Assembly: GCF_013912375.1 (NCBI RefSeq) | Contig: NZ_JACETV010000006.1 | Coordinates: forward strand, 1 to 64,000 | DNA: 64,000 nt | Reading direction: 5' to 3' | Source: Emticicia sp. BO119 | GTDB taxonomy: Bacteria > Bacteroidota > Bacteroidia > Cytophagales > Spirosomataceae | Shown here: positions 1 to 64,000 of the stretch, in pieces | Numbering within the stretch: position 1 is the first letter of the stretch | Layout of the letters: the number at the start of each line of letters is the position of its first letter | The notes under the pieces: model-generated | Database searches by the model: none | What the model saw: only the letters and a program-made list of their open reading frames with translations | What the model was told of the DNA's origin: nothing | Position numbers and translations under genes: made by a program

Positions 1-110
1 CAATCAAAATCAATTAAACATAAAATCTTATAAAGCAAAAGCAGTAGTAACCAATTGATTACTACTGCTTAAAGTGTACCTTTAATATTAATAAATCTTG
101 TATCGTATTT

Positions 111-1364
111 TTAGGACCAGACAAGTTTCTTTTCAATTAACCTCCTCTCAGGCTCTGAAGTAACTAAATTCAAAGCCTCCTCATAGCATTGTTTAGCTAA
201 GTTATACTCCTTCAATTCAACATATAAATCTCCTTTAGCTGTCTGATATACATAATTCTTACTCAGGCTTTCTAATTTTAACAGGTCTTCTAATGCCGAT
301 TTTGCACCATGTACATAACCTTTTACAATGGCTCTGTTAAGATATACAAAAGGTGTTGGTTTTATACCTGCCAATATGTTATACAACCTTAAAATTACTT
401 CCCAATTGGTTTTCTCAAAACTTTCTGCCGAGGCATGATATGAAGCAATAGCAGCTTCAATATGATATTCACTGATTTCATTCCCTGTCGATGAATTTCT
501 GAAAAACTGATATGCTCGTGAAATCATGAAACTATCCCATAACCTACGATTCTGATTTTTGAGTAAAACAATGGCTCCTTTATCATCAAGCCTTGCAGGA
601 AAACGCGCTATCTGAAAACACATTAAAGCTAAAAGCGCATTTGTTTTGGGTAAATTGGTCAGGGAATTTCGAGTTAACAGCAAACAGATACGAATGGCAT
701 CTTCGCATAGCTCATGCCTGATAAGCTGGTCGGGGTGTGAAGAGCTATACCCCTCATTAAAAATTAGATAAATGATCTTTAATACTGCTTCAAGACGACC
801 TGTCAGTTCTTTTGCCTGAGGAACCTCCAGCACTATATGCTCATTTCTAATCTTTTCTTTCGCTCGATAAAGCCGTTTATTGATTGTTTCTTCGGTTGTC
901 AGAAAAGCCCTTGCAATTTCAGCAGCACTTAAACCACCTAAAATTTTTAGGCTCAGAGTAATCTGTGACTCCGAAGCTATAGCTGGATGACAGCAGGCAA
1001 ACAGCATTCTTAGCTGACTGTCTTCGATCTCATCGCTCAGAAAAACTTTACCTATGCTATTCTCTGCCTGTTCACCCAAATAACCTAACTCCTGACTTAT
1101 TTCGCCATATAACTTTTGTCTTCTTAAAATGTCAAGAGCCTGATTCTTTGCCACTCTGTAAAGCCAGGCAGCCGGATTATCCGGAACCTGATTCCTCCAC
1201 TCACTCAAAGCCTTAAGAAGCGTATCCTGCACAATATCTTCAGCAATTTCAATACGGTCAAAGCCGAACATACGTGCCAAAACAGAAGTCATCTTTCCTG
1301 CCTCATGGCGAAAAAGATGACTAACTAACTGATTGACTTGCTCGTATTTGTTTTTCTCTGTCAA
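111..1364 (-). CDS. ECF42-type RNA polymerase sigma factor with C-terminal TPR-like domain
   Basis: Alternative sigma factor that would direct RNA polymerase to a small regulon. Sigma-70 region 2 spans about residues 20-85 (AEDIVQDTLLKAL, then PAAWLYRVAKNQALDILRR). Region 4 helix-turn-helix spans about 140-176 (LSAAEIARAFLTTEETINKRLYRAK). The remaining 240 residues form the helical/TPR-like extension typical of the ECF42 group, which makes the protein about twice the length of ordinary ECF factors. The start is a TTG; the next Met (residue 25) would cut conserved region 2, so TTG is preferred. The gene sits 2 bp downstream of the DGPF gene, so the two are co-transcribed. No anti-sigma factor is adjacent, as known for this group. 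Family assignment is firm; the regulon is unknown. Confidence 0.9.
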   Translation of the reverse strand: MTEKNKYEQVNQLVSHLFRHEAGKMTSVLARMFGFDRIEIAEDIVQDTLLKALSEWRNQVPDNPAAWLYRVAKNQALDILRRQKLYGEISQELGYLGEQAENSIGKVFLSDEIEDSQLRMLFACCHPAIASESQITLSLKILGGLSAAEIARAFLTTEETINKRLYRAKEKIRNEHIVLEVPQAKELTGRLEAVLKIIYLIFNEGYSSSHPDQLIRHELCEDAIRICLLLTRNSLTNLPKTNALLALMCFQIARFPARLDDKGAIVLLKNQNRRLWDSFMISRAYQFFRNSSTGNEISEYHIEAAIASYHASAESFEKTNWEVILRLYNILAGIKPTPFVYLNRAIVKGYVHGAKSALEDLLKLESLSKNYVYQTAKGDLYVELKEYNLAKQCYEEALNLVTSEPERRLIEKKLVWS

Positions 1365-1366
1365 TA

Positions 1367-1720
1367 TTATTCAAAATTCTGAATAGGCCTTACCTCTACA
1401 ATGCTGTCATAATCATACATAGGGCATCCTTTTGAAAGTTCTATCGCCTCCTCAATCGAATCTGCTTTTAAAAGCATAAATCCACTAACAATTTCTTTTG
1501 CCTCTGTGTATGGGCCATCAGTTACTACATGATTTAACCCCTTCACAGTTTTTCCGGTCGGATAAAGCGCATCTGTAGCAATAAGTTTGCCTTGTGCTGC
1601 TATTCCGCCTATCCAGGTATTCCATTTCTGCAATTCGGCTTGCATGTCTTCTGGTGAAAAATTCTCATACATTGATTCAACTTGCATTTCATTACGGAAG
1701 ATAAGCATAAATTTTTCCAT
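1367..1720 (-). CDS. YCII-related (DGPF) domain protein, partner of ECF42 sigma factor
   Basis: Small cytosolic protein of 117 aa with the YCII-related dimeric alpha/beta fold. It shows the signature DGPYTEAKE at about residues 69-77, a variant of the DGPF motif, preceded by the usual MLIFRNE first strand. Genes of this family are the standard neighbours of ECF42 sigma factors and are thought to belong to the same signalling unit; their biochemical activity is not established. It is the upstream gene of the pair and ends 2 bp before the sigma start. ATG start. Confidence 0.9.
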   Translation of the reverse strand: MEKFMLIFRNEMQVESMYENFSPEDMQAELQKWNTWIGGIAAQGKLIATDALYPTGKTVKGLNHVVTDGPYTEAKEIVSGFMLLKADSIEEAIELSKGCPMYDYDSIVEVRPIQNFE

Positions 1721-1925
1721 GATTCTTTAATTTTAAAAAATGATTAAATTAATTTTTTTACTGAAGACGAATCAAATTTTCAGTTTCGGACAATCATTCA
1801 AAAAAAAAAATTAAATTGCCTGGTAGCTAATCTACAAAGAACAGCAGATATCCAATAAGACCACCTTTTTTTCGTTAGTTGGTATAAAGATTGCTGTAAT
1901 ATCTTAAATTAATTTGGTTTTGAGT

Positions 1926-3188
1926 ATGAAGAAAATACTAATTTTATTAACCCTTTCACTTTCGTTTGTGTCACAGGTCTTTGCGAATAAAATCCTGATA
2001 CCTATGGACGAAAGCCAAAAAAACCACTTGAAGGCTTACGGCATTGCATTCTGGCTGCTGAAAGAGCACGGAACAGAAGTTGAATGGCTGCTAAACTACA
2101 GAGGAGGAAGCTTTTTATTTGATGCTTCTCAAAGTTATATCAATGAATGTGTGATCCGAGGTGTGAGCTACGAAACTATTTCAGATGCAGAGTCTCAATC
2201 TATTTTAGCGCAAATTGCTTCTCCTGATGCCAACATGGATGCTGTTAAGTTAAATAAAGCTCCAAAAATAGCAGTTTATTCTCCAAAAACAACCCAGCCG
2301 TGGGATGATGCTGTAACGCTGGTTTTAACCTATGCCGAAATTCCTTATGACAAAATATTTGACGAAGAGGTATTAGAAAATAAATTACCAGAATATGATT
2401 GGCTACATCTGCACCATGAAGATTTTACCGGGCAATTCGGCAAATTTCTACGTATGCGGGGTCAGGCATGGTATCAGGAACAAAAACAGGAGGCCGAGAC
2501 GATTGCCAGAAAATTCAATTTCTCAAAAACTTCAGATTTAAAACTGGCAGTATCAAAAAAAATACGTGATTTTGTTTTTGGTGGAGGCTATATGTTTGCC
2601 ATGTGTAATGCAACTGATACATTTGATATTGCCTTGGCAGCAGATGGAGTAGATATTGTTGAATCTCCTTATGACGGAGACGGTGCAGACCCAAATGCGG
2701 ATAAAAAACTGAATTTTGAAAACTGCTTCGCTTTTCAGAATTTCAGACTCTATCTGAATCCGTATGAAATGGAGTTTTCAACAATTGACAATCAGCAGGA
2801 AGAACGGGGTGTTAATGAAAACAACGATTATTTCTCATTATTCCAGTTTTCAGCCAAGTGGGATCCAATCCCAACCATGCTTACCCAGAATCACGCAAAC
2901 CTTATTAAAGGATTTATGGGGCAAACAACCGCCTTCAAAAAACAGTATATTAAACCCGAGGTAATTACAATGGCCGAGAATCGTTCTTTAGGCGAAGCCA
3001 GATATATTCATGGAACAGCAGGCAAAGGTTTCTGGACCTTCTATGGAGGGCACGACCCCGAAGATTATCAGCACTATGTGGGTGAAGAGCCAACTGATTT
3101 AAACCTTCATCCTAATTCAGCTGGTTATCGCCTCATTCTGAATAATGTATTATTCCCTGCGGCTAAGAAGAAAAAACTGAAGACCTGA
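1926..3188 (+). CDS. Conserved secreted Bacteroidota protein (family often labelled asparagine synthetase B)
   Basis: A 420-aa exported protein. An ATG at 1926 gives a clean signal peptide (KKILILLTLSLSFVSQVFA); an in-frame TTG at 1914 is less likely. From memory of the family, close homologues in Bacteroidota keep motifs such as IPMDESQKNHLKAYGIA, YDWLHLHHEDFTGQ, FVFGGGYMFAMCNATD and FWTFYGGHDPEDYQH, and are often named asparagine synthetase B in databases. I see neither the N-terminal Cys glutaminase nor the ATP-pyrophosphatase SGGxDS loop, so that name looks wrong. The GGGYMFAMC segment and overall layout recall a glutamine-amidotransferase-like (ThuA/BatA-type) fold, but that is inference. 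A lysine-rich tail ends the protein. Monocistronic, with a strong terminator after it. Confidence 0.85.
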   Translation: MKKILILLTLSLSFVSQVFANKILIPMDESQKNHLKAYGIAFWLLKEHGTEVEWLLNYRGGSFLFDASQSYINECVIRGVSYETISDAESQSILAQIASPDANMDAVKLNKAPKIAVYSPKTTQPWDDAVTLVLTYAEIPYDKIFDEEVLENKLPEYDWLHLHHEDFTGQFGKFLRMRGQAWYQEQKQEAETIARKFNFSKTSDLKLAVSKKIRDFVFGGGYMFAMCNATDTFDIALAADGVDIVESPYDGDGADPNADKKLNFENCFAFQNFRLYLNPYEMEFSTIDNQQEERGVNENNDYFSLFQFSAKWDPIPTMLTQNHANLIKGFMGQTTAFKKQYIKPEVITMAENRSLGEARYIHGTAGKGFWTFYGGHDPEDYQHYVGEEPTDLNLHPNSAGYRLILNNVLFPAAKKKKLKT

Positions 3189-3202
3189 TCTTCTTTCATA
3201 TT

Positions 3203-3249
3203 AAATAAGAAGGAGCTCATAAGCCAGACTTATGAGCTCCTTCTTATTT
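3203..3249. terminator. Bidirectional intrinsic terminator
   Basis: Perfect 21-bp inverted repeat (3203-3223 with 3229-3249) around a 5-nt loop. It is GC-richer in the centre and has A/T tracts at both ends, so it can work on either strand. It lies between the convergent genes ending at 3188 (+) and 3253 (-). Confidence 0.9.
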
Positions 3250-3252
3250 TAG

Positions 3253-3447
3253 TCAAGAATCTCCTTTCTTAACTTTCTTACCTCTGTTTTTTGCCCATTC
3301 TTCTGCTTTTGAAGTGGCAATTGCTATAGCTGAACCCTCTTCTCGACCATCTTCCAATAAAGCATTGGCAATTTCTACCGCTTTATTTCTGACAGGAGCA
3401 GAAAGATTCTTCATGGAGGGCGGATAATCTGATTTTGTCCAAGGCAT
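3253..3447 (-). CDS. YdaT-like small protein
   Basis: A 64-aa soluble protein starting MPWTKSDYPPSMKNL and containing VRNKAVEIANALLEDG and AIAIATSKAEEWA. It matches the N-terminal half of Bacillus subtilis YdaT and many short stand-alone homologues; function unknown. The family normally begins MPW, so the ATG at 3447 is chosen over an ATG two codons upstream (3453). Lys-rich C-terminus. It lies 31 bp upstream of no gene in its own direction and 37 bp downstream of the DUF4142 gene, with which it may be co-transcribed. Confidence 0.75.
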   Translation of the reverse strand: MPWTKSDYPPSMKNLSAPVRNKAVEIANALLEDGREEGSAIAIATSKAEEWAKNRGKKVKKGDS

Positions 3448-3484
3448 AATCATAACTATTTAAGAGAATGTGCAAATTCTCATT

Positions 3485-4081
3485 TTACATTTTGTCTGTC
3501 ATTTTCTCAATTCTTTCAGCTTCTTCTCTATGATGATTTAAGGTAGGAAGCGTCTTCGAGGCAAATGTTCTTAAATCACCATCATTGCCTTTATCAGCCA
3601 GTTTCTCAAACTTACTAATATCTTTTTTATGGTCTTCTACCATAAGATCCATATATTTTCTATCAAAGTCTTTTCCATTCTTCTCCGAGACATCATTTAA
3701 AGTTTTCTGATGATCATTACTCAACGTAGTTGGCAAAACAATATTTTTGCCCTCTGCAATATTTTTAAGTTCAGTATTTGCTTTGGTGTGATCATCAATC
3801 ATCATCTGAGCAAACGATTTAACATCTTTTGATGTAGCCTTTTGCACCGCTACTTTTGCCAATTCAACTTCAAACATCCCCCCACTTGCCAAATCTACCA
3901 CCATCTCTGCATCATCTTTTTGAGCTTTTGCTACAGAGTCTGTAGGTGCAGTGGCTTCAATTGCCTCGTTGTTTACTTGTTCTGTAGAATCTTTCGAATC
4001 CTCAGATGAATTTGAATTACAAGATACCATTCCTAACCCTATAAAAATGGCAGAACTCAATAAAATGCTTTTTGTTTTCAT
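3485..4081 (-). CDS. DUF4142 lipoprotein
   Basis: A 198-aa predicted lipoprotein. The signal peptide ends in a lipobox with Cys21 (LGMVSC), followed by a Ser/Glu-rich linker (22-60). The DUF4142 domain (about 62-195) has the family's helical pattern: ASGGMFEVELAKVA, VKSFAQMMIDDHTKANTEL, FDRKYMDLMVEDHKKDI and HREEAERI. The domain is ferritin-like in general shape, and its members are common in stress-induced periplasmic or envelope proteins; no enzymatic role is known. The start ATG follows an A-rich leader. Confidence 0.88.
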   Translation of the reverse strand: MKTKSILLSSAIFIGLGMVSCNSNSSEDSKDSTEQVNNEAIEATAPTDSVAKAQKDDAEMVVDLASGGMFEVELAKVAVQKATSKDVKSFAQMMIDDHTKANTELKNIAEGKNIVLPTTLSNDHQKTLNDVSEKNGKDFDRKYMDLMVEDHKKDISKFEKLADKGNDGDLRTFASKTLPTLNHHREEAERIEKMTDKM

Positions 4082-4477
4082 GATAAAAAAAAGGATTTAG
4101 TTTACACACCATGATCAAAAAAAAGCTATGCCAATCCTTAAATTGTTTATTTTGGGGTTTAATTTCTACTTACATTTTTTTTAATTAAAAAATGTTTATT
4201 TATGCCATCATCAAATCTTATCAATTTTTGGCTTATATATGGGAAACTTATTCCTCAAATTGAGTATCTTTTTTCCAATTAAGGGATTTAAGAAAATTTT
4301 GAAAATTTCTATAAGATTTACAGAAACTAAAAAAAAGTGGAGCAAATACCCCAGTAATACATAGAGAAGAACCTCATTCATCATCACACTAATACACTTA
4401 TTATGAACAACTTAAAAAAAACGGTGAGATAAAAAGTTTTCATCTCACCGTTTCATGATGTAATTTGATCTCTCTGA
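4082..4477. other. Intergenic stretch, 396 bp, no gene seen
   Basis: AT-rich spacer between the start of the DUF4142 gene and the end of the solo LytTR gene, both on the minus strand. It must hold the DUF4142 promoter. The only clear element is the terminator at 4414-4453. No ORF or RNA with recognisable features was found. Confidence 0.6.
4414..4453 (-). terminator. Intrinsic terminator after the solo LytTR gene
   Basis: Inverted repeat aaacggtgagat (4419-4430) / atctcaccgttt (4442-4453), followed on the minus strand by a run of T (A-run 4414-4420 on the plus strand). It lies 25 bp past the stop of the LytTR gene. Confidence 0.88.
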
Positions 4478-4837
4478 TTAAATCTGCTTATATTTAGCTT
4501 CAAAATCTTTAATTCTTCTTCTTGAAATACATAACTCTTCACCAGAATTTAGATAAACTGAGCCTGTAAATTTTTCCAGCTTTATTTTTTCGATATGCAA
4601 CATATTAATAATAACACCTCGGTGAATTCTGAAAAAGTTCGAAAATCCCACAAGTTTATTTTCGTAAACCTGTAAATTCCTTGCACTTAGCAGGGTTCTT
4701 CCATTAGTTAGATACAGAATCGTATAGTTTATTTTACTTTCGAGAAATATTATCTCTTCGGGGCGAATGTACTTCGATTTGCCTCCACTCAAAAAACGCA
4801 GGGTAAACGATGGATTCATTGGAAAGTGAGTTTTCAT
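4478..4837 (-). CDS. Solo LytTR DNA-binding protein
   Basis: A 119-aa protein that is essentially a single LytTR DNA-binding domain (about residues 15-115). It shows YIRPEEIIFLESKINYTILYLTNGR, LSARNLQVYENKL, FFRIHRGVIINMLHIEKI and the closing CISRRRIKDFEAKY. It lacks a receiver domain and is therefore not a phosphorylation-controlled response regulator by itself. It lies 117 bp downstream of the sensor-kinase gene at 4955-7978, in the same direction, and could be an accessory output of that system. It has its own terminator. Function inferred from the fold only. Confidence 0.85.
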   Translation of the reverse strand: MKTHFPMNPSFTLRFLSGGKSKYIRPEEIIFLESKINYTILYLTNGRTLLSARNLQVYENKLVGFSNFFRIHRGVIINMLHIEKIKLEKFTGSVYLNSGEELCISRRRIKDFEAKYKQI

Positions 4838-4954
4838 GGCGATTACAATAGACTCTACTCATTTAAAAGCAAAATCTCTACCAAATTAAGAAAATATTCA
4901 TACAATTCTCATATTTAGTATAAAATATCTATGCCACCCACCTTCTGATAAAGA

Positions 4955-7900
4955 CTAAAGAAGTGGTATTCTCACAATAAATTTTTCATTTGTTTCAATA
5001 ATTTCCAGTTTACGGTTTGATAAATAATAATAAAGTGTCTGAAGACTCGTTAATCCTTGCTTGTTGGAGGTCTCAACATAATGCTTTTTCTGAAGGTTAT
5101 TCTCAACAATCAGATAGTCATCTTTTCCATAAATAAAAATCACTAATGGGATTTCATCCTCAATGATATTATGTTTGATAGCATTTTCTAATAGATTTTG
5201 AAGCGTTACCGGAACTATCCGAAGCATAGAATATTCCTCTGGAATCTGAATAGACACCTGCAATCCTTCTTCAAATCTTGACTTCTGTAAATCGATATAA
5301 TTTTGTACAAAGGCTATTTCTTCATCAAGACTTACTAATTCTTTTTCTTTATTCTGCAATATATACCTATAAATCAACGAAAGCCGCTTTAAAAACTTCG
5401 AGGCCTGTTTCGGATTTATAGTTATCAGACTATTTAATGATGTAAGACTATTAAACAAGAAATGAGGATTCAGATGATTAATCAGATTTTGATATTGTAT
5501 TTCTGTTTTATCTTTCTGTAGCCGTGCTGTTTGTATTTGCAAATGATGCACTTCAGCAGTTTTTTGTACATTATACCGATAAAAGGCAAAACTTAAACCT
5601 CCTATCAGTGATAATACCAGATATAAAAACCATTGTGTTTTATAAAAAAAAGTATCTACCTCAATAATAAGCATTTTACTCTCTATAAATTTATTATTCA
5701 TCACAGTTTTTACCTTAAACTCATATTTACCTCCAGGTATTTTAGTGTAGTTAGCTGTTGTTTTACTATCTGCTGCTACCCAGTTCTCATCATATCCTTC
5801 TAACTTATAGTAGTATTTATATTGCTCATGATAAGGAGTTAATACCGAGTAACAAATGCTAAAATTGTTTTGTGTTGCATTAAGGGTAATTTCTCTAATT
5901 TCAGAATTAATCAGGAATGTGCTATCTGGTGTTTGCAAACTGCTGATTAAGGCCGGACTTTTAGGTATTGCGCTGGCTACTTTTTCAGGCATAAACTCTA
6001 CAAGATAGTTTTTCAGAACCGTAAGAATATGTTTATTTTTTAACCGGAACATATAATTTCGATAGTCAGCTTCTGTATCATTATATGGAAGTCGGAAATT
6101 CTGAAATTGGTTAGTATGAGGGTCAAATATTGAGAACTTATTCAGGCTTCCTATCCAGATTTTACCAAATTCATCCGGGCAAACAGCTGCACAGTAATCA
6201 GAAACCAAACCGTCGGCTTCTCGCCAATTCTCATATTGTTTCTTACGCTTGTCATATTTTATTAAGCCAAACCCTAAACTTGGAATCCAGAAGTTATTTG
6301 AAGAATCTGTTTTAAACTGATAAAACCATTCTTCAAATGGCTGATGATTAGATATATCTTCTAAGATAAATGCTTCTTTTTTTTCTGAAAATCTGGCTAA
6401 TCCTTCTGGATATATATTTGTCCATAAATCTCCTTTGAGGTCTGTTTCTAAAAAAAATCTTGTTGTAAAAAACCCTTTCTTAACACTATGGGGCAAATAA
6501 TATTCCCGCCATTTTTTTTGACTTATCTGGTAAGAAAAAACAGCAGAAGTATCCGTCCGTATCCAAAGAAAATCATCTTTTAGCAGGATAGCCATTGTAC
6601 CCACCCTCTTCAGATCTATTTTTGGTGGTAAAGTTAAAGTAGAAAACTTTCTGGCTATCTTATTAAACATGAAAACTCCCTCTTGAGCCGCAACATACAC
6701 AATATCTTTAGAGTCGAGCACACTATGTATGTATTTTAGGCGGTTAGCAACTTTAGGAATAGGTACAGAGAATATTTCAGTTGTTTTTTTTTGAGGATTA
6801 AAATGAATTAACCTGCTTGTCCATGTACCCATCCACCAAGTTTTATCTTCTGCTTCTGCAAATGAATTAATACTTTCATAGGTCTTTCTATCATGAGTTA
6901 ACTTATCAATATCAGGAATGCTATGAACCTGATAAAAAATTTTATCCGGGTTCGTATATGAAATTCCATTTGTTGCTGTTCCCATCCAAATAGTACCATC
7001 TTCAGTCTGCCAGATAGTAGAAGCATACTTCCCTCCTATTGAGGTATTTTTATTGTCATCATATTCTATTTCTTTTGGTATGCCTGTTGAATCAATATAA
7101 TACGAACTCTCAAAAAAACTCAACCAAATATTCCTATTCTTATCAATTAAAAATGATAACAATGTACTTGTTTCTTTCCATGCTACACAAGAGATGGTCC
7201 TTTCTATCTGCTTTGCTTTAAGGTTATATATTATAAACGATTTAAGACCTTGGTCATAATAGTATAATTTACCCTCTATAACTTTTATTATTCCTTTTAA
7301 TTCATCATCAAATATCGGAATTTTATCAGGGTTATTGAGATAATTAAAAAATCGCTTCTTTCTGATATCAAAATAATTCAATCCTTTAAAAGTAGATATC
7401 CAAATTCCACCATTAACAGGATCATTGGCGATTGATGAGAGAAAAGCCTCAGGAGAAGAAACAGAACCAACAATACTTGGATCATGATTATATCGGATAA
7501 ATTTCTTTGTTTTTTTTGAATACGAGCAAATAAAGTTTTCTCCAGCAAACCACACATTGCCCCAGTCATCGCACATAATAGAAGTACATCGACCAAATTT
7601 TGATACACTATCCTCTAAAAAACTTACAAACGCTAACTTCTTTTTATCAAAATAACAAACACCATAAGTTGTTGATATCCAGATTTTACCATCTTTATCT
7701 TCAAATAAATCAGTAACCGAATTATGTGACAGCGAATTATTCGTTTTATAATTACTTTTAAAGACATTAAAGTGGCTTCCGTCAAATCTGAGAAGTCCAT
7801 CAGCAGTACCAAGCCATATAAAACCATCTTTGTCTTGTAAAGAGCAGAAGATTGAGTTATTTGGCAGTCCTGTAGATTCATTTAAGTGCGAAAAAACAAA

Positions 7901-7978
7901 CGAGACTTTCTTTTGAGCATAAGACACTGCACAAAGAAATAACGACAATAATAATGTATGGAATACCTGTTGAAACAT
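4955..7978 (-). CDS. Sensor histidine kinase: Reg_prop beta-propellers, Y_Y_Y domain, LytS-type kinase
   Basis: A 1007-aa membrane sensor. After a signal peptide (to about residue 21), Reg_prop repeats fill the periplasmic part: many copies of G..WIGT..GL, such as DGFIWLGTADGLLRFDG, KIWISTTYGVCYFD and TIWMGTATNGISY. A Y_Y_Y (Ig-like) domain precedes one transmembrane segment near 775-798 (TQWFLYLVLSLIGGLSFAFY). The cytoplasmic part is a LytS/YehU-type kinase: H-box NHLNPHFLFNSLTSLN near 838, then VPVTLQNLLENAIKHN in the ATPase domain. The last G-box appears as KQGLTSLQTLYYYLS. The gene starts 6 bp after the response regulator stop, so the two form an operon. The ligand is not deducible. Confidence 0.93.
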   Translation of the reverse strand: MFQQVFHTLLLSLFLCAVSYAQKKVSFVFSHLNESTGLPNNSIFCSLQDKDGFIWLGTADGLLRFDGSHFNVFKSNYKTNNSLSHNSVTDLFEDKDGKIWISTTYGVCYFDKKKLAFVSFLEDSVSKFGRCTSIMCDDWGNVWFAGENFICSYSKKTKKFIRYNHDPSIVGSVSSPEAFLSSIANDPVNGGIWISTFKGLNYFDIRKKRFFNYLNNPDKIPIFDDELKGIIKVIEGKLYYYDQGLKSFIIYNLKAKQIERTISCVAWKETSTLLSFLIDKNRNIWLSFFESSYYIDSTGIPKEIEYDDNKNTSIGGKYASTIWQTEDGTIWMGTATNGISYTNPDKIFYQVHSIPDIDKLTHDRKTYESINSFAEAEDKTWWMGTWTSRLIHFNPQKKTTEIFSVPIPKVANRLKYIHSVLDSKDIVYVAAQEGVFMFNKIARKFSTLTLPPKIDLKRVGTMAILLKDDFLWIRTDTSAVFSYQISQKKWREYYLPHSVKKGFFTTRFFLETDLKGDLWTNIYPEGLARFSEKKEAFILEDISNHQPFEEWFYQFKTDSSNNFWIPSLGFGLIKYDKRKKQYENWREADGLVSDYCAAVCPDEFGKIWIGSLNKFSIFDPHTNQFQNFRLPYNDTEADYRNYMFRLKNKHILTVLKNYLVEFMPEKVASAIPKSPALISSLQTPDSTFLINSEIREITLNATQNNFSICYSVLTPYHEQYKYYYKLEGYDENWVAADSKTTANYTKIPGGKYEFKVKTVMNNKFIESKMLIIEVDTFFYKTQWFLYLVLSLIGGLSFAFYRYNVQKTAEVHHLQIQTARLQKDKTEIQYQNLINHLNPHFLFNSLTSLNSLITINPKQASKFLKRLSLIYRYILQNKEKELVSLDEEIAFVQNYIDLQKSRFEEGLQVSIQIPEEYSMLRIVPVTLQNLLENAIKHNIIEDEIPLVIFIYGKDDYLIVENNLQKKHYVETSNKQGLTSLQTLYYYLSNRKLEIIETNEKFIVRIPLL

Positions 7979-7984
7979 GAATAA

Positions 7985-8758
7985 TTATTTTTCTAACCAA
8001 CGTCTGAATACCGGAGCCTTATCGCGGCTTATATCAATTTCAAAGGCATGGTTAGGGGATTTTAGTTTAAGTACAAGTTTACCATTGGTAAGGCTTTTCA
8101 CACTTTGAATAGCATCAATGTTAATAATTATTTGCCTGTTAGCACGGTAGAATATATTGGGGTCAAGCAACACTTCAACATCGTCTAAAGTATCTATATC
8201 AAGTATATACTTTTCTCCTGCTTTAGTCACAAAAAAATTAATTGTTTCCCGGTTAAAAAAGGCTATCTCTTTAGTCTTAACTGGTACTAAACTATTGCGT
8301 AGATTTCCTAAAAAATGTTCTTTATAAGCATTTCGATTACTACTTGAGCTCCCAAATGCCTCAACTAACTTTGTCAGGTCAAGCGCTACTTTCGATTTGC
8401 TCTTTACAATATTTTTTGCTTTGTCTATAGCTCTTTGCAATTCATCTAATTCTACGGGCTTTAACAAGTAATCAATTCCGTTAACCTTAAAGGCTCTGAT
8501 CGCATATTCGTTATAGGCTGTTGTAAAAATAATTGGGCAGGTAAGTTTAAATTTATCAAAAATATCGAAACTTACACCATCAGATAACTGAATATCAGCA
8601 AAAACGAGGTCTGGTTCGGGGTTCTCTGCAAACCAACGCATTGATGTTTTTACACTGCTCAGAATCTCAATCAGATTTAATCCGGAATCAATCTCAGCTA
8701 TACTGGCAACGAGTTCACGTGCTACAAGTTTTTCATCTTCTATAATAATGGCGTTCAT
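7985..8758 (-). CDS. LytTR-family response regulator
   Basis: A 257-aa two-component response regulator. The receiver domain (1-120) has acidic residues E7-D8-E9, phospho-acceptor Asp55 (VFADIQ), T80 and K100 (YLLKP). The LytTR DNA-binding domain (about 150-257) contains FYRANRQIIINIDAIQSV. It precedes its cognate kinase gene by 6 bp. The order regulator-then-kinase is less common than the reverse. It would bind direct repeats upstream of target promoters; targets are unknown. Confidence 0.93.
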   Translation of the reverse strand: MNAIIIEDEKLVARELVASIAEIDSGLNLIEILSSVKTSMRWFAENPEPDLVFADIQLSDGVSFDIFDKFKLTCPIIFTTAYNEYAIRAFKVNGIDYLLKPVELDELQRAIDKAKNIVKSKSKVALDLTKLVEAFGSSSSNRNAYKEHFLGNLRNSLVPVKTKEIAFFNRETINFFVTKAGEKYILDIDTLDDVEVLLDPNIFYRANRQIIINIDAIQSVKSLTNGKLVLKLKSPNHAFEIDISRDKAPVFRRWLEK

Positions 8759-9039
8759 TTAAATTTCTTTTATATCCCCTTTAAAGTAATGGTAAATAAG
8801 GTTTTTAATGTTAACAATAAAAATTATTTAAGATTGAATGCCCCAAAATCGCTATTAAGCCGTTGTAAAATCCAAATGAATCGTTTTCATTTGAAAATCG
8901 TTAAATTTCAGTAAATAATTCTTTGAAAACCCACTGTTGCTTAAATTATTTCGATACCAACAGGAAAAACCGTTTTATTTTCAGGAAAATAAGTAAATTT
9001 ATACGGTTTCTATTCACCAATGGCTTTAAAATTCATACT

Positions 9040-9339
9040 ATGACAAATTCTCCTACCGTAAAACATCAACCCGATGATCATCTCTTTCTCATTAATATCG
9101 GAGAAAATATGGCTTATCAGGAATACATTAAAAGACAGAATGAAATAATTATTACACATACCGAAGTACCAAAAGAATTGGAAGGCAAAGGGTTGGGTAG
9201 TTTACTGGCTAAAAATGCTTTACAATATGCCGAAGAAAATGGTTTGAAATTAATGCCTTTATGCCCTTTTATGGCCACATACGTGCGAAAACATTATGAA
9301 GAATATAAACACTTGTTAGCCCCTGGCTTTAACGTATAA
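9040..9339 (+). CDS. Small GNAT-like acetyltransferase (YjdJ type)
   Basis: A 99-aa protein of the small GCN5-related family (Acetyltransf_CG). It has the acetyl-CoA pyrophosphate loop VPKELEGKGLGSLLAKNAL and the closing motif LCPFMATYVRKHYEEY. The open frame extends upstream to 8923, but the conserved part begins at the ATG at 9040, so that start is chosen. The substrate is not known. The next gene starts 5 bp downstream, so the two are probably co-transcribed. Confidence 0.85.
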   Translation: MTNSPTVKHQPDDHLFLINIGENMAYQEYIKRQNEIIITHTEVPKELEGKGLGSLLAKNALQYAEENGLKLMPLCPFMATYVRKHYEEYKHLLAPGFNV

Positions 9340-9344
9340 ATATT

Positions 9345-9905
9345 ATGAAAATATCACGCAAAAATGCCTTAAAATCTTTGTTCGGAACATTGATAGGCTT
9401 ACCAGTTTTAGCAAAAACTGATGATAAAAAAGACCTGTTAGGGTTTAAAAATGAGTTTAGCACTGCCTGGAAAAGTTCATTAGATTACACGCTGAAAATC
9501 TTTAATCAGATGCCGGAAGAGAAATTTGAATATAAATATACACCAGAGTCTTTTTCGTTCAGAACCCAGTTTGTGCATTGCATTACTTTTACAACGGCTC
9601 AAATTTGTGGTAGATTAAACCTCCCTAATCCATACGATGAAAAAGAAAAGCAGAATGGTTATTGGGCGAAACTTTCAAAAACGGAATTAGAGGCTGAACT
9701 GAAAGGTTTTTATGCTTGGGTTGAAAAGACTGTAATGGAAACTAAACCGGATAAATTTGCACAGATTGAGGGCTATGCAGGAGACAAAATCCCTGTATGG
9801 AGACTATTATATGCCTTAGAAAACCACATTATACATCATCGTGGACAGGCCATCTGTTATTTAAGGTTGAATGGAGTTACCCCAATCGGGTATATTGGTT
9901 GGTAA
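9345..9905 (+). CDS. DinB-like family protein with N-terminal export-like segment
   Basis: A 186-aa protein of the DinB four-helix-bundle superfamily. It keeps the family histidine pattern: a His in FVHCITFTTAQICG near residue 78 and the pair in ENHIIHHRGQAICYLRLNGVTP near 165-167, which normally bind one metal ion. The N-terminus (KISRKNALKSLFGTLIGLPVLA) looks like a short export signal. A paralogue lies at 33626-34156. The enzymatic role of this subfamily is unknown; many DinB-fold members are thiol transferases. Confidence 0.8.
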   Translation: MKISRKNALKSLFGTLIGLPVLAKTDDKKDLLGFKNEFSTAWKSSLDYTLKIFNQMPEEKFEYKYTPESFSFRTQFVHCITFTTAQICGRLNLPNPYDEKEKQNGYWAKLSKTELEAELKGFYAWVEKTVMETKPDKFAQIEGYAGDKIPVWRLLYALENHIIHHRGQAICYLRLNGVTPIGYIGW

Positions 9906-9942
9906 TTTTTATATTGCTTTATTGTCCTATTCGACTTTAAAC

Positions 9943-9978
9943 AAAAATACCCTGCAACAAAACCTGCAGGGTATTTTT
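9943..9978. terminator. Bidirectional intrinsic terminator
   Basis: Inverted repeat aaaaataccctgca (9943-9956) / tgcagggtattttt (9965-9978) with an 8-nt loop. It has A-tract and T-tract ends and lies between convergent genes ending at 9905 (+) and 10001 (-). Confidence 0.88.
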
Positions 9979-10000
9979 TATGTGAGAAAACTACGATTTC

Positions 10001-11470
10001 TTATTTTTCTACGCAAGAACCTTCTTTTCCATCTTTGCAACAACGGTTATAAGATTTAGCAAGTTTTTTGTATTGGCTTTCATCTATACTTACATATAAT
10101 TTATTGTAATCACCAACCATTACATCTTGTTTTGTAAAGTTATAATTCAATGTTACCGGAATATTTACGTTTTGCTCTGGAAGTGGGTTGCCATTTGCAT
10201 CACATACCTTAAATATTTTAGAAACATTACTTAAACCAGAAGTAACCACTTCGTAGCTTGATTTAACCGGTACCGAGAACGAACCTAAACATAGGTATTT
10301 TTCTGGCATTTCGCCTTTGGCCAACTTGCCAGCTTTTTTATATACGCCTATTACTGTTACGCTTGGGCTTGCACTTTTAATGCTACCATCCTGTATTTCG
10401 GTTCTACCCATGAAATTGATTTTTTGATCAGCACACTTGGTTGCACCTGCTGTTCCGATTGTAACATCAGACGGGCTTTCAGATAAAACCTTTTTCTCAA
10501 TCGCTTGGGTAGTTGTAGTTGCCGCACTTGCAGTAACAGGACAATCTTTATATGCTTTTCCTAAGGCTTTGAATTGTTTTTCATCTACATTCAGATAAAT
10601 TTTATCTCCTTCACCCACCATTACTTCCGATTTGGTGATTTTATAATCCAGATTCAACGGTAAAGTAAGATTCATGGCTGCAGGAAGTGCCGCACCTTGA
10701 TCAACGCAAACAGGGATTGTTTTTGAATAAGACATTTCACCTTTTACATTAAAATCATAGGTAGCACGAGAAGCCACAGGATAAGATCCTAAGCAAAGAC
10801 CTTTAGTTCCGTTTACAGCCACAATTTCCATTGTTTTGCTGGCATTCATTACATCGCCACTTGAAATTTCACCCTTTGCGCTAATCGTAACTTGCTGCTC
10901 AACACAAACAGTAGGAGGTACTGGAGGAGTTGGTGGCAAATAAGGAAAATAAGAAGGAATATGAAAAGCGTTACCGCATTTTTTCATAATATAAATATAA
11001 CAATCACCTGATTTTGCTTTTATTTTGAAAGTTTCAAAATCTCTTCCTAACTCAGACCAAACATACTTGTGACCTCTGGCATAAGCCCCCATCCAGCCAG
11101 TTGCTCCTTTAGGAAGAATTTCTGGAGTGATGCTGCTGACAGTAAACGAAGGGTCGTTAAATCCTGTATAGCCTAAAGCAATCAATAAATCATCCATCTC
11201 TTTTTTAATACCCCTCTGATTCCTCTGATAAACCCTCTTCAGGTGGCTATAAGCAGATTGTGCCGTATGTTTAGGAATTTCTCCGAATTGTGGGCTGGTG
11301 CCAAGTCTGTTCAACACAACACGTTTTGCATCAGAATTACCCTGGAATACTTTATAGGGTAATGTGTTACAAGGGTTCTGTGGTTGACTGGGCGCTGGAT
11401 TCTGCTGGGCATACCCCAACAACGGTAATAATACCACAAGTGTGAGAATTCTAAATGAAGAAGCTTTCAT
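10001..11470 (-). CDS. Secreted protein of unknown function with a duplicated C-terminal domain
   Basis: A 489-aa exported protein with a signal peptide to about residue 21 (ending GYA-QQ). Residues 30-175 form a Cys-containing N-terminal region. A proline-rich hinge follows (FPYLPPTPPVPPT, 175-187). Two related segments come next, at about 189-310 and 346-478. Each has a Cys near its start, then LCLGS (225-229 and 393-397), then VMVG (283-286 and 450-453), then KxYxxxDExQxK, and a Cys at its end. I do not recognise the family. The even Cys spacing suggests disulfides, so it probably acts in the periplasm or at the surface. No operon partner. Confidence 0.75.
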   Translation of the reverse strand: MKASSFRILTLVVLLPLLGYAQQNPAPSQPQNPCNTLPYKVFQGNSDAKRVVLNRLGTSPQFGEIPKHTAQSAYSHLKRVYQRNQRGIKKEMDDLLIALGYTGFNDPSFTVSSITPEILPKGATGWMGAYARGHKYVWSELGRDFETFKIKAKSGDCYIYIMKKCGNAFHIPSYFPYLPPTPPVPPTVCVEQQVTISAKGEISSGDVMNASKTMEIVAVNGTKGLCLGSYPVASRATYDFNVKGEMSYSKTIPVCVDQGAALPAAMNLTLPLNLDYKITKSEVMVGEGDKIYLNVDEKQFKALGKAYKDCPVTASAATTTTQAIEKKVLSESPSDVTIGTAGATKCADQKINFMGRTEIQDGSIKSASPSVTVIGVYKKAGKLAKGEMPEKYLCLGSFSVPVKSSYEVVTSGLSNVSKIFKVCDANGNPLPEQNVNIPVTLNYNFTKQDVMVGDYNKLYVSIDESQYKKLAKSYNRCCKDGKEGSCVEK

Positions 11471-11767
11471 TTTTTTAGATTTTTAAAGTGTCTGAATAAA
11501 TTTCTAATCCAATCGGATACAAAAATAATTTATTTAAATTAAAGTGACAGAAACACATTCTTTAGGAAAAAACTATTTCTATCTATTAGGTTTTGTGAGT
11601 TTTAGGTCTCTATTAGGTGCTTTAGAGAATGATTACGAGACTCTTTCCCGCAAAAATGGTAATTATTTAATTTAAAAACAAAAACTAACAGATAATGTTA
11701 TTAGCTCCTGATGGTTTTCTATATTTTTTTTTGCATCGAACGTTTTAAACAGGCTTTTATTAAATTT
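11471..11767. other. Intergenic stretch, 297 bp, no gene seen
   Basis: AT-rich spacer between two minus-strand genes. The only thing noticed is a direct repeat ctattaggt at 11583-11591 and 11610-11618, of unclear meaning. Confidence 0.4.
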
Positions 11768-12937
11768 TTATTTGCTCGAAAACTTATATATCGTAGTAGT
11801 CTTATACGTTTCCCCGGGGCGTAATACTACAGTTGGAAATTTGGTCTGATTCGGTGAATCCGGAAAATGCTCTGTTTCAAAACAGAATCCCGAACGCTTC
11901 TTATATACTACTCCATTTTTCCCTGTAATGGATCCGTCTAAAAAGTTACCGGTGTAAAACTGTACTCCAGGTTCAGTAGTTGATACCTCCATTAAGCGGC
12001 CAGAAGCTGGTTCATAGGCCGTTGCCGCCAGAATCAACGAATCTTTCTTAGGCTGATTCAGCACCCAGCAGTGGTCATATCCACCTCCAAGTTTTATCTG
12101 AATATCAGTAGTATCATTAATTCCCATGCCAATTGCTTTAGGTGTTGTAAAATCAAAAACTGTACCTTTTACTGCTTTTAACTCGCCTGTTGGTATTAAT
12201 GTTTTGTCAACTGGCAAAAAATGATCCGCATTTATCATCACCTCATGTTCCAAATGGTCAGTTTTACCACCTGTCAAATTGAAATAAGAATGTTGCGTCA
12301 GGTTTATAACAGTAGCTTTATCTGTAGTAGCATTATAATTTATTTCAAGAGCATTATCATCAGTCAAAACATACGTTATTTCAACGTTCAGATTCCCAGG
12401 ATAACCCTCGTCACCATCTTTACTCACATGATTCAACTTCAATCCGATTCTCCCATCAGTTAGTTCTTCAGTCTTCCATATTACTTTATCAAACCCTATT
12501 TTACCACCATGTAAGTGATTAGGTCCATTATTTTTTAAAAGATTATACGTTTTACCGTCTAAAGTAAATTTTGCATCGGCAATTCTATTACCATATCTCC
12601 CTACCAACGCACCAAAAAAGGGGCTTGCCTTTAAATATCCCGAAAGTGAATCATATCCTAATACTATGTCTTCATATTTACCCTCTTTATCAGGTGCTGT
12701 CCAGTGCGTAATCAATCCACCATAATCACTTATTTTCACTTCCATGCCCTTTGCATTTGTTAAAGTATAAAGGCTTACTTCTTGTCCGTCAGGCAATTTA
12801 CCCCATGCTTGTTTCGTAATAGATGCTTTTGTTGTTTCCATTGTATCTTCACTCTTTTTAGACTGGCAGGCAATACTTGCATACATTAACAGAATTCCTG
12901 CCAAAAATAATTTGGATTGCGTTTTTATATTATTCAT
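11768..12937 (-). CDS. galM: Aldose 1-epimerase (galactose mutarotase), lipoprotein form
   Basis: Interconverts alpha and beta anomers of aldoses. The 389-aa protein starts at the ATG at 12937; upstream in-frame codons to 12979 add non-family residues. It has a lipoprotein signal with Cys24 (YASIAC), so it acts in the periplasm or at the membrane. Family motifs are GRYGNRI (113-119), GPNHLHGG with His141/His143, catalytic-type TQHSYFNLTGG with His216, and the C-terminal FETEHFPDSPNQ carrying the base Glu. Single gene facing away from the M1 peptidase gene. Confidence 0.93.
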   Translation of the reverse strand: MNNIKTQSKLFLAGILLMYASIACQSKKSEDTMETTKASITKQAWGKLPDGQEVSLYTLTNAKGMEVKISDYGGLITHWTAPDKEGKYEDIVLGYDSLSGYLKASPFFGALVGRYGNRIADAKFTLDGKTYNLLKNNGPNHLHGGKIGFDKVIWKTEELTDGRIGLKLNHVSKDGDEGYPGNLNVEITYVLTDDNALEINYNATTDKATVINLTQHSYFNLTGGKTDHLEHEVMINADHFLPVDKTLIPTGELKAVKGTVFDFTTPKAIGMGINDTTDIQIKLGGGYDHCWVLNQPKKDSLILAATAYEPASGRLMEVSTTEPGVQFYTGNFLDGSITGKNGVVYKKRSGFCFETEHFPDSPNQTKFPTVVLRPGETYKTTTIYKFSSK

Positions 12938-13113
12938 AAGTATTAAAGGGGGTTGATTTTGATTGCCAATATTACACAAAAACTGTCATATTGAGACTTT
13001 GTTCAACAAACATTTATGAATTTTAACCTTTCTCATTAAACGAAAACATTAATTTTACCGTTAATTGAGCATTATTTAATAATTTTTAAACAAATATTAT
13101 CTTCATTTCAAAC

Positions 13114-15105
13114 ATGCAAATTCGCAAGATACTTATTGTTGGCCTTTTAGCTGCAACACACCTTATACAGGCACAAACACCTGCTGCGTCTAAATACGAC
13201 CACAGAGATGCATTTAATCCTCTGTTTAATTTTATGCCTGGTACTGCCTACAGAAGTGGCACAGGTGCACCCGGGCCAATGTACTGGCAGAATAAAGCAG
13301 ATTATAAAATAAATGCCGCACTTAACGAAACCACCAATACACTCACCGGAGATGTAGAAATTACCTATAAAAATAATAGCCCTGACAAAATTCCCTTTGT
13401 TTGGCTCCAATTAGACCAGAATCAGTTTAATGATAATTCCCGTGGAGGAAAAACAACTGCAATAGTGGGTGGTCGCTTTGGAAATACAGGTTTTGAAGGT
13501 GGCTATACAGTACAGTTTGTAAGTGCTGAAAAAAAAGTTATTGTAGGTAAAAAGTCTTCGACACGCTCTGTATATGCAGAACACTTGATTGATGATACCC
13601 GTATGCAGATACGTTTATCAGAACCATTAGCAAATGGTGAAGAATTGAAAATTAAAATAAGTTATTCGTTTAAAGTTCCTCGTTACGGATCAGATAGAAT
13701 GGGAAAGCAGGACACCGAAAACGGAACTATCTACGAAATGGCTCAATGGTATCCAAGAATGGCCGTTTATGATGATGTTGAGGGCTGGAATACCCTGCCA
13801 TATCTGGGTGCTGGAGAGTTTTATTTAGAATATGGTGATTTTGAATATAATATAACTGTACCCTGGGATCATATTGTGGCAGGGTCAGGTGAATTGATTA
13901 ATCCAAACGAAGTCTTAACAACGGAGCAAATCAGGAGATTTAACGAGGCTAAAAAAAGCGACAAGACGGTTGTTATCAGAAGTAAAGAAGAGGTAACAGA
14001 CCCAAAGTCAAGACCAAGAAACAGTGGCACTTTAACCTGGAAGTTTAAATGTAAGCAAGCAAGAGATGTAGCATGGGCATCATCAAAGTCTTTTGTTTGG
14101 GATGCAGCCAAAATCAATTTGCCAAGTGGTAAAACTTCTATTGCCCAATCGGTATATCCAATCGAAAGTGCAACTGATGATAGCTGGAACCGTTCTACCG
14201 AATACGTAAAAGGTTGTATTGAGTTTTATTCTAAATATATTTATGAATATTCATATCCATCTGCCACCAATGTAGCCGGTGTTGTGGCAGGTATGGAATA
14301 CCCGGGTATAGTTTTTTGTAGCTACAGAGACAAGAATGAAAGTCTTTGGGGAGTAACCGATCACGAATTTGGCCATAACTGGTTTCCGATGATCGTAGGT
14401 ACAAATGAAAGAAAGTATGGCTGGATGGACGAAGGTTTTAATACCTTTATAAATACACTTTCCACTAAAAACTTCAATAATGGGGAGTATTATCAGCCTG
14501 AAAATGCTCGTCAGTATGCTCCATATTTCTACGACCGGGATCCTATCATGAATATCCCTGATGTAGTACAAAGCAATAACTTAGGATTGGCGGCTTATGT
14601 AAAACCCGGTTTTGGACTTACAATGTTAAGAGAATTGATATTAGGTGAGAAGCGATTCGATTATGCTTTTAAAGAATATGTAAACCGGTGGGCGTTTAAG
14701 CACCCTACACCTTTAGATTTTTTCAGAACCATGGAAGATGCTGCTGGTGAAGATTTAGGCTGGTTCTGGAAAGGTTGGTACGTAAATGACTGGAAAATTG
14801 ACCAGGGTGTGAAAGACGTCAGCTATATTCAGCAGGATGCCACTAAAGGAGCTGTAATTACGATTGAAAATTTAGAGAAAATGCCAATGCCGGCAGTTGT
14901 TGAAATAAAAGAAGCCAATGGCACAACTAAAAGAGTAGATTTACCTGTCGAAATATGGCAACGAGGCAATTCCTGGAGTTTTAAATACCCATCTACCTCT
15001 ACAATCGAATCCGTCGTAATAGATCCTGATGGAAAATTACCTGATGTTAATGCTAAGAATAATCAGTGGAAACCCACAAGATATAGTTCACCACAAGTTA
15101 ATTAA
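13114..15105 (+). CDS. M1-family zinc metallopeptidase, secreted
   Basis: A 663-aa exported aminopeptidase-like enzyme. Signal peptide of about 20 residues. The gluzincin motif HEFGHNW places Zn ligands at His417 and His421 with catalytic Glu418. The third ligand is Glu440 in WMDEGFNTF, exactly the HExxH-x18-E spacing of family M1. The exopeptidase motif appears as AGMEYPG near residue 390, in place of GAMEN, as is usual for this Bacteroidota subgroup. ATG start follows an AT-rich leader. It converges with folB. Substrate peptides are unknown. Confidence 0.92.
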
Positions 15106-15114
15106 TCAGCTAAT

Positions 15115-15149
15115 CTTTCAGCCTTCTTCTACCGGAGGAAGGCTGAAAG
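15115..15149 (-). terminator. Probable terminator overlapping the end of folB
   Basis: Inverted repeat ctttcagccttc (15115-15126) / gaaggctgaaag (15138-15149) with an 11-nt loop. It spans the last codons and stop of folB and lies 10 bp after the M1 peptidase stop. It has no long T-tract, so its strength is uncertain. Confidence 0.6.
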
Positions 15150-15498
15150 GTGTAGTAATAGATATTTTTGAGCGTTCGCAAACACCCCCTATTGGTGGAT
15201 TAAACTTGGAAACATTTACAGTAATTTGCTGAATTTCCGGGAATTGCTCCTTAACAGCTTCAATAATTTTATAGGCAATATGTTCTAATAGCCTGTGTTT
15301 GATTTTCATTACATCGGCTATTATAGTATAAACCGCTTCATAATTTACTGTCAAACTTAATCTGTCTTCCTGTGCGGCACGATTCAAATCGGCCGTGATA
15401 GCAATATCAATCGAATATTTATTACCCATTTTTTGCTCTTCATCATAATAGCCATGATAAGCAAAAAATTCTAAGCCTTCAAGAGAGATTATTCCCAT
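15118..15498 (-). CDS. folB: Dihydroneopterin aldolase
   Basis: Folate synthesis: converts 7,8-dihydroneopterin to 6-hydroxymethyl-dihydropterin and glycolaldehyde. The 126-aa length and motifs fit FolB: GLEFFAYHGYYDEEQKMG near the start, TVNYEAVYTII around residue 50, LLEHIAYKIIEAV, and the active-site lysine in VNVSKFNPPIGG. The gene starts 55 bp downstream of the DivIVA-HhH gene on the same strand. The final codons lie within a hairpin that may terminate transcription. Confidence 0.93.
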   Translation of the reverse strand: MGIISLEGLEFFAYHGYYDEEQKMGNKYSIDIAITADLNRAAQEDRLSLTVNYEAVYTIIADVMKIKHRLLEHIAYKIIEAVKEQFPEIQQITVNVSKFNPPIGGVCERSKISITTPFSLPPVEEG

Positions 15499-15553
15499 AA
15501 ATTATATTTAGTCAGTTACTAATTCTGATGATGGTAAACTTGAATTATACAAA

Positions 15554-17092
15554 TCAGATATTATCAAAGAATGAGCCTCCGCTGCCATTGTCATTACTTT
15601 TGCCAATTACGTCATTCACCGTTGGCAATGGAGTACTGTCTTTTGCCTGACTATCTGATTTCTCAACCATAGCCTTGCGAATAGCTGCTTTTACTTTATT
15701 AACTTTCTCAAGCATTTCTTCTGTAATAGACTCAATATTATTGTCAACTATGGGTTTAGGCTCTTCCTTTAAATCTTCAGCTTTACTAACAGGAATTTCA
15801 TGCTCCTCAGTCTTGACATCGCTCTCTTCTTCTTTCGTTGCACCGATAGTATCAAAAAAAGCTACATTGCTATCAATACCTTTCTCTTCTACATCTTCTA
15901 CTATTCTACCCCCAACCAAACGGCCTTTCATTTCTTCTAATTCCTCAAAACGTCCCTCTGCTGCAAGTAAAGCTTGCTCTACCCATGTACTTGGGTCGTG
16001 CATAGCATAATGAGGGCCGGCATTTTCCAGTATTTCACGAATTTTGAAAACGGGAGTAGTAGCCAGATCTTTGAAAGTAAATATGCCTGCATCATACAAT
16101 AACATTGCAATTTTTGGACCTATTCCTTCAATAAGGTCTAATTCATCAACTTTAGAAGATTCTGTAGCTGAAGTTTTTTGAACAATAGGAGTTTGAATGT
16201 CCTGTATCAAATTATGATTTGGCTCCTCTGTTTCCGCAAACTCTTCAGTTGGGCCGTCTTCTATAATATCATTCGCAGATGATTGAAAAGCAACATCTTC
16301 CTTTTTTTGGTCTTCCTGTTCAATTTCAGGCAAAGTTTCTTCAACTCTCTCTTCAGTCTCGTCACCAGTAATCTCCTCTGAAGATTCTTCCATGCCGTCT
16401 TCTGATATTGTTTCAGGTAACTCCTCCACAGACATTTCTTCACTTTCAATCAGTTCCTCAACAATTGCTTCCGTTTCAGGCACCTCTGGCTCATCTTCCC
16501 TTAAATCTGGTATCTCTATACCACCTGATAGTATATTAGAGGCTTCCAGAATTTTTTTATTAATACCTTCTTTGTCGAATTTGTCTTCAAATCGTTGCAC
16601 ATGTTCTAAAGTAGCATTAGAAAGGCTGCGCATCTGTACCAGCAGATTAGTCTTGTAGTGATCCATTGCCTTAAAATCTCTCTCCAGTGCCTTTACCTCT
16701 CCCAAAACTTCATCTTTTATATATTTCGCTTTGGTATGGGCATCACGCAATATTTCTTCGGCTTTAGCACGAGCTTCCTGAAGTATTTCATCACTTTTTA
16801 GCTTAGACTCCTGAATATGCTTATCGGCTTGTTGATTAGCCTGTTCAGTAATCATGGTACTGGTATCTTCTGCTGTTTTAAGTGTCTTAAATAAGGTCAT
16901 TTCAATCTCTCTAAGCTTACTTGCTTCTTTTTCAGCCATTTCAAGTTGCATTCTGAGCATCTTGCTTTCGTTAAGTATGCGTTCCCACTCCTGCGAGAGA
17001 TTTGCTAAAAAATTATCAACTTCTTCGATGTTGTAGCCTCTGAAAGTTTTTTCAAATTCATGTTGGCGTATTTCGAGCGGTGTAATTTTCAT
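15554..17092 (-). CDS. DivIVA-domain protein with acidic linker and helix-hairpin-helix domain
   Basis: A 512-aa cytosolic protein in three parts. Residues 1-180 are DivIVA-like: PLEIRQHEFEKTFRGYNIEEVDNFLANL, then a long heptad coiled coil rich in E/A/K. Residues 195-305 are a highly acidic linker. Residues about 312-395 carry an HhH-type domain (LDLIEGIGPKIAMLLYDAGIFTFKDLA, then a conserved DPSTWVEQALLAAEGR). An acidic low-complexity tail follows. DivIVA proteins recognise curved membrane and recruit division or pole factors; the HhH domain suggests contact with DNA or another HhH protein. The combined role is not known to me. Confidence 0.88.
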   Translation of the reverse strand: MKITPLEIRQHEFEKTFRGYNIEEVDNFLANLSQEWERILNESKMLRMQLEMAEKEASKLREIEMTLFKTLKTAEDTSTMITEQANQQADKHIQESKLKSDEILQEARAKAEEILRDAHTKAKYIKDEVLGEVKALERDFKAMDHYKTNLLVQMRSLSNATLEHVQRFEDKFDKEGINKKILEASNILSGGIEIPDLREDEPEVPETEAIVEELIESEEMSVEELPETISEDGMEESSEEITGDETEERVEETLPEIEQEDQKKEDVAFQSSANDIIEDGPTEEFAETEEPNHNLIQDIQTPIVQKTSATESSKVDELDLIEGIGPKIAMLLYDAGIFTFKDLATTPVFKIREILENAGPHYAMHDPSTWVEQALLAAEGRFEELEEMKGRLVGGRIVEDVEEKGIDSNVAFFDTIGATKEEESDVKTEEHEIPVSKAEDLKEEPKPIVDNNIESITEEMLEKVNKVKAAIRKAMVEKSDSQAKDSTPLPTVNDVIGKSNDNGSGGSFFDNI

Positions 17093-17285
17093 TTTGTCAA
17101 TGTTTTATGGAAATATTAAGGCAAAATTAATAAAAAAACTATCGGTACTCTTGATTCAGATTATTTTCTTCGATTTTGCAAGGAAAGTCAGTAATTAAAA
17201 CAGGTTTAATTTGCTAATATATTATAACGCTATTACTATAACTATTTTGTTAAGATTTTGATTATATATTTTTTACTTAAGGGTA

Positions 17286-18191
17286 TTATTCAAGTAATTT
17301 CCAAACTGAAATCGTACGGTCATCACTACATGAAACAATTTGTTTTTCATAATCTGACCATAAAACCCTGTTTACAGAGGTACCATGCCCGGCGTGTCTG
17401 GCACGGTCAATTACCTTTAACAACTTCATTGTTTCAGCATCCCACACCTTTATTGACTTGTCCATACTGCAGGTAACAAATCGCTGACCGTCAGGACTAA
17501 ACGATAAATGATTAATAGCAAAAGTATGCGCAACTATCTCTTCCTCCAAAGTATAACTTTGATCCACATTCCATATTTTTAGTCGGGCATCTCTGCTCCC
17601 CGATAGCAATAAAGTAAACTCAGGTGAATATCTGATGGTAAATACAGAGTTACTATGTGCCGCAATTACTTTCTTTAACTCAAATGTCTTTAAATCAAAT
17701 ATTTTAATCGTATTATCACTATATCCTGCGGCTAATTCTCTTTCAATGGGGTTGATTGCCAGGCATCTCACACTTGAATCCGATGCTTTAATATGTTTAC
17801 GAAAACTAAGTGATTCAATATCAATTACCGATATAACGCCATTACCACCTGCAACGAAAGCATGGTTATCGTATAATTGAATATCGAAATATAACGTTGG
17901 AGCTAACTTTAGTGAACCGATTTCCAGCTTGGTATTAAGGTCGATGATATGAATACCTTCCTGATTTTGAACTATCCATAAATGATTGTGCTTTGGTACA
18001 TAAGCTAACGCATAAACTGAGTTTTTCACCTTCGCAATTAATTCCCCTACATCAGGTTTTTGCAGATTCCACCTTACTACGTAGCCGTCTCCCGCAGCCG
18101 AAAAAAAACGGTGGTTTTCTCCTGATTTCTCTAAAGCATATACACAGTCTCTGTGCCCTGTAAATGTATCTATTTTTTCAACTTGCATCAT
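17286..18191 (-). CDS. WD40-repeat protein
   Basis: A 301-aa protein made of about seven WD40 blades with no other domain. Examples are FTGHRDCVYALE, KASDSSVRCLAINPIERELAAGYSDNTIKIFD, AAHSNSVFTIRYSPEFTLLLSGSRDARLKIWN, VAHTFAINHLSFSPDGQRFVTCSMDKSIKVWD and a closing CSDDRTISVWKLLE. No signal peptide, so it is cytosolic; WD40 rings act as protein-binding platforms. It begins MM; either Met could be the start. It is divergent from the cupin gene. Confidence 0.9.
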   Translation of the reverse strand: MMQVEKIDTFTGHRDCVYALEKSGENHRFFSAAGDGYVVRWNLQKPDVGELIAKVKNSVYALAYVPKHNHLWIVQNQEGIHIIDLNTKLEIGSLKLAPTLYFDIQLYDNHAFVAGGNGVISVIDIESLSFRKHIKASDSSVRCLAINPIERELAAGYSDNTIKIFDLKTFELKKVIAAHSNSVFTIRYSPEFTLLLSGSRDARLKIWNVDQSYTLEEEIVAHTFAINHLSFSPDGQRFVTCSMDKSIKVWDAETMKLLKVIDRARHAGHGTSVNRVLWSDYEKQIVSCSDDRTISVWKLLE

Positions 18192-18295
18192 GGCTTCTCA
18201 TGATTTTTTCAATCATGTAGCTAATAGTTTTCTAACAATACTTAATTTTGCCTGCAAAACTAATTCTTAAATATATCCATTAATCTTTTCATCTC

Positions 18296-18805
18296 ATGAA
18301 TTTTTCGGCAGATACAGAAAAAAACATTGTTTTTAAAGAGGTAGAAAAAGTAATTACCGATTTAGGCTTCACTATTGCCAATCAGGATCAGAGCCGTCCA
18401 TGGGGTGGTTTCTTTGTATTAGATGAGTCGCAGGCACCTAAATTTATCCAAACATACTTCCCACATTTAACTATCAACGATTTTGGCGTTGGGCAAAAAC
18501 TAAGTCCAAAAATCCTGATAGTTGCTCCTGATAAACGTCTTTCATGGCAATATCATTTTCGCAGGGCTGAAATCTGGAAAGTGGTTGGTGGCATTGCAGG
18601 CGTAGTTACAAGCGATACAGATCAGGAAAACGATATACAAACCTTACCTTTAGGAACGATTATTAACCTGAAACAAGGCGAAAGACACCGTTTAATCGGT
18701 CTTGACCAGTGGGGTATCATTGCAGAAATCTGGCAGCATACCGACCCCGAAAATCCATCTAATGAAGAGGATATTGTTAGAGTTCAAGACGATTTCGGCC
18801 GTTAA
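18296..18805 (+). CDS. Cupin-fold protein related to mannose-6-phosphate isomerase type II C-terminal domain
   Basis: A 169-aa soluble protein. The cupin core resembles the isomerase half of ManC-type enzymes: QSRPWGGFFVLDE near residue 33, LSWQYHFRRAEIWKVVGGIAGVV (about 82-104) and LKQGERHRLIG with metal-binding-type histidines. Homologues in Bacteroidota are often labelled phosphoheptose or mannose-6-phosphate isomerase without direct proof. Promoter-like TAATTTTG lies at 18243-18250. Monocistronic, ending in a hairpin. Confidence 0.78.
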   Translation: MNFSADTEKNIVFKEVEKVITDLGFTIANQDQSRPWGGFFVLDESQAPKFIQTYFPHLTINDFGVGQKLSPKILIVAPDKRLSWQYHFRRAEIWKVVGGIAGVVTSDTDQENDIQTLPLGTIINLKQGERHRLIGLDQWGIIAEIWQHTDPENPSNEEDIVRVQDDFGR

Positions 18806-18839
18806 TGATCTTTCAGAATTTTTCAGATCAACATACATA

Positions 18840-18877
18840 TAATGTTTGCTTACAGGATTTACCGTAAGCAAACATTA
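18840..18877. terminator. Hairpin between convergent genes, probable bidirectional terminator
   Basis: Perfect 14-bp inverted repeat (18840-18853 with 18864-18877) with a 10-nt loop. It lies between stops at 18805 (+) and 18887 (-). The flanks are AT-rich but lack a long T-run. Confidence 0.7.
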
Positions 18878-18886
18878 TCCCAATCC

Positions 18887-20077
18887 CTATTCTACAAATA
18901 ACACCAATCCCTTCAGATAACTTCCTTCAGGATGAAAAAGATTCACGGGGTGATCTGCCCCTTGTGTGAGCTGATGTAATACTCTTACTTGTCTTCCCAC
19001 TTCCAAAGCAGCAGAAACAATAGTATTATAAAAAAGCTCTCTATCAACCACCTGCGAGCATGAGAACGTAAAAAGAATCCCTCCTTTAGCTAAGCGTTTG
19101 ATACCTTCTATATTTAATCTTTTGTACCCTTGTACGGCCTGATGACGTTTGGCGATGCTTTTAGCATAAGCTGGAGGGTCGAGCACGATTAAATCATAAA
19201 TCTGGTCATTTTGTTTCAAAAAGCCCATTACATCTTCGACATAGGCTTTATGATTATCAACTTCACCAAAATTGGCTACTACATTCTGATTCACTAATTC
19301 AATCGCTTTTTTCGAAACATCTACAGAATGTACCCATTCAGCTCCGGCTTGCAAAGCATAAATAGAAAAGCCGCCTGAATAACAAAAAGCATTAAGTACC
19401 CTCTTATTTCTGGCATATTTTGCTAATAATGTCCGATTATCTCTTTGATCAAGAAAGAAACCTGTTTTTTGTCCGGTTACCCAATCAATCAAAAATTTAT
19501 GACCGTTTTCCAGTACCGAATGAGGTAAAATATAGTCAGTGTCTCCCTCAGAAAATAGATATGTATTGCTTACGGTTTTTGAAAACTCATCGGGCAACGT
19601 TTCTGCACTTTTATCATAGATCGCTACCAAACCATTTTCATACACCCTTTTTAGTGCATTGACTATTTTTTCCTTTTCACGCCACATACCAATCGTATGT
19701 GCCTGAAAAACAATCACCTGCTGGTAATAATCTAAAATCAACCCCGGAAAACCATCACCCTCACCATGTACTAACCGATAACAGGTCGTATGAGCATCGA
19801 GATGTATATTTTTTCTTAGCTCATAAGCATTATTTAGCTTTTTATACCAGAAATCTTCATCAACAGTAACCTGCTCATACGAGAAAATTTTTATGGTAAT
19901 ACTCCCTTTATAAAAATGCCCGGTAGCTAAATAATTACCTTTTTTATCACATACTTCTACTATATCTCCATCATCAGGTTGTCCTTCTGTTTTAGCAATT
20001 GCCCCTGAAAATACCCATGGATGTAGCCGTTTAACTACCTGTTCTTTACCTGCCTGTAAAAATACTTTTGCGTACAT
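18887..20077 (-). CDS. RlmI-like class I SAM-dependent 23S rRNA (cytosine-C5) methyltransferase
   Basis: A 396-aa cytosolic RNA methyltransferase of the RlmI (YccW) group. The N-terminal PUA-type domain covers residues 1-75 (VVKRLHPWVFSGAIAKTEG, EVCDKKGNYLATGHF). An EEHEE-type middle region follows. The Rossmann methyltransferase domain starts near 190: DQRDNRTLLAKYARNKRVLNAFCYSGGFSIYA, then motif IV VLDPPAYAKS near 300 and the catalytic-type FSCSQVV near 342. E. coli RlmI makes m5C1962 in 23S rRNA; the same target is likely but not shown here. Confidence 0.9.
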   Translation of the reverse strand: MYAKVFLQAGKEQVVKRLHPWVFSGAIAKTEGQPDDGDIVEVCDKKGNYLATGHFYKGSITIKIFSYEQVTVDEDFWYKKLNNAYELRKNIHLDAHTTCYRLVHGEGDGFPGLILDYYQQVIVFQAHTIGMWREKEKIVNALKRVYENGLVAIYDKSAETLPDEFSKTVSNTYLFSEGDTDYILPHSVLENGHKFLIDWVTGQKTGFFLDQRDNRTLLAKYARNKRVLNAFCYSGGFSIYALQAGAEWVHSVDVSKKAIELVNQNVVANFGEVDNHKAYVEDVMGFLKQNDQIYDLIVLDPPAYAKSIAKRHQAVQGYKRLNIEGIKRLAKGGILFTFSCSQVVDRELFYNTIVSAALEVGRQVRVLHQLTQGADHPVNLFHPEGSYLKGLVLFVE

Positions 20078-20130
20078 ATTCTATTGTTAAATTCTTATTC
20101 TTTGACAAAAGAAGAAAATATAGCATTTAA

Positions 20131-20143
20131 AGAAAACGTTTTT
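20131..20143 (+). promoter_or_regulatory. LacI-operator-like palindrome upstream of the sugar isomerase-like gene
   Basis: The core aaaacgtttt with central CG lies about 80 bp before the start at 20223. It resembles LacI-family operators and the sites near 35.1 kb. A palindrome this short could occur by chance. Confidence 0.3.
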
Positions 20144-20222
20144 ACGATTTTATATTTACATTTACCTTCCTTAAAATCCAAGTAGCCTTTGTTTCTAACC
20201 CCTTAACATGATTATAAGTACT

Positions 20223-21206
20223 ATGAAACTGAACCGTCGAAATTTTTTACGTAACACAGGCCTGTTGGCAGCTACTCCTTTATTAGCCAATCAATTATGG
20301 TCATGTACTCCCTCGTCAAAAACAGAAGAAAAAAGTGCCGATTCAACTGCTACTTCATCAATGGTAGCCGAACCCTCAGTAAAAGAATTTGGAATTCAAC
20401 TCTGGACCGTAAAAGAAGACCTTATTAAAGACCCGAAAGGCGTGTTGAAAGCACTGGCAAGCTACGGCTATAAACAAATAGAGAGTTTTCAGGGCGATAA
20501 AGGCGTTTTCTGGGGAATGACAGCCAAAGAATTTAAAACACTAATGGACGATATTGGTAGTAATCTGATAAGTACCCACTGCAACCCTGATTATACCATG
20601 AAAAAAGAAACTGAAAGCGAATTCAAAAAATTAGTTGATGATGCAGCAAGTATAGGTATGAAATACTTAATCAATCCTTTTTTAGGTAGTTTGACTAAAG
20701 CTGATGAATGGAAAAGAGCCGCAGAAGGATTGAATCGCCAGGGAGAGATTGCTAATAAAGCAGGAATAAGAGTTGCTTACCACAATCATAATTTTGAGTT
20801 CAAGAAATTCGCAGATGGTTCAATGCCTGAAACTATCCTTTTAGAAGGTACTGACCCTAAATTAGTTGATTTTGAAGCAGACCTATATTGGGTAGTAGCT
20901 GCAGGTGAAAATCCGGAAGAATGGCTTACTAAATACAAAAACCGTTTCCGCCTCGTACACGTAAAAGATATATATTCCGATGTGAAAGTTGCTGAAATAA
21001 CAGAAAAAGAAAAAGTAAAAGATCCTCTTTTCTCATTCTCAACTACTTTAGGCACAGGCAAAATTGATTTTCCAAGATTATTAAATGTAGCTAAACAGAA
21101 TGGAGTAGACTATTTTATTGTTGAGCAGGAACGTTTTGACGGAACAACTCCATTAAAAGCAGCAGAAACAGATGCAGCTTATATGAAGAATCTGATTTTT
21201 GCTTGA
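20223..21206 (+). CDS. Secreted sugar phosphate isomerase/epimerase-like TIM-barrel protein
   Basis: A 327-aa protein of the AP-endonuclease-2-type (xylose isomerase-like) TIM-barrel family. The ATG at 20223 gives NRRNFLRNTGLLAATPLLANQLWSC, a twin-arginine-like export signal. A Cys follows as possible lipid anchor, although Trp before Ser-Cys is not a typical lipobox. Barrel motifs are FGIQLWTVKEDL, KQIESFQG, YHNHNFEF near 195, VDFEADLYWVVAAG, FRLVHVKDIY and the C-terminal DYFIVEQERFDG with metal-binding acids and histidines. Such secreted members are common in Bacteroidota near sugar pathways. The substrate is unknown. Confidence 0.85.
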   Translation: MKLNRRNFLRNTGLLAATPLLANQLWSCTPSSKTEEKSADSTATSSMVAEPSVKEFGIQLWTVKEDLIKDPKGVLKALASYGYKQIESFQGDKGVFWGMTAKEFKTLMDDIGSNLISTHCNPDYTMKKETESEFKKLVDDAASIGMKYLINPFLGSLTKADEWKRAAEGLNRQGEIANKAGIRVAYHNHNFEFKKFADGSMPETILLEGTDPKLVDFEADLYWVVAAGENPEEWLTKYKNRFRLVHVKDIYSDVKVAEITEKEKVKDPLFSFSTTLGTGKIDFPRLLNVAKQNGVDYFIVEQERFDGTTPLKAAETDAAYMKNLIFA

Positions 21207-21215
21207 AATATAATT

Positions 21216-21274
21216 TAAGATATAAATAAGAAAGAGTATAAATTGTGTTTATACTCTTTCTTATTTATATCTTA
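21216..21274. terminator. Very long perfect hairpin, bidirectional terminator
   Basis: Perfect 27-bp inverted repeat (21216-21242 with 21248-21274) with a 5-nt loop. It lies between the stop at 21206 (+) and the purine nucleoside phosphorylase gene, and its right arm includes that gene's TAA stop at 21272-21274. Confidence 0.88.
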
Positions 21275-22087
21275 TAAACTCCCTATTAATTCTTTTATGA
21301 TAAAAGTCATTGTAGGTTCAGCCCGATAAGCAGCTTCAAGAATTCTGCTAAGCTCTGCTTTTTGCAATAACTCAGGAATCCCCATATCAGTAATCACAGA
21401 AATACCAAAAACAGGAATATCCATTTGTCTTGCTACAATAACCTCCGGGACAGTACTCATTCCAACTGCATCAGCACCCAACATTCGTAGCAATCTATAT
21501 TCAGCTTTAGTTTCAAGGTTCGGTCCTGCCACGCTCACGTACACACCTTTATGAAGTCCTTCTAAGCCGTTTTGTGTAGCTATTAACAAGGCTCTTTCTA
21601 CCATTTCCATTTCGTAGGGCTCACTCATATCAGGAAAACGGTCGCCCATCATATTCTCTCCTACCAATGGGTTTTCAGGTAAGAACAATGAAATATGGTC
21701 TTCAATAATCATTAAATCACTCTCCTTGTAGGTAGGGTTTAGTCCTCCGGCAGCGTTAGAAACAAATAATCTTTCAATGCCCAACATTTTCATTACCCGC
21801 ACCGGAAAAGTAACCTGTTGCATGGAATAACCTTCATAGTAATGAAACCTGCCTTGCATACACACCACTTTTTTACCATTGAGTGTGCCGAAAAACAATT
21901 TCCCCTTATGAAATTCAACCGTTGCTATCGGAAAATGAGGTATATCACTATAATTAAGCGTGAAATCCACCTCCATTTCATCTGTAAGCTTTCCTAAACC
22001 TGTTCCTAAAATAATTCCGAACTGTGGTCTGAAATCTCCTGTCTGCGATTGTATATAAGCCGTAGATTCCTCAAATAATTTAAGCAT
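21272..22087 (-). CDS. Purine nucleoside phosphorylase (trimeric, PNP I type)
   Basis: Purine salvage: phosphorolysis of guanosine/inosine-type nucleosides to base plus (deoxy)ribose-1-phosphate. The 271-aa length fits the trimeric class. Motifs are phosphate-binding [13 protein letters not shown] near 25-37, [76 protein letters not shown] (carrying the active-site Glu and Met) and GISVITDMG. The Asn expected near residue 243 of the human enzyme falls at SVITDMG, so base preference cannot be stated. Downstream of rpmB but separated by a terminator. Confidence 0.93.
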
Positions 22088-22132
22088 GTAGATAATAAAA
22101 AATGATTTACAAAGACAAGGTACAAAATAAAA

Positions 22133-22166
22133 CTAAAAAAAGCATGACTCTCCGAGCCATGCTTTT
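22133..22166 (-). terminator. Intrinsic terminator of rpmB
   Basis: Stem aaaagcatg (22138-22146) / catgctttt (22158-22166) with an inner ctc/gag pairing. On the minus strand it is followed by an oligo-T tract (A-run 22133-22140). It lies 24 bp past the rpmB stop. Confidence 0.85.
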
Positions 22167-22189
22167 CAATCTGTGAACCAGATTATATC

Positions 22190-22429
22190 TTACAACGCCA
22201 ATGTACCTTTGCGAGCAGCATCAACTAAAGTAGCCTCTAAGCCTTTTTTGTTGATTGTACGAAGAGCAGAAGTAGAAACTTTCAATGAAACCCATACACC
22301 TTCTGACTCAAGGAAAAATTTCTTGGTTTTAAGATTTGGGAAAAACTTACGCTTTGTTTTATTATTAGCGTGCGATACGTTGTTACCGACTTGCGTTCTT
22401 TTACCAGTGATTTGACAAACCTTTGCCAT
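22190..22429 (-). CDS. rpmB: 50S ribosomal protein L28
   Basis: A 79-aa ribosomal protein with the standard opening [33 protein letters not shown] and closing [18 protein letters not shown]28 binds the large subunit near the exit-tunnel side. In many Bacteroidota rpmB is followed by rpmG; here it is a single gene closed by its own terminator. Confidence 0.97.
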
Positions 22430-22518
22430 TGTCTTATTTAATATTTTCTATGAAAAAAAGATAATTCCTAAACGGGAGTGCAAAATTCGTAATTTTTTTG
22501 GAAATAAAAAAGTATCAG

Positions 22519-22689
22519 TCATTTTTTTTTGAATCCATAAGGACAATGCCGGCACCCACTCTTGCAACAATATCCCCTTTTTTTGTGATATATATCGGTA
22601 AAAACCATTAAATCACCCTCCATATAATAATCTTCTGTTTTCAACGGTGGCAAATGCGAATCTCCCTTTTTATTTTTTCTCGTCTCCAA
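22519..22689 (-). CDS. DUF5522 small cysteine-rich protein
   Basis: I found this by reading the minus strand upstream of the GNAT gene; it is too short for a 60-codon cutoff. The open frame ends at 22519 and encodes DYYMEGDLMVFTDIYHKKRGYCC, then KSGCRHCPYGFKKK. The paired CC and the CxxC of GCRHCPYGF match the DUF5522 signature, a conserved family in Bacteroidota whose cysteines probably bind metal (inference). No upstream ATG fits. A TTG at 22689 gives 56 aa and is my best start; other TTG codons lie inside. Function unknown. Confidence 0.72.
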   Translation of the reverse strand: METRKNKKGDSHLPPLKTEDYYMEGDLMVFTDIYHKKRGYCCKSGCRHCPYGFKKK

Positions 22690-22749
22690 TTTTGAATTAT
22701 TCTTTTGTTCTATTAACTTTTGTTTTCAATTAAACGTTTCCTTAATCGC

Positions 22750-23193
22750 ATGAATTTGACCATCCGTCTGGCCACAATAGCCGACGTGCCTACCATTCTT
22801 GGCATCTATGCAGCAGCTTTAGACAATAATGGAGTGCTTTCAGTAGAAAAAGCACAAAAGATTTTTATTCAGCAAAGCCTTTATCCAGATTATCATGTTT
22901 TTCTTGCTGAAATTGACAATGTGGCTGTTGGCACTTTTGCCCTATTAGTAATGGAAAACATGGCACATATGGGCACCCCATCGGCAGTAGTTGAAGATGT
23001 AGGCGTATTGCCGGGCCTGCAAGGAAAAGGAATCGGAAAAGAAATGATGAAATATGCCCTTGAATATGCCAAAGAAAAAGGTTGCTATAAAATGAGTCTT
23101 TCAAGCAACCTCCGACGGGAACAGGCACACAGATTTTATGAGTCCTTAGGTTTTAAAAAACACGGTTTTAGCTTTCTGATGGAATTAACCTAA
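22750..23193 (+). CDS. GNAT family N-acetyltransferase
   Basis: A 147-aa GCN5-related acetyltransferase. The ATG at 22750 starts MNLTIRLATIADVPTILGIY, the usual first strand; the upstream TTG extension to 22720 is not family-like. The acetyl-CoA loop is VLPGLQGKGIGKEMMKYAL (near 92-110) and the end carries FYESLGFKKHGFSF. The substrate is unknown. The stop codon region overlaps the convergent gene at 23185 by 9 bp. Confidence 0.9.
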   Translation: MNLTIRLATIADVPTILGIYAAALDNNGVLSVEKAQKIFIQQSLYPDYHVFLAEIDNVAVGTFALLVMENMAHMGTPSAVVEDVGVLPGLQGKGIGKEMMKYALEYAKEKGCYKMSLSSNLRREQAHRFYESLGFKKHGFSFLMELT

Positions 23194-23688
23194 AGTAATT
23201 CTGCGATGTTTGAAATAGGGTTGCAATACCTTTCTATCAAAAAGTACCAATAATATTATCAGATTTAATAAAATCGCAATTTGAGTAAAATAACTTGTCA
23301 TAAAACCGTTAATAAACTCTAAAACTTCATTAGGCTGCTCTACAGTTATTACAACTGTTGGTTGATAGAATATTGCAACAAGGATGGTAGTTAATAATAC
23401 TACAAGCATTGTTCCAATGAACCCATACGTCCATTTTGCACTCCATGCTTTTTTCTTAGCCAATACAAATGCTGGCTCTTCATTCGATAGCATCTCTAAT
23501 ACATTAGCCGTAAAATTGAGTGATGGCTTTTCCAATGGCATTTCTGCCAACTCAAAGTGAATAGTTGCTAATTCATTAAAATATTGCTGATAGCTTACTG
23601 AATCAGCCAAAAGATGAATATGCTGTTGCAAAACTTCTGCATCAGCAACTCCATCAAGAATATCAAATATTTGTTCGTCTGTCAGCAT
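23185..23688 (-). CDS. Membrane protein, likely regulatory partner of the ECF sigma factor
   Basis: A 167-aa protein with an N-terminal cytosolic part of about 75 residues and two transmembrane helices (about 94-114 and 140-160). It sits immediately downstream of the ECF sigma gene, which is the usual position of an anti-sigma factor. The first helices (LTDEQIFDILDGVADAEVLQQHI) resemble the start of Bacteroidota anti-sigma factors, but the zinc HxxxCxxC motif is absent. The ATG at 23688 is preferred over a GTG at 23718. The anti-sigma role is an inference from context. Confidence 0.7.
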   Translation of the reverse strand: MLTDEQIFDILDGVADAEVLQQHIHLLADSVSYQQYFNELATIHFELAEMPLEKPSLNFTANVLEMLSNEEPAFVLAKKKAWSAKWTYGFIGTMLVVLLTTILVAIFYQPTVVITVEQPNEVLEFINGFMTSYFTQIAILLNLIILLVLFDRKVLQPYFKHRRITLG

Positions 23689-23730
23689 AATTCTTTTGTT
23701 TAATTTTACGCTCTGCACCTGCCCGCTTTT

Positions 23731-24306
23731 TTATATTAAACTTCTTACTTCTTCTTTCCAGTGTTTTTTCATTTCTTCTGCCAGCCGTTTTCTCGCCCTA
23801 TGAATCTTTACCTTGGCAGTTTCTGCGCTGATTTGAGTAATGGCCGCAATCTCTTCTAAAGACTGCTCCTTCAGATAAAACAAAGTTATTAGTAAAACAT
23901 CATCTCCCTGAAGCCGTTGCATTGCCAGTCTGATAGCATTCTGGCGTTCATTTCTTCTGATTTCTTCGCTCGAATCACTCATATTACTTACTATCGATGC
24001 CTGTGTCGACGTATCAATATCTTCTGTAAAGATACGATTTTTTCGTTTCTGCATCAAAGCCGCATTAAAAACTATCCTATAAAACCATGTGGTAAATTTA
24101 GCTTCAAAGTTAAAAGTATTAACATTCCTATATACTTGTAGAAAAGCGTCTTGTGCTATTTCTTCTGCATCTTCCCGGCTATTTAAGATACGAAATGCAA
24201 CAGTAAACGCATAGTCTTTGTAGCGATTAATTAACTCTTTGTAAGCTAACCTATCACCTGCCTGAATACGCTTAAGTAGGGTAATATCTTTTTGTTCGTC
24301 GTTCAC
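23731..24306 (-). CDS. ECF RNA polymerase sigma factor (RpoE-like)
   Basis: A 191-aa sigma-70 family factor. Region 2 lies at about 20-90 (YKELINRYKDYAFTVAFRIL, REDAEEIAQDAFLQVYRN, FTTWFYRIVFNAA). Region 4 lies at about 125-180 (QSLEEIAAITQISAETAKVKIHRARKRL). The start is GTG at 24306, since the conserved N-terminus begins there. A 42-bp gap leads to the membrane partner gene, with which it likely forms an operon. The divergent DUF6249 gene may be a target, but this is speculative. Confidence 0.92.
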   Translation of the reverse strand: MNDEQKDITLLKRIQAGDRLAYKELINRYKDYAFTVAFRILNSREDAEEIAQDAFLQVYRNVNTFNFEAKFTTWFYRIVFNAALMQKRKNRIFTEDIDTSTQASIVSNMSDSSEEIRRNERQNAIRLAMQRLQGDDVLLITLFYLKEQSLEEIAAITQISAETAKVKIHRARKRLAEEMKKHWKEEVRSLI

Positions 24307-24442
24307 TATCCCATTTGATGCAGCTTTCTAAAAAACGTTACACTCTATTAGAGAAAATATTTTTTTAAATGGCTTGTAACCTCAAATAAAATATCTGCAT
24401 CCTATGCCAAAATATTGTTTCACATTTAAAAATAAATACATT

Positions 24443-24787
24443 ATGTCTCCTGCAGTAGCTTTAGTTGTTCCAGTAACCGCAATTGTTTGTATTTCAGGTC
24501 TGCTGGCTATTTTAAGAAAATTTGAAAATGAAGAACGAATGGCCATGATTGAAAAAGGTCTTACCCCACCACAAAAAGGTAGTATGCGAGTAAACCCAGC
24601 CTCTGCTTTGCGTTGGGGTTGCTTATTTATGGGTGTTGGTTTAGGAATATTTATAGCTAATATATTCCAGAATGTAACAAACAAAGATTCAGAGGCCTTG
24701 TATCCTGCATTGATTTTATTCTTTGGCGGTCTGGGTTTGCTGGTGTCTTACTATATACAACTGAAATTAGATGAAAGACATAAATAG
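24443..24787 (+). CDS. DUF6249-type small membrane protein
   Basis: A 114-aa protein with three predicted transmembrane segments (about 4-24, 56-76 and 85-106). Between helices 1 and 2 it has the family stretch RKFENEERMAMIEKGLTPP. This small family is common in Bacteroidota, often next to ECF sigma and anti-sigma genes, as here; function unknown. The ATG at 24443 is preferred to one at 24404, which would add a non-family stretch. Confidence 0.78.
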   Translation: MSPAVALVVPVTAIVCISGLLAILRKFENEERMAMIEKGLTPPQKGSMRVNPASALRWGCLFMGVGLGIFIANIFQNVTNKDSEALYPALILFFGGLGLLVSYYIQLKLDERHK

Positions 24788-24807
24788 TTTTTAATTTCAG
24801 AATGGTT

Positions 24808-25836
24808 TCATTTTTTCCATTTGGCCAGATTACCTTTTGCACCAATAGCCCAGCAGTCATTTTTATAACAGGATATAGCATGGAAAGCCTCAGTATCGAC
24901 GGCGTTCCATGTTTTACCCATATCTGCCGATATACCTGTTCCAGAGGTACCCACTACCAATAGGCTCTTATCTGTCAATACCCAACCCGATTCTTTCAAT
25001 CCATCCGGGTTTGCTCGCTCCGTTAAAGTCCAGGTTTTTCCGCCATCATGGGTGATAGCTACATTATCCACTACTTTTTTATCTTCTTTATAATCACCTC
25101 CGGTAGCAATACCATCTTTATCCGTATAAAAGTGCAGACCAAAAATACCAGAGGTCTCTCCTTGCTTGAAAGGCGTTTCTACTACTTGCCAGCTTTCACC
25201 TTTATCAGTTGTATAAAATACCCTGCTTTGTGTATTAATCCAGGCCAGATTTTCATTTCGTGCATTTACGCAAGTACCACTCGCGGCAAAAGAAGCCTCT
25301 CCTTGTTTAATTGTGGGGAGCTTTTCTTTAGCTATTCTAATCCATGTTTCACCGTCTGAAGTTCGCAAAATATAAGGTTTATCATCAATCGGGTCTCCAA
25401 TTAAAATCCCTTCTTTTTCATTCCAGAAATCAAAAGAGTCAAAAAATGCTCCTTTTTCAGTAGTCTGAAAAATGATCTTCCAAGATTTCCCTCCATCCTT
25501 AGTTTTATATATTCTGGCAGCCCCTTTATCTGCATCACCTGCGCTCATGGCATAGGCTATTTTTGCACTTGCACCATATATGTCTCTAAAATCTAAAGTT
25601 TCTGCCCCCTCTATTTTCAACACCTGCCATTTTTGCCCGCCATCAGTTGTTTTAAGTATAGTTCCTTTGGTTCCACCAGCCCATACTACTTTACTACTTA
25701 CTGCACTAATAGAACGAAAAGAAGCATCAGTTCCGGCTTCTTGTTTAATCCATTGGGCTTTTACAGTAGTTATCGATAAAATTAAAATAAGAGGAAAACG
25801 TTTTTTCTTAAAAATAAAGAGAATCATATTAATCAT
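24808..25836 (-). CDS. Ycf48/BNR-repeat beta-propeller protein, secreted
   Basis: A 342-aa exported beta-propeller. After a signal peptide (to about residue 27) come repeated BNR/Ycf48 units: GTILKTTDGGQKWQVL, ARIYKTKDGGKSWKIIF, YILRTSDGETWIRI, VFYTTDKGESWQVV, NVAITHDGGKTWTL and GISADMGKTWNAV. Ycf48 assists photosystem II assembly in cyanobacteria; here it can only be called a secreted propeller of unknown partner. Divergent from batD, with the starts 26 bp apart. Confidence 0.85.
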   Translation of the reverse strand: MINMILFIFKKKRFPLILILSITTVKAQWIKQEAGTDASFRSISAVSSKVVWAGGTKGTILKTTDGGQKWQVLKIEGAETLDFRDIYGASAKIAYAMSAGDADKGAARIYKTKDGGKSWKIIFQTTEKGAFFDSFDFWNEKEGILIGDPIDDKPYILRTSDGETWIRIAKEKLPTIKQGEASFAASGTCVNARNENLAWINTQSRVFYTTDKGESWQVVETPFKQGETSGIFGLHFYTDKDGIATGGDYKEDKKVVDNVAITHDGGKTWTLTERANPDGLKESGWVLTDKSLLVVGTSGTGISADMGKTWNAVDTEAFHAISCYKNDCWAIGAKGNLAKWKK

Positions 25837-25849
25837 TCAGAATAGTATC

Positions 25850-25857
25850 TATTTTTG
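25850..25857 (+). promoter_or_regulatory. TAnnTTTG element abutting the batD start
   Basis: Tatttttg at 25850-25857 ends 4 bp before the batD ATG. If used, transcription would begin at or near the start codon, giving a leaderless mRNA. No clear upstream TTG was seen. Confidence 0.4.
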
Positions 25858-25861
25858 TACG

Positions 25862-27226
25862 ATGAACCAACGAATATACATATTTCTTTCAATCATTTTC
25901 TTTTTTTCAAGTTGCTTTTTTGCTCAGGCACAGGAAGAAGTAATAATAGGATTCGGGAAAAAGAATCTCCTGATTGACGAGAATTTAGTGATTAGCGTAA
26001 TAATTACGGGCAACGATAAATCAAATGTAAGTATTTTTCCCGAAATACAGGGCTTTACCAAAGCAGATAGAAAAATAATACACGCTAAAGGTCAGTCTCA
26101 CACTATTACGCAAAACTATACCCCTATTAAGGAAGGCTCTTTTCGGATCCCCCCTTTTGAATTAACTGTCAATGGAAAGATATACGAATCTGAATCAACA
26201 ACTATAGTGGTAACCCCCCCCAAAGATGAAGCGGAAGAAGAAAATAATGAGGTAATTAGTTTAGAGAATATAAAAGATAATGCCTTTCTGGCTTTGAATG
26301 TTGATAAAAGTACAGTTTACGTAGGAGAAGGATTCAGAGTATCACTCGCATTTTATATTGCAGAAACCAATACCATGCAAATGGGATTCCCTGATGATCT
26401 CAATGCTCAGGTTGATCTAATTGCAAAAAAAATAAAATCACCGGATTGCTTAGAAGAACGAATCAATATTACAAAAATTGTAGAAGGTCACCGTACAATA
26501 AATGGCAAAAAGTATTTAACCTATAAGTTTTTCGAAGCCATTTATTTCCCGCTGAATAATCAACCGGTGAAAATTCCTGCTGTGGAGCTGAGAATGGATC
26601 AAAGTAAAAAAAATAATGCTGAAAAGGAATCAATTAGTTTCACAAATAAGCCTTTCACGGTCAAAGTACTGAACTTACCCGAACATCCGCTAAAAGATAA
26701 AGTAGTAGCAGGTAATTTTAATTTGGTTGAGCAGATTGAAACCAGAAAAATTAATACTGGCAAAAGCTTCAACTACAGCTTCAGGATAGTAGGTCAGGGT
26801 AATTTTTCTACTGTTAGTGTTTCATCTCCTTCCAACGATAGCTTCTTCGATTTTTACCCCCCAGAAGTAAAGGAAATACATAATAACGATTTCACTATTC
26901 AGGAAAAGGAATTTCGTTATCGGGTAGTTCCTAAAGATTCGGGTCAGCAAGCCTTGAGCAAATATTTTTATTGGATATATTTTAATACTAAAACTGAATC
27001 TTACGATACGCTCAAATCAAAAATAAAGATAAAAATCCTGGGCAAAGCCATAGCCGATAAAGAGTCTGGTACTTCAGAAGATATATTTGCTGGCATTGAT
27101 AAGTTAGATACTTCAACTATTCAGACAAATTATCAGGAAGTAGTTAAAAATATCTCAAACCTCCTGATAATCTGTATGGTAATGGGATGTATATACTTAT
27201 TTAGTTGGAGACGACGGATAAAATAA
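25862..27226 (+). CDS. batD: BatD family protein
   Basis: A 454-aa envelope protein. The true start is the ATG at 25862 with a signal peptide (QRIYIFLSIIFFFSSCFFAQAQ); the frame open upstream to 25580 lies antisense in the neighbour. BatD features are beta-sandwich repeats starting EEVIIGFGKKNLLIDENLVISV, the segment YTPIKEGSFRIPPFELTVNGK, and one C-terminal transmembrane helix (NLLIICMVMGCIYLFSW) with a basic tail. BatD belongs to the Bacteroides aerotolerance set, but no other bat genes, nor a MoxR ATPase, are near. It ends 1 bp before the amidase stop. Confidence 0.85.
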   Translation: MNQRIYIFLSIIFFFSSCFFAQAQEEVIIGFGKKNLLIDENLVISVIITGNDKSNVSIFPEIQGFTKADRKIIHAKGQSHTITQNYTPIKEGSFRIPPFELTVNGKIYESESTTIVVTPPKDEAEEENNEVISLENIKDNAFLALNVDKSTVYVGEGFRVSLAFYIAETNTMQMGFPDDLNAQVDLIAKKIKSPDCLEERINITKIVEGHRTINGKKYLTYKFFEAIYFPLNNQPVKIPAVELRMDQSKKNNAEKESISFTNKPFTVKVLNLPEHPLKDKVVAGNFNLVEQIETRKINTGKSFNYSFRIVGQGNFSTVSVSSPSNDSFFDFYPPEVKEIHNNDFTIQEKEFRYRVVPKDSGQQALSKYFYWIYFNTKTESYDTLKSKIKIKILGKAIADKESGTSEDIFAGIDKLDTSTIQTNYQEVVKNISNLLIICMVMGCIYLFSWRRRIK

Positions 27227-27227
27227 T

Positions 27228-28877
27228 TTAAAGTTTTGGATGCTTTTTGTGAAAATCTGTCGCATCCTGATAGGCTTTGGCTACTTGTAGTAGTTTAGCC
27301 TCTCCAAATAGTTTCCCCATAAATGTAATGCTGGTTGGCCTTCCTTCGGTTCTGAACCCATTAGGTAAAACCACACAAGGATGGCCAGTAAGATTAGTCA
27401 AAGTCAGGTTTCTCCCAAAAGATGGTGACAGATACACGTCTATACCCTTTAAACGACGCTCCATTTCCTGAATTAGCAAAGTACGATGACGATTCGCCTG
27501 AATATATTCTACGGCAGGAATAAATCTTGCTGAACGAAAAGCATTAGGCCAGGCATTTTTATTCTGACGCACCATTAAATCATCTTTACCAGACCTTGTC
27601 AATTCGTCAAAGGCAGCGGCAGCTTCTACTCCAAGCAAAAAGCTTATATCATTTGAAGGTAAATCAGGTAATTCCATAGGAATTAATTCTGCTCCTAATT
27701 TCTGAAGAATAACCAAACTCATTGAATCCATACTTTTGGTTGGGTATTTACGTTCAAAATCGCCTTTCAGATAAGCAATTTTGATGCCTTTTAAGCCTTT
27801 GGTACCATCATAATTGAATGGTGCCTGAATACAGGTAAAATCCTCGCCGTCTACCCCTTGAATAGCATTAAATACAATGGCACAGTCTTCTACCGTTCTG
27901 CAAATTGGCCCTAATTTATCCATACTCCAACTTAAAGTCATAGCCCCGGTACGAGGAACTCTACCGTAAGTAGGACGTAAGCCTGTAGTACCACATTCTG
28001 TTGAGGGAGAGACAATCGAACCAAGGGTTTCGCTTCCAATAGCAAAAGGCAATAACCCTGCTGCAACTGATGAAGCTGAACCTGCTGATGAACCACTTGA
28101 ACCCCTATTCAAATCCCAGGGATTCAACGTCTTGCCGCCAAACCATACATCTCCCATAGCTAATTCTCCTAAAGTCAGTTTAGCACAAAGCACAGCCCCT
28201 GCTTTTTCTAATCTTTGTATCACTATTGCATCCTTATCAATCACCTGATCTTTATAGGGTACCGAACCCCAGGTAGTCTTATAACCTTTTACAGCCAATA
28301 AATCCTTCGCGCCATAAGGAATACCATGAAGCAAGCCTTTGTATTTCCCTGCCTTTATTTCGCTATCAGCTCTGGCAGCCTGTTTCATAGCAAGGTCTTC
28401 AGTAATGGTAATTGCATAATGCAACTTTCCGTCATACTTTTTCAATCTTTCAATAAAAAACCTGGTGAGTTCGACAGAAGAAATCTTTTTTGCACGGATT
28501 AACTCGGCTAACTCTCGCACCGAATAATAAGCTAAATCATCACGATTAGCAGGCACACTGATTGCCCCAATCTGCGAGGCCTTGAATGGCAGGTACACTT
28601 TTTCAAATTCAAAACCTACTGGTAATGGGTTAAAGTATAAAGCCGGAGCAACACTATTGTCCAACCGAATTTTTCTGATACTCTCATAATCTTTCCGATT
28701 ATCATTCAAATCGTTAATCATCGAGTCCGCTTCTGCATCAGTAAAATCTAATCCTAAAATCTTTTCAGCCTGATTAATCACTTCGATAGTTATAGGAGGA
28801 TTTTCAATAACTTTAGTGATAAAAGCACCCAGACCTAACGAGACAATACAAGCAACAGGTAATACGAGTTTTTTCAT
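27228..28877 (-). CDS. Secreted amidase of the amidase-signature family
   Basis: A 549-aa enzyme that hydrolyses amide bonds. Signal peptide of about 20 residues, then an N-terminal extension. The amidase-signature core has catalytic Lys191 (GIPYGAKDLLAV), the cis-Ser in NRGSSGSSAGSASSVAAG near 260 and nucleophile Ser287 (SETLGSIVSPS). The end TGHPCVVLPNGF is also typical. Its export suggests a peptide or cell-wall derived substrate rather than GatA-type tRNA chemistry. Single gene, convergent with batD. Confidence 0.92.
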   Translation of the reverse strand: MKKLVLPVACIVSLGLGAFITKVIENPPITIEVINQAEKILGLDFTDAEADSMINDLNDNRKDYESIRKIRLDNSVAPALYFNPLPVGFEFEKVYLPFKASQIGAISVPANRDDLAYYSVRELAELIRAKKISSVELTRFFIERLKKYDGKLHYAITITEDLAMKQAARADSEIKAGKYKGLLHGIPYGAKDLLAVKGYKTTWGSVPYKDQVIDKDAIVIQRLEKAGAVLCAKLTLGELAMGDVWFGGKTLNPWDLNRGSSGSSAGSASSVAAGLLPFAIGSETLGSIVSPSTECGTTGLRPTYGRVPRTGAMTLSWSMDKLGPICRTVEDCAIVFNAIQGVDGEDFTCIQAPFNYDGTKGLKGIKIAYLKGDFERKYPTKSMDSMSLVILQKLGAELIPMELPDLPSNDISFLLGVEAAAAFDELTRSGKDDLMVRQNKNAWPNAFRSARFIPAVEYIQANRHRTLLIQEMERRLKGIDVYLSPSFGRNLTLTNLTGHPCVVLPNGFRTEGRPTSITFMGKLFGEAKLLQVAKAYQDATDFHKKHPKL

Positions 28878-28980
28878 GCTTCAAAAGTAGTATTGTTGAT
28901 AAGGTTTTAAGTGAACAATATACTTAATATTTGAGAAAACTAAGTAAGACTTTTAATTTAAAAGTAATTTAATCTCTTCA

Positions 28981-29014
28981 AAAAAGGTAGAGACAGAGCA
29001 TTGCCCTGTCTCTA
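28981..29014 (-). terminator. Intrinsic terminator after the serine hydrolase-YdjC gene
   Basis: Stem tagagacag (28988-28996) / ctgtctcta (29006-29014). On the minus strand it is followed by a T-tract (A-run 28981-28985). It starts 30 bp past the stop at 29045. The short GAGACAG palindrome resembles repeats seen in other genomes, but only one copy was noticed here. Confidence 0.8.
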
Positions 29015-29044
29015 AGCACCAAAAATATTTAATAACTTAAAAAG

Positions 29045-31369
29045 CTATTTCTTCATAGCTTTAATCGCATCTTTATAACTCACCAGTTGAATACCTTTCC
29101 GTTCAATGGCTTCTTTCACTTTTTCACTTGTAAAGATATTAGTTACATCTTGACGGCCTTTGGCTACATCTTCATAACCGATATGGTAAATAGCCCTTAG
29201 TTCGTCATTATCAAGCCCCGGGTGCTCAACATACACATATGTTTTCCCTTCTTCCAGTTTATCCAACAGAGTAATAAATGCTTCAATACGCTCTTCAGTA
29301 GTTTTATTTCTGAAATCAAACCCGGTGTAATTAATTCCAGAATCAGTGTCAATCATAGCCAGATTGTATTCTTTAGCTACTCTTTTTGTCATTTCTTTTA
29401 CTTCTGGCGTAAACCCCGTACTTCCCATATGCCCGGAGATATGGCTTAGTCTTGGAATATATTTTAAAGCCATTTCTATCTGAGCTCTCAATTCTTTTTC
29501 GACATCTGCTACCTTCCAGGCATTATCCATTACGGCCTGTTGCAGATAATTATTGTTGTGAAAGAGCATCGGATAAAAATAACCGTCTTTGTTTCTTAAA
29601 CTTGGAGCATCAGTCAGCGGACGCCATTTAATATTATCCCATTCAGCTGTTATAGCAAAATGTAACCCAACATCAACTGTTTTGTTTTGTTCTAATAATT
29701 TAACCGCCTCAGGGAACCAGGGCGAAGGAACAATTACTTCTATAGAAGTTTCAATTCCTTCGTTGTAACATTTTATTAAAGCATCATTACCCGAGTGAGA
29801 AAAGCCCATATCATCGCCCCTGACAATCAGCTTAGGAGGATTAGCCAGATTTTTTCTCAAAACTCCTTTTTTGCTTGATTTACTGAAAATATTGGCAAAC
29901 TCAATAGCCACTTTGTCCCCATCAAAGGTACATTTGATAGTCTCAGTATGCGGGCTTTCAATATATCGGAGAGTTAATTCTAAATTATTATCGTCGTTCC
30001 ATGTGTAGCTACCTGCTACTTTAAAAGGAGGCAGGTTATTCCGGTTAGCCTTAGCTCTTGCAACTAAATAAGGCCCGAATTTAGTTGTTTCGCTATATTC
30101 CCACTTACCCTTGCCGAATGGGATACGATGGGTAATTGAATCTGTTTTTAAACTTAAATAACAAACATTATTTTTAAAATCAAGACTGATACTTTCGAGT
30201 GATCTGTCTTTAGCAATTACTCCAAAAGTTCTCCCCGAAATCTTTGCTTCTAAAGAAGAACTTGCATTTTTTTGTGGAATTGATAAGGCTAACTGACTGG
30301 TTTTTTCTCTGAGATTCGCTAATGCTTTCGGGTTAGAAGGTAATTTCTTTGGTTTAAACGCTGGTAAAATATATTTCCAGACCAGATTAATTTCAGATTG
30401 CATATCCGGCGCTTCGGCAGTTAATAATACGACAGCGTCTTGGTCGGGCATTACAATAATAAACTGTCCGTTAGCACCATCACCTCTGTAAGCATTGTTC
30501 CGGCAACGCCACATCTGGTAGCAATACCCTTGTAGCCAATCACTCGAATCTTTCTTAGCCTGCGGTGCACTTGGGTCTTGCATGATTTTCATGGTTGAAG
30601 CTTCTTCTACCCATGAAGCAGGTAAAATCTGTTTGCCTTTCCACATCCCTTTTTGTAAGAATAACTGACCAAATTTTGCCATATCTTCGGTTTTTACCCT
30701 TAAACCCCATCCACCTGTATTTATTCCCTGTGGACTAACCTCCCAATCAATACCTTCAATGCCAAGTGGGTCAAATAATCTTGGTTTCAGATAATCTACA
30801 ATCTTTTCACCGGTTACTTTAGTAACAATTGCCGACAGCATATACGTTGCTACTGAATTATATAAAAATTTAGTCCCAGGTTCATTAACAATTGGCGTAC
30901 TTAAAAAGGTTTTTACCCAGTTATCGCTCATTGCCACAGGCCCTGTGGGGTCTGGTACTTGTCCGGCACTCATACTTAACAAATCTTTTACTTTAAGTTC
31001 TGCAAGATTTGGGCTAACCTTTGCTGGTAAATCATCAGGAAAGAAAGAAATAACTTTATCATTCACGGTAAGCTTTTTCTCAGAAACTGCAAATCCTACG
31101 GCCGTAGCAGTAAAGCTTTTGCTGCAAGAGTACATCGTATGTTTTAAATCTGCCCGATAAGGGTTCCACCAGCACTCTGCTACTACTTTGCCATGACGCA
31201 CAATCATGAAACTATGAAACTCATGCTTGCTTTTGGAAGCAGCTTCTAAAAACTGATTGATACCCTCGCTTGAAACCCCTTCCGCTTCGGGTGTACTTCG
31301 TGGAAGAGAAGAGTTTTTCTGGGCAAACGCGTAAATACTGAAACAAAGGAGAAGTAGTATTTTCTTCAT
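29045..31369 (-). CDS. Two-domain secreted protein: serine beta-lactamase-like hydrolase fused to YdjC/ChbG-like deacetylase
   Basis: A 774-aa exported protein. Signal peptide 1-16. Residues about 20-350 are a class C beta-lactamase-like (S12) domain: SxxK motif Ser81-CysSer-Lys84 (MYSCSKSFTATAV), Tyr170-Asn171 (KFLYNSVATYML) and the block RGDGANGQFIIVMPDQDAVVLLT. Residues 350-505 form a beta-rich linker domain. Residues about 510-774 are a YdjC/ChbG-like deacetylase: LIVRGDDMGFSHSGNDA with the metal Asp pair, DVGLHFAIT and HISGHMG with metal-type histidines. Each half is a full-length domain, so it is a fusion rather than an annotation error. Combined ester/amide hydrolysis and sugar N-deacetylation on one carbohydrate or cell-wall substrate is plausible but unproven. 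Confidence 0.88.
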   Translation of the reverse strand: MKKILLLLCFSIYAFAQKNSSLPRSTPEAEGVSSEGINQFLEAASKSKHEFHSFMIVRHGKVVAECWWNPYRADLKHTMYSCSKSFTATAVGFAVSEKKLTVNDKVISFFPDDLPAKVSPNLAELKVKDLLSMSAGQVPDPTGPVAMSDNWVKTFLSTPIVNEPGTKFLYNSVATYMLSAIVTKVTGEKIVDYLKPRLFDPLGIEGIDWEVSPQGINTGGWGLRVKTEDMAKFGQLFLQKGMWKGKQILPASWVEEASTMKIMQDPSAPQAKKDSSDWLQGYCYQMWRCRNNAYRGDGANGQFIIVMPDQDAVVLLTAEAPDMQSEINLVWKYILPAFKPKKLPSNPKALANLREKTSQLALSIPQKNASSSLEAKISGRTFGVIAKDRSLESISLDFKNNVCYLSLKTDSITHRIPFGKGKWEYSETTKFGPYLVARAKANRNNLPPFKVAGSYTWNDDNNLELTLRYIESPHTETIKCTFDGDKVAIEFANIFSKSSKKGVLRKNLANPPKLIVRGDDMGFSHSGNDALIKCYNEGIETSIEVIVPSPWFPEAVKLLEQNKTVDVGLHFAITAEWDNIKWRPLTDAPSLRNKDGYFYPMLFHNNNYLQQAVMDNAWKVADVEKELRAQIEMALKYIPRLSHISGHMGSTGFTPEVKEMTKRVAKEYNLAMIDTDSGINYTGFDFRNKTTEERIEAFITLLDKLEEGKTYVYVEHPGLDNDELRAIYHIGYEDVAKGRQDVTNIFTSEKVKEAIERKGIQLVSYKDAIKAMKK

Positions 31370-31487
31370 GAGTATCGGTTGAATAGGTTAATTATTTTAT
31401 ATAAGGTTGAAAAACTTCTGAATTTATAGAATATCTGATAATTTTCATAATTTCTTATAAAAAGACAGTAGTTTTGTCACTAATACC

Positions 31488-32129
31488 TTAAGAAAGATTT
31501 TCCTTAAGTATTGCAGTAAGTTCTTTTGCTTGAGTTACAGTCATAAAATGACCTCCTCCTTTTATGACAATATCAGCGTTAACGAAACTCAAGGGTAGAA
31601 TATGGTCATTATCACCGTGAATATGAATAATATTTGGGTATATAGTTTGATTTTTCCAATAGACAATTTTATCAATTGCCCATCTCAAAAAAACTTCATC
31701 AAGGTCTTTTAGGATTTCAGAAAGCATTGCTTTGTGTTCATTCTCTTCTGTTCCAAAAAACCAATCGCTCATAAAAGTATAGCGCTTCAGCAATTTAGCA
31801 GGTAAAATCTTGTGTAATTTTAAATAACCAGCCCAGCGATAATAGAAAGGGATCTCTTTACAGGTTTTGGCAGACGCAAGCAGGATAATTTTTTCAATAT
31901 TCATATACTTGGCTATTTCCATTGCCATCATTCCTCCTAATGACAGACCAATTAAAATAGGATTTTCAGTTTTTATCTGTGTAGTCAATCTTTTTGCATA
32001 ATCTGCAATATTCTCATTTGCCTCAGGTTTTATCCATTTAATGAAAGTTATATCAAATCCAGTAAAATCCAAGTATCTGAATACCCTTTCATCCACACCT
32101 AAGCCACTAAAAATATAAATATGCCTCAT
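31488..32129 (-). CDS. Alpha/beta-hydrolase fold protein
   Basis: A 213-aa soluble hydrolase. The ATG at 32129 begins MRHIYIFSGLGVDERVF; an upstream Met at 32147 is less likely. The nucleophile elbow is GLSLGG with Ser63. The acid is in HIHGDNDHILPL and the base His in IKGGGHFMTV near residue 200. It lies 59 bp downstream of the NDH-2 gene, separated by a weak terminator. The substrate is unknown. Confidence 0.85.
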   Translation of the reverse strand: MRHIYIFSGLGVDERVFRYLDFTGFDITFIKWIKPEANENIADYAKRLTTQIKTENPILIGLSLGGMMAMEIAKYMNIEKIILLASAKTCKEIPFYYRWAGYLKLHKILPAKLLKRYTFMSDWFFGTEENEHKAMLSEILKDLDEVFLRWAIDKIVYWKNQTIYPNIIHIHGDNDHILPLSFVNADIVIKGGGHFMTVTQAKELTAILKENLS

Positions 32130-32145
32130 GATTATGCAAAAAAGC

Positions 32146-32176
32146 AAAAGAGAGAAAAGTACCCTTCTCTCTCTTT
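32146..32176 (-). terminator. Probable terminator after the NDH-2 gene
   Basis: Aaaagagagaa (32146-32156) pairs with ttctctctcttt (32165-32176), with a 2-bp slip. On the minus strand U-rich sequence follows. It lies just past the NDH-2 stop at 32189. Confidence 0.6.
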
Positions 32177-32188
32177 CTGAATATTCAT

Positions 32189-33478
32189 TTAAGAATTACT
32201 AACCTTCGTCTTAGGTCTGATAATCAGCCTCAGAGATTGATCGTAAGTTACATAGCTCCATAGCCAGTTAATAAATACCATTAGTTTATTTTTAATACCT
32301 AAAATCGACATTAAGTGAACAAACATCCAGACATACCAGGCAAAAGCCCCCTGGAACTTCCAGAAAGGTAAATCTACTACTGCCAGGTTCCTTCCGACGG
32401 TTGCCATTGAGCCTAAATCATTATACTTAAATCCCTCTGGCGATTCACCCCTCATTATTTTAATAATATTCTTTGCTAATAGCTTCCCTTGCTGAATAGC
32501 CGGTTGTGCCATTTGTGGGTGTCCGTTCGGAAACTTCTCATCTCCGCTCATGATAGCAATATCCCCCACTGCAAAAATATTCCTGAAACCCTCCACCTGA
32601 TTAAACTCGTTTACTTTCATACGGGCACCTCTTCCAAAAATTTCAGGTGCAAACCCTTCAATTGTATTGCCTTTAATCCCCGCTGCCCATACAACATTAT
32701 TGGTTCGTATCTTTTCATTGGTGCTCGTAAAGGCATATTTACCATCAAAATCAGTAATTCTTACGCCATTTTTTACAATCACACCTAAACGCTCGAGGTA
32801 TTCTTTTCCTTTAGCCGAGGCTTCATCTGACATTACCTCTAATACTTCTGGTGAAGACTCAAACAAATAAATCTTCATCATATTAAAGTCAAGCTCCGGG
32901 TAATCTTTTGGCAAAATGATTTTCTTCATTTCCGCCAATGTCCCCGAAACCTCAACTCCAGTTGGTCCTCCACCTACCACAACAATATTCATCAGGCCTT
33001 CACGGGTTTCAGTATCTTCAGCCGTCAAAGCATCTTCAAAATTCTGTAATACTCTATTCCTCAAGTAAATAGCTTCAGAAACCGATTTCATCGGTATAGC
33101 ATTATCAATCATATTTTTCATGCCAAAGAAATTTGTACCTGCTCCCATAGCTAATACCAGATAATCGTATTTTATCTCTCCCAGATCAGTTTGTATTACA
33201 TTTTTTTCAGGCAATACCTTTGTAACATTAGTAATACGGATATGCACGTTTTTCTTTCGCTGAAATATTTTACGAAGAGGAAAAGAGATTGAACTGGGTT
33301 CAAGTCCAGCCATAGCTACCTGATAAAAAAGCGGCTGAAACTGGTGGTAATTATTCTTATCAATCAGTACAATCTGAACATCTCGATTAGCAAGTTTCTG
33401 TGCAAGTGCCAGACCTCCAAAACCCGCACCAACAATCACGATGCGCTTTTGGGAAGTATCAGGAATATTAGGTTCCAT
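32189..33478 (-). CDS. Type II NADH dehydrogenase / NAD(P)/FAD-dependent oxidoreductase
   Basis: A 429-aa flavoprotein of the NDH-2 family, which passes electrons from NADH to quinone at the inner membrane face without proton pumping. FAD-binding motif VIVGAGFGGLALAQKL is near residue 14 and the second nucleotide-binding motif VVVGGGPTGVEVSGTLAEM near 168. The FAD-contacting NIFAVGDIAI is followed by HPQMAQPAIQQGKLLAKNI. A hydrophobic C-terminal stretch (FAWYVWMFVHLMSILGIKNKLMVFINW) is the expected membrane-association region. Confidence 0.93.
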   Translation of the reverse strand: MEPNIPDTSQKRIVIVGAGFGGLALAQKLANRDVQIVLIDKNNYHQFQPLFYQVAMAGLEPSSISFPLRKIFQRKKNVHIRITNVTKVLPEKNVIQTDLGEIKYDYLVLAMGAGTNFFGMKNMIDNAIPMKSVSEAIYLRNRVLQNFEDALTAEDTETREGLMNIVVVGGGPTGVEVSGTLAEMKKIILPKDYPELDFNMMKIYLFESSPEVLEVMSDEASAKGKEYLERLGVIVKNGVRITDFDGKYAFTSTNEKIRTNNVVWAAGIKGNTIEGFAPEIFGRGARMKVNEFNQVEGFRNIFAVGDIAIMSGDEKFPNGHPQMAQPAIQQGKLLAKNIIKIMRGESPEGFKYNDLGSMATVGRNLAVVDLPFWKFQGAFAWYVWMFVHLMSILGIKNKLMVFINWLWSYVTYDQSLRLIIRPKTKVSNS

Positions 33479-33582
33479 AGTATTTGTAGCCGAAGCAATT
33501 TTGGATTTTTCTAATAATAAAACGTCAAAAGAAATACTTTTGTTCGGTCTTTTTTATATTTATTCAAGGTATTTGCTAAAAT

Positions 33583-33613
33583 AAAAAACCCGTTCGAAGA
33601 AATCTTCAGACGG
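33583..33613 (-). terminator. Intrinsic terminator of the DinB-like gene
   Basis: Cccgt (33589-33593) pairs with acggg (33609-33613), with inner gaaga/tcttc pairing. A T-tract follows on the minus strand (A-run 33583-33587). It lies 12 bp past the stop at 33626. Confidence 0.82.
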
Positions 33614-33625
33614 GCTGTATTTTGC

Positions 33626-34156
33626 TCAGAATAACATTTCATTCGGTGGTTTTATACCTTTCATTCGAATATAAATCGTGGTTTGCCCTCGGTGGTGAGT
33701 TTGGTGTTCAAAGGCTTTGGCAAAAACCATTTCTTTGCTCATATCCCCTCTATTCCCAAATTTCACCATTTCTTTCATTTGCTCGTCGGTCATACCTTTT
33801 AAGGCATTAATGACAAAATCGTAGCTATCTAATACCATTTTGGTTGTTGCCGCTTTTGATTTGTCTTCCGATTTTTCAGAAGCTCCTCTTTCAACCGGGC
33901 TTTTTATACCACTTGCCAAAGCAGCAAAGTTATAATTCGCATCTGCCAGATGTAGCAACTGTTGCGCAAAAGAACGTATATCAGGAGATGGTTTAAAATC
34001 ATAGCCGTCGTCTGGCATTGTCTCCAGATATAATTTAGTGTAGGCTTTGGCTCTCTCCCACTCCTTTACCATTTGCTCTTTGTCAAGCGCGCTGGCATTC
34101 AAAAAGCTGAAGACAAACAGGGTCAGTAAGCTTAGTAGTAAAGATGTTTTTTTCAT
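33626..34156 (-). CDS. DinB-like family protein, secreted
   Basis: A 176-aa protein. The ATG at 34156 gives KKTSLLLSLLTLFVFSFLNASA as signal peptide; the longer frame from 34189 is not needed. The mature part is a DinB-type four-helix bundle with a metal-type His in LLHLADANYNF and the pair in FEHQTHHRGQTTIYIRMKGIKP near 160. It is a distant paralogue of the gene at 9345-9905, sharing HHRGQ followed by YxRxxGxxP. Function unknown. Confidence 0.82.
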   Translation of the reverse strand: MKKTSLLLSLLTLFVFSFLNASALDKEQMVKEWERAKAYTKLYLETMPDDGYDFKPSPDIRSFAQQLLHLADANYNFAALASGIKSPVERGASEKSEDKSKAATTKMVLDSYDFVINALKGMTDEQMKEMVKFGNRGDMSKEMVFAKAFEHQTHHRGQTTIYIRMKGIKPPNEMLF

Positions 34157-34210
34157 AAGTAATAGATGTTTAAAATTTAACTTAGACAATTTCTGAAAGT
34201 AAATGTAACA

Positions 34211-34246
34211 AAAAAGAGACTTGCTGCTAACAGGAAGTCTCTTTTT
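34211..34246 (-). terminator. Intrinsic terminator of the YceI gene
   Basis: Perfect stem aaaaagagactt (34211-34222) / aagtctcttttt (34235-34246) with T-tract. It lies 17 bp past the YceI stop. Confidence 0.88.
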
Positions 34247-34262
34247 AACAATTTATTTAAAA

Positions 34263-34826
34263 TCAGTTGGCTACAAATTCACCACTAGCTCTTAACTCTA
34301 CCTCTTCGCTTACTACTGCTGCAGGCATAGCACCAACACCAAAGTCAGTACGTTTGATAGTACCCGATGCTTTGAAACCAGCTAATTTTTTGCCCTGACG
34401 GTTTTGTCCGGTACCAACTAACGTAAGGTCTACTGTAACAGGTTTTGTTACGCCTTTAATTGTCAGATCGCCAGTTAATTGGAATTTTTTAGGACCTACA
34501 GGTTTGATGGCAGTACTTTTGTAAGTGATAGTCGGATATTTTTCTGTATCAAACATATCAGCTCTGTTTAAGTGAGCATCTCTGTTTTCTTGATTGGTGT
34601 TTACACTTTTTGCATCAATTGTGAATTCAAAAACTGCATCAGAGAAATCTTCTTTAGACGAAGTAAGTTTCGCATCAAAACTTCTGAAAGTACCATCTAC
34701 TTCTGATAACATCAAGTGTGTTACTGTAAAGTTTACTTTAGCGTGTGCTTTGTCAACTGACCAAGTCTGAGCAAACGAACTAACTGACGCCAATAGGCTA
34801 AATACCAAAACAACTGCTTTTTTCAT
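34263..34826 (-). CDS. YceI family periplasmic protein
   Basis: A 187-aa exported lipocalin-like protein that binds long polyprenyl-type lipids. Signal peptide 1-19 (ending SFA-Q). The family's first motif is TWSVDKAHAKVNFTVTHLMLSEVDGTFRSFDA, then ENRDAHLNRADMFDTEKYPTITYKS, LTGDLTIKGVTKPVTVDL and KRTDFGVG. Its promoter overlaps an inverted repeat at 34875-34899, which suggests control by a dimeric repressor. Confidence 0.92.
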   Translation of the reverse strand: MKKAVVLVFSLLASVSSFAQTWSVDKAHAKVNFTVTHLMLSEVDGTFRSFDAKLTSSKEDFSDAVFEFTIDAKSVNTNQENRDAHLNRADMFDTEKYPTITYKSTAIKPVGPKKFQLTGDLTIKGVTKPVTVDLTLVGTGQNRQGKKLAGFKASGTIKRTDFGVGAMPAAVVSEEVELRASGEFVAN

Positions 34827-34870
34827 TAGTCTTTGTAATTTTAATTAATAATAGTGAATTGATTAAGAAA

Positions 34871-34900
34871 CAAATGTAGGTACATATTATTTACCTACAA
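34871..34900 (-). promoter_or_regulatory. YceI promoter overlapped by an 8-bp-arm operator
   Basis: On the minus strand: TTG (34898-34900), 19-bp spacer, then TACATTTG (34871-34878), matching the Bacteroidota TTG / TAnnTTTG pattern. The inverted repeat tgtaggta (34875-34882) / tacctaca (34892-34899) spans the spacer and touches both elements. Confidence 0.75.
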
Positions 34901-35118
34901 GTATTTTTCAGGGTTTAACAAAATATTAACTTAATTAAGTTCAACAAAGATGGGCATACATGGCAAAATACTTTCAGGCAAGTCGACATACTCCTAAAAT
35001 TACTCGGCATTCTTTAATATTAAGCAGATTTTAAAAATTCCTCCATAATTACCGAATCTGTCAAAATCTTGATCCCGAAAACCCCTGTCAGAATATCTTA
35101 TTTTTACTGAAACAATTT

Positions 35119-35151
35119 AAAACGTTTGCACGACGATTTGAAACGTTTGCA
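35119..35151 (+). promoter_or_regulatory. Twin LacI-type operators upstream of the inositol operon
   Basis: Two near-identical sites aaaacgtttgca (35119-35130) and gaaacgtttgca (35140-35151) share a palindromic AAACGTTT core with central CG. They lie 21 bp apart, two helical turns. They sit about 85 bp above the predicted -33 element. The LacI gene of this operon (45376-46419) is the obvious candidate binder. Confidence 0.6.
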
Positions 35152-35233
35152 AAAATAAATATTTTTATATTTAGTCTTTATATAATACTATTGTAACTAT
35201 TATTTGTCTAATATACAATTATTGCCATTTTAA

Positions 35234-35251
35234 AACTTGTCTATACCAGAC
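35234..35251 (+). promoter_or_regulatory. GntR-like operator, upstream copy
   Basis: Aacttgtctataccagac is a degenerate copy of the perfect palindrome at 35272. It covers the -33 TTG of the iol promoter. Confidence 0.5.
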
Positions 35252-35267
35252 AGAAAACCTAATTTTG
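35237..35267 (+). promoter_or_regulatory. Predicted iol operon promoter
   Basis: TTG (35237-35239), 20-bp spacer, then TAATTTTG (35260-35267). This matches the Bacteroidota housekeeping promoter pattern and predicts a start near 35272, about 65 bp before iolB. Confidence 0.7.
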
Positions 35268-35271
35268 CCCT

Positions 35272-35289
35272 AACTTGTCTATACAAGTT
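35272..35289 (+). promoter_or_regulatory. GntR-like operator, downstream copy
   Basis: Perfect palindrome AACTTGTCTATACAAGTT placed at the predicted transcription start. Its shape resembles operators of GntR/HutC-type repressors. No GntR gene lies in this window. Confidence 0.55.
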
Positions 35290-35338
35290 ATAAATAAAGA
35301 ATAACCTAAATTCTGCTTTTTAGCTGTACCACCTTTGT

Positions 35339-36205
35339 ATGAAAGACCAGAATCTATTAGTTAAGCCACAACAAAACCCAATTTATCAAAACTTCACAGC
35401 CGATGAAGTTGGCTGGAAATACCTGAATTTTGGTGCAAGGCTCATGCAAAACGGTGAAATATGGGAGTATGACACAACGGATCATGAGATGGCGATAGTG
35501 ATTTTAGGGGGGAATTTCAAAGTAGATTCAGACAAAGGTTCCTGGGAGGTAACCAACGGACGCAAAGATGTTTTCAGCGGCATTGCTCATACCCTTTATT
35601 TACCCCGTAATACTAAATTCACACTTATTGCAACCAGCGATACGCTCGATATTGCCTATTCCTGGGTAGTTACCGATCAGGATTTTCAGCCATATCTGAA
35701 ACAGCCCGATGAGTGTGCAATAGAATTTAGAGGGGGCGATAATGCTAACCGCCAGATAAACAGTCTTATACAACCCGGTTCGCCTTGTCATAAAATTGTT
35801 TGTGTAGAGGTCTATACTCCATCCGGTAACTGGAGTTCTTTTCCGGCGCATAAACATGATGAAAGGATTGTGGATCAGGACGGGAAACTCATTGAAGCCG
35901 AATTAGAAGAAATCTATTTTTACAAGTTCCAGTCTCCGCAGGCTTATGCCATTCAACAGGTATATACCTATGATAGAAGTTTAGATGAAATCATTCGAGC
36001 ACGCAATAATGAGGCAGTTTTGGTTCCTGAAGGTTATCATCCGGTTGCTGCCTGTCATGGGTATCACGCATACTATCTTAATTTTTTAGCCGGAAGCGAC
36101 CAGGTTCTCACAGCTACTAATGACCCCGACCATGAATGGATTTATGGTACCTGGAAAACACAAGACCCCAGATTACCATTGGTAACAGCCGACATGAACG
36201 TATAA
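35339..36205 (+). CDS. iolB: 5-deoxy-glucuronate isomerase
   Basis: Inositol catabolism: converts 5-deoxy-D-glucuronate to 2-deoxy-5-keto-D-gluconate. The 288-aa length and bicupin fold fit IolB. The metal-binding histidine cluster lies in NWSSFPAHKHDE near residue 170-180, with LEEIYFYKF and a later His-rich VPEGYHPVAACHGYHAYYLNF. First gene of the operon; iolC starts 9 bp after its stop. Confidence 0.95.
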   Translation: MKDQNLLVKPQQNPIYQNFTADEVGWKYLNFGARLMQNGEIWEYDTTDHEMAIVILGGNFKVDSDKGSWEVTNGRKDVFSGIAHTLYLPRNTKFTLIATSDTLDIAYSWVVTDQDFQPYLKQPDECAIEFRGGDNANRQINSLIQPGSPCHKIVCVEVYTPSGNWSSFPAHKHDERIVDQDGKLIEAELEEIYFYKFQSPQAYAIQQVYTYDRSLDEIIRARNNEAVLVPEGYHPVAACHGYHAYYLNFLAGSDQVLTATNDPDHEWIYGTWKTQDPRLPLVTADMNV

Positions 36206-36214
36206 CTGATTTAC

Positions 36215-37234
36215 ATGCAAGAAAAAACTAAAAAATACGATATTCTGACAATAGGACGTTCATCTATTGATTTATATTCTAATGATATAGGTTCACCTTT
36301 TGTTGATATTACCTCCTTTGGTGCTTTTGTGGGTGGCTCTCCTCTGAATATTGCCGTTGGTTGTAAACGTTTAGGCTTGAATACAGCCTTTTTAACAGCC
36401 GTTGGCAACGATCAGGTAGGGAAATTCATTCTTAATTTTTTAGATAAAGAAGGAATCAATACTTCATCAATCCCAACCATCAATACTGCTCGTAGTTCAG
36501 CAGTTATTTTAGGAATTGAACCACCTGACAGGTTTCCTTTAGTCTATTACCGTGATAATTGCGCCGATATTCAGATCAATCTCGAACATATACGTCAGGC
36601 TGATATTTCACAATATCGCGCGGTTATGTTTTCAGGTACGGCATTTAGTAAAGATCCCAGCCGTACAGCTATGTTTTATGCCATTGAAGAAGCTAAAAAG
36701 CATAGAGCCGTAACGGCACTCGACATCGACTTCCGTGCTGACCAATGGTTTGATCCCTTAGCTTTTGGGGTAACCATCAGAGCCGCGCTTCCTTACATGG
36801 ATTTTGTCCTGGGTACAGAAGAGGAAATTCTTGCTGCTTTTATGACTGATCCCAAACAATTAGAAATCAAGCATCAGCAAATATCCGCGCCTGAAATCAG
36901 AGGCAATATTGACAATGCAATTCAGGAGATTTTAAATAAAGGCGTAAAAAACCTGATTGTGAAGCGTGGGGCTGATGGTGCTTCAATTTTCCGGCAAGGT
37001 GAAGACGAGATAAAAGTACCCGGTTTTCCGGTAGAAGTAATTAATGTATTAGGTGCCGGGGACTCATTTGCCGCCGGATTTATGTACGGTTATCTGCAAG
37101 GCTGGGATCTGTACAAGGCTGTAAGAATGGCCAATGCTACGGGGGCAATTATGGTAACCAAACATGGTTGTGCCAATTTTATGGCAACACTTGAAGAAGC
37201 GATAGCTTTTGCCAATAGCAAAGGAGGACTATAA
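36215..37234 (+). CDS. iolC: 5-dehydro-2-deoxygluconokinase
   Basis: PfkB-family sugar kinase of 339 aa that phosphorylates 2-deoxy-5-keto-gluconate at C6. Signatures are YDILTIGRSSIDLYSND, FGAFVGGSPLNIAVGCKRLG in the substrate domain, and the anion-hole motif VLGAGDSFAAGF with catalytic base Asp283. The first half fits IolC rather than ribokinase. Second gene of the operon; iolA follows after 27 bp. Confidence 0.95.
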   Translation: MQEKTKKYDILTIGRSSIDLYSNDIGSPFVDITSFGAFVGGSPLNIAVGCKRLGLNTAFLTAVGNDQVGKFILNFLDKEGINTSSIPTINTARSSAVILGIEPPDRFPLVYYRDNCADIQINLEHIRQADISQYRAVMFSGTAFSKDPSRTAMFYAIEEAKKHRAVTALDIDFRADQWFDPLAFGVTIRAALPYMDFVLGTEEEILAAFMTDPKQLEIKHQQISAPEIRGNIDNAIQEILNKGVKNLIVKRGADGASIFRQGEDEIKVPGFPVEVINVLGAGDSFAAGFMYGYLQGWDLYKAVRMANATGAIMVTKHGCANFMATLEEAIAFANSKGGL

Positions 37235-37261
37235 TTATTCAGAAAAATTCTTTTAAAATAA

Positions 37262-38728
37262 ATGGTAAAATTAAATAACTATATAGACGGACATTGGGTA
37301 AGTAGCTACTCAGAAGGAATGTTAGATGTGAAAAACCCTGCCAATCAGGAGGTGATAGCGCAAGTACCACAGGGTTCAGTACAGGATGTACAAAAAGCAG
37401 CCGAAGCTGCTGCCAGAGCATTTCCTGAATGGAGAAACATTCCGGCCCACCGCAGGGTACAATACCTTTTTAAACTAAAAATACTCTTAGAAGATAATAT
37501 TGACGACATTTCGAGAACCATCGTTTTAGAAAGTGGTAAAACTTTTGGTGAAGCAAAAGCAGAAATGCAACGTGCCATTGAAAATGTTGAAAACGCCTGT
37601 GGTATCCCAACTATGATGCAGGGAACCTTCTCGGAAGATATTGCCAGAGGAGTAGATGAATTTATGATTCGCCAGCCTGTAGGCGTGTGTGCCTGTATTG
37701 CTCCATTTAACTTTCCGGGAATGATTCCGTTTTGGTTTTTGCCTTACGCCATTGCTTGTGGAAATACTTATATCATTAAACCATCAGAAAAAGTGCCACT
37801 TACCATGACCAAGGTAGTGGAACTGATGGAAAAACTGGATTTGCCAAATGGTGTAATCAACCTGGTACATGGTACAAAGGAAGTAGTTGATGGTATTTTA
37901 CAACACCCGGTTATCCGTGCCATCAGTTTTGTAGGGTCGAGTAATGTAGCTCGCTATGTGTATTCGCAAGGTGCTTTATATGGCAAAAGAGTACAGGCGC
38001 AAGGTGGTGCGAAAAATCCGGTATTGGTGTTACCGGATGCTGACATAGAAATGACTACCCAGATTATAACGGATAGTGTATATGGTTGTGCAGGCCAACG
38101 TTGTCTGGCAGCCTCAACAATTATCACTGTTGGAGACCATAAACAAATTACCGAAAGCCTGGTTGAAGCAGCCAAAGGCCGCACAACAGGCTTTGGATTA
38201 GATGAAAAAAGCCTGATGGGTCCGGTAATAACTGCTGAAAGCAAAAATAGAGTTGAACAATTGATTCAACAAGGAGTGAAAGAAGGAGGAAAATTGCTGG
38301 TTGATGGTAGCAATGCGAAAGTATCAGGCTATGAAAACGGTAACTTTATCTTACCAACCATTTTAGAAGATGTTCCATTGAGCAGTCATGTGGCGCAAAC
38401 AGAAATTTTCGGACCTGTCATGTCTTTAATGCACCTGAACGATGTAGATGAAGCCATTGAGTTTATCAATAGTGGCAAATATGGCAACGCCGCCTGTATC
38501 TTTACCAGTAGCGGTGCCAATGCCAGGAAATTCAGACATGATGCCGATGCCGGAAATATCGGTATTAATATCGGGGTAGCTGCCCCTATGGCTCAATTCC
38601 CTTTCTCTGGTTGGAAAGACAGCTTCTTTGGCGACTTACATGGGCAGGGTATGCACTCTGTTGAGTTCTTTACACAAACCAAAGTGGTAATTGAACGCTG
38701 GCTGAAAGAATGGACACGCAAATTCTGA
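37262..38728 (+). CDS. iolA: Methylmalonate-/malonate-semialdehyde dehydrogenase (CoA-acylating)
   Basis: Final inositol step: oxidises malonate semialdehyde to acetyl-CoA plus CO2 with NAD and CoA. 488 aa, aldehyde dehydrogenase fold. The catalytic Cys281 lies in [10 protein letters not shown]. The segment [18 protein letters not shown] lacks the glutamate found in hydrolysing dehydrogenases, as expected for the CoA-dependent MMSDH group. The NAD region is [12 protein letters not shown]. In many Firmicutes iolA heads the operon; here it is third. Confidence 0.94.
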
Positions 38729-38780
38729 TGAATCTACTAATAAAACAGAACTATTCGTACACTTACCTATATAAAATTGA

Positions 38781-39809
38781 ATGAAAAATACTTTAAAAAT
38801 CGGTATTGTCGGGCTTGGCCGGATCGGGCAGATACACCTTGCTAATATAGCTACCCGAATAAAAAATGCAGAAGTTGTTGCTGCGGCTGACATATCTGAA
38901 AATCTACTGGATTTTGCCAGAAGACACGGCGTAGAAAACGTTTCTACAAGTCCCGAATCGGTATTGACAAACCCTGACGTTGATGCCGTGATTATCTGTA
39001 CCCCTACTCCATCGCACGTACCATATACGATTTTGGCTGCCCAACATGGCAAACATATTTTCTGTGAAAAGCCCCTTGATTTAAATATTGAGCAGATATT
39101 AGCTGCTAAAGAAGCTGTCGAGTTAGCCAATGTGCAGTTAATGTTAGGTTTTAACCGTCGTTTTGATGCCAACTTTCTGAAAGTAAAAGAGATGGTTCAT
39201 GGTGGATTAGTAGGTGACCCTCACATCCTTAAAATTACCAGCCGTGACCCGAATCCTCCGCAAATAGAATATGTAAAATCATCTGGCGGCCTTTTTATGG
39301 ATATGGCTATTCATGATTTTGATATGGCACGCTATGTAATGAATAGTGACGTAGTAGAGGTTTATGCCAAAGGTAAAGTATTAGTCGATTCCCGTATTGG
39401 AGACGAAGGTGACATTGATACAGCTATCACTACACTTACTTTTGCCAATGGGGCAATCGGAGTAATTGACAATAGCCGTAAAGCCGTATATGGTTATGAC
39501 CAGCGCATTGAAGTTTTCGGTTCAGGAGGTATGACCCAAACAAAGAACAATACCCCTGATACACACGAATATTATAATGAAAAAGGTGGGCATTTATCAT
39601 TGCCACTCAATTTCTTTTTAGAAAGATACGCCGAGTCTTATGTAAACGAAATCAACGTCTTTGTTTCATGTATATTATCGGGCGAAAACGTACCTGTAGG
39701 TGCACATGATGGACTGATGGCTACAGCAATCGCCATTGCCGCTAAACAATCTTGTCAGGAAGAAAAACCCATCAGAGTAGAAGAAATACTCAATGCTCTA
39801 ATGGCATAA
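38781..39809 (+). CDS. iolG: Inositol 2-dehydrogenase
   Basis: First catabolic step: NAD-dependent oxidation of myo-inositol to 2-keto-myo-inositol (scyllo-inosose). A 342-aa Gfo/Idh/MocA enzyme. Rossmann motif GIVGLGRIGQIHLANI is at residues 8-23. The catalytic lysine lies in HIFCEKPLDLN near 97, and GGLFMDMAIHDFDMARYVM carries the Asp/His pair near 172-176. The family also contains scyllo-inositol enzymes, so exact isomer preference is inferred from the operon. Confidence 0.92.
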   Translation: MKNTLKIGIVGLGRIGQIHLANIATRIKNAEVVAAADISENLLDFARRHGVENVSTSPESVLTNPDVDAVIICTPTPSHVPYTILAAQHGKHIFCEKPLDLNIEQILAAKEAVELANVQLMLGFNRRFDANFLKVKEMVHGGLVGDPHILKITSRDPNPPQIEYVKSSGGLFMDMAIHDFDMARYVMNSDVVEVYAKGKVLVDSRIGDEGDIDTAITTLTFANGAIGVIDNSRKAVYGYDQRIEVFGSGGMTQTKNNTPDTHEYYNEKGGHLSLPLNFFLERYAESYVNEINVFVSCILSGENVPVGAHDGLMATAIAIAAKQSCQEEKPIRVEEILNALMA

Positions 39810-39866
39810 ATGTCACAGAGTGCCTGAAATACAGCTATTCAACCCTATAACCAGAGTATTATTCGA

Positions 39867-41477
39867 ATGGAAACACCAGGTTTACACACGCTCGACTATA
39901 TAGTATTTTTTCTGTACTTTGTGCTCATACTTGGCTATGGATACTGGGTATTTAAGAAAAAGAATGCAGACAACAATACTGCCAATGGCTATTTCCTGGC
40001 AGAGGGTTCTCTTACCTTCTGGGCAATTGGTGCCTCATTGATTGCCTCTAACATATCGGCAGAGCACTTTATCGGTATGTCTGGCTCAGGCTTTGCCATT
40101 GGTTTAGCTATCTCTTCATATGAATGGATGTCGGCTGCTACACTTTTAGTAGTTGCAGTTTTTTTTCTGCCAGTATATCTCAGAAACAAGATTTATACTA
40201 TGCCTCAATTTCTTCGTCAGCGTTATAATCCTGTGGTTGCAACAACGATGGCGGTTTTCTGGCTTTTGCTTTATGTTTTTGTAAATCTGACTTCTATTCT
40301 GTATTTGGGGGCTTTAGCTTTGGAGGTAACTGCGGGAGTAGACTTTAATCTTTCAATTATAGCCTTGGCAGTTTTTGCCATTATTATTACAATTGGTGGC
40401 ATGAAGGTAATAGGCTATACAGATGTGATTCAGGTAATAGTTTTGGTTCTCGGTGGGCTTATAACTACTTATTTAGCGATGGATTTAGTGGCAAAACACT
40501 TTGATAAACCCAATATTTTAAGTGCTTTTGGTACACTAAAACAGCAAACTGATTCTCACTTCCATATGATTCTCCCTAAAACAAGCCCTTATTACAAAGA
40601 CCTTCCAGGCTTGACAGTAATTATAGGTGCTATGTGGATCAATAACCTGAACTATTGGGGTTGTAATCAATACATTGTACAACGCACATTAGGAGCTGAT
40701 TTAAAAACAGCCCGTCAAGGGATTGTCTTTGCAGCGTTCTTAAAATTATTAATTCCACTAATTGTAGTTATTCCCGGTATCGCAGCATTTGTACTATACC
40801 AGAACGGCGTTTTTCAGAAAGAAATGTTAGATGCCACTGGAGTGGTGAAACCAGACCATGCTTACCCGGTTCTGCTAAATTTACTCCCATCAGGTTTAAA
40901 AGGAATAGCTTTTGCCGCTTTAACTGCCGCTATTGTGGCTTCATTAGCAGGTAAAGCGAATAGTATATCTACGATATTCTCATTAGATATTTACAAAATT
41001 TATATCAGGCCCGATGCCTCAGACAAACATCTGGTAAGAGTAGGTCGCATCGCTGTTTGGGTGGCTATGGGTATTGCCGCCTTGATTGCCCCACAACTAC
41101 GTGTGCTTGACCAGGCCTATCAGTTCGTACAGGAATACTCAAGTTTTATTACGCCGGGTGTATTTGCTATTTTCTTTTTAGGCTTATTCTGGAAACGTAC
41201 TACAGGTACAGCTGCCTTAATCGCTGCATTGTTGACTATTCCATTATCTTTGGGCGGAAAAATCTGGTATGAAGATGTTCCTTTCCTTGACCGTATGGGT
41301 ATTATATTCTTGATTCTTGTGGCTATTATGGTAGCAATAAGTCTGACTTCTAAAAACACAGACAATACCAAAGGTATGGATATAGGCATACCAAAACCCA
41401 ATTTCACTACCGGATTTATTATTTATAGCACCCTTATCTGTGGTATTTTAGTAGCTTTATACACGGCTTTCTGGTAA
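39867..41477 (+). CDS. Sodium:solute symporter (SSS/SLC5), probable inositol importer
   Basis: A 536-aa inner-membrane transporter of the SSS family with about 14 helices. Family marks are GYFLAEGSLTFWAIGASLIASNISAEHFIGMSGSGFA early (Na+ site region of helix 1-2), GMKVIGYTDVIQVIVLVLGG, and AALTAAIVASLAGKANSISTIFSLDIY, which carries the second Na+-site serines. Its place between iolG and iolJ makes sodium-coupled uptake of inositol the best guess. Confidence 0.9.
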   Translation: METPGLHTLDYIVFFLYFVLILGYGYWVFKKKNADNNTANGYFLAEGSLTFWAIGASLIASNISAEHFIGMSGSGFAIGLAISSYEWMSAATLLVVAVFFLPVYLRNKIYTMPQFLRQRYNPVVATTMAVFWLLLYVFVNLTSILYLGALALEVTAGVDFNLSIIALAVFAIIITIGGMKVIGYTDVIQVIVLVLGGLITTYLAMDLVAKHFDKPNILSAFGTLKQQTDSHFHMILPKTSPYYKDLPGLTVIIGAMWINNLNYWGCNQYIVQRTLGADLKTARQGIVFAAFLKLLIPLIVVIPGIAAFVLYQNGVFQKEMLDATGVVKPDHAYPVLLNLLPSGLKGIAFAALTAAIVASLAGKANSISTIFSLDIYKIYIRPDASDKHLVRVGRIAVWVAMGIAALIAPQLRVLDQAYQFVQEYSSFITPGVFAIFFLGLFWKRTTGTAALIAALLTIPLSLGGKIWYEDVPFLDRMGIIFLILVAIMVAISLTSKNTDNTKGMDIGIPKPNFTTGFIIYSTLICGILVALYTAFW

Positions 41478-41517
41478 GAGTATTTAAATTAACCTTAAAT
41501 TAGTAATATCCATTTAC

Positions 41518-41550
41518 TGCGACCGAGACCCAACCGTTGCTCGGTTCGCA
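41518..41550 (+). other. Intercistronic hairpin before the iolJ-like gene
   Basis: Tgcgaccgag (41518-41527) pairs with ctcggttcgca (41540-41550) with one bulge. It is GC-rich compared with its surroundings and has no T-tract, so a simple terminator is unlikely. An alternative pairing aaccg (41532-41536) / cggtt (41542-41546) is also possible. Confidence 0.5.
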
Positions 41551-41566
41551 CCACAAAATTTTCAAA

Positions 41567-42511
41567 ATGCTTTTAACAACCAAAGAAATATTTAAAAAGT
41601 GCTATGGCAAATATGGAATTCCTGCCGTAAATGTATTTTATATGGAAGAAGTCCATGGCCTCTTTGAAGCTGCGCAAAAAGCCAATGCTCCATTTATTGT
41701 ACAGACCACCCCTTTTGCCCGTGATTATGCGCACCCCAAAATGCTCATTGCCATGATTGAAGCCGCAGCTAAGATTTATCCAAAAGTGGTATATGCCGTA
41801 CACGTAGATCATGGCGTAGAAGAACATATCTATGATGCGATTGATAGCGGAAGCTATACCTCAGTAATGATTGATGCTTCGCATGATGATTTTGATACAA
41901 ATGTAGCTCGCACTAAAGCAGTAGTAGACAGAGCCCATGCGAAGGGAATAAGTGTAGAAGCTGAATTGGGTGTGTTGGCAGGTATTGAAGATGATATAGT
42001 AATCGAAGCCGGAAAATCATCTTATACTAATCCAAAAGATGTAGAAAGATTTGTCAAGGCCACCGATTGCGACTGCCTGGCAATTGCCGTCGGAACCAGT
42101 CATGGAGCATATAAATTCAAAGGAAAGCAAGGGATTCAGTTTCATATATTAGAGGAAATTCAGCAGCGTTTACCCGAATTTCCATTAGTACTCCATGGAG
42201 GTTCTTCAGTCAATCCTGAGGAAATTCGTAGGATTAATAATGCCGGAGGGGCATTAAAAGACGATGCGCAAGGGGTGGCAATGGCTGAAATCCAGAAAGC
42301 AATCAGTTTAGGTGTATGCAAAATTAATATAGCTACTGATACCCGTTTACTCTGGACAAGAGTAGTACGGGAATTTTTCAGAGATACCCCTGAGCAATTT
42401 GCTCCTACAACACCGGGCAAAGTGCTGATGGAAGAGTACGTAAAATTCATGCTTAATAAATTTGACGACTTCGGCACAACTGGCAAAGGAATCGATTTTG
42501 GAATTAGTTGA
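41567..42511 (+). CDS. iolJ: Class II aldolase, probable 6-phospho-5-dehydro-2-deoxy-gluconate aldolase
   Basis: A 314-aa zinc-dependent class II aldolase of the fructose-bisphosphate aldolase superfamily. In this operon it would cleave DKG-6-phosphate to malonate semialdehyde and DHAP. The ATG at 41567 is chosen; the extra frame from 41537 overlaps the hairpin. Zn and catalytic motifs are YAVHVDHGVEEH near 80-90, SVMIDASHDD, VEAELGVLAG, IAVGTSHGAYKF, LHGGSSVNPEEI and CKINIATDTRL. IolJ function rests on operon context; a plain fructose-bisphosphate aldolase cannot be excluded. Confidence 0.82.
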   Translation: MLLTTKEIFKKCYGKYGIPAVNVFYMEEVHGLFEAAQKANAPFIVQTTPFARDYAHPKMLIAMIEAAAKIYPKVVYAVHVDHGVEEHIYDAIDSGSYTSVMIDASHDDFDTNVARTKAVVDRAHAKGISVEAELGVLAGIEDDIVIEAGKSSYTNPKDVERFVKATDCDCLAIAVGTSHGAYKFKGKQGIQFHILEEIQQRLPEFPLVLHGGSSVNPEEIRRINNAGGALKDDAQGVAMAEIQKAISLGVCKINIATDTRLLWTRVVREFFRDTPEQFAPTTPGKVLMEEYVKFMLNKFDDFGTTGKGIDFGIS

Positions 42512-42569
42512 TGAAATAAAATGCTTAAAACTAATCCCTAATTCACTTATTCATTAATTCGTGATTCTC

Positions 42570-44441
42570 ATGGCTAAGACAATAAAACTTACTGTTGCAC
42601 AGGCAACTATAAAATTCTTAAAAAATCAGTTCATCGAAAGAGATGGGATTGAACAGCCTTATTTCGGAGGTTGCTTTGGTATTTTTGGTCATGGCAATGT
42701 GGCTGGTCTGGGTCAGGCATTACAACAAAATCCTGATTTCCGGTATTACCAATGCCGTAATGAACAATCAATGGTACATACAGCTGTTGCCTATGCCAAA
42801 GTAAAAAACCGTTTAGGCGCAATGGTCTGTACTTCATCAATAGGACCCGGCGCAACTAATATGATTACCGGAGCAGCATTGGCCACCATTAATCGTTTAC
42901 CTGTTCTACTCTTGCCTGGTGATATTTTTGCTACCCGAGAGCCAAATCCTGTTTTACAACAATTAGAAAGTAGTGTTACACAAGATATATCCGTAAACGA
43001 CTGTTTTAAACCTGTATCCAAATACTGGGATAGAATCAGCCGTCCAGAACAGTTGATTTACTCTTTACCCGAAGTAATGCGAGTGCTTACCTCACAAGCT
43101 GAAATGGGTACAGTTACGCTTTCAATGCCCCAGGATGTACAGACCTTTGCTTATGATTATCCAGAAGAATTATTCAGGAAAAGAGTATGGAATGTAGCTC
43201 GCCCACGCCCGGACGCGAATGCTTTGAAAAAAGCGGCTGAACTCATCAGTAATGCAAAATCTCCTGTAATTGTCGCAGGTGGTGGGGCTACTTATAGTGA
43301 TGCCAATGAAGTATTGCATCAGTTTGCTAATAAAACCGGTATTCCCGTAGGCGAAACCTTTGCCGGAAAAGGAGCTATAAGGTATGATGCCCCTTACTCT
43401 TTAGGAGGCTTAGGAGCAACAGGAACTAAATATGCTATTGAAATTGCCAATGAAGCAGATGTGGTGATTGGGATTGGTACCCGTTACAGCGACTTTACTA
43501 CTGCATCCAAGTCTATTTTCCAGAATCCTGAGGTCAAATTCATCAACATTAATATTTCTGATTTTGATGCTTTCAAGCATGCGGCCTTGCCATTGGTAGG
43601 GGATGCTAAAGCAACTTTAGAAGAATTGGCTGAACTATTGGGAGATTTTGAAGTTTCTGCTGATTACAGAGCAAGAATCAAACAAATGAATAAGGCCTGG
43701 GATGATGAAGTAACCCAGATTTATGCTGAAGGTAATGGGACGGTCCCTCCTATCGACCAGGCCATCGTCATCGGTACTTTGAATAGTTTCATGGACGACC
43801 GAGACATTATGATCAATGCGTCTGGTTCAGCCCCGGGAGATTTACATAAACTCTGGCGTGCAACCGATCCTAAGAACTTCCATTTGGAATATGGATACTC
43901 TACCATGGGTTATGAAATTGCCGCAGGTTTAGGTGCAAAAATGGCAGATACCTCTCGTGAAGTATATATCATTTGCGGCGATGGCGGTTATCTGATGAAT
44001 AACCACGAAATCATCACTGCTATTCAGGAAGGTTATCGGTTTACTATCCTACTCTTAAACAATAATGGATTTGCCAGCATCGGAGGCTTGTCGCAAAGCA
44101 TTGGTAGTGAGCGTTTCGGAACAAGATATGTGTATCGTGATGAAAACTCAGGACAACTTTCCGGCGATTTCCTGCCAGTAGATTTAGCTAAAAACGCAGA
44201 GAGCTTAGGTGCGGTGGTTATCAAAGCAACTGACAGAACCTCTTTGGAAAACGCTTTAGCTGAATCGAAAAAGCAAAACAGAACGACGGTAATTTATATA
44301 GAAACCAGTCTGTATCGCACAGTGAAGGGCTATAATGCGTGGTGGGAAGTACCGATAGCAGAAGTTTCAGAATCTGATGGCGTACAAAAAGCTTATGAAA
44401 CTTATAAAGAGAATAAAAAGACTCAGAAGATTTATCTATAA
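42570..44441 (+). CDS. iolD: 3D-(3,5/4)-trihydroxycyclohexane-1,2-dione acylhydrolase
   Basis: A 623-aa ThDP enzyme that opens the ring of 3D-trihydroxycyclohexane-1,2-dione to 5-deoxy-glucuronate. The ATG at 42570 matches the family start MAKTIKLTVAQATIKFL; a GTG at 42561 is possible. The N-terminal ThDP domain has RNEQSMVHTAVAYAK with the cofactor-activating Glu. The ThDP/Mg motif GDGGYLMNNHEIITAIQEGYRFTILLLNN lies near 465-495. It is longer than acetolactate synthases, as expected for IolD. Confidence 0.95.
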   Translation: MAKTIKLTVAQATIKFLKNQFIERDGIEQPYFGGCFGIFGHGNVAGLGQALQQNPDFRYYQCRNEQSMVHTAVAYAKVKNRLGAMVCTSSIGPGATNMITGAALATINRLPVLLLPGDIFATREPNPVLQQLESSVTQDISVNDCFKPVSKYWDRISRPEQLIYSLPEVMRVLTSQAEMGTVTLSMPQDVQTFAYDYPEELFRKRVWNVARPRPDANALKKAAELISNAKSPVIVAGGGATYSDANEVLHQFANKTGIPVGETFAGKGAIRYDAPYSLGGLGATGTKYAIEIANEADVVIGIGTRYSDFTTASKSIFQNPEVKFININISDFDAFKHAALPLVGDAKATLEELAELLGDFEVSADYRARIKQMNKAWDDEVTQIYAEGNGTVPPIDQAIVIGTLNSFMDDRDIMINASGSAPGDLHKLWRATDPKNFHLEYGYSTMGYEIAAGLGAKMADTSREVYIICGDGGYLMNNHEIITAIQEGYRFTILLLNNNGFASIGGLSQSIGSERFGTRYVYRDENSGQLSGDFLPVDLAKNAESLGAVVIKATDRTSLENALAESKKQNRTTVIYIETSLYRTVKGYNAWWEVPIAEVSESDGVQKAYETYKENKKTQKIYL

Positions 44442-44479
44442 TTCTATAAAGACATACAACGTACTAACATATTATAAAT

Positions 44480-45379
44480 ATGAGCACTCAAAATATCAGA
44501 TTAGGTGTAGCCCCTATCAACTGGACAAACGATGATTTACCGGAATTAGGTGCAGAAAATACTTTTGAGCAATGTATCAGCGAAATGGCACTTGCAGGCT
44601 TTGAGGGCTGTGAGGTAGGTAATAAATATCCTCGCGATACTGAGGTACTTAAGAAAGCACTAAATCTGAGAAACCTCCAGATTGCTAACCAATGGTTCAG
44701 CTACGAATTGACTACTAAATCCTTACAGGAAAATGTCATAGAATTTAATAAGTTGCTCGATTTTTTAGGGGCAATGGGTTGCACCATTGTAGGTGGTGGA
44801 GAAACAGGTAATAGCTGTCAGGGTAAACCAATCCCGGTTTTTGAGGGTAAAGGAATGTTGCATTCGGCTGCCGACTGGAAGAAATACGGTGAAAATATGA
44901 ATGAATTAGGCAGGATCGCATCTGACAGAGGTTTTAAATTATCTTTCCATCATCACATGGGGACAATTATCCAGACTATTGAAGAAACCGATAAATTTTT
45001 AGATAATACCCACCCTGATTATGTATTTTTGAATTACGATTGCGGCCATTTTTACTTTGCAGGTGAAGACCCTATTACAGCCCTGAAAAAGTATATCAGT
45101 CGTGTAGGGCATGTGCATTTAAAAGATATTCGACCCAAAGTATTAAAAAAAGTACATGAAGAGAAATGGAGTTTCCTGACCGCTGTTAAGAATGGCGTAT
45201 TCACTGTGCCGGGAGATGTGGAGGGTTGTATTAATTTTCCGGCTTTATTCTCTATATTGCAGGAGAATAACTATAAAGGCTGGGCAATAGTAGAAGCTGA
45301 GCAAGACCCTGCTAAGGCCAATCCTTTAGAATATGCCATAATAGCAAGAAATTATATAAAAAAGAACCTCGGTATATGA
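44480..45379 (+). CDS. iolE: Myo-inosose-2 dehydratase
   Basis: Second inositol step: dehydrates 2-keto-myo-inositol to 3D-trihydroxycyclohexane-1,2-dione. A 299-aa TIM barrel of the xylose-isomerase-like family with IolE motifs: IRLGVAPINWTNDDLPELG at the start, GFEGCEVGNKYP, LSFHHHMGTIIQT, LNYDCGHFYFAGEDP, VGHVHLKDIR and AIVEAEQDP. Its last four bases overlap the start of the LacI gene (ATGA), so the two are translationally coupled. Confidence 0.95.
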   Translation: MSTQNIRLGVAPINWTNDDLPELGAENTFEQCISEMALAGFEGCEVGNKYPRDTEVLKKALNLRNLQIANQWFSYELTTKSLQENVIEFNKLLDFLGAMGCTIVGGGETGNSCQGKPIPVFEGKGMLHSAADWKKYGENMNELGRIASDRGFKLSFHHHMGTIIQTIEETDKFLDNTHPDYVFLNYDCGHFYFAGEDPITALKKYISRVGHVHLKDIRPKVLKKVHEEKWSFLTAVKNGVFTVPGDVEGCINFPALFSILQENNYKGWAIVEAEQDPAKANPLEYAIIARNYIKKNLGI

Positions 45380-46419
45380 GTGGACAGTCTCAAATTACCA
45401 TTAAAGACATTGCAAGAAAATTCAAATGCTCGCCCTCGACAGTCTCGAGGGCATTGAATGATCACGATGCTATCAATATTGAGACCCGTAAAACTATTCA
45501 GGAATACGCAAAAAAAATGAATTATCAACGAAATCAGGTTTCGTTGAGCCTGCTAAATAAAAAAACCTATTCATTAGGAGTCGTAGTTCCTTCACTCAAA
45601 TACAGCAATCTTGAAGCATCAGTCATTGAAGGTCTCCAATCTGTTCTACAACCCTTGGGCTATTCTATCAGTATATTTATTTCTCAGGAGAGTCATGAAA
45701 TTGAAGCCCAGAATGTAGAACAATTATTGGCCAGCCGTGTTGATGCCATTTTTCTTTCAGTAAGTCAGGAAACATACAATTTAGGTTTTTATGGGCATTT
45801 TGATCAGATTATTAATGCAAACAAAAGCCTTATTTTTATTGATCGTGACTACGAGGGTTTTAAATCAAGTCGGGTAGTTGTTGATGATTATAAAGGAGCA
45901 TATATTGCTGTAGAACATTTGATTAAGATGGGTTGCAAAAGAATTGCCCACCTTAAAGGCCCTAATGGGACCTCAGTAGCAGAAAAACGACTGGAAGGAT
46001 ATATTGACGCCCTTAAAAACTACAATATTCCAATAGATGAAGACCTGATTCAAACCGCAGGTTTTCTTTCAGACAGAGCTATTTTCCCGACAAAAACTTT
46101 ATTAGATAATCCCAATCGGCCTGATGGTATTTTCGCTGTAAACGACCGGGTGGCAATCGGAGCTATTTCTGTTATCCGATCTGAAGGATTAAGTGTGCCC
46201 GGAGATATTGCAGTCGTTGGTTTTGATAACGATCCCTCATCAGCTTATATAACACCCTCACTTACCACTATTTCTCAGCCAAGCTTTGAAATTGGTAGAG
46301 AAGCAGCCCAGCTTTTTCTGAACACCCAGAATATAGAAAAAGAAGGGGAAATAAAATTTGAAAAAATTATACTTCCCCCCGAACTGCTGATTCGTGAATC
46401 TTCATTAAAGATTCTATGA
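45376..46419 (+). CDS. LacI-family transcriptional regulator of the inositol operon
   Basis: A 347-aa repressor/activator. The HTH spans residues 6-26 (TIKDIARKFKCSPSTVSRAL) with the hinge near 48-60. The periplasmic-binding-like effector domain covers 62-345 (SLGVVVPSLKYSNLEASVIEG, HLKGPNGTSVAEKRLEGY, DGIFAVNDRVAIGA, VVGFDNDPSSAYITPSLTTI). It overlaps iolE by 4 bp and closes the operon, so it is made together with its presumed target genes. Likely effector: inositol or a pathway intermediate (inference). This differs from Bacillus, where IolR is of the DeoR type. Confidence 0.93.
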   Translation: MSGQSQITIKDIARKFKCSPSTVSRALNDHDAINIETRKTIQEYAKKMNYQRNQVSLSLLNKKTYSLGVVVPSLKYSNLEASVIEGLQSVLQPLGYSISIFISQESHEIEAQNVEQLLASRVDAIFLSVSQETYNLGFYGHFDQIINANKSLIFIDRDYEGFKSSRVVVDDYKGAYIAVEHLIKMGCKRIAHLKGPNGTSVAEKRLEGYIDALKNYNIPIDEDLIQTAGFLSDRAIFPTKTLLDNPNRPDGIFAVNDRVAIGAISVIRSEGLSVPGDIAVVGFDNDPSSAYITPSLTTISQPSFEIGREAAQLFLNTQNIEKEGEIKFEKIILPPELLIRESSLKIL

Positions 46420-46440
46420 TATTTTAGCTGATTTTAGCTA

Positions 46441-47301
46441 TTATGATAACGTCTCCTTAAACAATCTCAGTGTACGCTCCCAGGCTAATTTCGCCGCTTC
46501 CGGGCTATAGCGTGTAGGTGCAGTATCATTATTAAAAGCATGATTTGCCCCTTCATATACGTATAACTCATATCTCGTTCCGGCAGCTTTTAATGCTGTC
46601 TCATACGCAGGTATTCCCGCATTTACTCTTTCATCTAATCCACCATAATGCAATTGCAGCTTTGCCTTTATTTTAGGTACATCAGCCACATCAGCCTGAC
46701 GGCCATAGTAAGCTACCGCTGCATTTAATTCAGGCGAATTAACCGCCAGTTGATTAGCTAATCCCCCGCCCCAGCAAAAACCAACACAACCTGTTTTTCC
46801 ATTGCTTTCAGGTCTTGCTCGTACATAATCCAAACCTTTCAGAAAATTATTAACGTTCTTTTGTGCATCTAATTTAGCAAACAAACCTCTTGCCTCATCT
46901 TCATTGGTGGGCGTACCGCCAAAAGGTGATAGTGCATCAATAGCTAAAGCTAAATAACCTGCTTTAGCAACACGCCGCGCCACATCTTTTATATGCGGAT
47001 TTAAACCTCTGTTTTCATGAATTACTATTACCGATCCGAGTTTTCCTGCTGTTTTTTTAGGTTTGACAAGATACCCTCTCATAGTAGTATCATCACCTGC
47101 ATAAGTAATACTTTCAATCATTAAATCATCATCATCTTCATTTACCGTTGCCGCATAAGCATAGTTAACTTCTAAAAGAGGTAATACTGCCAGAGCAGCA
47201 GCAGTGCTTCCCGTAAGTCTTGCCAGACGTTTCATAAATTCGTCACGACTCAAAGGTTTGTGAGTGTACTCGTCAAACAAATTAATAATTTCTTGATTCA
47301 T
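46441..47301 (-). CDS. Dienelactone hydrolase family protein
   Basis: A 286-aa alpha/beta hydrolase of the DLH family. The N-terminal 50 residues (DEFMKRLARLTGSTAAALAVLPLLEVNYAYA) look like a long export signal. The catalytic triad is Cys176 (VGFCWGGG), Asp223 (GGLDERVNAG) and His254 (EGANHAFNND), with Glu96 in HENRGL near the usual helper position. The native substrate is unlikely to be a dienelactone. Convergent with the iol operon, with 21 bp between stops and no strong terminator. Confidence 0.9.
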   Translation of the reverse strand: MNQEIINLFDEYTHKPLSRDEFMKRLARLTGSTAAALAVLPLLEVNYAYAATVNEDDDDLMIESITYAGDDTTMRGYLVKPKKTAGKLGSVIVIHENRGLNPHIKDVARRVAKAGYLALAIDALSPFGGTPTNEDEARGLFAKLDAQKNVNNFLKGLDYVRARPESNGKTGCVGFCWGGGLANQLAVNSPELNAAVAYYGRQADVADVPKIKAKLQLHYGGLDERVNAGIPAYETALKAAGTRYELYVYEGANHAFNNDTAPTRYSPEAAKLAWERTLRLFKETLS

Positions 47302-47854
47302 AAACGTATGCTTTAAATTTTGAACTTATTATACTTGTAATTAGCGAATATGTTGAGGCTTTTCAGTAAGCAGTCTTTATAAGAAATTTTATTTTTAGCC
47401 GCAGTTCTTGCTTGTCAAATTTACAAAAAAGAAGCTTGTCGCAAAGCAACAAGCCTTTTTATTAACCTAATTTTATATTTAAAATCTTTATAGTCTCAAT
47501 ATTATAAGAAAAAGACATTTAATGTCTTGTAGCTGAAGTCCGTAAATACCGATGGTTTCTATTCAGTTTTTTTATTACAGACGCATATCAACAGGTTTGG
47601 GTTTCACCATTTATTACATTTAATAAGTATTTAATCTTCATTAAATGCAACTTTCAAGCCCGAACTTTATTCAAAACAAATAACAAATAATGTATGTTCA
47701 AACAGCTATTATACCATTTGGCATATTTTCTCGACAAGTAAGCACAATTATTATAAAACAGTCGATTTTTTTCGACAATAAGTCGGTAAAACACCATAAA
47801 CAGTATAAAACTACCAACTCTGATAAATCATAACATTTGATTATTAAACAATAA
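47302..47854. other. Intergenic stretch, 553 bp, between divergent genes
   Basis: AT-rich. It must hold promoters for the DLH gene (-) and the LytS gene (+). It contains an orphan terminator-like hairpin (47425-47460), and TCGACAA-type repeats at 47732-47744 and 47773-47785. No convincing ORF was seen; the frames are broken into runs of fewer than 20 codons. Confidence 0.6.
47425..47460. terminator. Orphan bidirectional terminator-like hairpin
   Basis: Gcttgt (47434-47439) / acaagc (47449-47454) with an inner gc/gc pair, A-run on the left (47425-47430) and T-run on the right. It lies upstream of both flanking genes and so ends no known gene. Confidence 0.65.
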
Positions 47855-48934
47855 ATGCTTATTTCGTTATCATTTTTTCCTCATATGGTAATTCAAGCTT
47901 TCGTACAACGGCATCGGATATTAGTTGTTCATCTTGCCTTTTGGTGTGCCTATTTTTCGTTTTTCTTTTATCAGATCAGCTTTCAGAATGGTGATGAAAG
48001 TAGTTACAGCCGTCTGTTGGCAGATGCTTTTGCACATGTAATGGTAATAGCGGCTGCCAGTTATATGAATTACTTTTACTTTCTACCTCGTTTCCTCAGA
48101 CACAAAAATATCTGGCGGTACCTCTTGGAATTTATCATTCCCTTTTTTTTACTTCATATTTTTTTGATTTATATAAAAAGACAGATATATGTTGATAGTG
48201 GTGACCTTCGCAGGATCGAAGTAGTTTATAGTACCAAATTCTTTATCAAAAGCTTCATAAGTGCCATATTCATCGTTATTTTTGTCGGAATGCTCAAATT
48301 TGTTGAAGACTGGTTTGAATTAGAGGGTAAGAAAAAGGAGGTAGAAAACGAAAAACTAATGGCTGAATTACGCTTTCTGAAAGCTCAGATCAATCCACAT
48401 TTTTTATTCAACACGCTCAATAATTTATATTCGTTAGCCTTTACCAATTCGCCAAATACTACCGAAGTAATTGCCAAGCTATCCAAAATGATGCGCTATA
48501 TGCTCTACGACTCAAATCACTCAAAAGTACCTTTAGACAAAGAAATTGAATACATAGAAAATTATATAAGTCTTGAAAAGCTCCGGTTAAATCATCAGAT
48601 ACCTATAGATTTTGAGGTAAAAGGTAAAACAAGTCAGGTTATGATAGTACCTTTGATTTTAATTACTTTTCTCGAAAATGCCTTTAAACATGGAGTAAAC
48701 GGTAATGATCCTAACTCATGGGTAAAAGTTTTATTGCATATCGATGGCAACAATTGTATCTACACCGTCGAAAATAGTATGCGTAATTCAATGAACGGGC
48801 CAATGAAAGAAAGTTCAGGCATAGGATTACAAAACTTGAAACGGCGTCTCGAATTAAGTTATCCTGATGGATACGCATTAAAAGTAGAAAATAAAGATAG
48901 TAAACATAGTATTCAGTTAAAGATAGATTTGTGA
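47855..48934 (+). CDS. LytS-type membrane sensor histidine kinase
   Basis: A 359-aa kinase with four predicted transmembrane helices (about 22-42, 56-78, 88-108, 130-150). A short coiled linker follows, then the LytS-type kinase core: QINPHFLFNTLNNLYSL with phospho-acceptor His182, IVPLILITFLENAFKHG (N-box) and SSGIGLQNLKRRLEL (G-box). There is no large periplasmic domain, so the signal is probably sensed within the membrane. The stop overlaps the regulator's ATG (TGATG), a tight pair. Confidence 0.93.
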   Translation: MLISLSFFPHMVIQAFVQRHRILVVHLAFWCAYFSFFFYQISFQNGDESSYSRLLADAFAHVMVIAAASYMNYFYFLPRFLRHKNIWRYLLEFIIPFFLLHIFLIYIKRQIYVDSGDLRRIEVVYSTKFFIKSFISAIFIVIFVGMLKFVEDWFELEGKKKEVENEKLMAELRFLKAQINPHFLFNTLNNLYSLAFTNSPNTTEVIAKLSKMMRYMLYDSNHSKVPLDKEIEYIENYISLEKLRLNHQIPIDFEVKGKTSQVMIVPLILITFLENAFKHGVNGNDPNSWVKVLLHIDGNNCIYTVENSMRNSMNGPMKESSGIGLQNLKRRLELSYPDGYALKVENKDSKHSIQLKIDL

Positions 48935-49677
48935 TGAACATAAAGTGTATTATTGTTGAGGATGAACCCTTGGCACGTACTTTATTAGAACAGTATATAC
49001 AAAAAGTTCCTTATATTGAATTAGCAGAGTCATTCTCTAATCCATTAGAGGCATTAGACTTTTTACACCAGAACTCTATTGACTTACTCATTTCTGATAT
49101 TCAGATGCCGGAACTGACGGGTATCAGTCTTTTAAAAATTTTACCTGTAAAACCCCTCATTATTCTTACCACAGCTTACCCTGAATATGCTCTTGAAGGT
49201 TATGAATTAGATGTAATGGATTATCTTCTGAAACCTGTTACTTTTGAGAGGTTCTTACAAGCAATAGAAAAAGCTCAAAGCAGATTGATGACTATTAAAC
49301 TTGCCGGGAATCAGGAACACATTCTTGCCAGATCATTTATATTTGTAAAAGACCGTACCAAACAAGTAAAAATTAAATTAGAAGACATCATCTATGTAGA
49401 AGGGTTAAAAGATTATATTATCATTTATACAAAAGACAGGCGAATTGTTCCGCTACAAACACTTAAATCCTTTGAAAACCAACTACCATCGAGCCAGTTT
49501 ATTCGTATCCATAACTCTTATATTGTCTCCTTCGATGCTATTGAGGCTATTGATAAAGAAAAAGTACAGATTATACCAATTACCTATCAAACCGGTGCCC
49601 CTGCTAAAACCTTCCTTCCCATCAGCGACACTTACCGGAAGGCATTCAAAGAATTTATTGAACGTAAAACTAATTAA
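48934..49677 (+). CDS. LytTR-family response regulator
   Basis: A 247-aa regulator paired with the LytS gene. Receiver domain 1-115 has E9-D10-E11, phospho-acceptor Asp55 (LISDIQMPE), Thr80 and Lys100 (YLLKP). LytTR domain about 135-245 includes IYVEGLKDYIIIYTKD, LKSFENQLPSSQFIRIHNSYIV and LPISDTYRKAF. The ATG at 48934 overlaps the kinase stop; the GTG one codon upstream is not needed. The last 195 bp are shared, on the opposite strand, with the glycerophosphodiesterase frame. Confidence 0.94.
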   Translation: MNIKCIIVEDEPLARTLLEQYIQKVPYIELAESFSNPLEALDFLHQNSIDLLISDIQMPELTGISLLKILPVKPLIILTTAYPEYALEGYELDVMDYLLKPVTFERFLQAIEKAQSRLMTIKLAGNQEHILARSFIFVKDRTKQVKIKLEDIIYVEGLKDYIIIYTKDRRIVPLQTLKSFENQLPSSQFIRIHNSYIVSFDAIEAIDKEKVQIIPITYQTGAPAKTFLPISDTYRKAFKEFIERKTN

Positions 49678-50610
49678 CAGGTATCTGTTTTTTGCTTGTG
49701 ATGTAGAATCAAAAGGTAAATTTCTTTTGTTTTTTATAGAATCCAACCTTGCTGCATTTCTGGCACGGGTTTCCTCCAGTGTGGCACTCAGTAAATCGAC
49801 CAGATATTTTACATCGTCTGTCTGAATAAAGTCAGGATTCTTTTGTACTGCCTCATAGTTCTCCTGCTCACTATGCGCGTCCCATACCGTTATCCTTAAA
49901 CCTGCATTGTGTGCAATTTCTACCTCTTCTGCAGAAATCTGATTGGTAGAAATGGTAATACCATAAAGTCCTAATTTTTTTGCGGTAATCAGACCCTCCT
50001 CAAAATTCTTGGGATAAATAAACAACTTATACCGGCTTCGTTTGGTCTGTAAAACTTTAAGAAATTCTTCATCAGCTGACTCAATACAAATCTTTCTTTG
50101 TAAGTCGTATTTTTCAACTATTGCAATAATGGCCTCAGCAAACTGATCATAATAAGCAGCATTATCAGTTGTTTCTCTATAAAGCTTGCAATCAAAAGTA
50201 AAACGATAACTTGATACATCAGGGATATTTGAAAATAACTGCTCCAATGAAACAATAGCATAAGTCATATATGGAGATTCATTATACTGTCCGTTCCTGA
50301 TCTGCTGCCAGGTCAGCGAGTTCACAATACCTGTTAAATCTGTCTTGGTCGATAAATCATTGTCATGAAAGGCAACTAATACCCCATCATTTGTCATCTG
50401 GATATCTATCTCACTTCCGTCTGTACCAAGATTAATACAATTGGCTATAGACTCAAAAGAATTCATCGGATACGTTGATGCAATACCCATTCCCCCATGC
50501 CCTAAGACCGTAATCATATCACGGTTAAGATTATCAATCTCAAAAATAATTTCCTCTTTTTCACAAGAAGTCATAACAAGTATTAAGAAAAGCCGGAGGA
50601 TTCTGTTCAT
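49483..50610 (-). CDS. Glycerophosphodiester phosphodiesterase family lipoprotein, C-terminus antisense to LytTR gene
   Basis: A 375-aa GDPD enzyme, which hydrolyses glycerophosphodiesters to glycerol-3-phosphate and alcohol. Lipoprotein signal MNRILRLFLILVMTSC. Domain about 33-270: VLGHGGMGI with first His, GSEIDIQMTNDGVLVAFHDNDLST with the metal Glu/Asp and second His, and a closing DFIQTDDVKYLVDLL. The GDPD fold is complete by about residue 272. Residues about 311-375 are read antisense through the LytTR coding region and look unlike any domain, so the ancestral stop was probably lost. Confidence 0.85.
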   Translation of the reverse strand: MNRILRLFLILVMTSCEKEEIIFEIDNLNRDMITVLGHGGMGIASTYPMNSFESIANCINLGTDGSEIDIQMTNDGVLVAFHDNDLSTKTDLTGIVNSLTWQQIRNGQYNESPYMTYAIVSLEQLFSNIPDVSSYRFTFDCKLYRETTDNAAYYDQFAEAIIAIVEKYDLQRKICIESADEEFLKVLQTKRSRYKLFIYPKNFEEGLITAKKLGLYGITISTNQISAEEVEIAHNAGLRITVWDAHSEQENYEAVQKNPDFIQTDDVKYLVDLLSATLEETRARNAARLDSIKNKRNLPFDSTSQAKNRYLLISFTFNKFFECLPVSVADGKEGFSRGTGLIGNWYNLYFFFINSLNSIEGDNIRVMDTNKLARW

Positions 50611-50636
50611 ATAAATTCATATATCTTAATTCAGAC

Positions 50637-51152
50637 CTAAAAGCTGTATCCCACAGACAACCCATACCAATGTTTGAATGATTGGTTTATAGAAACAATC
50701 GGACTATAATTAACACGAACCATCATACCCCCATTACTTTTCTGATAACGATACCCAACAGTAAAATTAGAGCTAAGACTATTTTGTCGATTAACCCTAA
50801 AATCCACTGTACTTGCCCCAACAATACTCGTAAAAGTTTGGCCAATACCTACTTCAGCATGATGGGTTTTGCCGTAATAAGCATTCAATGCAAACGGAAT
50901 GGTTATATCAGGGTTCAGGTTTGTTTCAAAATCTCTTAATCGGTAAGTACCAACCCCCAATCTGACACCAATGTGTAATTTCTTCTGCTGGTAAATGAAG
51001 CGTTCGTAGTTAATAGAACCATAACCTCCCATACCTAAAGCTTCTACATAAATTGAATTGAGCGCTAAAGGTTTTAGTAACTGTTGCGTAAAAGCTGCTT
51101 TATAAAAAAAACAGAACGGGCAAATTATTGAAAAGATTAGTTTAGTATTCAT
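50637..51152 (-). CDS. Probable small outer-membrane beta-barrel protein
   Basis: A 171-aa exported protein. The ATG at 51152 gives a signal-like start (NTKLIFSIICPFCFFYKAAFTQ); the longer frame to 51293 is rejected. The mature part alternates polar and apolar residues with strand-like blocks, such as YGSINYERFIY, LHIGVRLGVGTYRL, HHAEVGIGQTF and SNFTVGYRYQ. It ends with a C-terminal aromatic (LSVGYSF), as outer-membrane barrels do. It starts 26 bp upstream of the GDPD gene and may be its operon partner. No family recognised. Confidence 0.7.
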   Translation of the reverse strand: MNTKLIFSIICPFCFFYKAAFTQQLLKPLALNSIYVEALGMGGYGSINYERFIYQQKKLHIGVRLGVGTYRLRDFETNLNPDITIPFALNAYYGKTHHAEVGIGQTFTSIVGASTVDFRVNRQNSLSSNFTVGYRYQKSNGGMMVRVNYSPIVSINQSFKHWYGLSVGYSF

Positions 51153-51311
51153 GCAATCGATTATGCTGTTAAAATGAGAGCATTTCATGTAACAATCATA
51201 ATAGGTGTAGTATGTAACAATGACGAGCCGAATAATAATTTGGTTGCACAAGAAACATATTTTGTAGAAAGTTATAAAGGAGTTATTCAGCACAAAATGA
51301 ATGCTTAACCA

Positions 51312-51340
51312 TTGAGATTCATCAAAAAAGTTTAATTTTG
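51312..51340 (+). promoter_or_regulatory. Promoter of the 51363 gene
   Basis: TTG (51312-51314), 18-bp spacer, TAATTTTG (51333-51340) followed by tatc. It predicts a leader of about 16 nt. Confidence 0.6.
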
Positions 51341-51362
51341 TATCAACAAAAAAAAATTACCT

Positions 51363-51854
51363 ATGCTTAATGCTCAAAAAACTCTGAAGTTTACCCTCAG
51401 TCTTATATGCTTTTTGTGCTTATCTGTTTTATATGCACAAGCACAATATTATCCAGGATATGGTCGTGGTTACGGTGGCGGTTTGGGCGGTGGTTTAAAC
51501 AGATACGGAAGCGAGTTTGATAATCCAAAACCAAAAGGCCCTTTAGACCCTGATGAGCTCGCCAAAGAAGAAACACGCTGGATGGTAAAAAAACTTAAAC
51601 TGACTGATGAACAAGAAATTTTAGTTTCATCTTTAAATGAAGACTACGCCTACCAACGTAAAGATTTATACGATCGTATCAAAAAAGATTTTGGTGCCGA
51701 ACGCCCTACTCCGCAACAAATTAATGACGCCAAAGCTAAAATGGCAGCATTAGAAGAAAAACAAAATAAAGAATTAGAAAAGATATTTACTCCTGAACAA
51801 TTCAAGATTTATTCAGATAAGAAAGAAGATGCCAAGAAAAAAGCTAAACAATAA
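51363..51854 (+). CDS. Secreted glycine-rich protein with LTxxQ-like (Spy/CpxP-type) helical region
   Basis: A 163-aa exported protein. Signal peptide 1-27 (ending YAQAQ), a Gly/Tyr-rich stretch (PGYGRGYGGGLGGGLNRYG), then a charged helical part. That part contains two LTxxQ-like motifs, MVKKLKLTDEQEILV near 74-88 and KIFTPEQFKIYSD near 140-152. This arrangement resembles Spy/CpxP periplasmic chaperones; the Gly-rich segment is an addition. Highly Lys/Glu-rich C-terminus. Assignment is tentative. Confidence 0.7.
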   Translation: MLNAQKTLKFTLSLICFLCLSVLYAQAQYYPGYGRGYGGGLGGGLNRYGSEFDNPKPKGPLDPDELAKEETRWMVKKLKLTDEQEILVSSLNEDYAYQRKDLYDRIKKDFGAERPTPQQINDAKAKMAALEEKQNKELEKIFTPEQFKIYSDKKEDAKKKAKQ

Positions 51855-51910
51855 GATAATTTTCTCGTTATAAAGTAGAAATCCATTATCTTATCATTCA
51901 TGATTAGCCA

Positions 51911-52669
51911 ATGCTTGTCAAGCCTCTTTTCAAAAGATTAAATGCTGTCTGTTGTTGCTTAGGAGTTTCGATATTTCTGAATTTCTTCTTATACTCCTTC
52001 TCACAAGCACAAAGTACCCATTTATTGTCAGACTCCATTTTGTTAAAACCACCTGATGCTCCTAAAAGAGGGCTTGGATTTGTTCTTAACTGGGACGCAC
52101 GAAGGTCTTTCGTAAAAAATCAAAGGGTCAATATCTGGGGAATCAATACAGGCATCGTGTTCGGTAAAAAACGAAACCAGATTACAGTGGGTTATTATTG
52201 GCTGAACTTCAATTCTTATTTAAAGTTACTGGACTTCCGCAGAAATAACTCCAAATTGGTTAATATTGATTATTACACCAAAACAGACTTGTATTTTTTT
52301 AGCCTGATGTATTGGAAGAATTTTATAGAAACAAGACGTTGGCGTGTGAGCATGCCAGTTGAAGTGGGGGTAGGTGCAACAAAAAACCAAGGAACAGATT
52401 TATTAACTGAAATAAAAATCTGGAAAAGACAAGATTTTTTTCTTCCCGTTCAGTCAGGCCTGTACGCCAAATGGAAAGCTACCCGATGGGTTGGTCTATC
52501 GGTGCAAGGTGGTTATAGATATGCACTCATATCTAAAAATATTCAGGAAAACTATGATGGTTTTTATTATAGCTTCGGGGCAGAACTTCAGCCTGAATTA
52601 TTCAAGGATATTTACCGATGGGTTTTCAGGAAAAAACGAACTCAAGTCATTCCTCCGGCTCAACCATAA
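51911..52669 (+). CDS. Secreted protein of unknown function, probable outer-membrane barrel
   Basis: A 252-aa protein with a signal peptide (to about residue 34, FFLYSFSQAQ). The mature part shows alternating strands such as QRVNIWGINTGIVFG, NQITVGYYWLNFN, YFFSLMYWKNFI, RWRVSMPVEVGVGAT and WVGLSVQGGYRYAL, consistent with a beta-barrel. It ends in a basic, proline-containing tail rather than a terminal aromatic residue. No family recognised. It follows the 51363 gene by 56 bp. Confidence 0.65.
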   Translation: MLVKPLFKRLNAVCCCLGVSIFLNFFLYSFSQAQSTHLLSDSILLKPPDAPKRGLGFVLNWDARRSFVKNQRVNIWGINTGIVFGKKRNQITVGYYWLNFNSYLKLLDFRRNNSKLVNIDYYTKTDLYFFSLMYWKNFIETRRWRVSMPVEVGVGATKNQGTDLLTEIKIWKRQDFFLPVQSGLYAKWKATRWVGLSVQGGYRYALISKNIQENYDGFYYSFGAELQPELFKDIYRWVFRKKRTQVIPPAQP

Positions 52670-52910
52670 CAGAGATGTAATATTTTTTTAGAATAAGACA
52701 ATAAACTCAATAAATCTAAGTTTAATATATCCAGGCAAAAGGATTATATTGAAATTTAACAATTACATGATTTTATTTCATTATGCTTATATTTTTTTTT
52801 CAGCTAAATCTATATCACTCATTTGATTTATGCTGACTAACAAAAAAGACTGAAAAAATTTGGTAGCTATATTTTCACCGTTCGTCTATAAATTCTTTGA
52901 AGCATAAATT

Positions 52911-52940
52911 TTGCACAATATAAAATTTGTATTAAATTTG
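52911..52940 (+). promoter_or_regulatory. Promoter of small RNA A
   Basis: TTG (52911-52913), 19-bp spacer, TAAATTTG (52933-52940). Confidence 0.6.
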
Positions 52941-52945
52941 ACTTA

Positions 52946-53012
52946 TGAATAGATGGTTTGAATCGGCGTAACGAATATATTTCAAGAAAATTATAAAATT
53001 TCTTGTTTTTTT
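52946..53012 (+). ncRNA. Candidate small RNA A (about 67 nt)
   Basis: Predicted from a promoter ending at 52940 and a terminator: caagaaa (52983-52989) / tttcttg (52999-53005) followed by seven T (53006-53012). A micro-ORF of 8 codons starts at the predicted 5' end but is not convincing. It is not a recognised RNA family. Confidence 0.45.
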
Positions 53013-53034
53013 ACCAGAGTTTTTTTTACATTTG
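53003..53034 (+). promoter_or_regulatory. Distal promoter of small RNA B
   Basis: TTG (53003-53005), 21-bp spacer, TACATTTG (53027-53034). Its TTG overlaps the terminator stem of RNA A. Confidence 0.5.
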
Positions 53035-53065
53035 TCGTATCAAAAATAAATAATTAAAAAAATAC

Positions 53066-53097
53066 TTGTTTAGTTATTAATTTCGTTTTTATATTTG
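53066..53097 (+). promoter_or_regulatory. Proximal promoter of small RNA B
   Basis: TTG (53066-53068), 21-bp spacer, TATATTTG (53090-53097); same geometry as the distal one. Confidence 0.6.
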
Positions 53098-53103
53098 AAA
53101 CTG

Positions 53104-53260
53104 AAATCATTGCGAAAGAAATGTGAAAGATCAGCAGAATTTCAGATAAATGCTTATTTTTTTAAGCACTCCTAAATAAGAATAAAAATATTAAAGATAA
53201 AAGTTGTGTGGATTTAGTAGCGGGAAAGGCTGGAGTCATTTACTCCAGTCCTTTTTTTTT
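53104..53260 (+). ncRNA. Candidate small RNA B (about 157 nt)
   Basis: From the proximal promoter to the terminator at 53228-53260. Possible hairpins are ctgaaat/atttcag (53101-53107 / 53139-53145) and tgctta/taagca (53151-53156 / 53163-53168). Then comes the AT-rich, apparently unpaired segment ataaaagttgtgtggatt (53197-53214), identical in RNA C. The terminator stem is ctggagt/actccag followed by nine T. It is not a family I recognise; function unknown, probably trans-acting (inference). Confidence 0.6.
53228..53260 (+). terminator. Terminator of small RNA B
   Basis: Ctggagt (53230-53236) / actccag (53242-53248), extended by gg/cc across a bulge, then T9 (53252-53260). Confidence 0.85.
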
Positions 53261-53321
53261 ATACCTTTTTATTTTAATCCCTTTTTAACCTTCTATTAAT
53301 AACAATTTTAATACCTTCTTC

Positions 53322-53329
53322 TAATTTTG
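53322..53329 (+). promoter_or_regulatory. Possible -7 element of small RNA C
   Basis: TAATTTTG followed by tatc. No TTG is found at the expected upstream distance, so this promoter is weaker evidence than those of A and B. Confidence 0.4.
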
Positions 53330-53335
53330 TATCAG

Positions 53336-53474
53336 ATAAGTCGTCCGGATTAATCATCTTGCCATTAGATAATATTTTCAGATTCGATATTATTAAGAAC
53401 GTAATATAGTTTTTTCATAAAAGTTGTGTGGATTCAATAGGACAAAGGCTGGGCAGTTTGACCCAGCTTTTTTT
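53336..53474 (+). ncRNA. Candidate small RNA C (about 139 nt), sibling of RNA B
   Basis: It carries the same 18-nt segment ataaaagttgtgtggatt (53417-53434), exactly 220 bp after the copy in RNA B. A shared aaaggctgg follows that begins the terminator. The terminator is gctggg (53448-53453) / cccagc (53462-53467) with T8. The 5' end is uncertain. The 5' halves of B and C are not alike, so only the segment before the terminator plus the terminator entry are conserved. Confidence 0.6.
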
Positions 53475-53475
53475 T
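53444..53475 (+). terminator. Terminator of small RNA C
   Basis: Gctggg (53448-53453) / cccagc (53462-53467), then T8 (53468-53475). Confidence 0.85.
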
Positions 53476-53694
53476 CTTTTAATGATCAAGTTGATTATTA
53501 CCTTTTAAAAATCTGTATTGAAACGAATTTCTATCTGCAAAACAGCTTTTAACTCTTTTTTAATTTCATATTAAAGTTATCTTCATGTGGCATTCTCAAT
53601 TTTGATAGTGTAATACTAAGCAAATGTCTGGCAAGGGTATTATCAAAATTTTATTTTATCAGATTAATTAATTAACTTAAAATTCAATATAACT

Positions 53695-54384
53695 ATGCCA
53701 AATGATATGAGAGTATTAGTAGTCGAAGATGAGCCAAAATTAGCCGAGTTTGTTAAAAAAGGATTAGAAGAAAATGCGTGTAATGTAGATATTGCTTATG
53801 ATGGACAAATCGGCAAAAATATGGCATTGAGTAATCCATACGATGTTTTAGTCCTTGATGTAAACTTACCTAAAATAAATGGTTTCGATTTAGCTCAACA
53901 ACTTCGACAGGAGCAGTTAGGCACCCCTATTCTTATGCTGACAGCTATGGGAAGTATCAACGATAAATTAGTTGGATTCGGTGCTGGGGCAGATGATTAT
54001 CTGGTAAAACCTTTTGAATTCAGAGAATTGTTAGTTCGCTTACGAGCTTTGCAACGTCGCTCAAATGATATGTTGCCTCAACAAAATATACTGAAGGTAG
54101 CCGATCTTGAGCTTGACCTGAACGAAAAAGTAGCCAGAAGAGGACAACATACTATTGATTTAACTGCCCGTGAGTTTGCTTTACTTGAATACCTCATGCG
54201 CAATAGAGGACGTGTAGTATCGCGTGTTGATATTGCCGAAAAAGTATGGGATATACATTTTGATACCGGAACCAACACAATAGATGTATATATTAATTTC
54301 TTGCGCAAAAAAATTGATAAAGATTTCACAACTAAACTGATTCATACGGTAGTAGGAATGGGTTATATACTGAAAGAAGACTAA
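53695..54384 (+). CDS. OmpR/PhoB-family response regulator
   Basis: A 229-aa two-component regulator. Receiver domain 1-120 has E11-D12-E13, phospho-acceptor Asp55 (LVLDVNLP), Thr83 and Lys105 (YLVKPFEF). The winged-helix DNA-binding domain, about 130-228, includes LTAREFALLEYLMRNRGRVVSR and the closing VVGMGYIL. It lies 9 bp upstream of its kinase gene. CusR/CopR-like proteins are the closest recognisable kind, but no metal gene is adjacent. Confidence 0.94.
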   Translation: MPNDMRVLVVEDEPKLAEFVKKGLEENACNVDIAYDGQIGKNMALSNPYDVLVLDVNLPKINGFDLAQQLRQEQLGTPILMLTAMGSINDKLVGFGAGADDYLVKPFEFRELLVRLRALQRRSNDMLPQQNILKVADLELDLNEKVARRGQHTIDLTAREFALLEYLMRNRGRVVSRVDIAEKVWDIHFDTGTNTIDVYINFLRKKIDKDFTTKLIHTVVGMGYILKED

Positions 54385-54393
54385 GGGCTTATA

Positions 54394-55764
54394 ATGAAAA
54401 TTGTAGATAGACAACCGCTTCGTGCTTCATTGATAGTTTCCATTCTATTTGGGGCATTTTCACTTGTAATCTATAATTTTTATGCAGATTTCCGGCAGAA
54501 AGAGTTTCTCAAAATTCTGAAACAGAATGCCATTTCGCGCGAACGCTTGTTGGCAGACAGTACCTTCTTGACACCAGAGCTTCTTGAGCGAATCGGAAAA
54601 TCTAACTCCGAGCTTACCATGACAGGCGAAGCTACTGGCATTTATGATACGACTGGTAAGGCTATTTATGTCTCTTCTGCCGAAAATCAACTACCTCCTA
54701 ATCTGCTCAAACGGGTACTCAAAAAAAAAGAAGTAGCCATCGACAGTCTTGACATTGACCGTATTCTGTTTCTTTATGAGATTCCCGAAACCCACCAGAA
54801 AGTAATTCTGTCAACTGAAGCGATAGACGATTTTGGCTATGCCAAGCAAGAGAGATTAAGAGATTTATTAATCGTCGGTACATTCATTGCAATTATTGTA
54901 ATTATCCTGATGATGCGCTTTTTTGTAAAACGTGACGTAAAACCCATAGGCCAGATTGCCGACCGTATGGAACAGATTACGGCTCATGACTCTAATCAGC
55001 GGTTACCAGAGGCTAATTTACATGATGAAGTAGGACAAATGGCCCGTACATTTAACGATTTGCTCGATAGACTGGAATTTGCCTACACACAGCAGAGAAA
55101 TTTTGTTTCTTATGTAACGCATGAACTTCGAACTCCCCTGACTATTATGCAGGGACAAGCCGAAGTGGCTCTTATGAAAGAAAGAACAAATGACGAGTAT
55201 CGGCAAGCCTTAGAATCTGTAAAGGCAGAAGTACAGGACATGATTAAACTGGTCAACGAACTGTTAGAATTAGTCAGAGCAAATGCAGATGCACATTTGG
55301 TAGATTTGAGACAGGTGAGGGTTGATGACCTGCTATGGCAGGCAAGAGGGCAACTTATCCAGAAAAAACCTCATTATGAAATAAGCGTCGCTTTTGAAGA
55401 AGTACCCGAATCAGAAGATATTACCGTATTGGGTAATGGTGCTCTATTGAAAATGGCTTTTATGAATATCATGGAAAACGCCTGTAAATATAGCGCAGCC
55501 CCTCTTTGCCAGGTACTAATCCATACCAGAAAAAAAGAAGTGGAAGTACGCTTTATTGACCACGGTACCGGAATTCCCGAAGAAGACCTCGAGCATATAT
55601 TTAAACCTTTTTATCGTTCTGTAAATACACACGAAATATCAGGGCATGGAATCGGATTACCGCTTACCAAAAGAATTATTGAAATTCATCGTGGAAAAAT
55701 TTCAATTGAATCAGAAGTTGGACATGGTTCCATTATTATTATTATATTGCCAACAATTGAATAG
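54394..55764 (+). CDS. HAMP-containing sensor histidine kinase
   Basis: A 456-aa inner-membrane kinase. Transmembrane helices are at about 12-31 and 158-178 with a 125-residue periplasmic sensor between them. HAMP lies at about 180-232 and HisKA has phospho-acceptor His243 (YVTHELRTPLTIMQGQAEVAL). The ATPase domain has MNIMENACKYS (N-box), DHGTGIPEEDLEHIFKPFYRS (G1/F-box) and GHGIGLPLTKRIIEIHRG (G2). Forms an operon with the regulator; the next gene follows after 14 bp. Confidence 0.95.
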   Translation: MKIVDRQPLRASLIVSILFGAFSLVIYNFYADFRQKEFLKILKQNAISRERLLADSTFLTPELLERIGKSNSELTMTGEATGIYDTTGKAIYVSSAENQLPPNLLKRVLKKKEVAIDSLDIDRILFLYEIPETHQKVILSTEAIDDFGYAKQERLRDLLIVGTFIAIIVIILMMRFFVKRDVKPIGQIADRMEQITAHDSNQRLPEANLHDEVGQMARTFNDLLDRLEFAYTQQRNFVSYVTHELRTPLTIMQGQAEVALMKERTNDEYRQALESVKAEVQDMIKLVNELLELVRANADAHLVDLRQVRVDDLLWQARGQLIQKKPHYEISVAFEEVPESEDITVLGNGALLKMAFMNIMENACKYSAAPLCQVLIHTRKKEVEVRFIDHGTGIPEEDLEHIFKPFYRSVNTHEISGHGIGLPLTKRIIEIHRGKISIESEVGHGSIIIIILPTIE

Positions 55765-55778
55765 CAATATAATCCTTC

Positions 55779-56633
55779 ATGAAACTTCTTATTTTAGCCG
55801 GGGGTATGTCGTCCCGCATGAAAAAGGCTTTAGATACCGATACTTCTCTTGATTCACGGCTTATCGAACAGGCCAATACCTTACCTAAATGTATGATAGG
55901 ATTAGGTAAAAATGGCCGCCCTTTCATGGACTACGTTCTATATAATGCTTCAAAAGCTGGCATAAAAGAGGTAATATTAATCTTAAATCCAAAAGATAAT
56001 ATTACGCAGACTTATTATCAAAATCTAATGGCAAACCAGAATACCTGGGGACTGGATATAAGATTTGCAAAACAATATATTCCAGAAAACCGTGAAAAAC
56101 CCTTAGGCACAAGTGATGCCATCCAACAGGCATTGGCTCAGTTTCCTGCCTGGAAAGAAAGTCGTTTTATTGTCTGCAATGGTGATAATTTATACCCTTC
56201 TAAGGCATTCAGATTACTATCAGAAGACTCTCATCCAAACGCTATGCTTGATTGGGACACTGGGCTATATACAGTAGAGCGTGTACGCAACTGTGCCATC
56301 ATAAAAAAAGATAAAGAGGGTTTCTTGGTAGATTTATTAGAAAAACCCAGTGATACAGAATGGGAAGAGATTGTTAGCTCTATGTCTCAAATCGGAATCA
56401 GCTGGAATATCTTTGCCTTTACTGCAAAAGAACTTTTGCCCTTCTTAGAAAAAACACCATTGCATCCGATTAGAAATGAAAAGGAAATACCTGTTACTGT
56501 AAAACTTTGGGCAAAGGAAGTACAAAAGAGTATATTTACTATTCCGATTGCCGAAGTTTTGCTGGACCTAACCAGTAAAAACGATATTTCTGAAATCCAG
56601 TCTATTCTCGAAAAAGAATATGGTGATTTTTAA
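55779..56633 (+). CDS. NTP-transferase-type sugar nucleotidyltransferase
   Basis: A 284-aa Rossmann-like nucleotidyltransferase. The NTP-binding start is LLILAGGMSSRM with a downstream Lys in LPKCMIGLGKNGRPFMDYVLYNA. A metal Asp is in FIVCNGDNLYP near residue 130. It resembles glucose-1-phosphate-type transferases but I cannot name the sugar. It lies 14 bp after the kinase gene and may be read through from it. Its stop overlaps the convergent MFS gene by 4 bp. Confidence 0.83.
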   Translation: MKLLILAGGMSSRMKKALDTDTSLDSRLIEQANTLPKCMIGLGKNGRPFMDYVLYNASKAGIKEVILILNPKDNITQTYYQNLMANQNTWGLDIRFAKQYIPENREKPLGTSDAIQQALAQFPAWKESRFIVCNGDNLYPSKAFRLLSEDSHPNAMLDWDTGLYTVERVRNCAIIKKDKEGFLVDLLEKPSDTEWEEIVSSMSQIGISWNIFAFTAKELLPFLEKTPLHPIRNEKEIPVTVKLWAKEVQKSIFTIPIAEVLLDLTSKNDISEIQSILEKEYGDF

Positions 56634-57880
56634 ACTTCCTTTTCTACTACTAAATTTTTGGTAGGGTCAATCAGAAACCATAACATAGAAGCCACTATCA
56701 GACAACCCGCTATTACAAACAAAGGGTAGTTAAAATTACCTGTCTGATTTACGATGATACCAAAAATGATAGTTATGAAAAAACCACCTAATTGACCAGC
56801 AAAATTCATAGCTCCAGCTACTGTCCCCGAATACTGTTTGCCTATGTCTACACATACAGCAAAAGCCACTGGTAAGGTAAAGTCTTTTAATAAAACACAA
56901 AGAGATAGTAAATAACCTGCTGTCTCATTATCTACCGTTAGCCCTGATGCTAAAAAACAAATACTCGAACTCCCCAAGCCTAAAACGCCAACAATACGCC
57001 TGCCTAATTTTAAGCCATAACGCTTGGTTAATAAATCACTGGCAAATCCACCAACAAGGCATCCGATTGCTCCCAAGAAATAAGATAAAGAAATAAAGTT
57101 CTTTGATTGTTCTTCGGTCATGTGCCTGCCTTCCTGAAAATAGGTTGACGACCAGTTTGTAAAGAAATAAGAAGCATAAAAAAAAAGGTGGCACATAAGC
57201 ATCAAAACCCAGACATTAGGATTCTTAATCACAATCCGCCAGTCAACATGGTGGTCAGATACTACCTTTTTTCGGTTCATTTCTATTTCTTCCACCTCTT
57301 TCTGACTTATTCCTGCCATATCGGCTGGTTTATCGCGAAACCAGAAATACCATGTTATTGCCCAGATAGCTCCTACAACCCCCAATATAAAAAAGGCCGT
57401 ACGCCAACCAGCAGCATGTACCAAAGGAATAACTAAAAGCGGCGTTAATGCGCCACCTAACCGTCCTGCAGCCCAGATAACCGATTGTGCTCTACCTACT
57501 TCAACTGACGGAAACCACCGAGAAATAACAATAGACGCATTAGGATAAGCACCTGCTTCACCTGCTCCAAACAAAAAACGGACAATCAATAAATATAAAT
57601 AACTAAAAGCAGTTCCGGTCAGTGCTGTAAAACCTGACCACCATAAAACCACCCTCGTTAGTACTTTCCGGGGGCCTATTCTATCACCTAAAATCCCGGT
57701 TGGTAGTTCAAAAAGTGCATAAGCAAGCGAAAACGCACCTAAAATGTAGCCAAAAGATTCATTATTTAAGTTTAAATCGGCCTTTACATACTTACTCACA
57801 ACATTCATGCAGACTCTGTCAAGATAGGTAATGATGGAAAGCAGAAATAAGCCAAAAAGAACCTGGTAGCGTATTTTCAT
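56630..57880 (-). CDS. MFS transporter, anion:cation symporter (ACS) type
   Basis: A 416-aa inner-membrane carrier with 12 helices. The ATG at 57880 is chosen; an upstream Met at 57904 adds a hydrophilic stretch. ACS-type marks are YLDRVCMNVVSKYV in helix 1, AYALFELPTGILGDRIGPRKVLTRVVLWWSGFTAL (the motif A loop) and FGAGEAGAYPNASIVISRWFP. The group carries organic anions such as hexuronates, glucarate or glycerol-3-phosphate relatives; the actual substrate is unknown. Divergent from the cupredoxin gene. Confidence 0.9.
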   Translation of the reverse strand: MKIRYQVLFGLFLLSIITYLDRVCMNVVSKYVKADLNLNNESFGYILGAFSLAYALFELPTGILGDRIGPRKVLTRVVLWWSGFTALTGTAFSYLYLLIVRFLFGAGEAGAYPNASIVISRWFPSVEVGRAQSVIWAAGRLGGALTPLLVIPLVHAAGWRTAFFILGVVGAIWAITWYFWFRDKPADMAGISQKEVEEIEMNRKKVVSDHHVDWRIVIKNPNVWVLMLMCHLFFYASYFFTNWSSTYFQEGRHMTEEQSKNFISLSYFLGAIGCLVGGFASDLLTKRYGLKLGRRIVGVLGLGSSSICFLASGLTVDNETAGYLLSLCVLLKDFTLPVAFAVCVDIGKQYSGTVAGAMNFAGQLGGFFITIIFGIIVNQTGNFNYPLFVIAGCLIVASMLWFLIDPTKNLVVEKEV

Positions 57881-57981
57881 AGAATTTTGGTAAGAATAGT
57901 ACAAATTTAAGACAGGTAAATATAAGAAAATTTAATGATTACTCCCTATTTTTGGATACTCATTCACCCTATTGATTTAAC

Positions 57982-59085
57982 ATGTTGAAACCCTTTCTTT
58001 TTCTTAGGCATCGACTGGCATGCTTAATTTTATTACTATGTTCTGTCTACTTCCCCTTGTCCGCCCAGCAAGATACCACAATTGTTATCAAGGTTTTAGG
58101 AGGTTTACAGTTTGATCTACCTCGTTTTGCCGTCAGGCCTAATACACGGGTAACAATTACTTTAGATAATCATGACGACATGGCACATAATTTAGTAGTC
58201 ACTCAACCAAATTCACGTATAAAGGTAGTTGACGAGGCCCTTAAATTAGCTGAAAAGGGAGCTAAAATGGATTATATCCCTAACTCTCCATTAGTCATTG
58301 CTCATACCAGAATTCTTGAACCCGGACGAATGGAAAGCATCACATTTTTAGTTGATAAAGAAGGTACATACCCTTATGTTTGTACGTATCCGGGGCATGG
58401 ATATATTATGTATGGTGCAATGTATGTAACCACAAAACCATTACCACCACTCGAAAAAGACCTGAATGTGCCAGAAACCCAAAGACAAAAAACCGGAGCA
58501 ACCGCCAATCATTCAGGGCATCACATGGCCTCCCAGTCACCTCATCCTTATCCACTCAAATATCCTCTGCATTATCGTACTTTCATGCCCGATTGTAGTC
58601 CGGCAGCTATTGCAGTTGCCTTAAACGAAACTGAGTCTTATTGCTTTGATGCAGGCAAATGTTATTTAAGATATGCCTGGTCAGGCGGTTTTGTAGATAA
58701 TAGCGAGCAATGGAAAGGTAATGGCAGTAAACTTACTAAGATAGTTGGTGATATTTACTGGCATGATAATACCGGGTTCCCATTCAGAATAGGAAAAATT
58801 GATATCACGCCAGAGGTGCATTTTAAGGGGTATCATCTCACTAATCGTATTCCTACATTCCGATATTTGCTAAATAATATTGAAGTAAAAGAAACGCTCA
58901 CTCTCCTCCCCGGCGATACAGGTTTAAGCCGGACTTTTACTTTCAGGAATAATACCCAACCACTTTTATTTATAATCAAAACCGATGATGGAATTACCTA
59001 TAAAAGTTCGGTGGGCAAATTTAATGATGGTGTATTGACCATTCCTGCTGGTACACAGAAGCTAACCCTAACCATGAAGAAATAA
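57982..59085 (+). CDS. Azurin-like cupredoxin with C-terminal extra domain, secreted
   Basis: A 367-aa exported protein. Signal peptide to about residue 29. Residues about 32-150 form a type-1 copper cupredoxin with ligands His69 (DMAHNLVV), Cys134, His139 and Met143. The C-x4-H-x3-M spacing matches azurin. A His-rich linker (HSGHHMASQSPHPYPL) joins a domain of about 180 residues with FMPDCSPAAIAVAL and a jelly-roll-like end; this part is unfamiliar. The next gene starts 1 bp after its stop, so the two act together, probably in electron transfer. Confidence 0.88.
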   Translation: MLKPFLFLRHRLACLILLLCSVYFPLSAQQDTTIVIKVLGGLQFDLPRFAVRPNTRVTITLDNHDDMAHNLVVTQPNSRIKVVDEALKLAEKGAKMDYIPNSPLVIAHTRILEPGRMESITFLVDKEGTYPYVCTYPGHGYIMYGAMYVTTKPLPPLEKDLNVPETQRQKTGATANHSGHHMASQSPHPYPLKYPLHYRTFMPDCSPAAIAVALNETESYCFDAGKCYLRYAWSGGFVDNSEQWKGNGSKLTKIVGDIYWHDNTGFPFRIGKIDITPEVHFKGYHLTNRIPTFRYLLNNIEVKETLTLLPGDTGLSRTFTFRNNTQPLLFIIKTDDGITYKSSVGKFNDGVLTIPAGTQKLTLTMKK

Positions 59086-59086
59086 A

Positions 59087-60577
59087 ATGAAAACCATTCG
59101 ATATATTGCAACTCTACTCATTGGCCTTCTTTTCATACAGATTAGTTATGCAAAGAATTATTTTCCTAAAGATTCTGCGGCAGATTATTATACGGTCGAA
59201 AACATCCCTCTACCTGAAGGATTAATTGCTGAAACAGGCGCAATAGGCTTCATGCCTGATGGTCGGTTCATTGCCTGTTTTCATAGAGGGGAAATTATGA
59301 CCTATAATCTGAAAACCAAAAAATGGAAACTATTTGCTGAAGGTATGCACGACCCATTAGGTATCTTGGTAGTTAATAATAGAGAAATTCTGATAATGCA
59401 ACGCCCCGAATTAACTCGTATCAGAGATACAGACGGAGATGGCATAGCAGACGACTATGAGACTGTAACAGATGATTTTGGTTTATCCGGCAATTACCAT
59501 GAATTTGCTTTTGGCCCTGTGGCTGATAAACAGGGGAATTTATTCATAGCACTTAATTTAGCTTCTAATGGTGCCGGTATTAGAAAAGAAATCAGAGGAA
59601 AATACGATTCACTTTCTCGCCCGGGGCGTATGTATTCCTGTGTACCCTACAGAGGTTGGATTATGAAGTTAACCAAAGATGGTAAACTCCACCCCTACGC
59701 TGTGGGCTTCCGTTCTCCGAATAGTTTAGGCTTTGATGCCCAAGGTCGCTTATTTGTTTCAGATAATCAGGGCGATTGGTTAGGTACAAGTAAATTATTC
59801 CATGTAGAAGAAGGGAAATTCTACGGACATCCCGCAGGTTTAATCTGGAAAGAAGATTTCCCAAGGGTGGTGCCTATCAAATTACCAGTATCAAAATTGG
59901 ATAGTATGCGCACTAAAGAATCAATCCAGTTTCCGCATGGATACTTTGCTAATTCTCCAACCCAACCAATCTGGGATAACACCAACGGAAAATTTGGTCC
60001 TTTTGCCGGACAGATGCTTGTAGGAGATATGGATCATAAATATGTAATGAGAATACTAATGGAAGAGGTGGGAGGAGCGTTGCAGGGAGCTTGCATTCCA
60101 ATGAATTTTGGTTCAAAAATGCGGATTGGTAACAACCGTTTGGTTTTCGCTCCAGACGGTAGTCTATGGGTAGGACAAAACGATCACGGTTGGGCAGGGT
60201 CAAGAGGTATCCAGAAAATAGCCTGGAAAGGTAAAACACATCTGGATATAATGGCGATGAATCTGACCAGAACAGGGTTTGATTTAACTTTCACACTCCC
60301 ACTTAATGAAGACGCCGCCAAAGATATGGCCAATTATAAATTCAAACGTTTTTACTATGAATACCATCAGGCTTATGGCTCTAAACAATTTGATGTACAG
60401 GATATACCTGTAAAATCTGTTAAACTTTCACCTGATCGAAAAAAAGTTTCTATTGAATTAGCTGAGATGAAAGCAGGTTATGTATATGAACTAAGAACAG
60501 GAGATTTAAAGACCAATGACGAAAAATATCTGTTTAATAATCTTATATGTTATTCATTGAATAAACTGTTAGAGTGA
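59087..60577 (+). CDS. Secreted six-bladed beta-propeller, glucose/sorbosone dehydrogenase-like
   Basis: A 496-aa exported propeller. Signal peptide to about residue 22. Blade motifs are GAIGFMPDGRFIACFHRGEIM, IMQRPELTRIRDTDGDGIADDYETV (a calcium-type DxDxDG loop), YHEFAFGPVADKQGNLFIAL, YAVGFRSPNSLGFDAQGRLFVSDNQGDW and RLVFAPDGSLWVGQNDHGW. The family includes PQQ-type sugar dehydrogenases and membrane-bound dehydrogenase-like proteins of Planctomycetes and Bacteroidota. It is coupled to the cupredoxin gene, a likely electron acceptor (inference). Confidence 0.83.
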   Translation: MKTIRYIATLLIGLLFIQISYAKNYFPKDSAADYYTVENIPLPEGLIAETGAIGFMPDGRFIACFHRGEIMTYNLKTKKWKLFAEGMHDPLGILVVNNREILIMQRPELTRIRDTDGDGIADDYETVTDDFGLSGNYHEFAFGPVADKQGNLFIALNLASNGAGIRKEIRGKYDSLSRPGRMYSCVPYRGWIMKLTKDGKLHPYAVGFRSPNSLGFDAQGRLFVSDNQGDWLGTSKLFHVEEGKFYGHPAGLIWKEDFPRVVPIKLPVSKLDSMRTKESIQFPHGYFANSPTQPIWDNTNGKFGPFAGQMLVGDMDHKYVMRILMEEVGGALQGACIPMNFGSKMRIGNNRLVFAPDGSLWVGQNDHGWAGSRGIQKIAWKGKTHLDIMAMNLTRTGFDLTFTLPLNEDAAKDMANYKFKRFYYEYHQAYGSKQFDVQDIPVKSVKLSPDRKKVSIELAEMKAGYVYELRTGDLKTNDEKYLFNNLICYSLNKLLE

Positions 60578-60687
60578 TTTTTGGGTTGTTATAGATACGA
60601 TGAGAAGCAGAAATTTGACTGATAAATATCATATTCTGGTGTACTTTTATTAGAGAATTTTGTATCACGAATCATTCTATACCTAAG

Positions 60688-61986
60688 ATGCCAATTGTTT
60701 CAGCAGAAGAAGCACTGAAAGTAATTAAGTCAGGCGATAAAATTTATGTGCATAGTGTAGCCGCTGCTCCACAGCATTTATTGGATAATTTAGTAAAACG
60801 TTCTGGCGAACTGCAAAATGTCGAATTATATCATTTGCATACAGAGGGAGATGCGCCTTACACTCACCCGGATTATGAAGGCATTTTTCATACAAATGCT
60901 TTTTTTATAGGAGCAAATGTAAGAAAAGCAATCGAAGAAGGCCGCGGAAGTTACATTCCTGTATTTCTGTCAGAAATCCCACGTCTTTTCAAACAAAAAA
61001 TTATTCAACTCAATGTAGCTTTAATCTCCGTCTCACCACCAGATAAAAATGGTTTCTGTTCTTTAGGAACCTCCGTTGATGCAACCCTATCTGCACTTGA
61101 TTCAGCCGATATTGTGATTGCACAGGTTAATAAATTCGTGCCACGTACTTTAGGAGATAGTCAGCTTCATAGCAGCAAAATTAATTATCTTGTACCTTTT
61201 GACGCACCTTTGCACGAGGTCTTATGGGGAAATCCCACTGGAATAGAGCAGAAAATAGGCAATCATGTCGCCTCACTGGTAGAGGACGGCGCTACCTTAC
61301 AGATGGGTATCGGGAATATCCCGAATGCGGTTTTATCTGTTCTTGGAAACCATAAAGATTTAGGAATCCATACAGAAATGTTCTCCGATGGAGTAATTCC
61401 TTTAGTAGAAAAAGGCGTAATTACTGGAAGATTCAAGAAAAAACATCGGGGTAAAATTGTTTCCACCTTTTTATATGGCAGCAAGAAATTATACGATTTT
61501 GTAGACGATAATCCGCTCATTACCATGCTACCTGTCGATTACGTAAACGATACTTCAATTATCCGCCAAAACCCTAAGGTAACAGCCATCAATAGCGCTA
61601 TTGAAATTGATATTACTGGTCAGATTTGTGCAGATAGCATTGGCTATCGTATGTATTCAGGTGTAGGCGGGCAAATGGATTTTATCCGGGGAGCAGCCCT
61701 GTCAGAAGGTGGCAAGCCTATTATAGCTCTACCTTCAAGTACAAAAAACGGAGAGTCAAAGATTGTAACTCATCTGAAAGAAGGTGCTGGCGTAGTTACT
61801 ACCCGTGCCAATGTCCATTATGTAGTTACCGAATATGGCATAGCCTATCTCTTTGGAAAAAACCTGGTTGAAAGAGCAAAAGAACTTATAAAAATAGCTC
61901 ATCCAGACCATCAGGAACGCCTTGAAAAAGAGGCTTTTGAACGCTTTAAACATCAATACTCACAAGGAGTTTATACTTATTTGTAA
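60688..61986 (+). CDS. Acetyl-CoA hydrolase/transferase family (4-hydroxybutyrate CoA-transferase-like)
   Basis: A 432-aa cytosolic CoA-transferase. It shows the family's VALISVSPPDKNGFCSLGTSVD, DGATLQMGIGNIPNAVLSVL, the catalytic Glu230 in LGIHTEMFSDGVIPLVE, and YSGVGGQMDFIRGAALSEGGKPIIALPS at about 328-355. Such enzymes move CoA between acetate and short acyl groups such as 4-hydroxybutyrate, succinate or propionate. The true acyl donor is not deducible. Single gene. Confidence 0.9.
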   Translation: MPIVSAEEALKVIKSGDKIYVHSVAAAPQHLLDNLVKRSGELQNVELYHLHTEGDAPYTHPDYEGIFHTNAFFIGANVRKAIEEGRGSYIPVFLSEIPRLFKQKIIQLNVALISVSPPDKNGFCSLGTSVDATLSALDSADIVIAQVNKFVPRTLGDSQLHSSKINYLVPFDAPLHEVLWGNPTGIEQKIGNHVASLVEDGATLQMGIGNIPNAVLSVLGNHKDLGIHTEMFSDGVIPLVEKGVITGRFKKKHRGKIVSTFLYGSKKLYDFVDDNPLITMLPVDYVNDTSIIRQNPKVTAINSAIEIDITGQICADSIGYRMYSGVGGQMDFIRGAALSEGGKPIIALPSSTKNGESKIVTHLKEGAGVVTTRANVHYVVTEYGIAYLFGKNLVERAKELIKIAHPDHQERLEKEAFERFKHQYSQGVYTYL

Positions 61987-62064
61987 TTTACGCAGATTGT
62001 ACACTATAAATATTCAAATCAAAAAATTTGTTGTTAATTTTGGGTTATTCCAAATTAACAACAA

Positions 62065-62526
62065 ATGAAATTCACTCTACTGTTTTTTTTACTTTTCTCC
62101 ACGTTCAGTACGTTCTCTCAAAATTCTCTGAAGTTTGTTAACCCGGGTTCCGTTATTATTCCAAAAGGCTATTCTCAAACAGCTCAGATAGATATGGGTA
62201 ATTCTATTATGTTGCTCATTTCAGGACAAGTTCCACTCGATGTACAAGGAAATCTTGTGGGTAGAGATAATTTCACTAAACAAACCGAACAGGTTTTCAC
62301 CAATATTAAAAACATTATTGAAGAGGCAGGTGGCAATATTAATCATCTTGCTAAGATTACCATTTTTATAAAAGACATAAGCAAAATACAAGTTGTAAGG
62401 GAGGTAAGAGATCAATTTGTAAATAGCAAAGCTCCTCCTGCAAGTACCCTTGTTGAAGTGAGTAAATTGTATCGGGAAGATGTGATGATAGAAATCGAAG
62501 CAACTGCTGTAATTCCCAAAAGATAG
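62065..62526 (+). CDS. RidA/YjgF family protein with signal peptide
   Basis: A 153-aa exported Rid-family protein. The signal peptide (to about residue 18, FSTFSTFSQ) is unusual, because most RidA are cytosolic imine deaminases. The mature part has the Rid fold: LISGQVPLDVQGNLVG, QTEQVFTNIKNIIEEAGG, HLAKITIFIKD and VEVSKLYREDVMIEIEATAVI. The arginine needed for imine deaminase activity, usually in a PARS-type motif, aligns with Ser in KAPPASTLVEV. Classical RidA activity is therefore doubtful. Confidence 0.85.
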   Translation: MKFTLLFFLLFSTFSTFSQNSLKFVNPGSVIIPKGYSQTAQIDMGNSIMLLISGQVPLDVQGNLVGRDNFTKQTEQVFTNIKNIIEEAGGNINHLAKITIFIKDISKIQVVREVRDQFVNSKAPPASTLVEVSKLYREDVMIEIEATAVIPKR

Positions 62527-62832
62527 AATACTTGTCTTATTTAATAAACACTACACTTCATACTTAGAAACTGTTTGAGTTAAATTTTGAAAATAAAAAA
62601 GGATGACTTTTGTGACAGGACAAGGTGTAAAAACCGGAGTTTAGCAGAGCTACATGAGGATTTTTTCACCGCAGGATTGGTCAAAAAGCAACTTTTTTAG
62701 TTCAATAAGATTAACTCAAACAGTTTCTTAAAGTGCAAACAAATATATAGCATACTCTGATAGTCTTAATTATTATCAAAGAAGTAATAAAATTAATACT
62801 GTTGAACCACCTTAGAAATAAATCTTATAAAT
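62527..62832. other. Intergenic stretch, 306 bp, mainly a MITE-like element
   Basis: No ORF. About half of it is the inverted-repeat element at 62566-62728; the rest is AT-rich spacer, which should carry the promoter of the lipoprotein gene. Confidence 0.6.
62566..62728. mobile_element. MITE-like element with 18-bp terminal inverted repeats
   Basis: Perfect 18-bp termini agaaactgtttgagttaa (62566-62583) and ttaactcaaacagtttct (62711-62728), 163 bp end to end. The inverted similarity continues imperfectly for some 45 bp inward. It contains no ORF. No clear target-site duplication; flanks tt and ta are too short to judge. GC content inside (gtgacaggacaaggtg region) is higher than in the flanks. 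The parental transposase is not in the window. Confidence 0.65.
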
Positions 62833-63219
62833 ATGAATAAACTACTGCTATTAATTCTTTCTACTACTTTTATATCTTCTTGTATAGGTAAAGGTGAAGA
62901 AATTCCACTGATAAAAGCCGGGAAATTACAGATTGGAGAAACCTATGTATATGATTACGGTGACGCCCGGTATGAAGTAAAATGCCTGACTGATACTACC
63001 TTGCGCTGGGAATGTGTCTTCGGAGAAGAAAAAGGCAAGCAGGAAACTGACCGCTATTATCAAAAAGAACTCGAGGGGAATAGTGTATTTGTGACATGGG
63101 CAGAGGCTGATGGGATTGGTGTGAGCCAGATAATTGATTTTAATAAGAATAAGGTTCAATCTTATTTATTAATAGATAAAAAAATTGAACTGGCAGAAGC
63201 CAAAATAACCAGGAAATAA
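62833..63219 (+). CDS. Small lipoprotein, MoaF/calycin-like
   Basis: A 128-aa predicted lipoprotein. Signal and lipobox are LLILSTTFISSC (Cys17). The mature domain has strand patterns KLQIGETYVYDYGDARYEVKCL, LRWECVFGEEKGK and VFVTWAEADGIGVSQIIDFNKNKV. The last resembles the MoaF-type calycin domain, where TWxExxGxxVxQxxD is common. Assignment is tentative. The GNAT gene follows after 7 bp, so the two are likely co-transcribed. Confidence 0.65.
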   Translation: MNKLLLLILSTTFISSCIGKGEEIPLIKAGKLQIGETYVYDYGDARYEVKCLTDTTLRWECVFGEEKGKQETDRYYQKELEGNSVFVTWAEADGIGVSQIIDFNKNKVQSYLLIDKKIELAEAKITRK

Positions 63220-63226
63220 GCTACAA

Positions 63227-63676
63227 ATGATATTCCGAAAAGCAACAAAGGCCGATATTCCTTTCATTGTAAAGATGCTGGCTAATGATAAATTAGGTAA
63301 ATTAAGAGAAGATTATAGAAACCCATTGCCTGCGCAATATTATTCGGCCTTTGAAAATATAAATACCGACCCCAATCAGGAATTGATTGTAGTTGAATAC
63401 GATGGTGAAGTTATCGGCACTTTGCAACTAAGTTTTATACAGTACCTCACCTATCAGGGAGGCATCAGAGCACAGATAGAAGCAGTAAGAATACGAGAAG
63501 ATTTGAGGGGCGGCGGACTTGGCCAACAGATGTTTGAGTGGGCTATTGCGCGCGCTAAGGCAAGAAAAGCACATATCTTACAACTCACCACAGATAAAAG
63601 CCGACCTGAAGCCTTACATTTTTATGAAAAGTTAGGCTTCAAGGCTACTCATGAGGGTATGAAACTGCATTTTTAG
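63227..63676 (+). CDS. GNAT family N-acetyltransferase
   Basis: A 149-aa GCN5-related acetyltransferase. First strand IFRKATKADIPFIVKML, acetyl-CoA loop VRIREDLRGGGLGQQMFEWAI near 89-109 and a C-terminal HFYEKLGFKATHEGMKLHF. The substrate is unknown. Convergent with the partial gene at 63687; the stops are 10 bp apart with no terminator seen. Confidence 0.92.
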   Translation: MIFRKATKADIPFIVKMLANDKLGKLREDYRNPLPAQYYSAFENINTDPNQELIVVEYDGEVIGTLQLSFIQYLTYQGGIRAQIEAVRIREDLRGGGLGQQMFEWAIARAKARKAHILQLTTDKSRPEALHFYEKLGFKATHEGMKLHF

Positions 63677-63686
63677 GATTAATCCA

Positions 63687-64000
63687 TTATTTTTTATCTA
63701 ATACCACCCAACGATTAAGAGTATTATGAGGCATTTCTAAAACGATTTTGTAAAAAGACGAAGTATAAGGGCTTACATCAATAGTAGCCTTTTCGGCATC
63801 AACAGGTACTTTCTTAACTAAAATATAATTGTCTGTTTTTCCAGTCTGAAAATAATTCGTCGTACTCAGCCAGATTTTAGCCTGTCCCTTTTTATCTATT
63901 GCTTTCCACGTTAAATCTATTTTCCCATCTTTGAATTGAGCTGCTGGTTGAACTGCCGAAACTTTTCCTGTCAATGGTGCTCCGTCTATTTCGAATTGTC
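63687..64000 (-). CDS. Partial gene, C-terminal fragment of an unknown protein
   Basis: The minus-strand frame ending at 63687 stays open to the window edge, so the 5' part of the gene lies outside. The visible 104 codons read as an Ig-like/fibronectin-like beta domain (KIDLTWKAIDKKGQAKIWLSTTN, VPVDAEKATIDVSPY) and end MPHNTLNRWVVLDKK. A TTG at 63974 is inside the frame and probably not the start. Such ends occur in secreted hydrolases, but I cannot name the enzyme. Confidence 0.7.
   Translation of the reverse strand, partial: QFEIDGAPLTGKVSAVQPAAQFKDGKIDLTWKAIDKKGQAKIWLSTTNYFQTGKTDNYILVKKVPVDAEKATIDVSPYTSSFYKIVLEMPHNTLNRWVVLDKK

Follow-up and report, generated by a model that had tools for sequence, protein, structure and literature searches.

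The first 64,000 nucleotides of contig NZ_JACETV010000006.1 of Emticicia sp. BO119 (assembly GCF_013912375.1, positions 1-64,000, forward strand), called the window here, carry at about 53,104-53,475 a tandem pair of predicted small RNA genes, with all parts on the + strand. The 18-mer ATAAAAGTTGTGTGGATT is present twice, at 53197-53214 and 53417-53434, with a spacing of 220 bp, exactly where an earlier sequence-only reading of the window had placed it. Within it lies the 15-nt core AAAGTTGTGTGGATT, the invariant string used to collect the family described below, which occupies 53200-53214 in unit 1 and 53420-53434 in unit 2 and which, from its conservation, is the putative seed of each RNA. 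Both copies lead into Rho-independent terminators with the eight or nine T residues that had been described. That of unit 1 (53222-53260, stem 53228-53250, nine T at 53252-53260) is recognized by terminator prediction and family covariation, and that of unit 2 (53443-53475, stem 53444-53471, eight T at 53468-53475) by these and by folding. The string AAAGGCTGG, said to follow the 18-mer after 13-15 nt, begins after 10 nt in unit 1 (53225) and after 9 nt in unit 2 (53444), and it is the 5' (left) arm of each terminator stem and no separate element.

TAnnTTTG is the -7 box of Bacteroidota promoters. The two promoters claimed 5' of unit 1 are represented by such boxes at 53027-53034 and 53090-53097. 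The distal box, TACATTTG, is known from its sequence and is one that we take, from general knowledge, to be of the Bacteroidota promoter type. The proximal box belongs to the main promoter of unit 1 (53066-53097), which is supported by sequence and conservation and consists of TTG at 53066-53068, 21 nt, and TATATTTG at 53090-53097. Unit 2 has a -7-like box of its own, absent from the earlier account: TAGTTTTT at 53407-53414, ending 5 nt before the core. With its 5' end placed from the promoter box and its 3' end from the T run, the unit 1 RNA is predicted to be about 158 nt long (53102-53260). Unit 2, judged by promoter box, fold and conservation, would give an RNA of about 56 nt (53418-53475) with the core at its 5' end, so that the equal-sized siblings of 140-160 nt first envisaged give way to a long and a short form. 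The statement that the locus contains no reading frame is correct for long ORFs; with a 30-aa minimum, the only frames that overlap the cores start at TTG and encode 31 and 42 aa.

How accessible would the core be in these RNAs? It had been thought unpaired, and this is partly so, as the mean unpaired probability of the 15 nt is predicted to be 0.50 in unit 1 and 0.59 in unit 2. When unit 1 is cut at 53197, the predicted mean is 0.67. Ten unit-1 orthologs, folded with 95 nt of 5' sequence, give 0.23-0.67 for the core, and each gives 0.67 once the 5' end is moved to 2 nt upstream of it. The fold energy of unit 1 without its T run has a z of -1.5 (14 of 200 shuffles as good), and that of unit 2 a z of -2.5 (2 of 200). 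If the seed is masked in the long form, processing might activate it, a conjecture drawn from these folding predictions.

Exact copies of the 16-mer AAAAGTTGTGTGGATT are confined to these two positions in the 28 contigs (6.57 Mb) of the BO119 genome. If as many as two mismatches are allowed, it is found at 8 places there, versus 9 for the reversed control, and near-exact complements of the core in this genome are likewise not above the reversed control. The shared segment was expected to be conserved in relatives, and the tandem pair is kept in 11/11 Emticicia genomes. In ten of them, BO119 included, both cores are exact, with a copy spacing of 134-223 bp in the nine others; in the eleventh, G009, the second core has diverged by two changes. 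Alignment of the 11 loci presents the units as islands of conservation amid fast-changing flanks. Mean pairwise identity is 0.79 in the promoter block (53060-53103), 0.95 in the 14 nt preceding core 1, 1.0 in core 1, a value partly helped by the cutting of the loci around the first core, and 0.955 in the remainder from core 1 to the T run. It is 0.48 in the spacer between the units and, for unit 2, 0.855 in the promoter box, 0.976 in the core and 0.77 in the terminator. The 5' part of unit 1 (53104-53185) has an identity of 0.52; of the 5' hairpins proposed before the conserved stretch, one is predicted here, at 53151-53168 (TGCTTA / TAAGCA), in sequence that is not conserved. The 14 conserved nt before core 1, ATATTAAAGATA at 53186-53199, have ATTTAAGATA-like counterparts in type-1 units elsewhere and are possibly a processing site or an extension of the seed. 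In 12 Emticicia-type copies of unit 1, TATATTTG or TATCTTTG is found 93-103 nt 5' of the core. The unit 1 5' part of the E. aquatilis group (L016, L018, L022) carries GCAC...GTGCAAC and TTTTGCAA, which are absent in the E. agri group. Judged from these sequences, the tandem pair with its shared segment is real, far beyond chance.

How far does the family extend? Among 200 sampled genomes of the wider family, 32 contain the exact 15-mer, against 0/200 for its reversed control. On reading, 29 of the 32 have an sRNA-like copy, 11 of them belonging to Emticicia itself and the other 18 to seven more genera, and L038, L039 and L348, in which the exact core comes without a terminator, were rejected as false members. 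Records of Emticicia, Lacihabitans, Jiulongibacter and Leadbetterella have 1-5 core copies per genome. NCBI places Emticicia and Lacihabitans in the Leadbetterellaceae, and Jiulongibacter and Leadbetterella are listed under the same family. A scan of named records gave 56 stretches, mostly from these four genera and from MAGs with general or doubtful names; 18 were read directly, and many of the others are loci already read in the genome sample. One of them, L136 from 'Bacteroidetes bacterium B1(2017)', is a clear family copy, while six (L108, L123, L131, L132, L139 and L142; 22-31 bits) proved on reading to have no terminator and were put down to chance.

Searches with models covered greater distances, in samples that included few carriers and under strict filters. 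Model R1 matched 6 of 291 genomes of the order. Clear copies stand in four of these, the own genome and three more from the same broader family; the other two matches, L092 and L091, are weak and on reading were judged to be chance. Model R2 matched 5 of 395 genomes of the phylum. Here the own genome alone gave clear copies, and the other four matches, L338-L341, are weak (27.8-32.2 bits) and were, once read, also ascribed to chance. A second kind of local duplication is seen at L083:956-2117, where some 1.1 kb separates two type-3 copies with near-identical terminators. The BO119 pair belongs to a dispersed, multicopy family of putative sRNA genes.

What do the family members have in common? 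The core lies nearly always about 10 nt 5' of the terminator, whose stem letters vary while pairing is kept; the invariance of the core itself is partly built in, as the loci were collected by exact match. A script found a strong hairpin with a T run at 61 of the 66 distinct core-bearing places. The five exceptions are L034, where a terminator was recognized when the locus was read, L056, whose hairpin is followed by a short T run, the degraded second unit of L010, and L038 and L039, which lack a terminator. Changes on both sides are seen in 14 of 15 terminator pairs, and 83.9% of the cells are paired versus 69.0% when shuffled and 43.5-70.5% when slid, in an alignment of 77 rows (64 distinct) that includes rows from six chance loci and two diverged copies and that, having been fitted to the tested structure, leans toward it.

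A script rule sorts 68 distinct units into three types. The 28 type-1 units, unit 1 among them, have a ATTTAAGATA-like block 5' of the core and TAGTAGCGGGAAAGGCTGG or a near-match 3' of it; in 27 of the 28 a full TAnnTTTG ends 38-103 nt before the core, and some have a second box further up. To type 2 belong 11 units, including unit 2. The gap between a TAGTTTTT-like box and the core is 5 nt in nine of them, as it is in unit 2, and 3 nt in a tenth; full TAnnTTTG was found in 0/11. Type 3 comprises 29 mostly dispersed units. In 14 of them a full box ends 3-5 nt upstream of the core, another 8 have five of the six box letters at that place, and the last 7 have fewer. Since a promoter box stands directly before the core in type 2 and in most of type 3, the RNA should begin at the core in these units. 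The constant distance between core and terminator, and the variable distance between core and promoter, point to a role of the core in the RNA rather than in the promoter.

In keeping with the statement that no named RNA family has this pattern, a scan of 50000-57000 gave no Rfam 15 match at gathering score. The best scores at the locus were those of HrrF (21.8 bits versus a cut-off of 77) and STnc390 (21.6 versus 50), and Rfam 15 found only a tRNA at five loci with other family copies. Among the literature matches listed, the core string occurred only in two unrelated papers, and there was no Emticicia sRNA report and no matching family. The family appears, as far as sequence comparison goes, to be previously undescribed, and to be of a kind already known, the multicopy seed-plus-terminator sRNAs.

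That kind is represented in Bacteroides thetaiotaomicron, the source, in the accessible parts of the three reports, of all the Bacteroidota trans-acting sRNAs with shown targets: GibS, FopS and BatR (PMC11697453, PMC7366714, PMC10861873). FopS, as described in the available text, is a paralogous sRNA family conserved within the Bacteroidaceae (PMC11697453). The family resembles FopS in being multicopy, BO119 having two copies and its relatives as many as five, in its canonical promoters and variable downstream part, and in its occurrence in Bacteroidota with RRM proteins and without Hfq; it differs in number, with 1-5 copies in Leadbetterellaceae-type bacteria against 12-15 per Bacteroidaceae genome in the part of the report at hand (PMC11697453). 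The likeness is one of design, taken from the available description, and kinship in sequence would be conjecture; the core here is predicted to be only partly unpaired. The order of parts in FopS and GibS, a 5' seed and then a terminator, is found in type 2 and many type-3 units, whereas type 1 has a 5' extension. Repression of SusC-type mRNAs is associated with FopS and GibS; the best predicted target of the Emticicia family is a DUF3500 lipoprotein. GibS is a 145-nt RNA, and the conserved 5' segment, single-stranded in GibS and acting as an extended seed against start regions, is a point of likeness; its two seeds, R1 and R2, and its non-canonical promoter motif set it apart, in the sections of the report available (PMC7366714). 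In BatR a 5' extension masks the seed and its removal exposes it, according to the accessible text, and BatR can serve as a model for unit 1 by analogy, with processing of unit 1 conjectural and a likeness that is not one of sequence (PMC10861873). OmrA/OmrB and Qrr, as far as the available text treats them, are alike in comprising several related RNAs per genome with overlapping targets, but they are RNAs of Pseudomonadota, unlike the Emticicia family (PMC11697453).

OmrA/OmrB and Qrr depend on Hfq, for which no match was found in 11/11 Emticicia genomes. RRM_1 matches number two per genome in ten of the 11, BO119 included, and three in G009, one of them partial. This setting of RRM proteins without Hfq resembles that in Bacteroides, where, in the part of the report at hand, the RRM protein RbpB binds FopS (PMC11697453).

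Which mRNAs might the RNAs regulate? A search of mRNA leaders for complementarity had been put forward as a check, and it shows no regulon-wide excess of complementary leaders. The search took in 1337 start regions (those of the window and of 1.59 Mb of contig 1, about a quarter of the genome). The anti-seed words as a set are not enriched there, and duplex energies fall below -12 in 216 regions versus a mean of 195 (sd 40) for 60 shuffled seeds. A depletion of AATCCAC (1 versus 8.2 expected) was discounted, the total being not beyond that of shuffled cores (67 of 200 as low). TCCAYACAAC before ATG has 95 matches in Emticicia, or 71 after removal of 24 inside sRNA genes, versus 65 for the control, and 40 versus 79 in Lacihabitans. 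CCAYACAA before ATGARAAC has 11 versus 10, and five of the 11 are leaders of DUF3500-related lipoproteins.

It is in such a leader that the best single site is found. The DUF3500 lipoprotein gene at G000:C1:657330 has 16 complementary nt, with one G-U pair, in a site that begins about 30 nt before the ATG. The G007 and G001 orthologs of its protein (80% identical) keep the site, and related lipoprotein genes of these two genomes (L257, L273, L254) have CCATACAA in their leaders at nearly the same distance. Across 488 G000-G007 ortholog pairs this lipoprotein is the sole outlier, with -20.1 in the worse partner versus -14.9 for the next pair, and 4 of 120 shuffled seeds reach an equal best-pair value. 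Six of seven leaders of MKT/MRT-type lipoproteins pair at -12.5 to -20.5 kcal/mol, with 0-4 of 300 shuffled seeds as good, in a subset named after the lipoprotein group had been chosen for its best score; 13 other leaders of the wider lipoprotein family cannot be told from the shuffled background, with 30-297 of 300 seeds as good. The site is also absent in the 43-44% identical orthologs and in the G005 relatives, though those genomes carry the sRNAs. We would put forward the DUF3500-related lipoproteins of three close species as a predicted target group, with considerable reserve. Two further candidates were given up. L291, which encodes a 53-aa protein of E. aquatilis and has a 17-nt anti-seed match just before its ATG, was found in only 1 of 11 genomes and is anecdotal; at G000:C2:154667, a candidate also present in G010, the reading frame downstream of the ATG stays open for 40 codons in neither genome. 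An extra core copy, L012, lies about 22 kb from L291 on E. aquatilis G004:C3.

Could the conserved segment have some function other than pairing with mRNA? One might think that it is a binding site for a protein, such as an RRM protein, and that the RNAs titrate that protein in the manner of a CsrB-type sponge, with mRNA pairing absent. Conservation of 15 nt with no visible regulon of complementary leaders is what such a site would leave, and every one of the 11 genomes has at least two RRM_1 matches. Known sponge RNAs carry many binding sites. One site per RNA and 1-5 copies per genome offer little for titration, and we regard a sponge as a rather unlikely explanation, if one to be taken seriously. 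The notion that two terminator regions resemble each other by chance could appeal to there being just two copies in the own genome, but retention of the pair in 11/11 genomes makes it scarcely credible. The scattering of several copies in some genomes might also suggest a dispersed DNA repeat or a mobile cassette devoid of RNA function. We think this highly improbable, as the copies share only about 21 nt, their promoters and terminator stems differ in letters yet keep their form, and no match to the family was found in the viral collection.

Might the pair act in cis, as leader or attenuator of the gene that follows it? The neighbourhood bears on this. Eleven Emticicia-type loci were compared (ten of the 11 genus genomes, with G006 left out, and MAG EMPMRC01). 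In each of them the unit 1 core lies 199-535 bp 3' of a gene of one family, which in the window is at 51911-52669 (+) and encodes 252 aa with no Pfam match; the Emticicia sp. CRIBPO record (L109), placed in another genus, is without a relative of it. The window also encodes, at 51363-51854 (+), a 163-aa protein that is weakly DUF4890 / LTXXQ-like, below curated cut-offs. A response-regulator gene follows the pair in four of the 11 loci, and again in the Prado034 MAG, as a cis-acting leader would have it. But another gene follows in one locus and a gene on the opposite strand in the other six, and in other genera both flanking genes differ. With neighbours that change, no single gene has the units as its leader; two complete terminators, moreover, precede the downstream gene, and there is very little to recommend a role in cis.

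What, then, is the function of the pair? The proposal of sRNAs with a shared seed agrees with the promoter boxes, the terminators, the lack of a long ORF and the position of the conserved stretch just before the terminator. The reading of the units as sRNA genes is supported by their conservation, their promoter boxes, the compensatory changes in their terminators and their dispersal to unrelated gene neighbourhoods. We consider it somewhat more probable than not that the locus contains two sRNA genes of a multicopy family that act by base pairing with mRNA leaders, and the earlier description of a redundant trans-acting pair is plausible. Both RNAs would present AAAGUUGUGUGGAUU, some 10 nt upstream of the terminator hairpin, and by analogy with GibS, FopS and BatR, as far as these are described in the accessible text (PMC7366714, PMC11697453, PMC10861873), we infer that this stretch serves as a seed, base-pairing with mRNA leaders close to the start codon and reducing translation. 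Unit 2 and many of the dispersed copies would start with the seed. In unit 1 the seed would lie behind a 5' extension with its own promoter, so that different signals could feed one regulator; lipoproteins related to the DUF3500 protein at G000:C1:657330 are its tentative targets. More speculative, and in our view improbable as a whole, is an sRNA hub of the Leadbetterellaceae. In it the invariant 15 nt would be either the +1 end of RNAs of about 56-60 nt or a product of longer, partly masked precursors cut at the conserved AU-rich block before the seed, and several promoters would feed one seed controlling surface lipoproteins, with Hfq absent.

The family is a compact set of loci, some of them in isolate genomes, and as such is open to direct testing. 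If the base-pairing interpretation is true, the seed-plus-terminator design without Hfq would be more widespread, reaching the Cytophagales.
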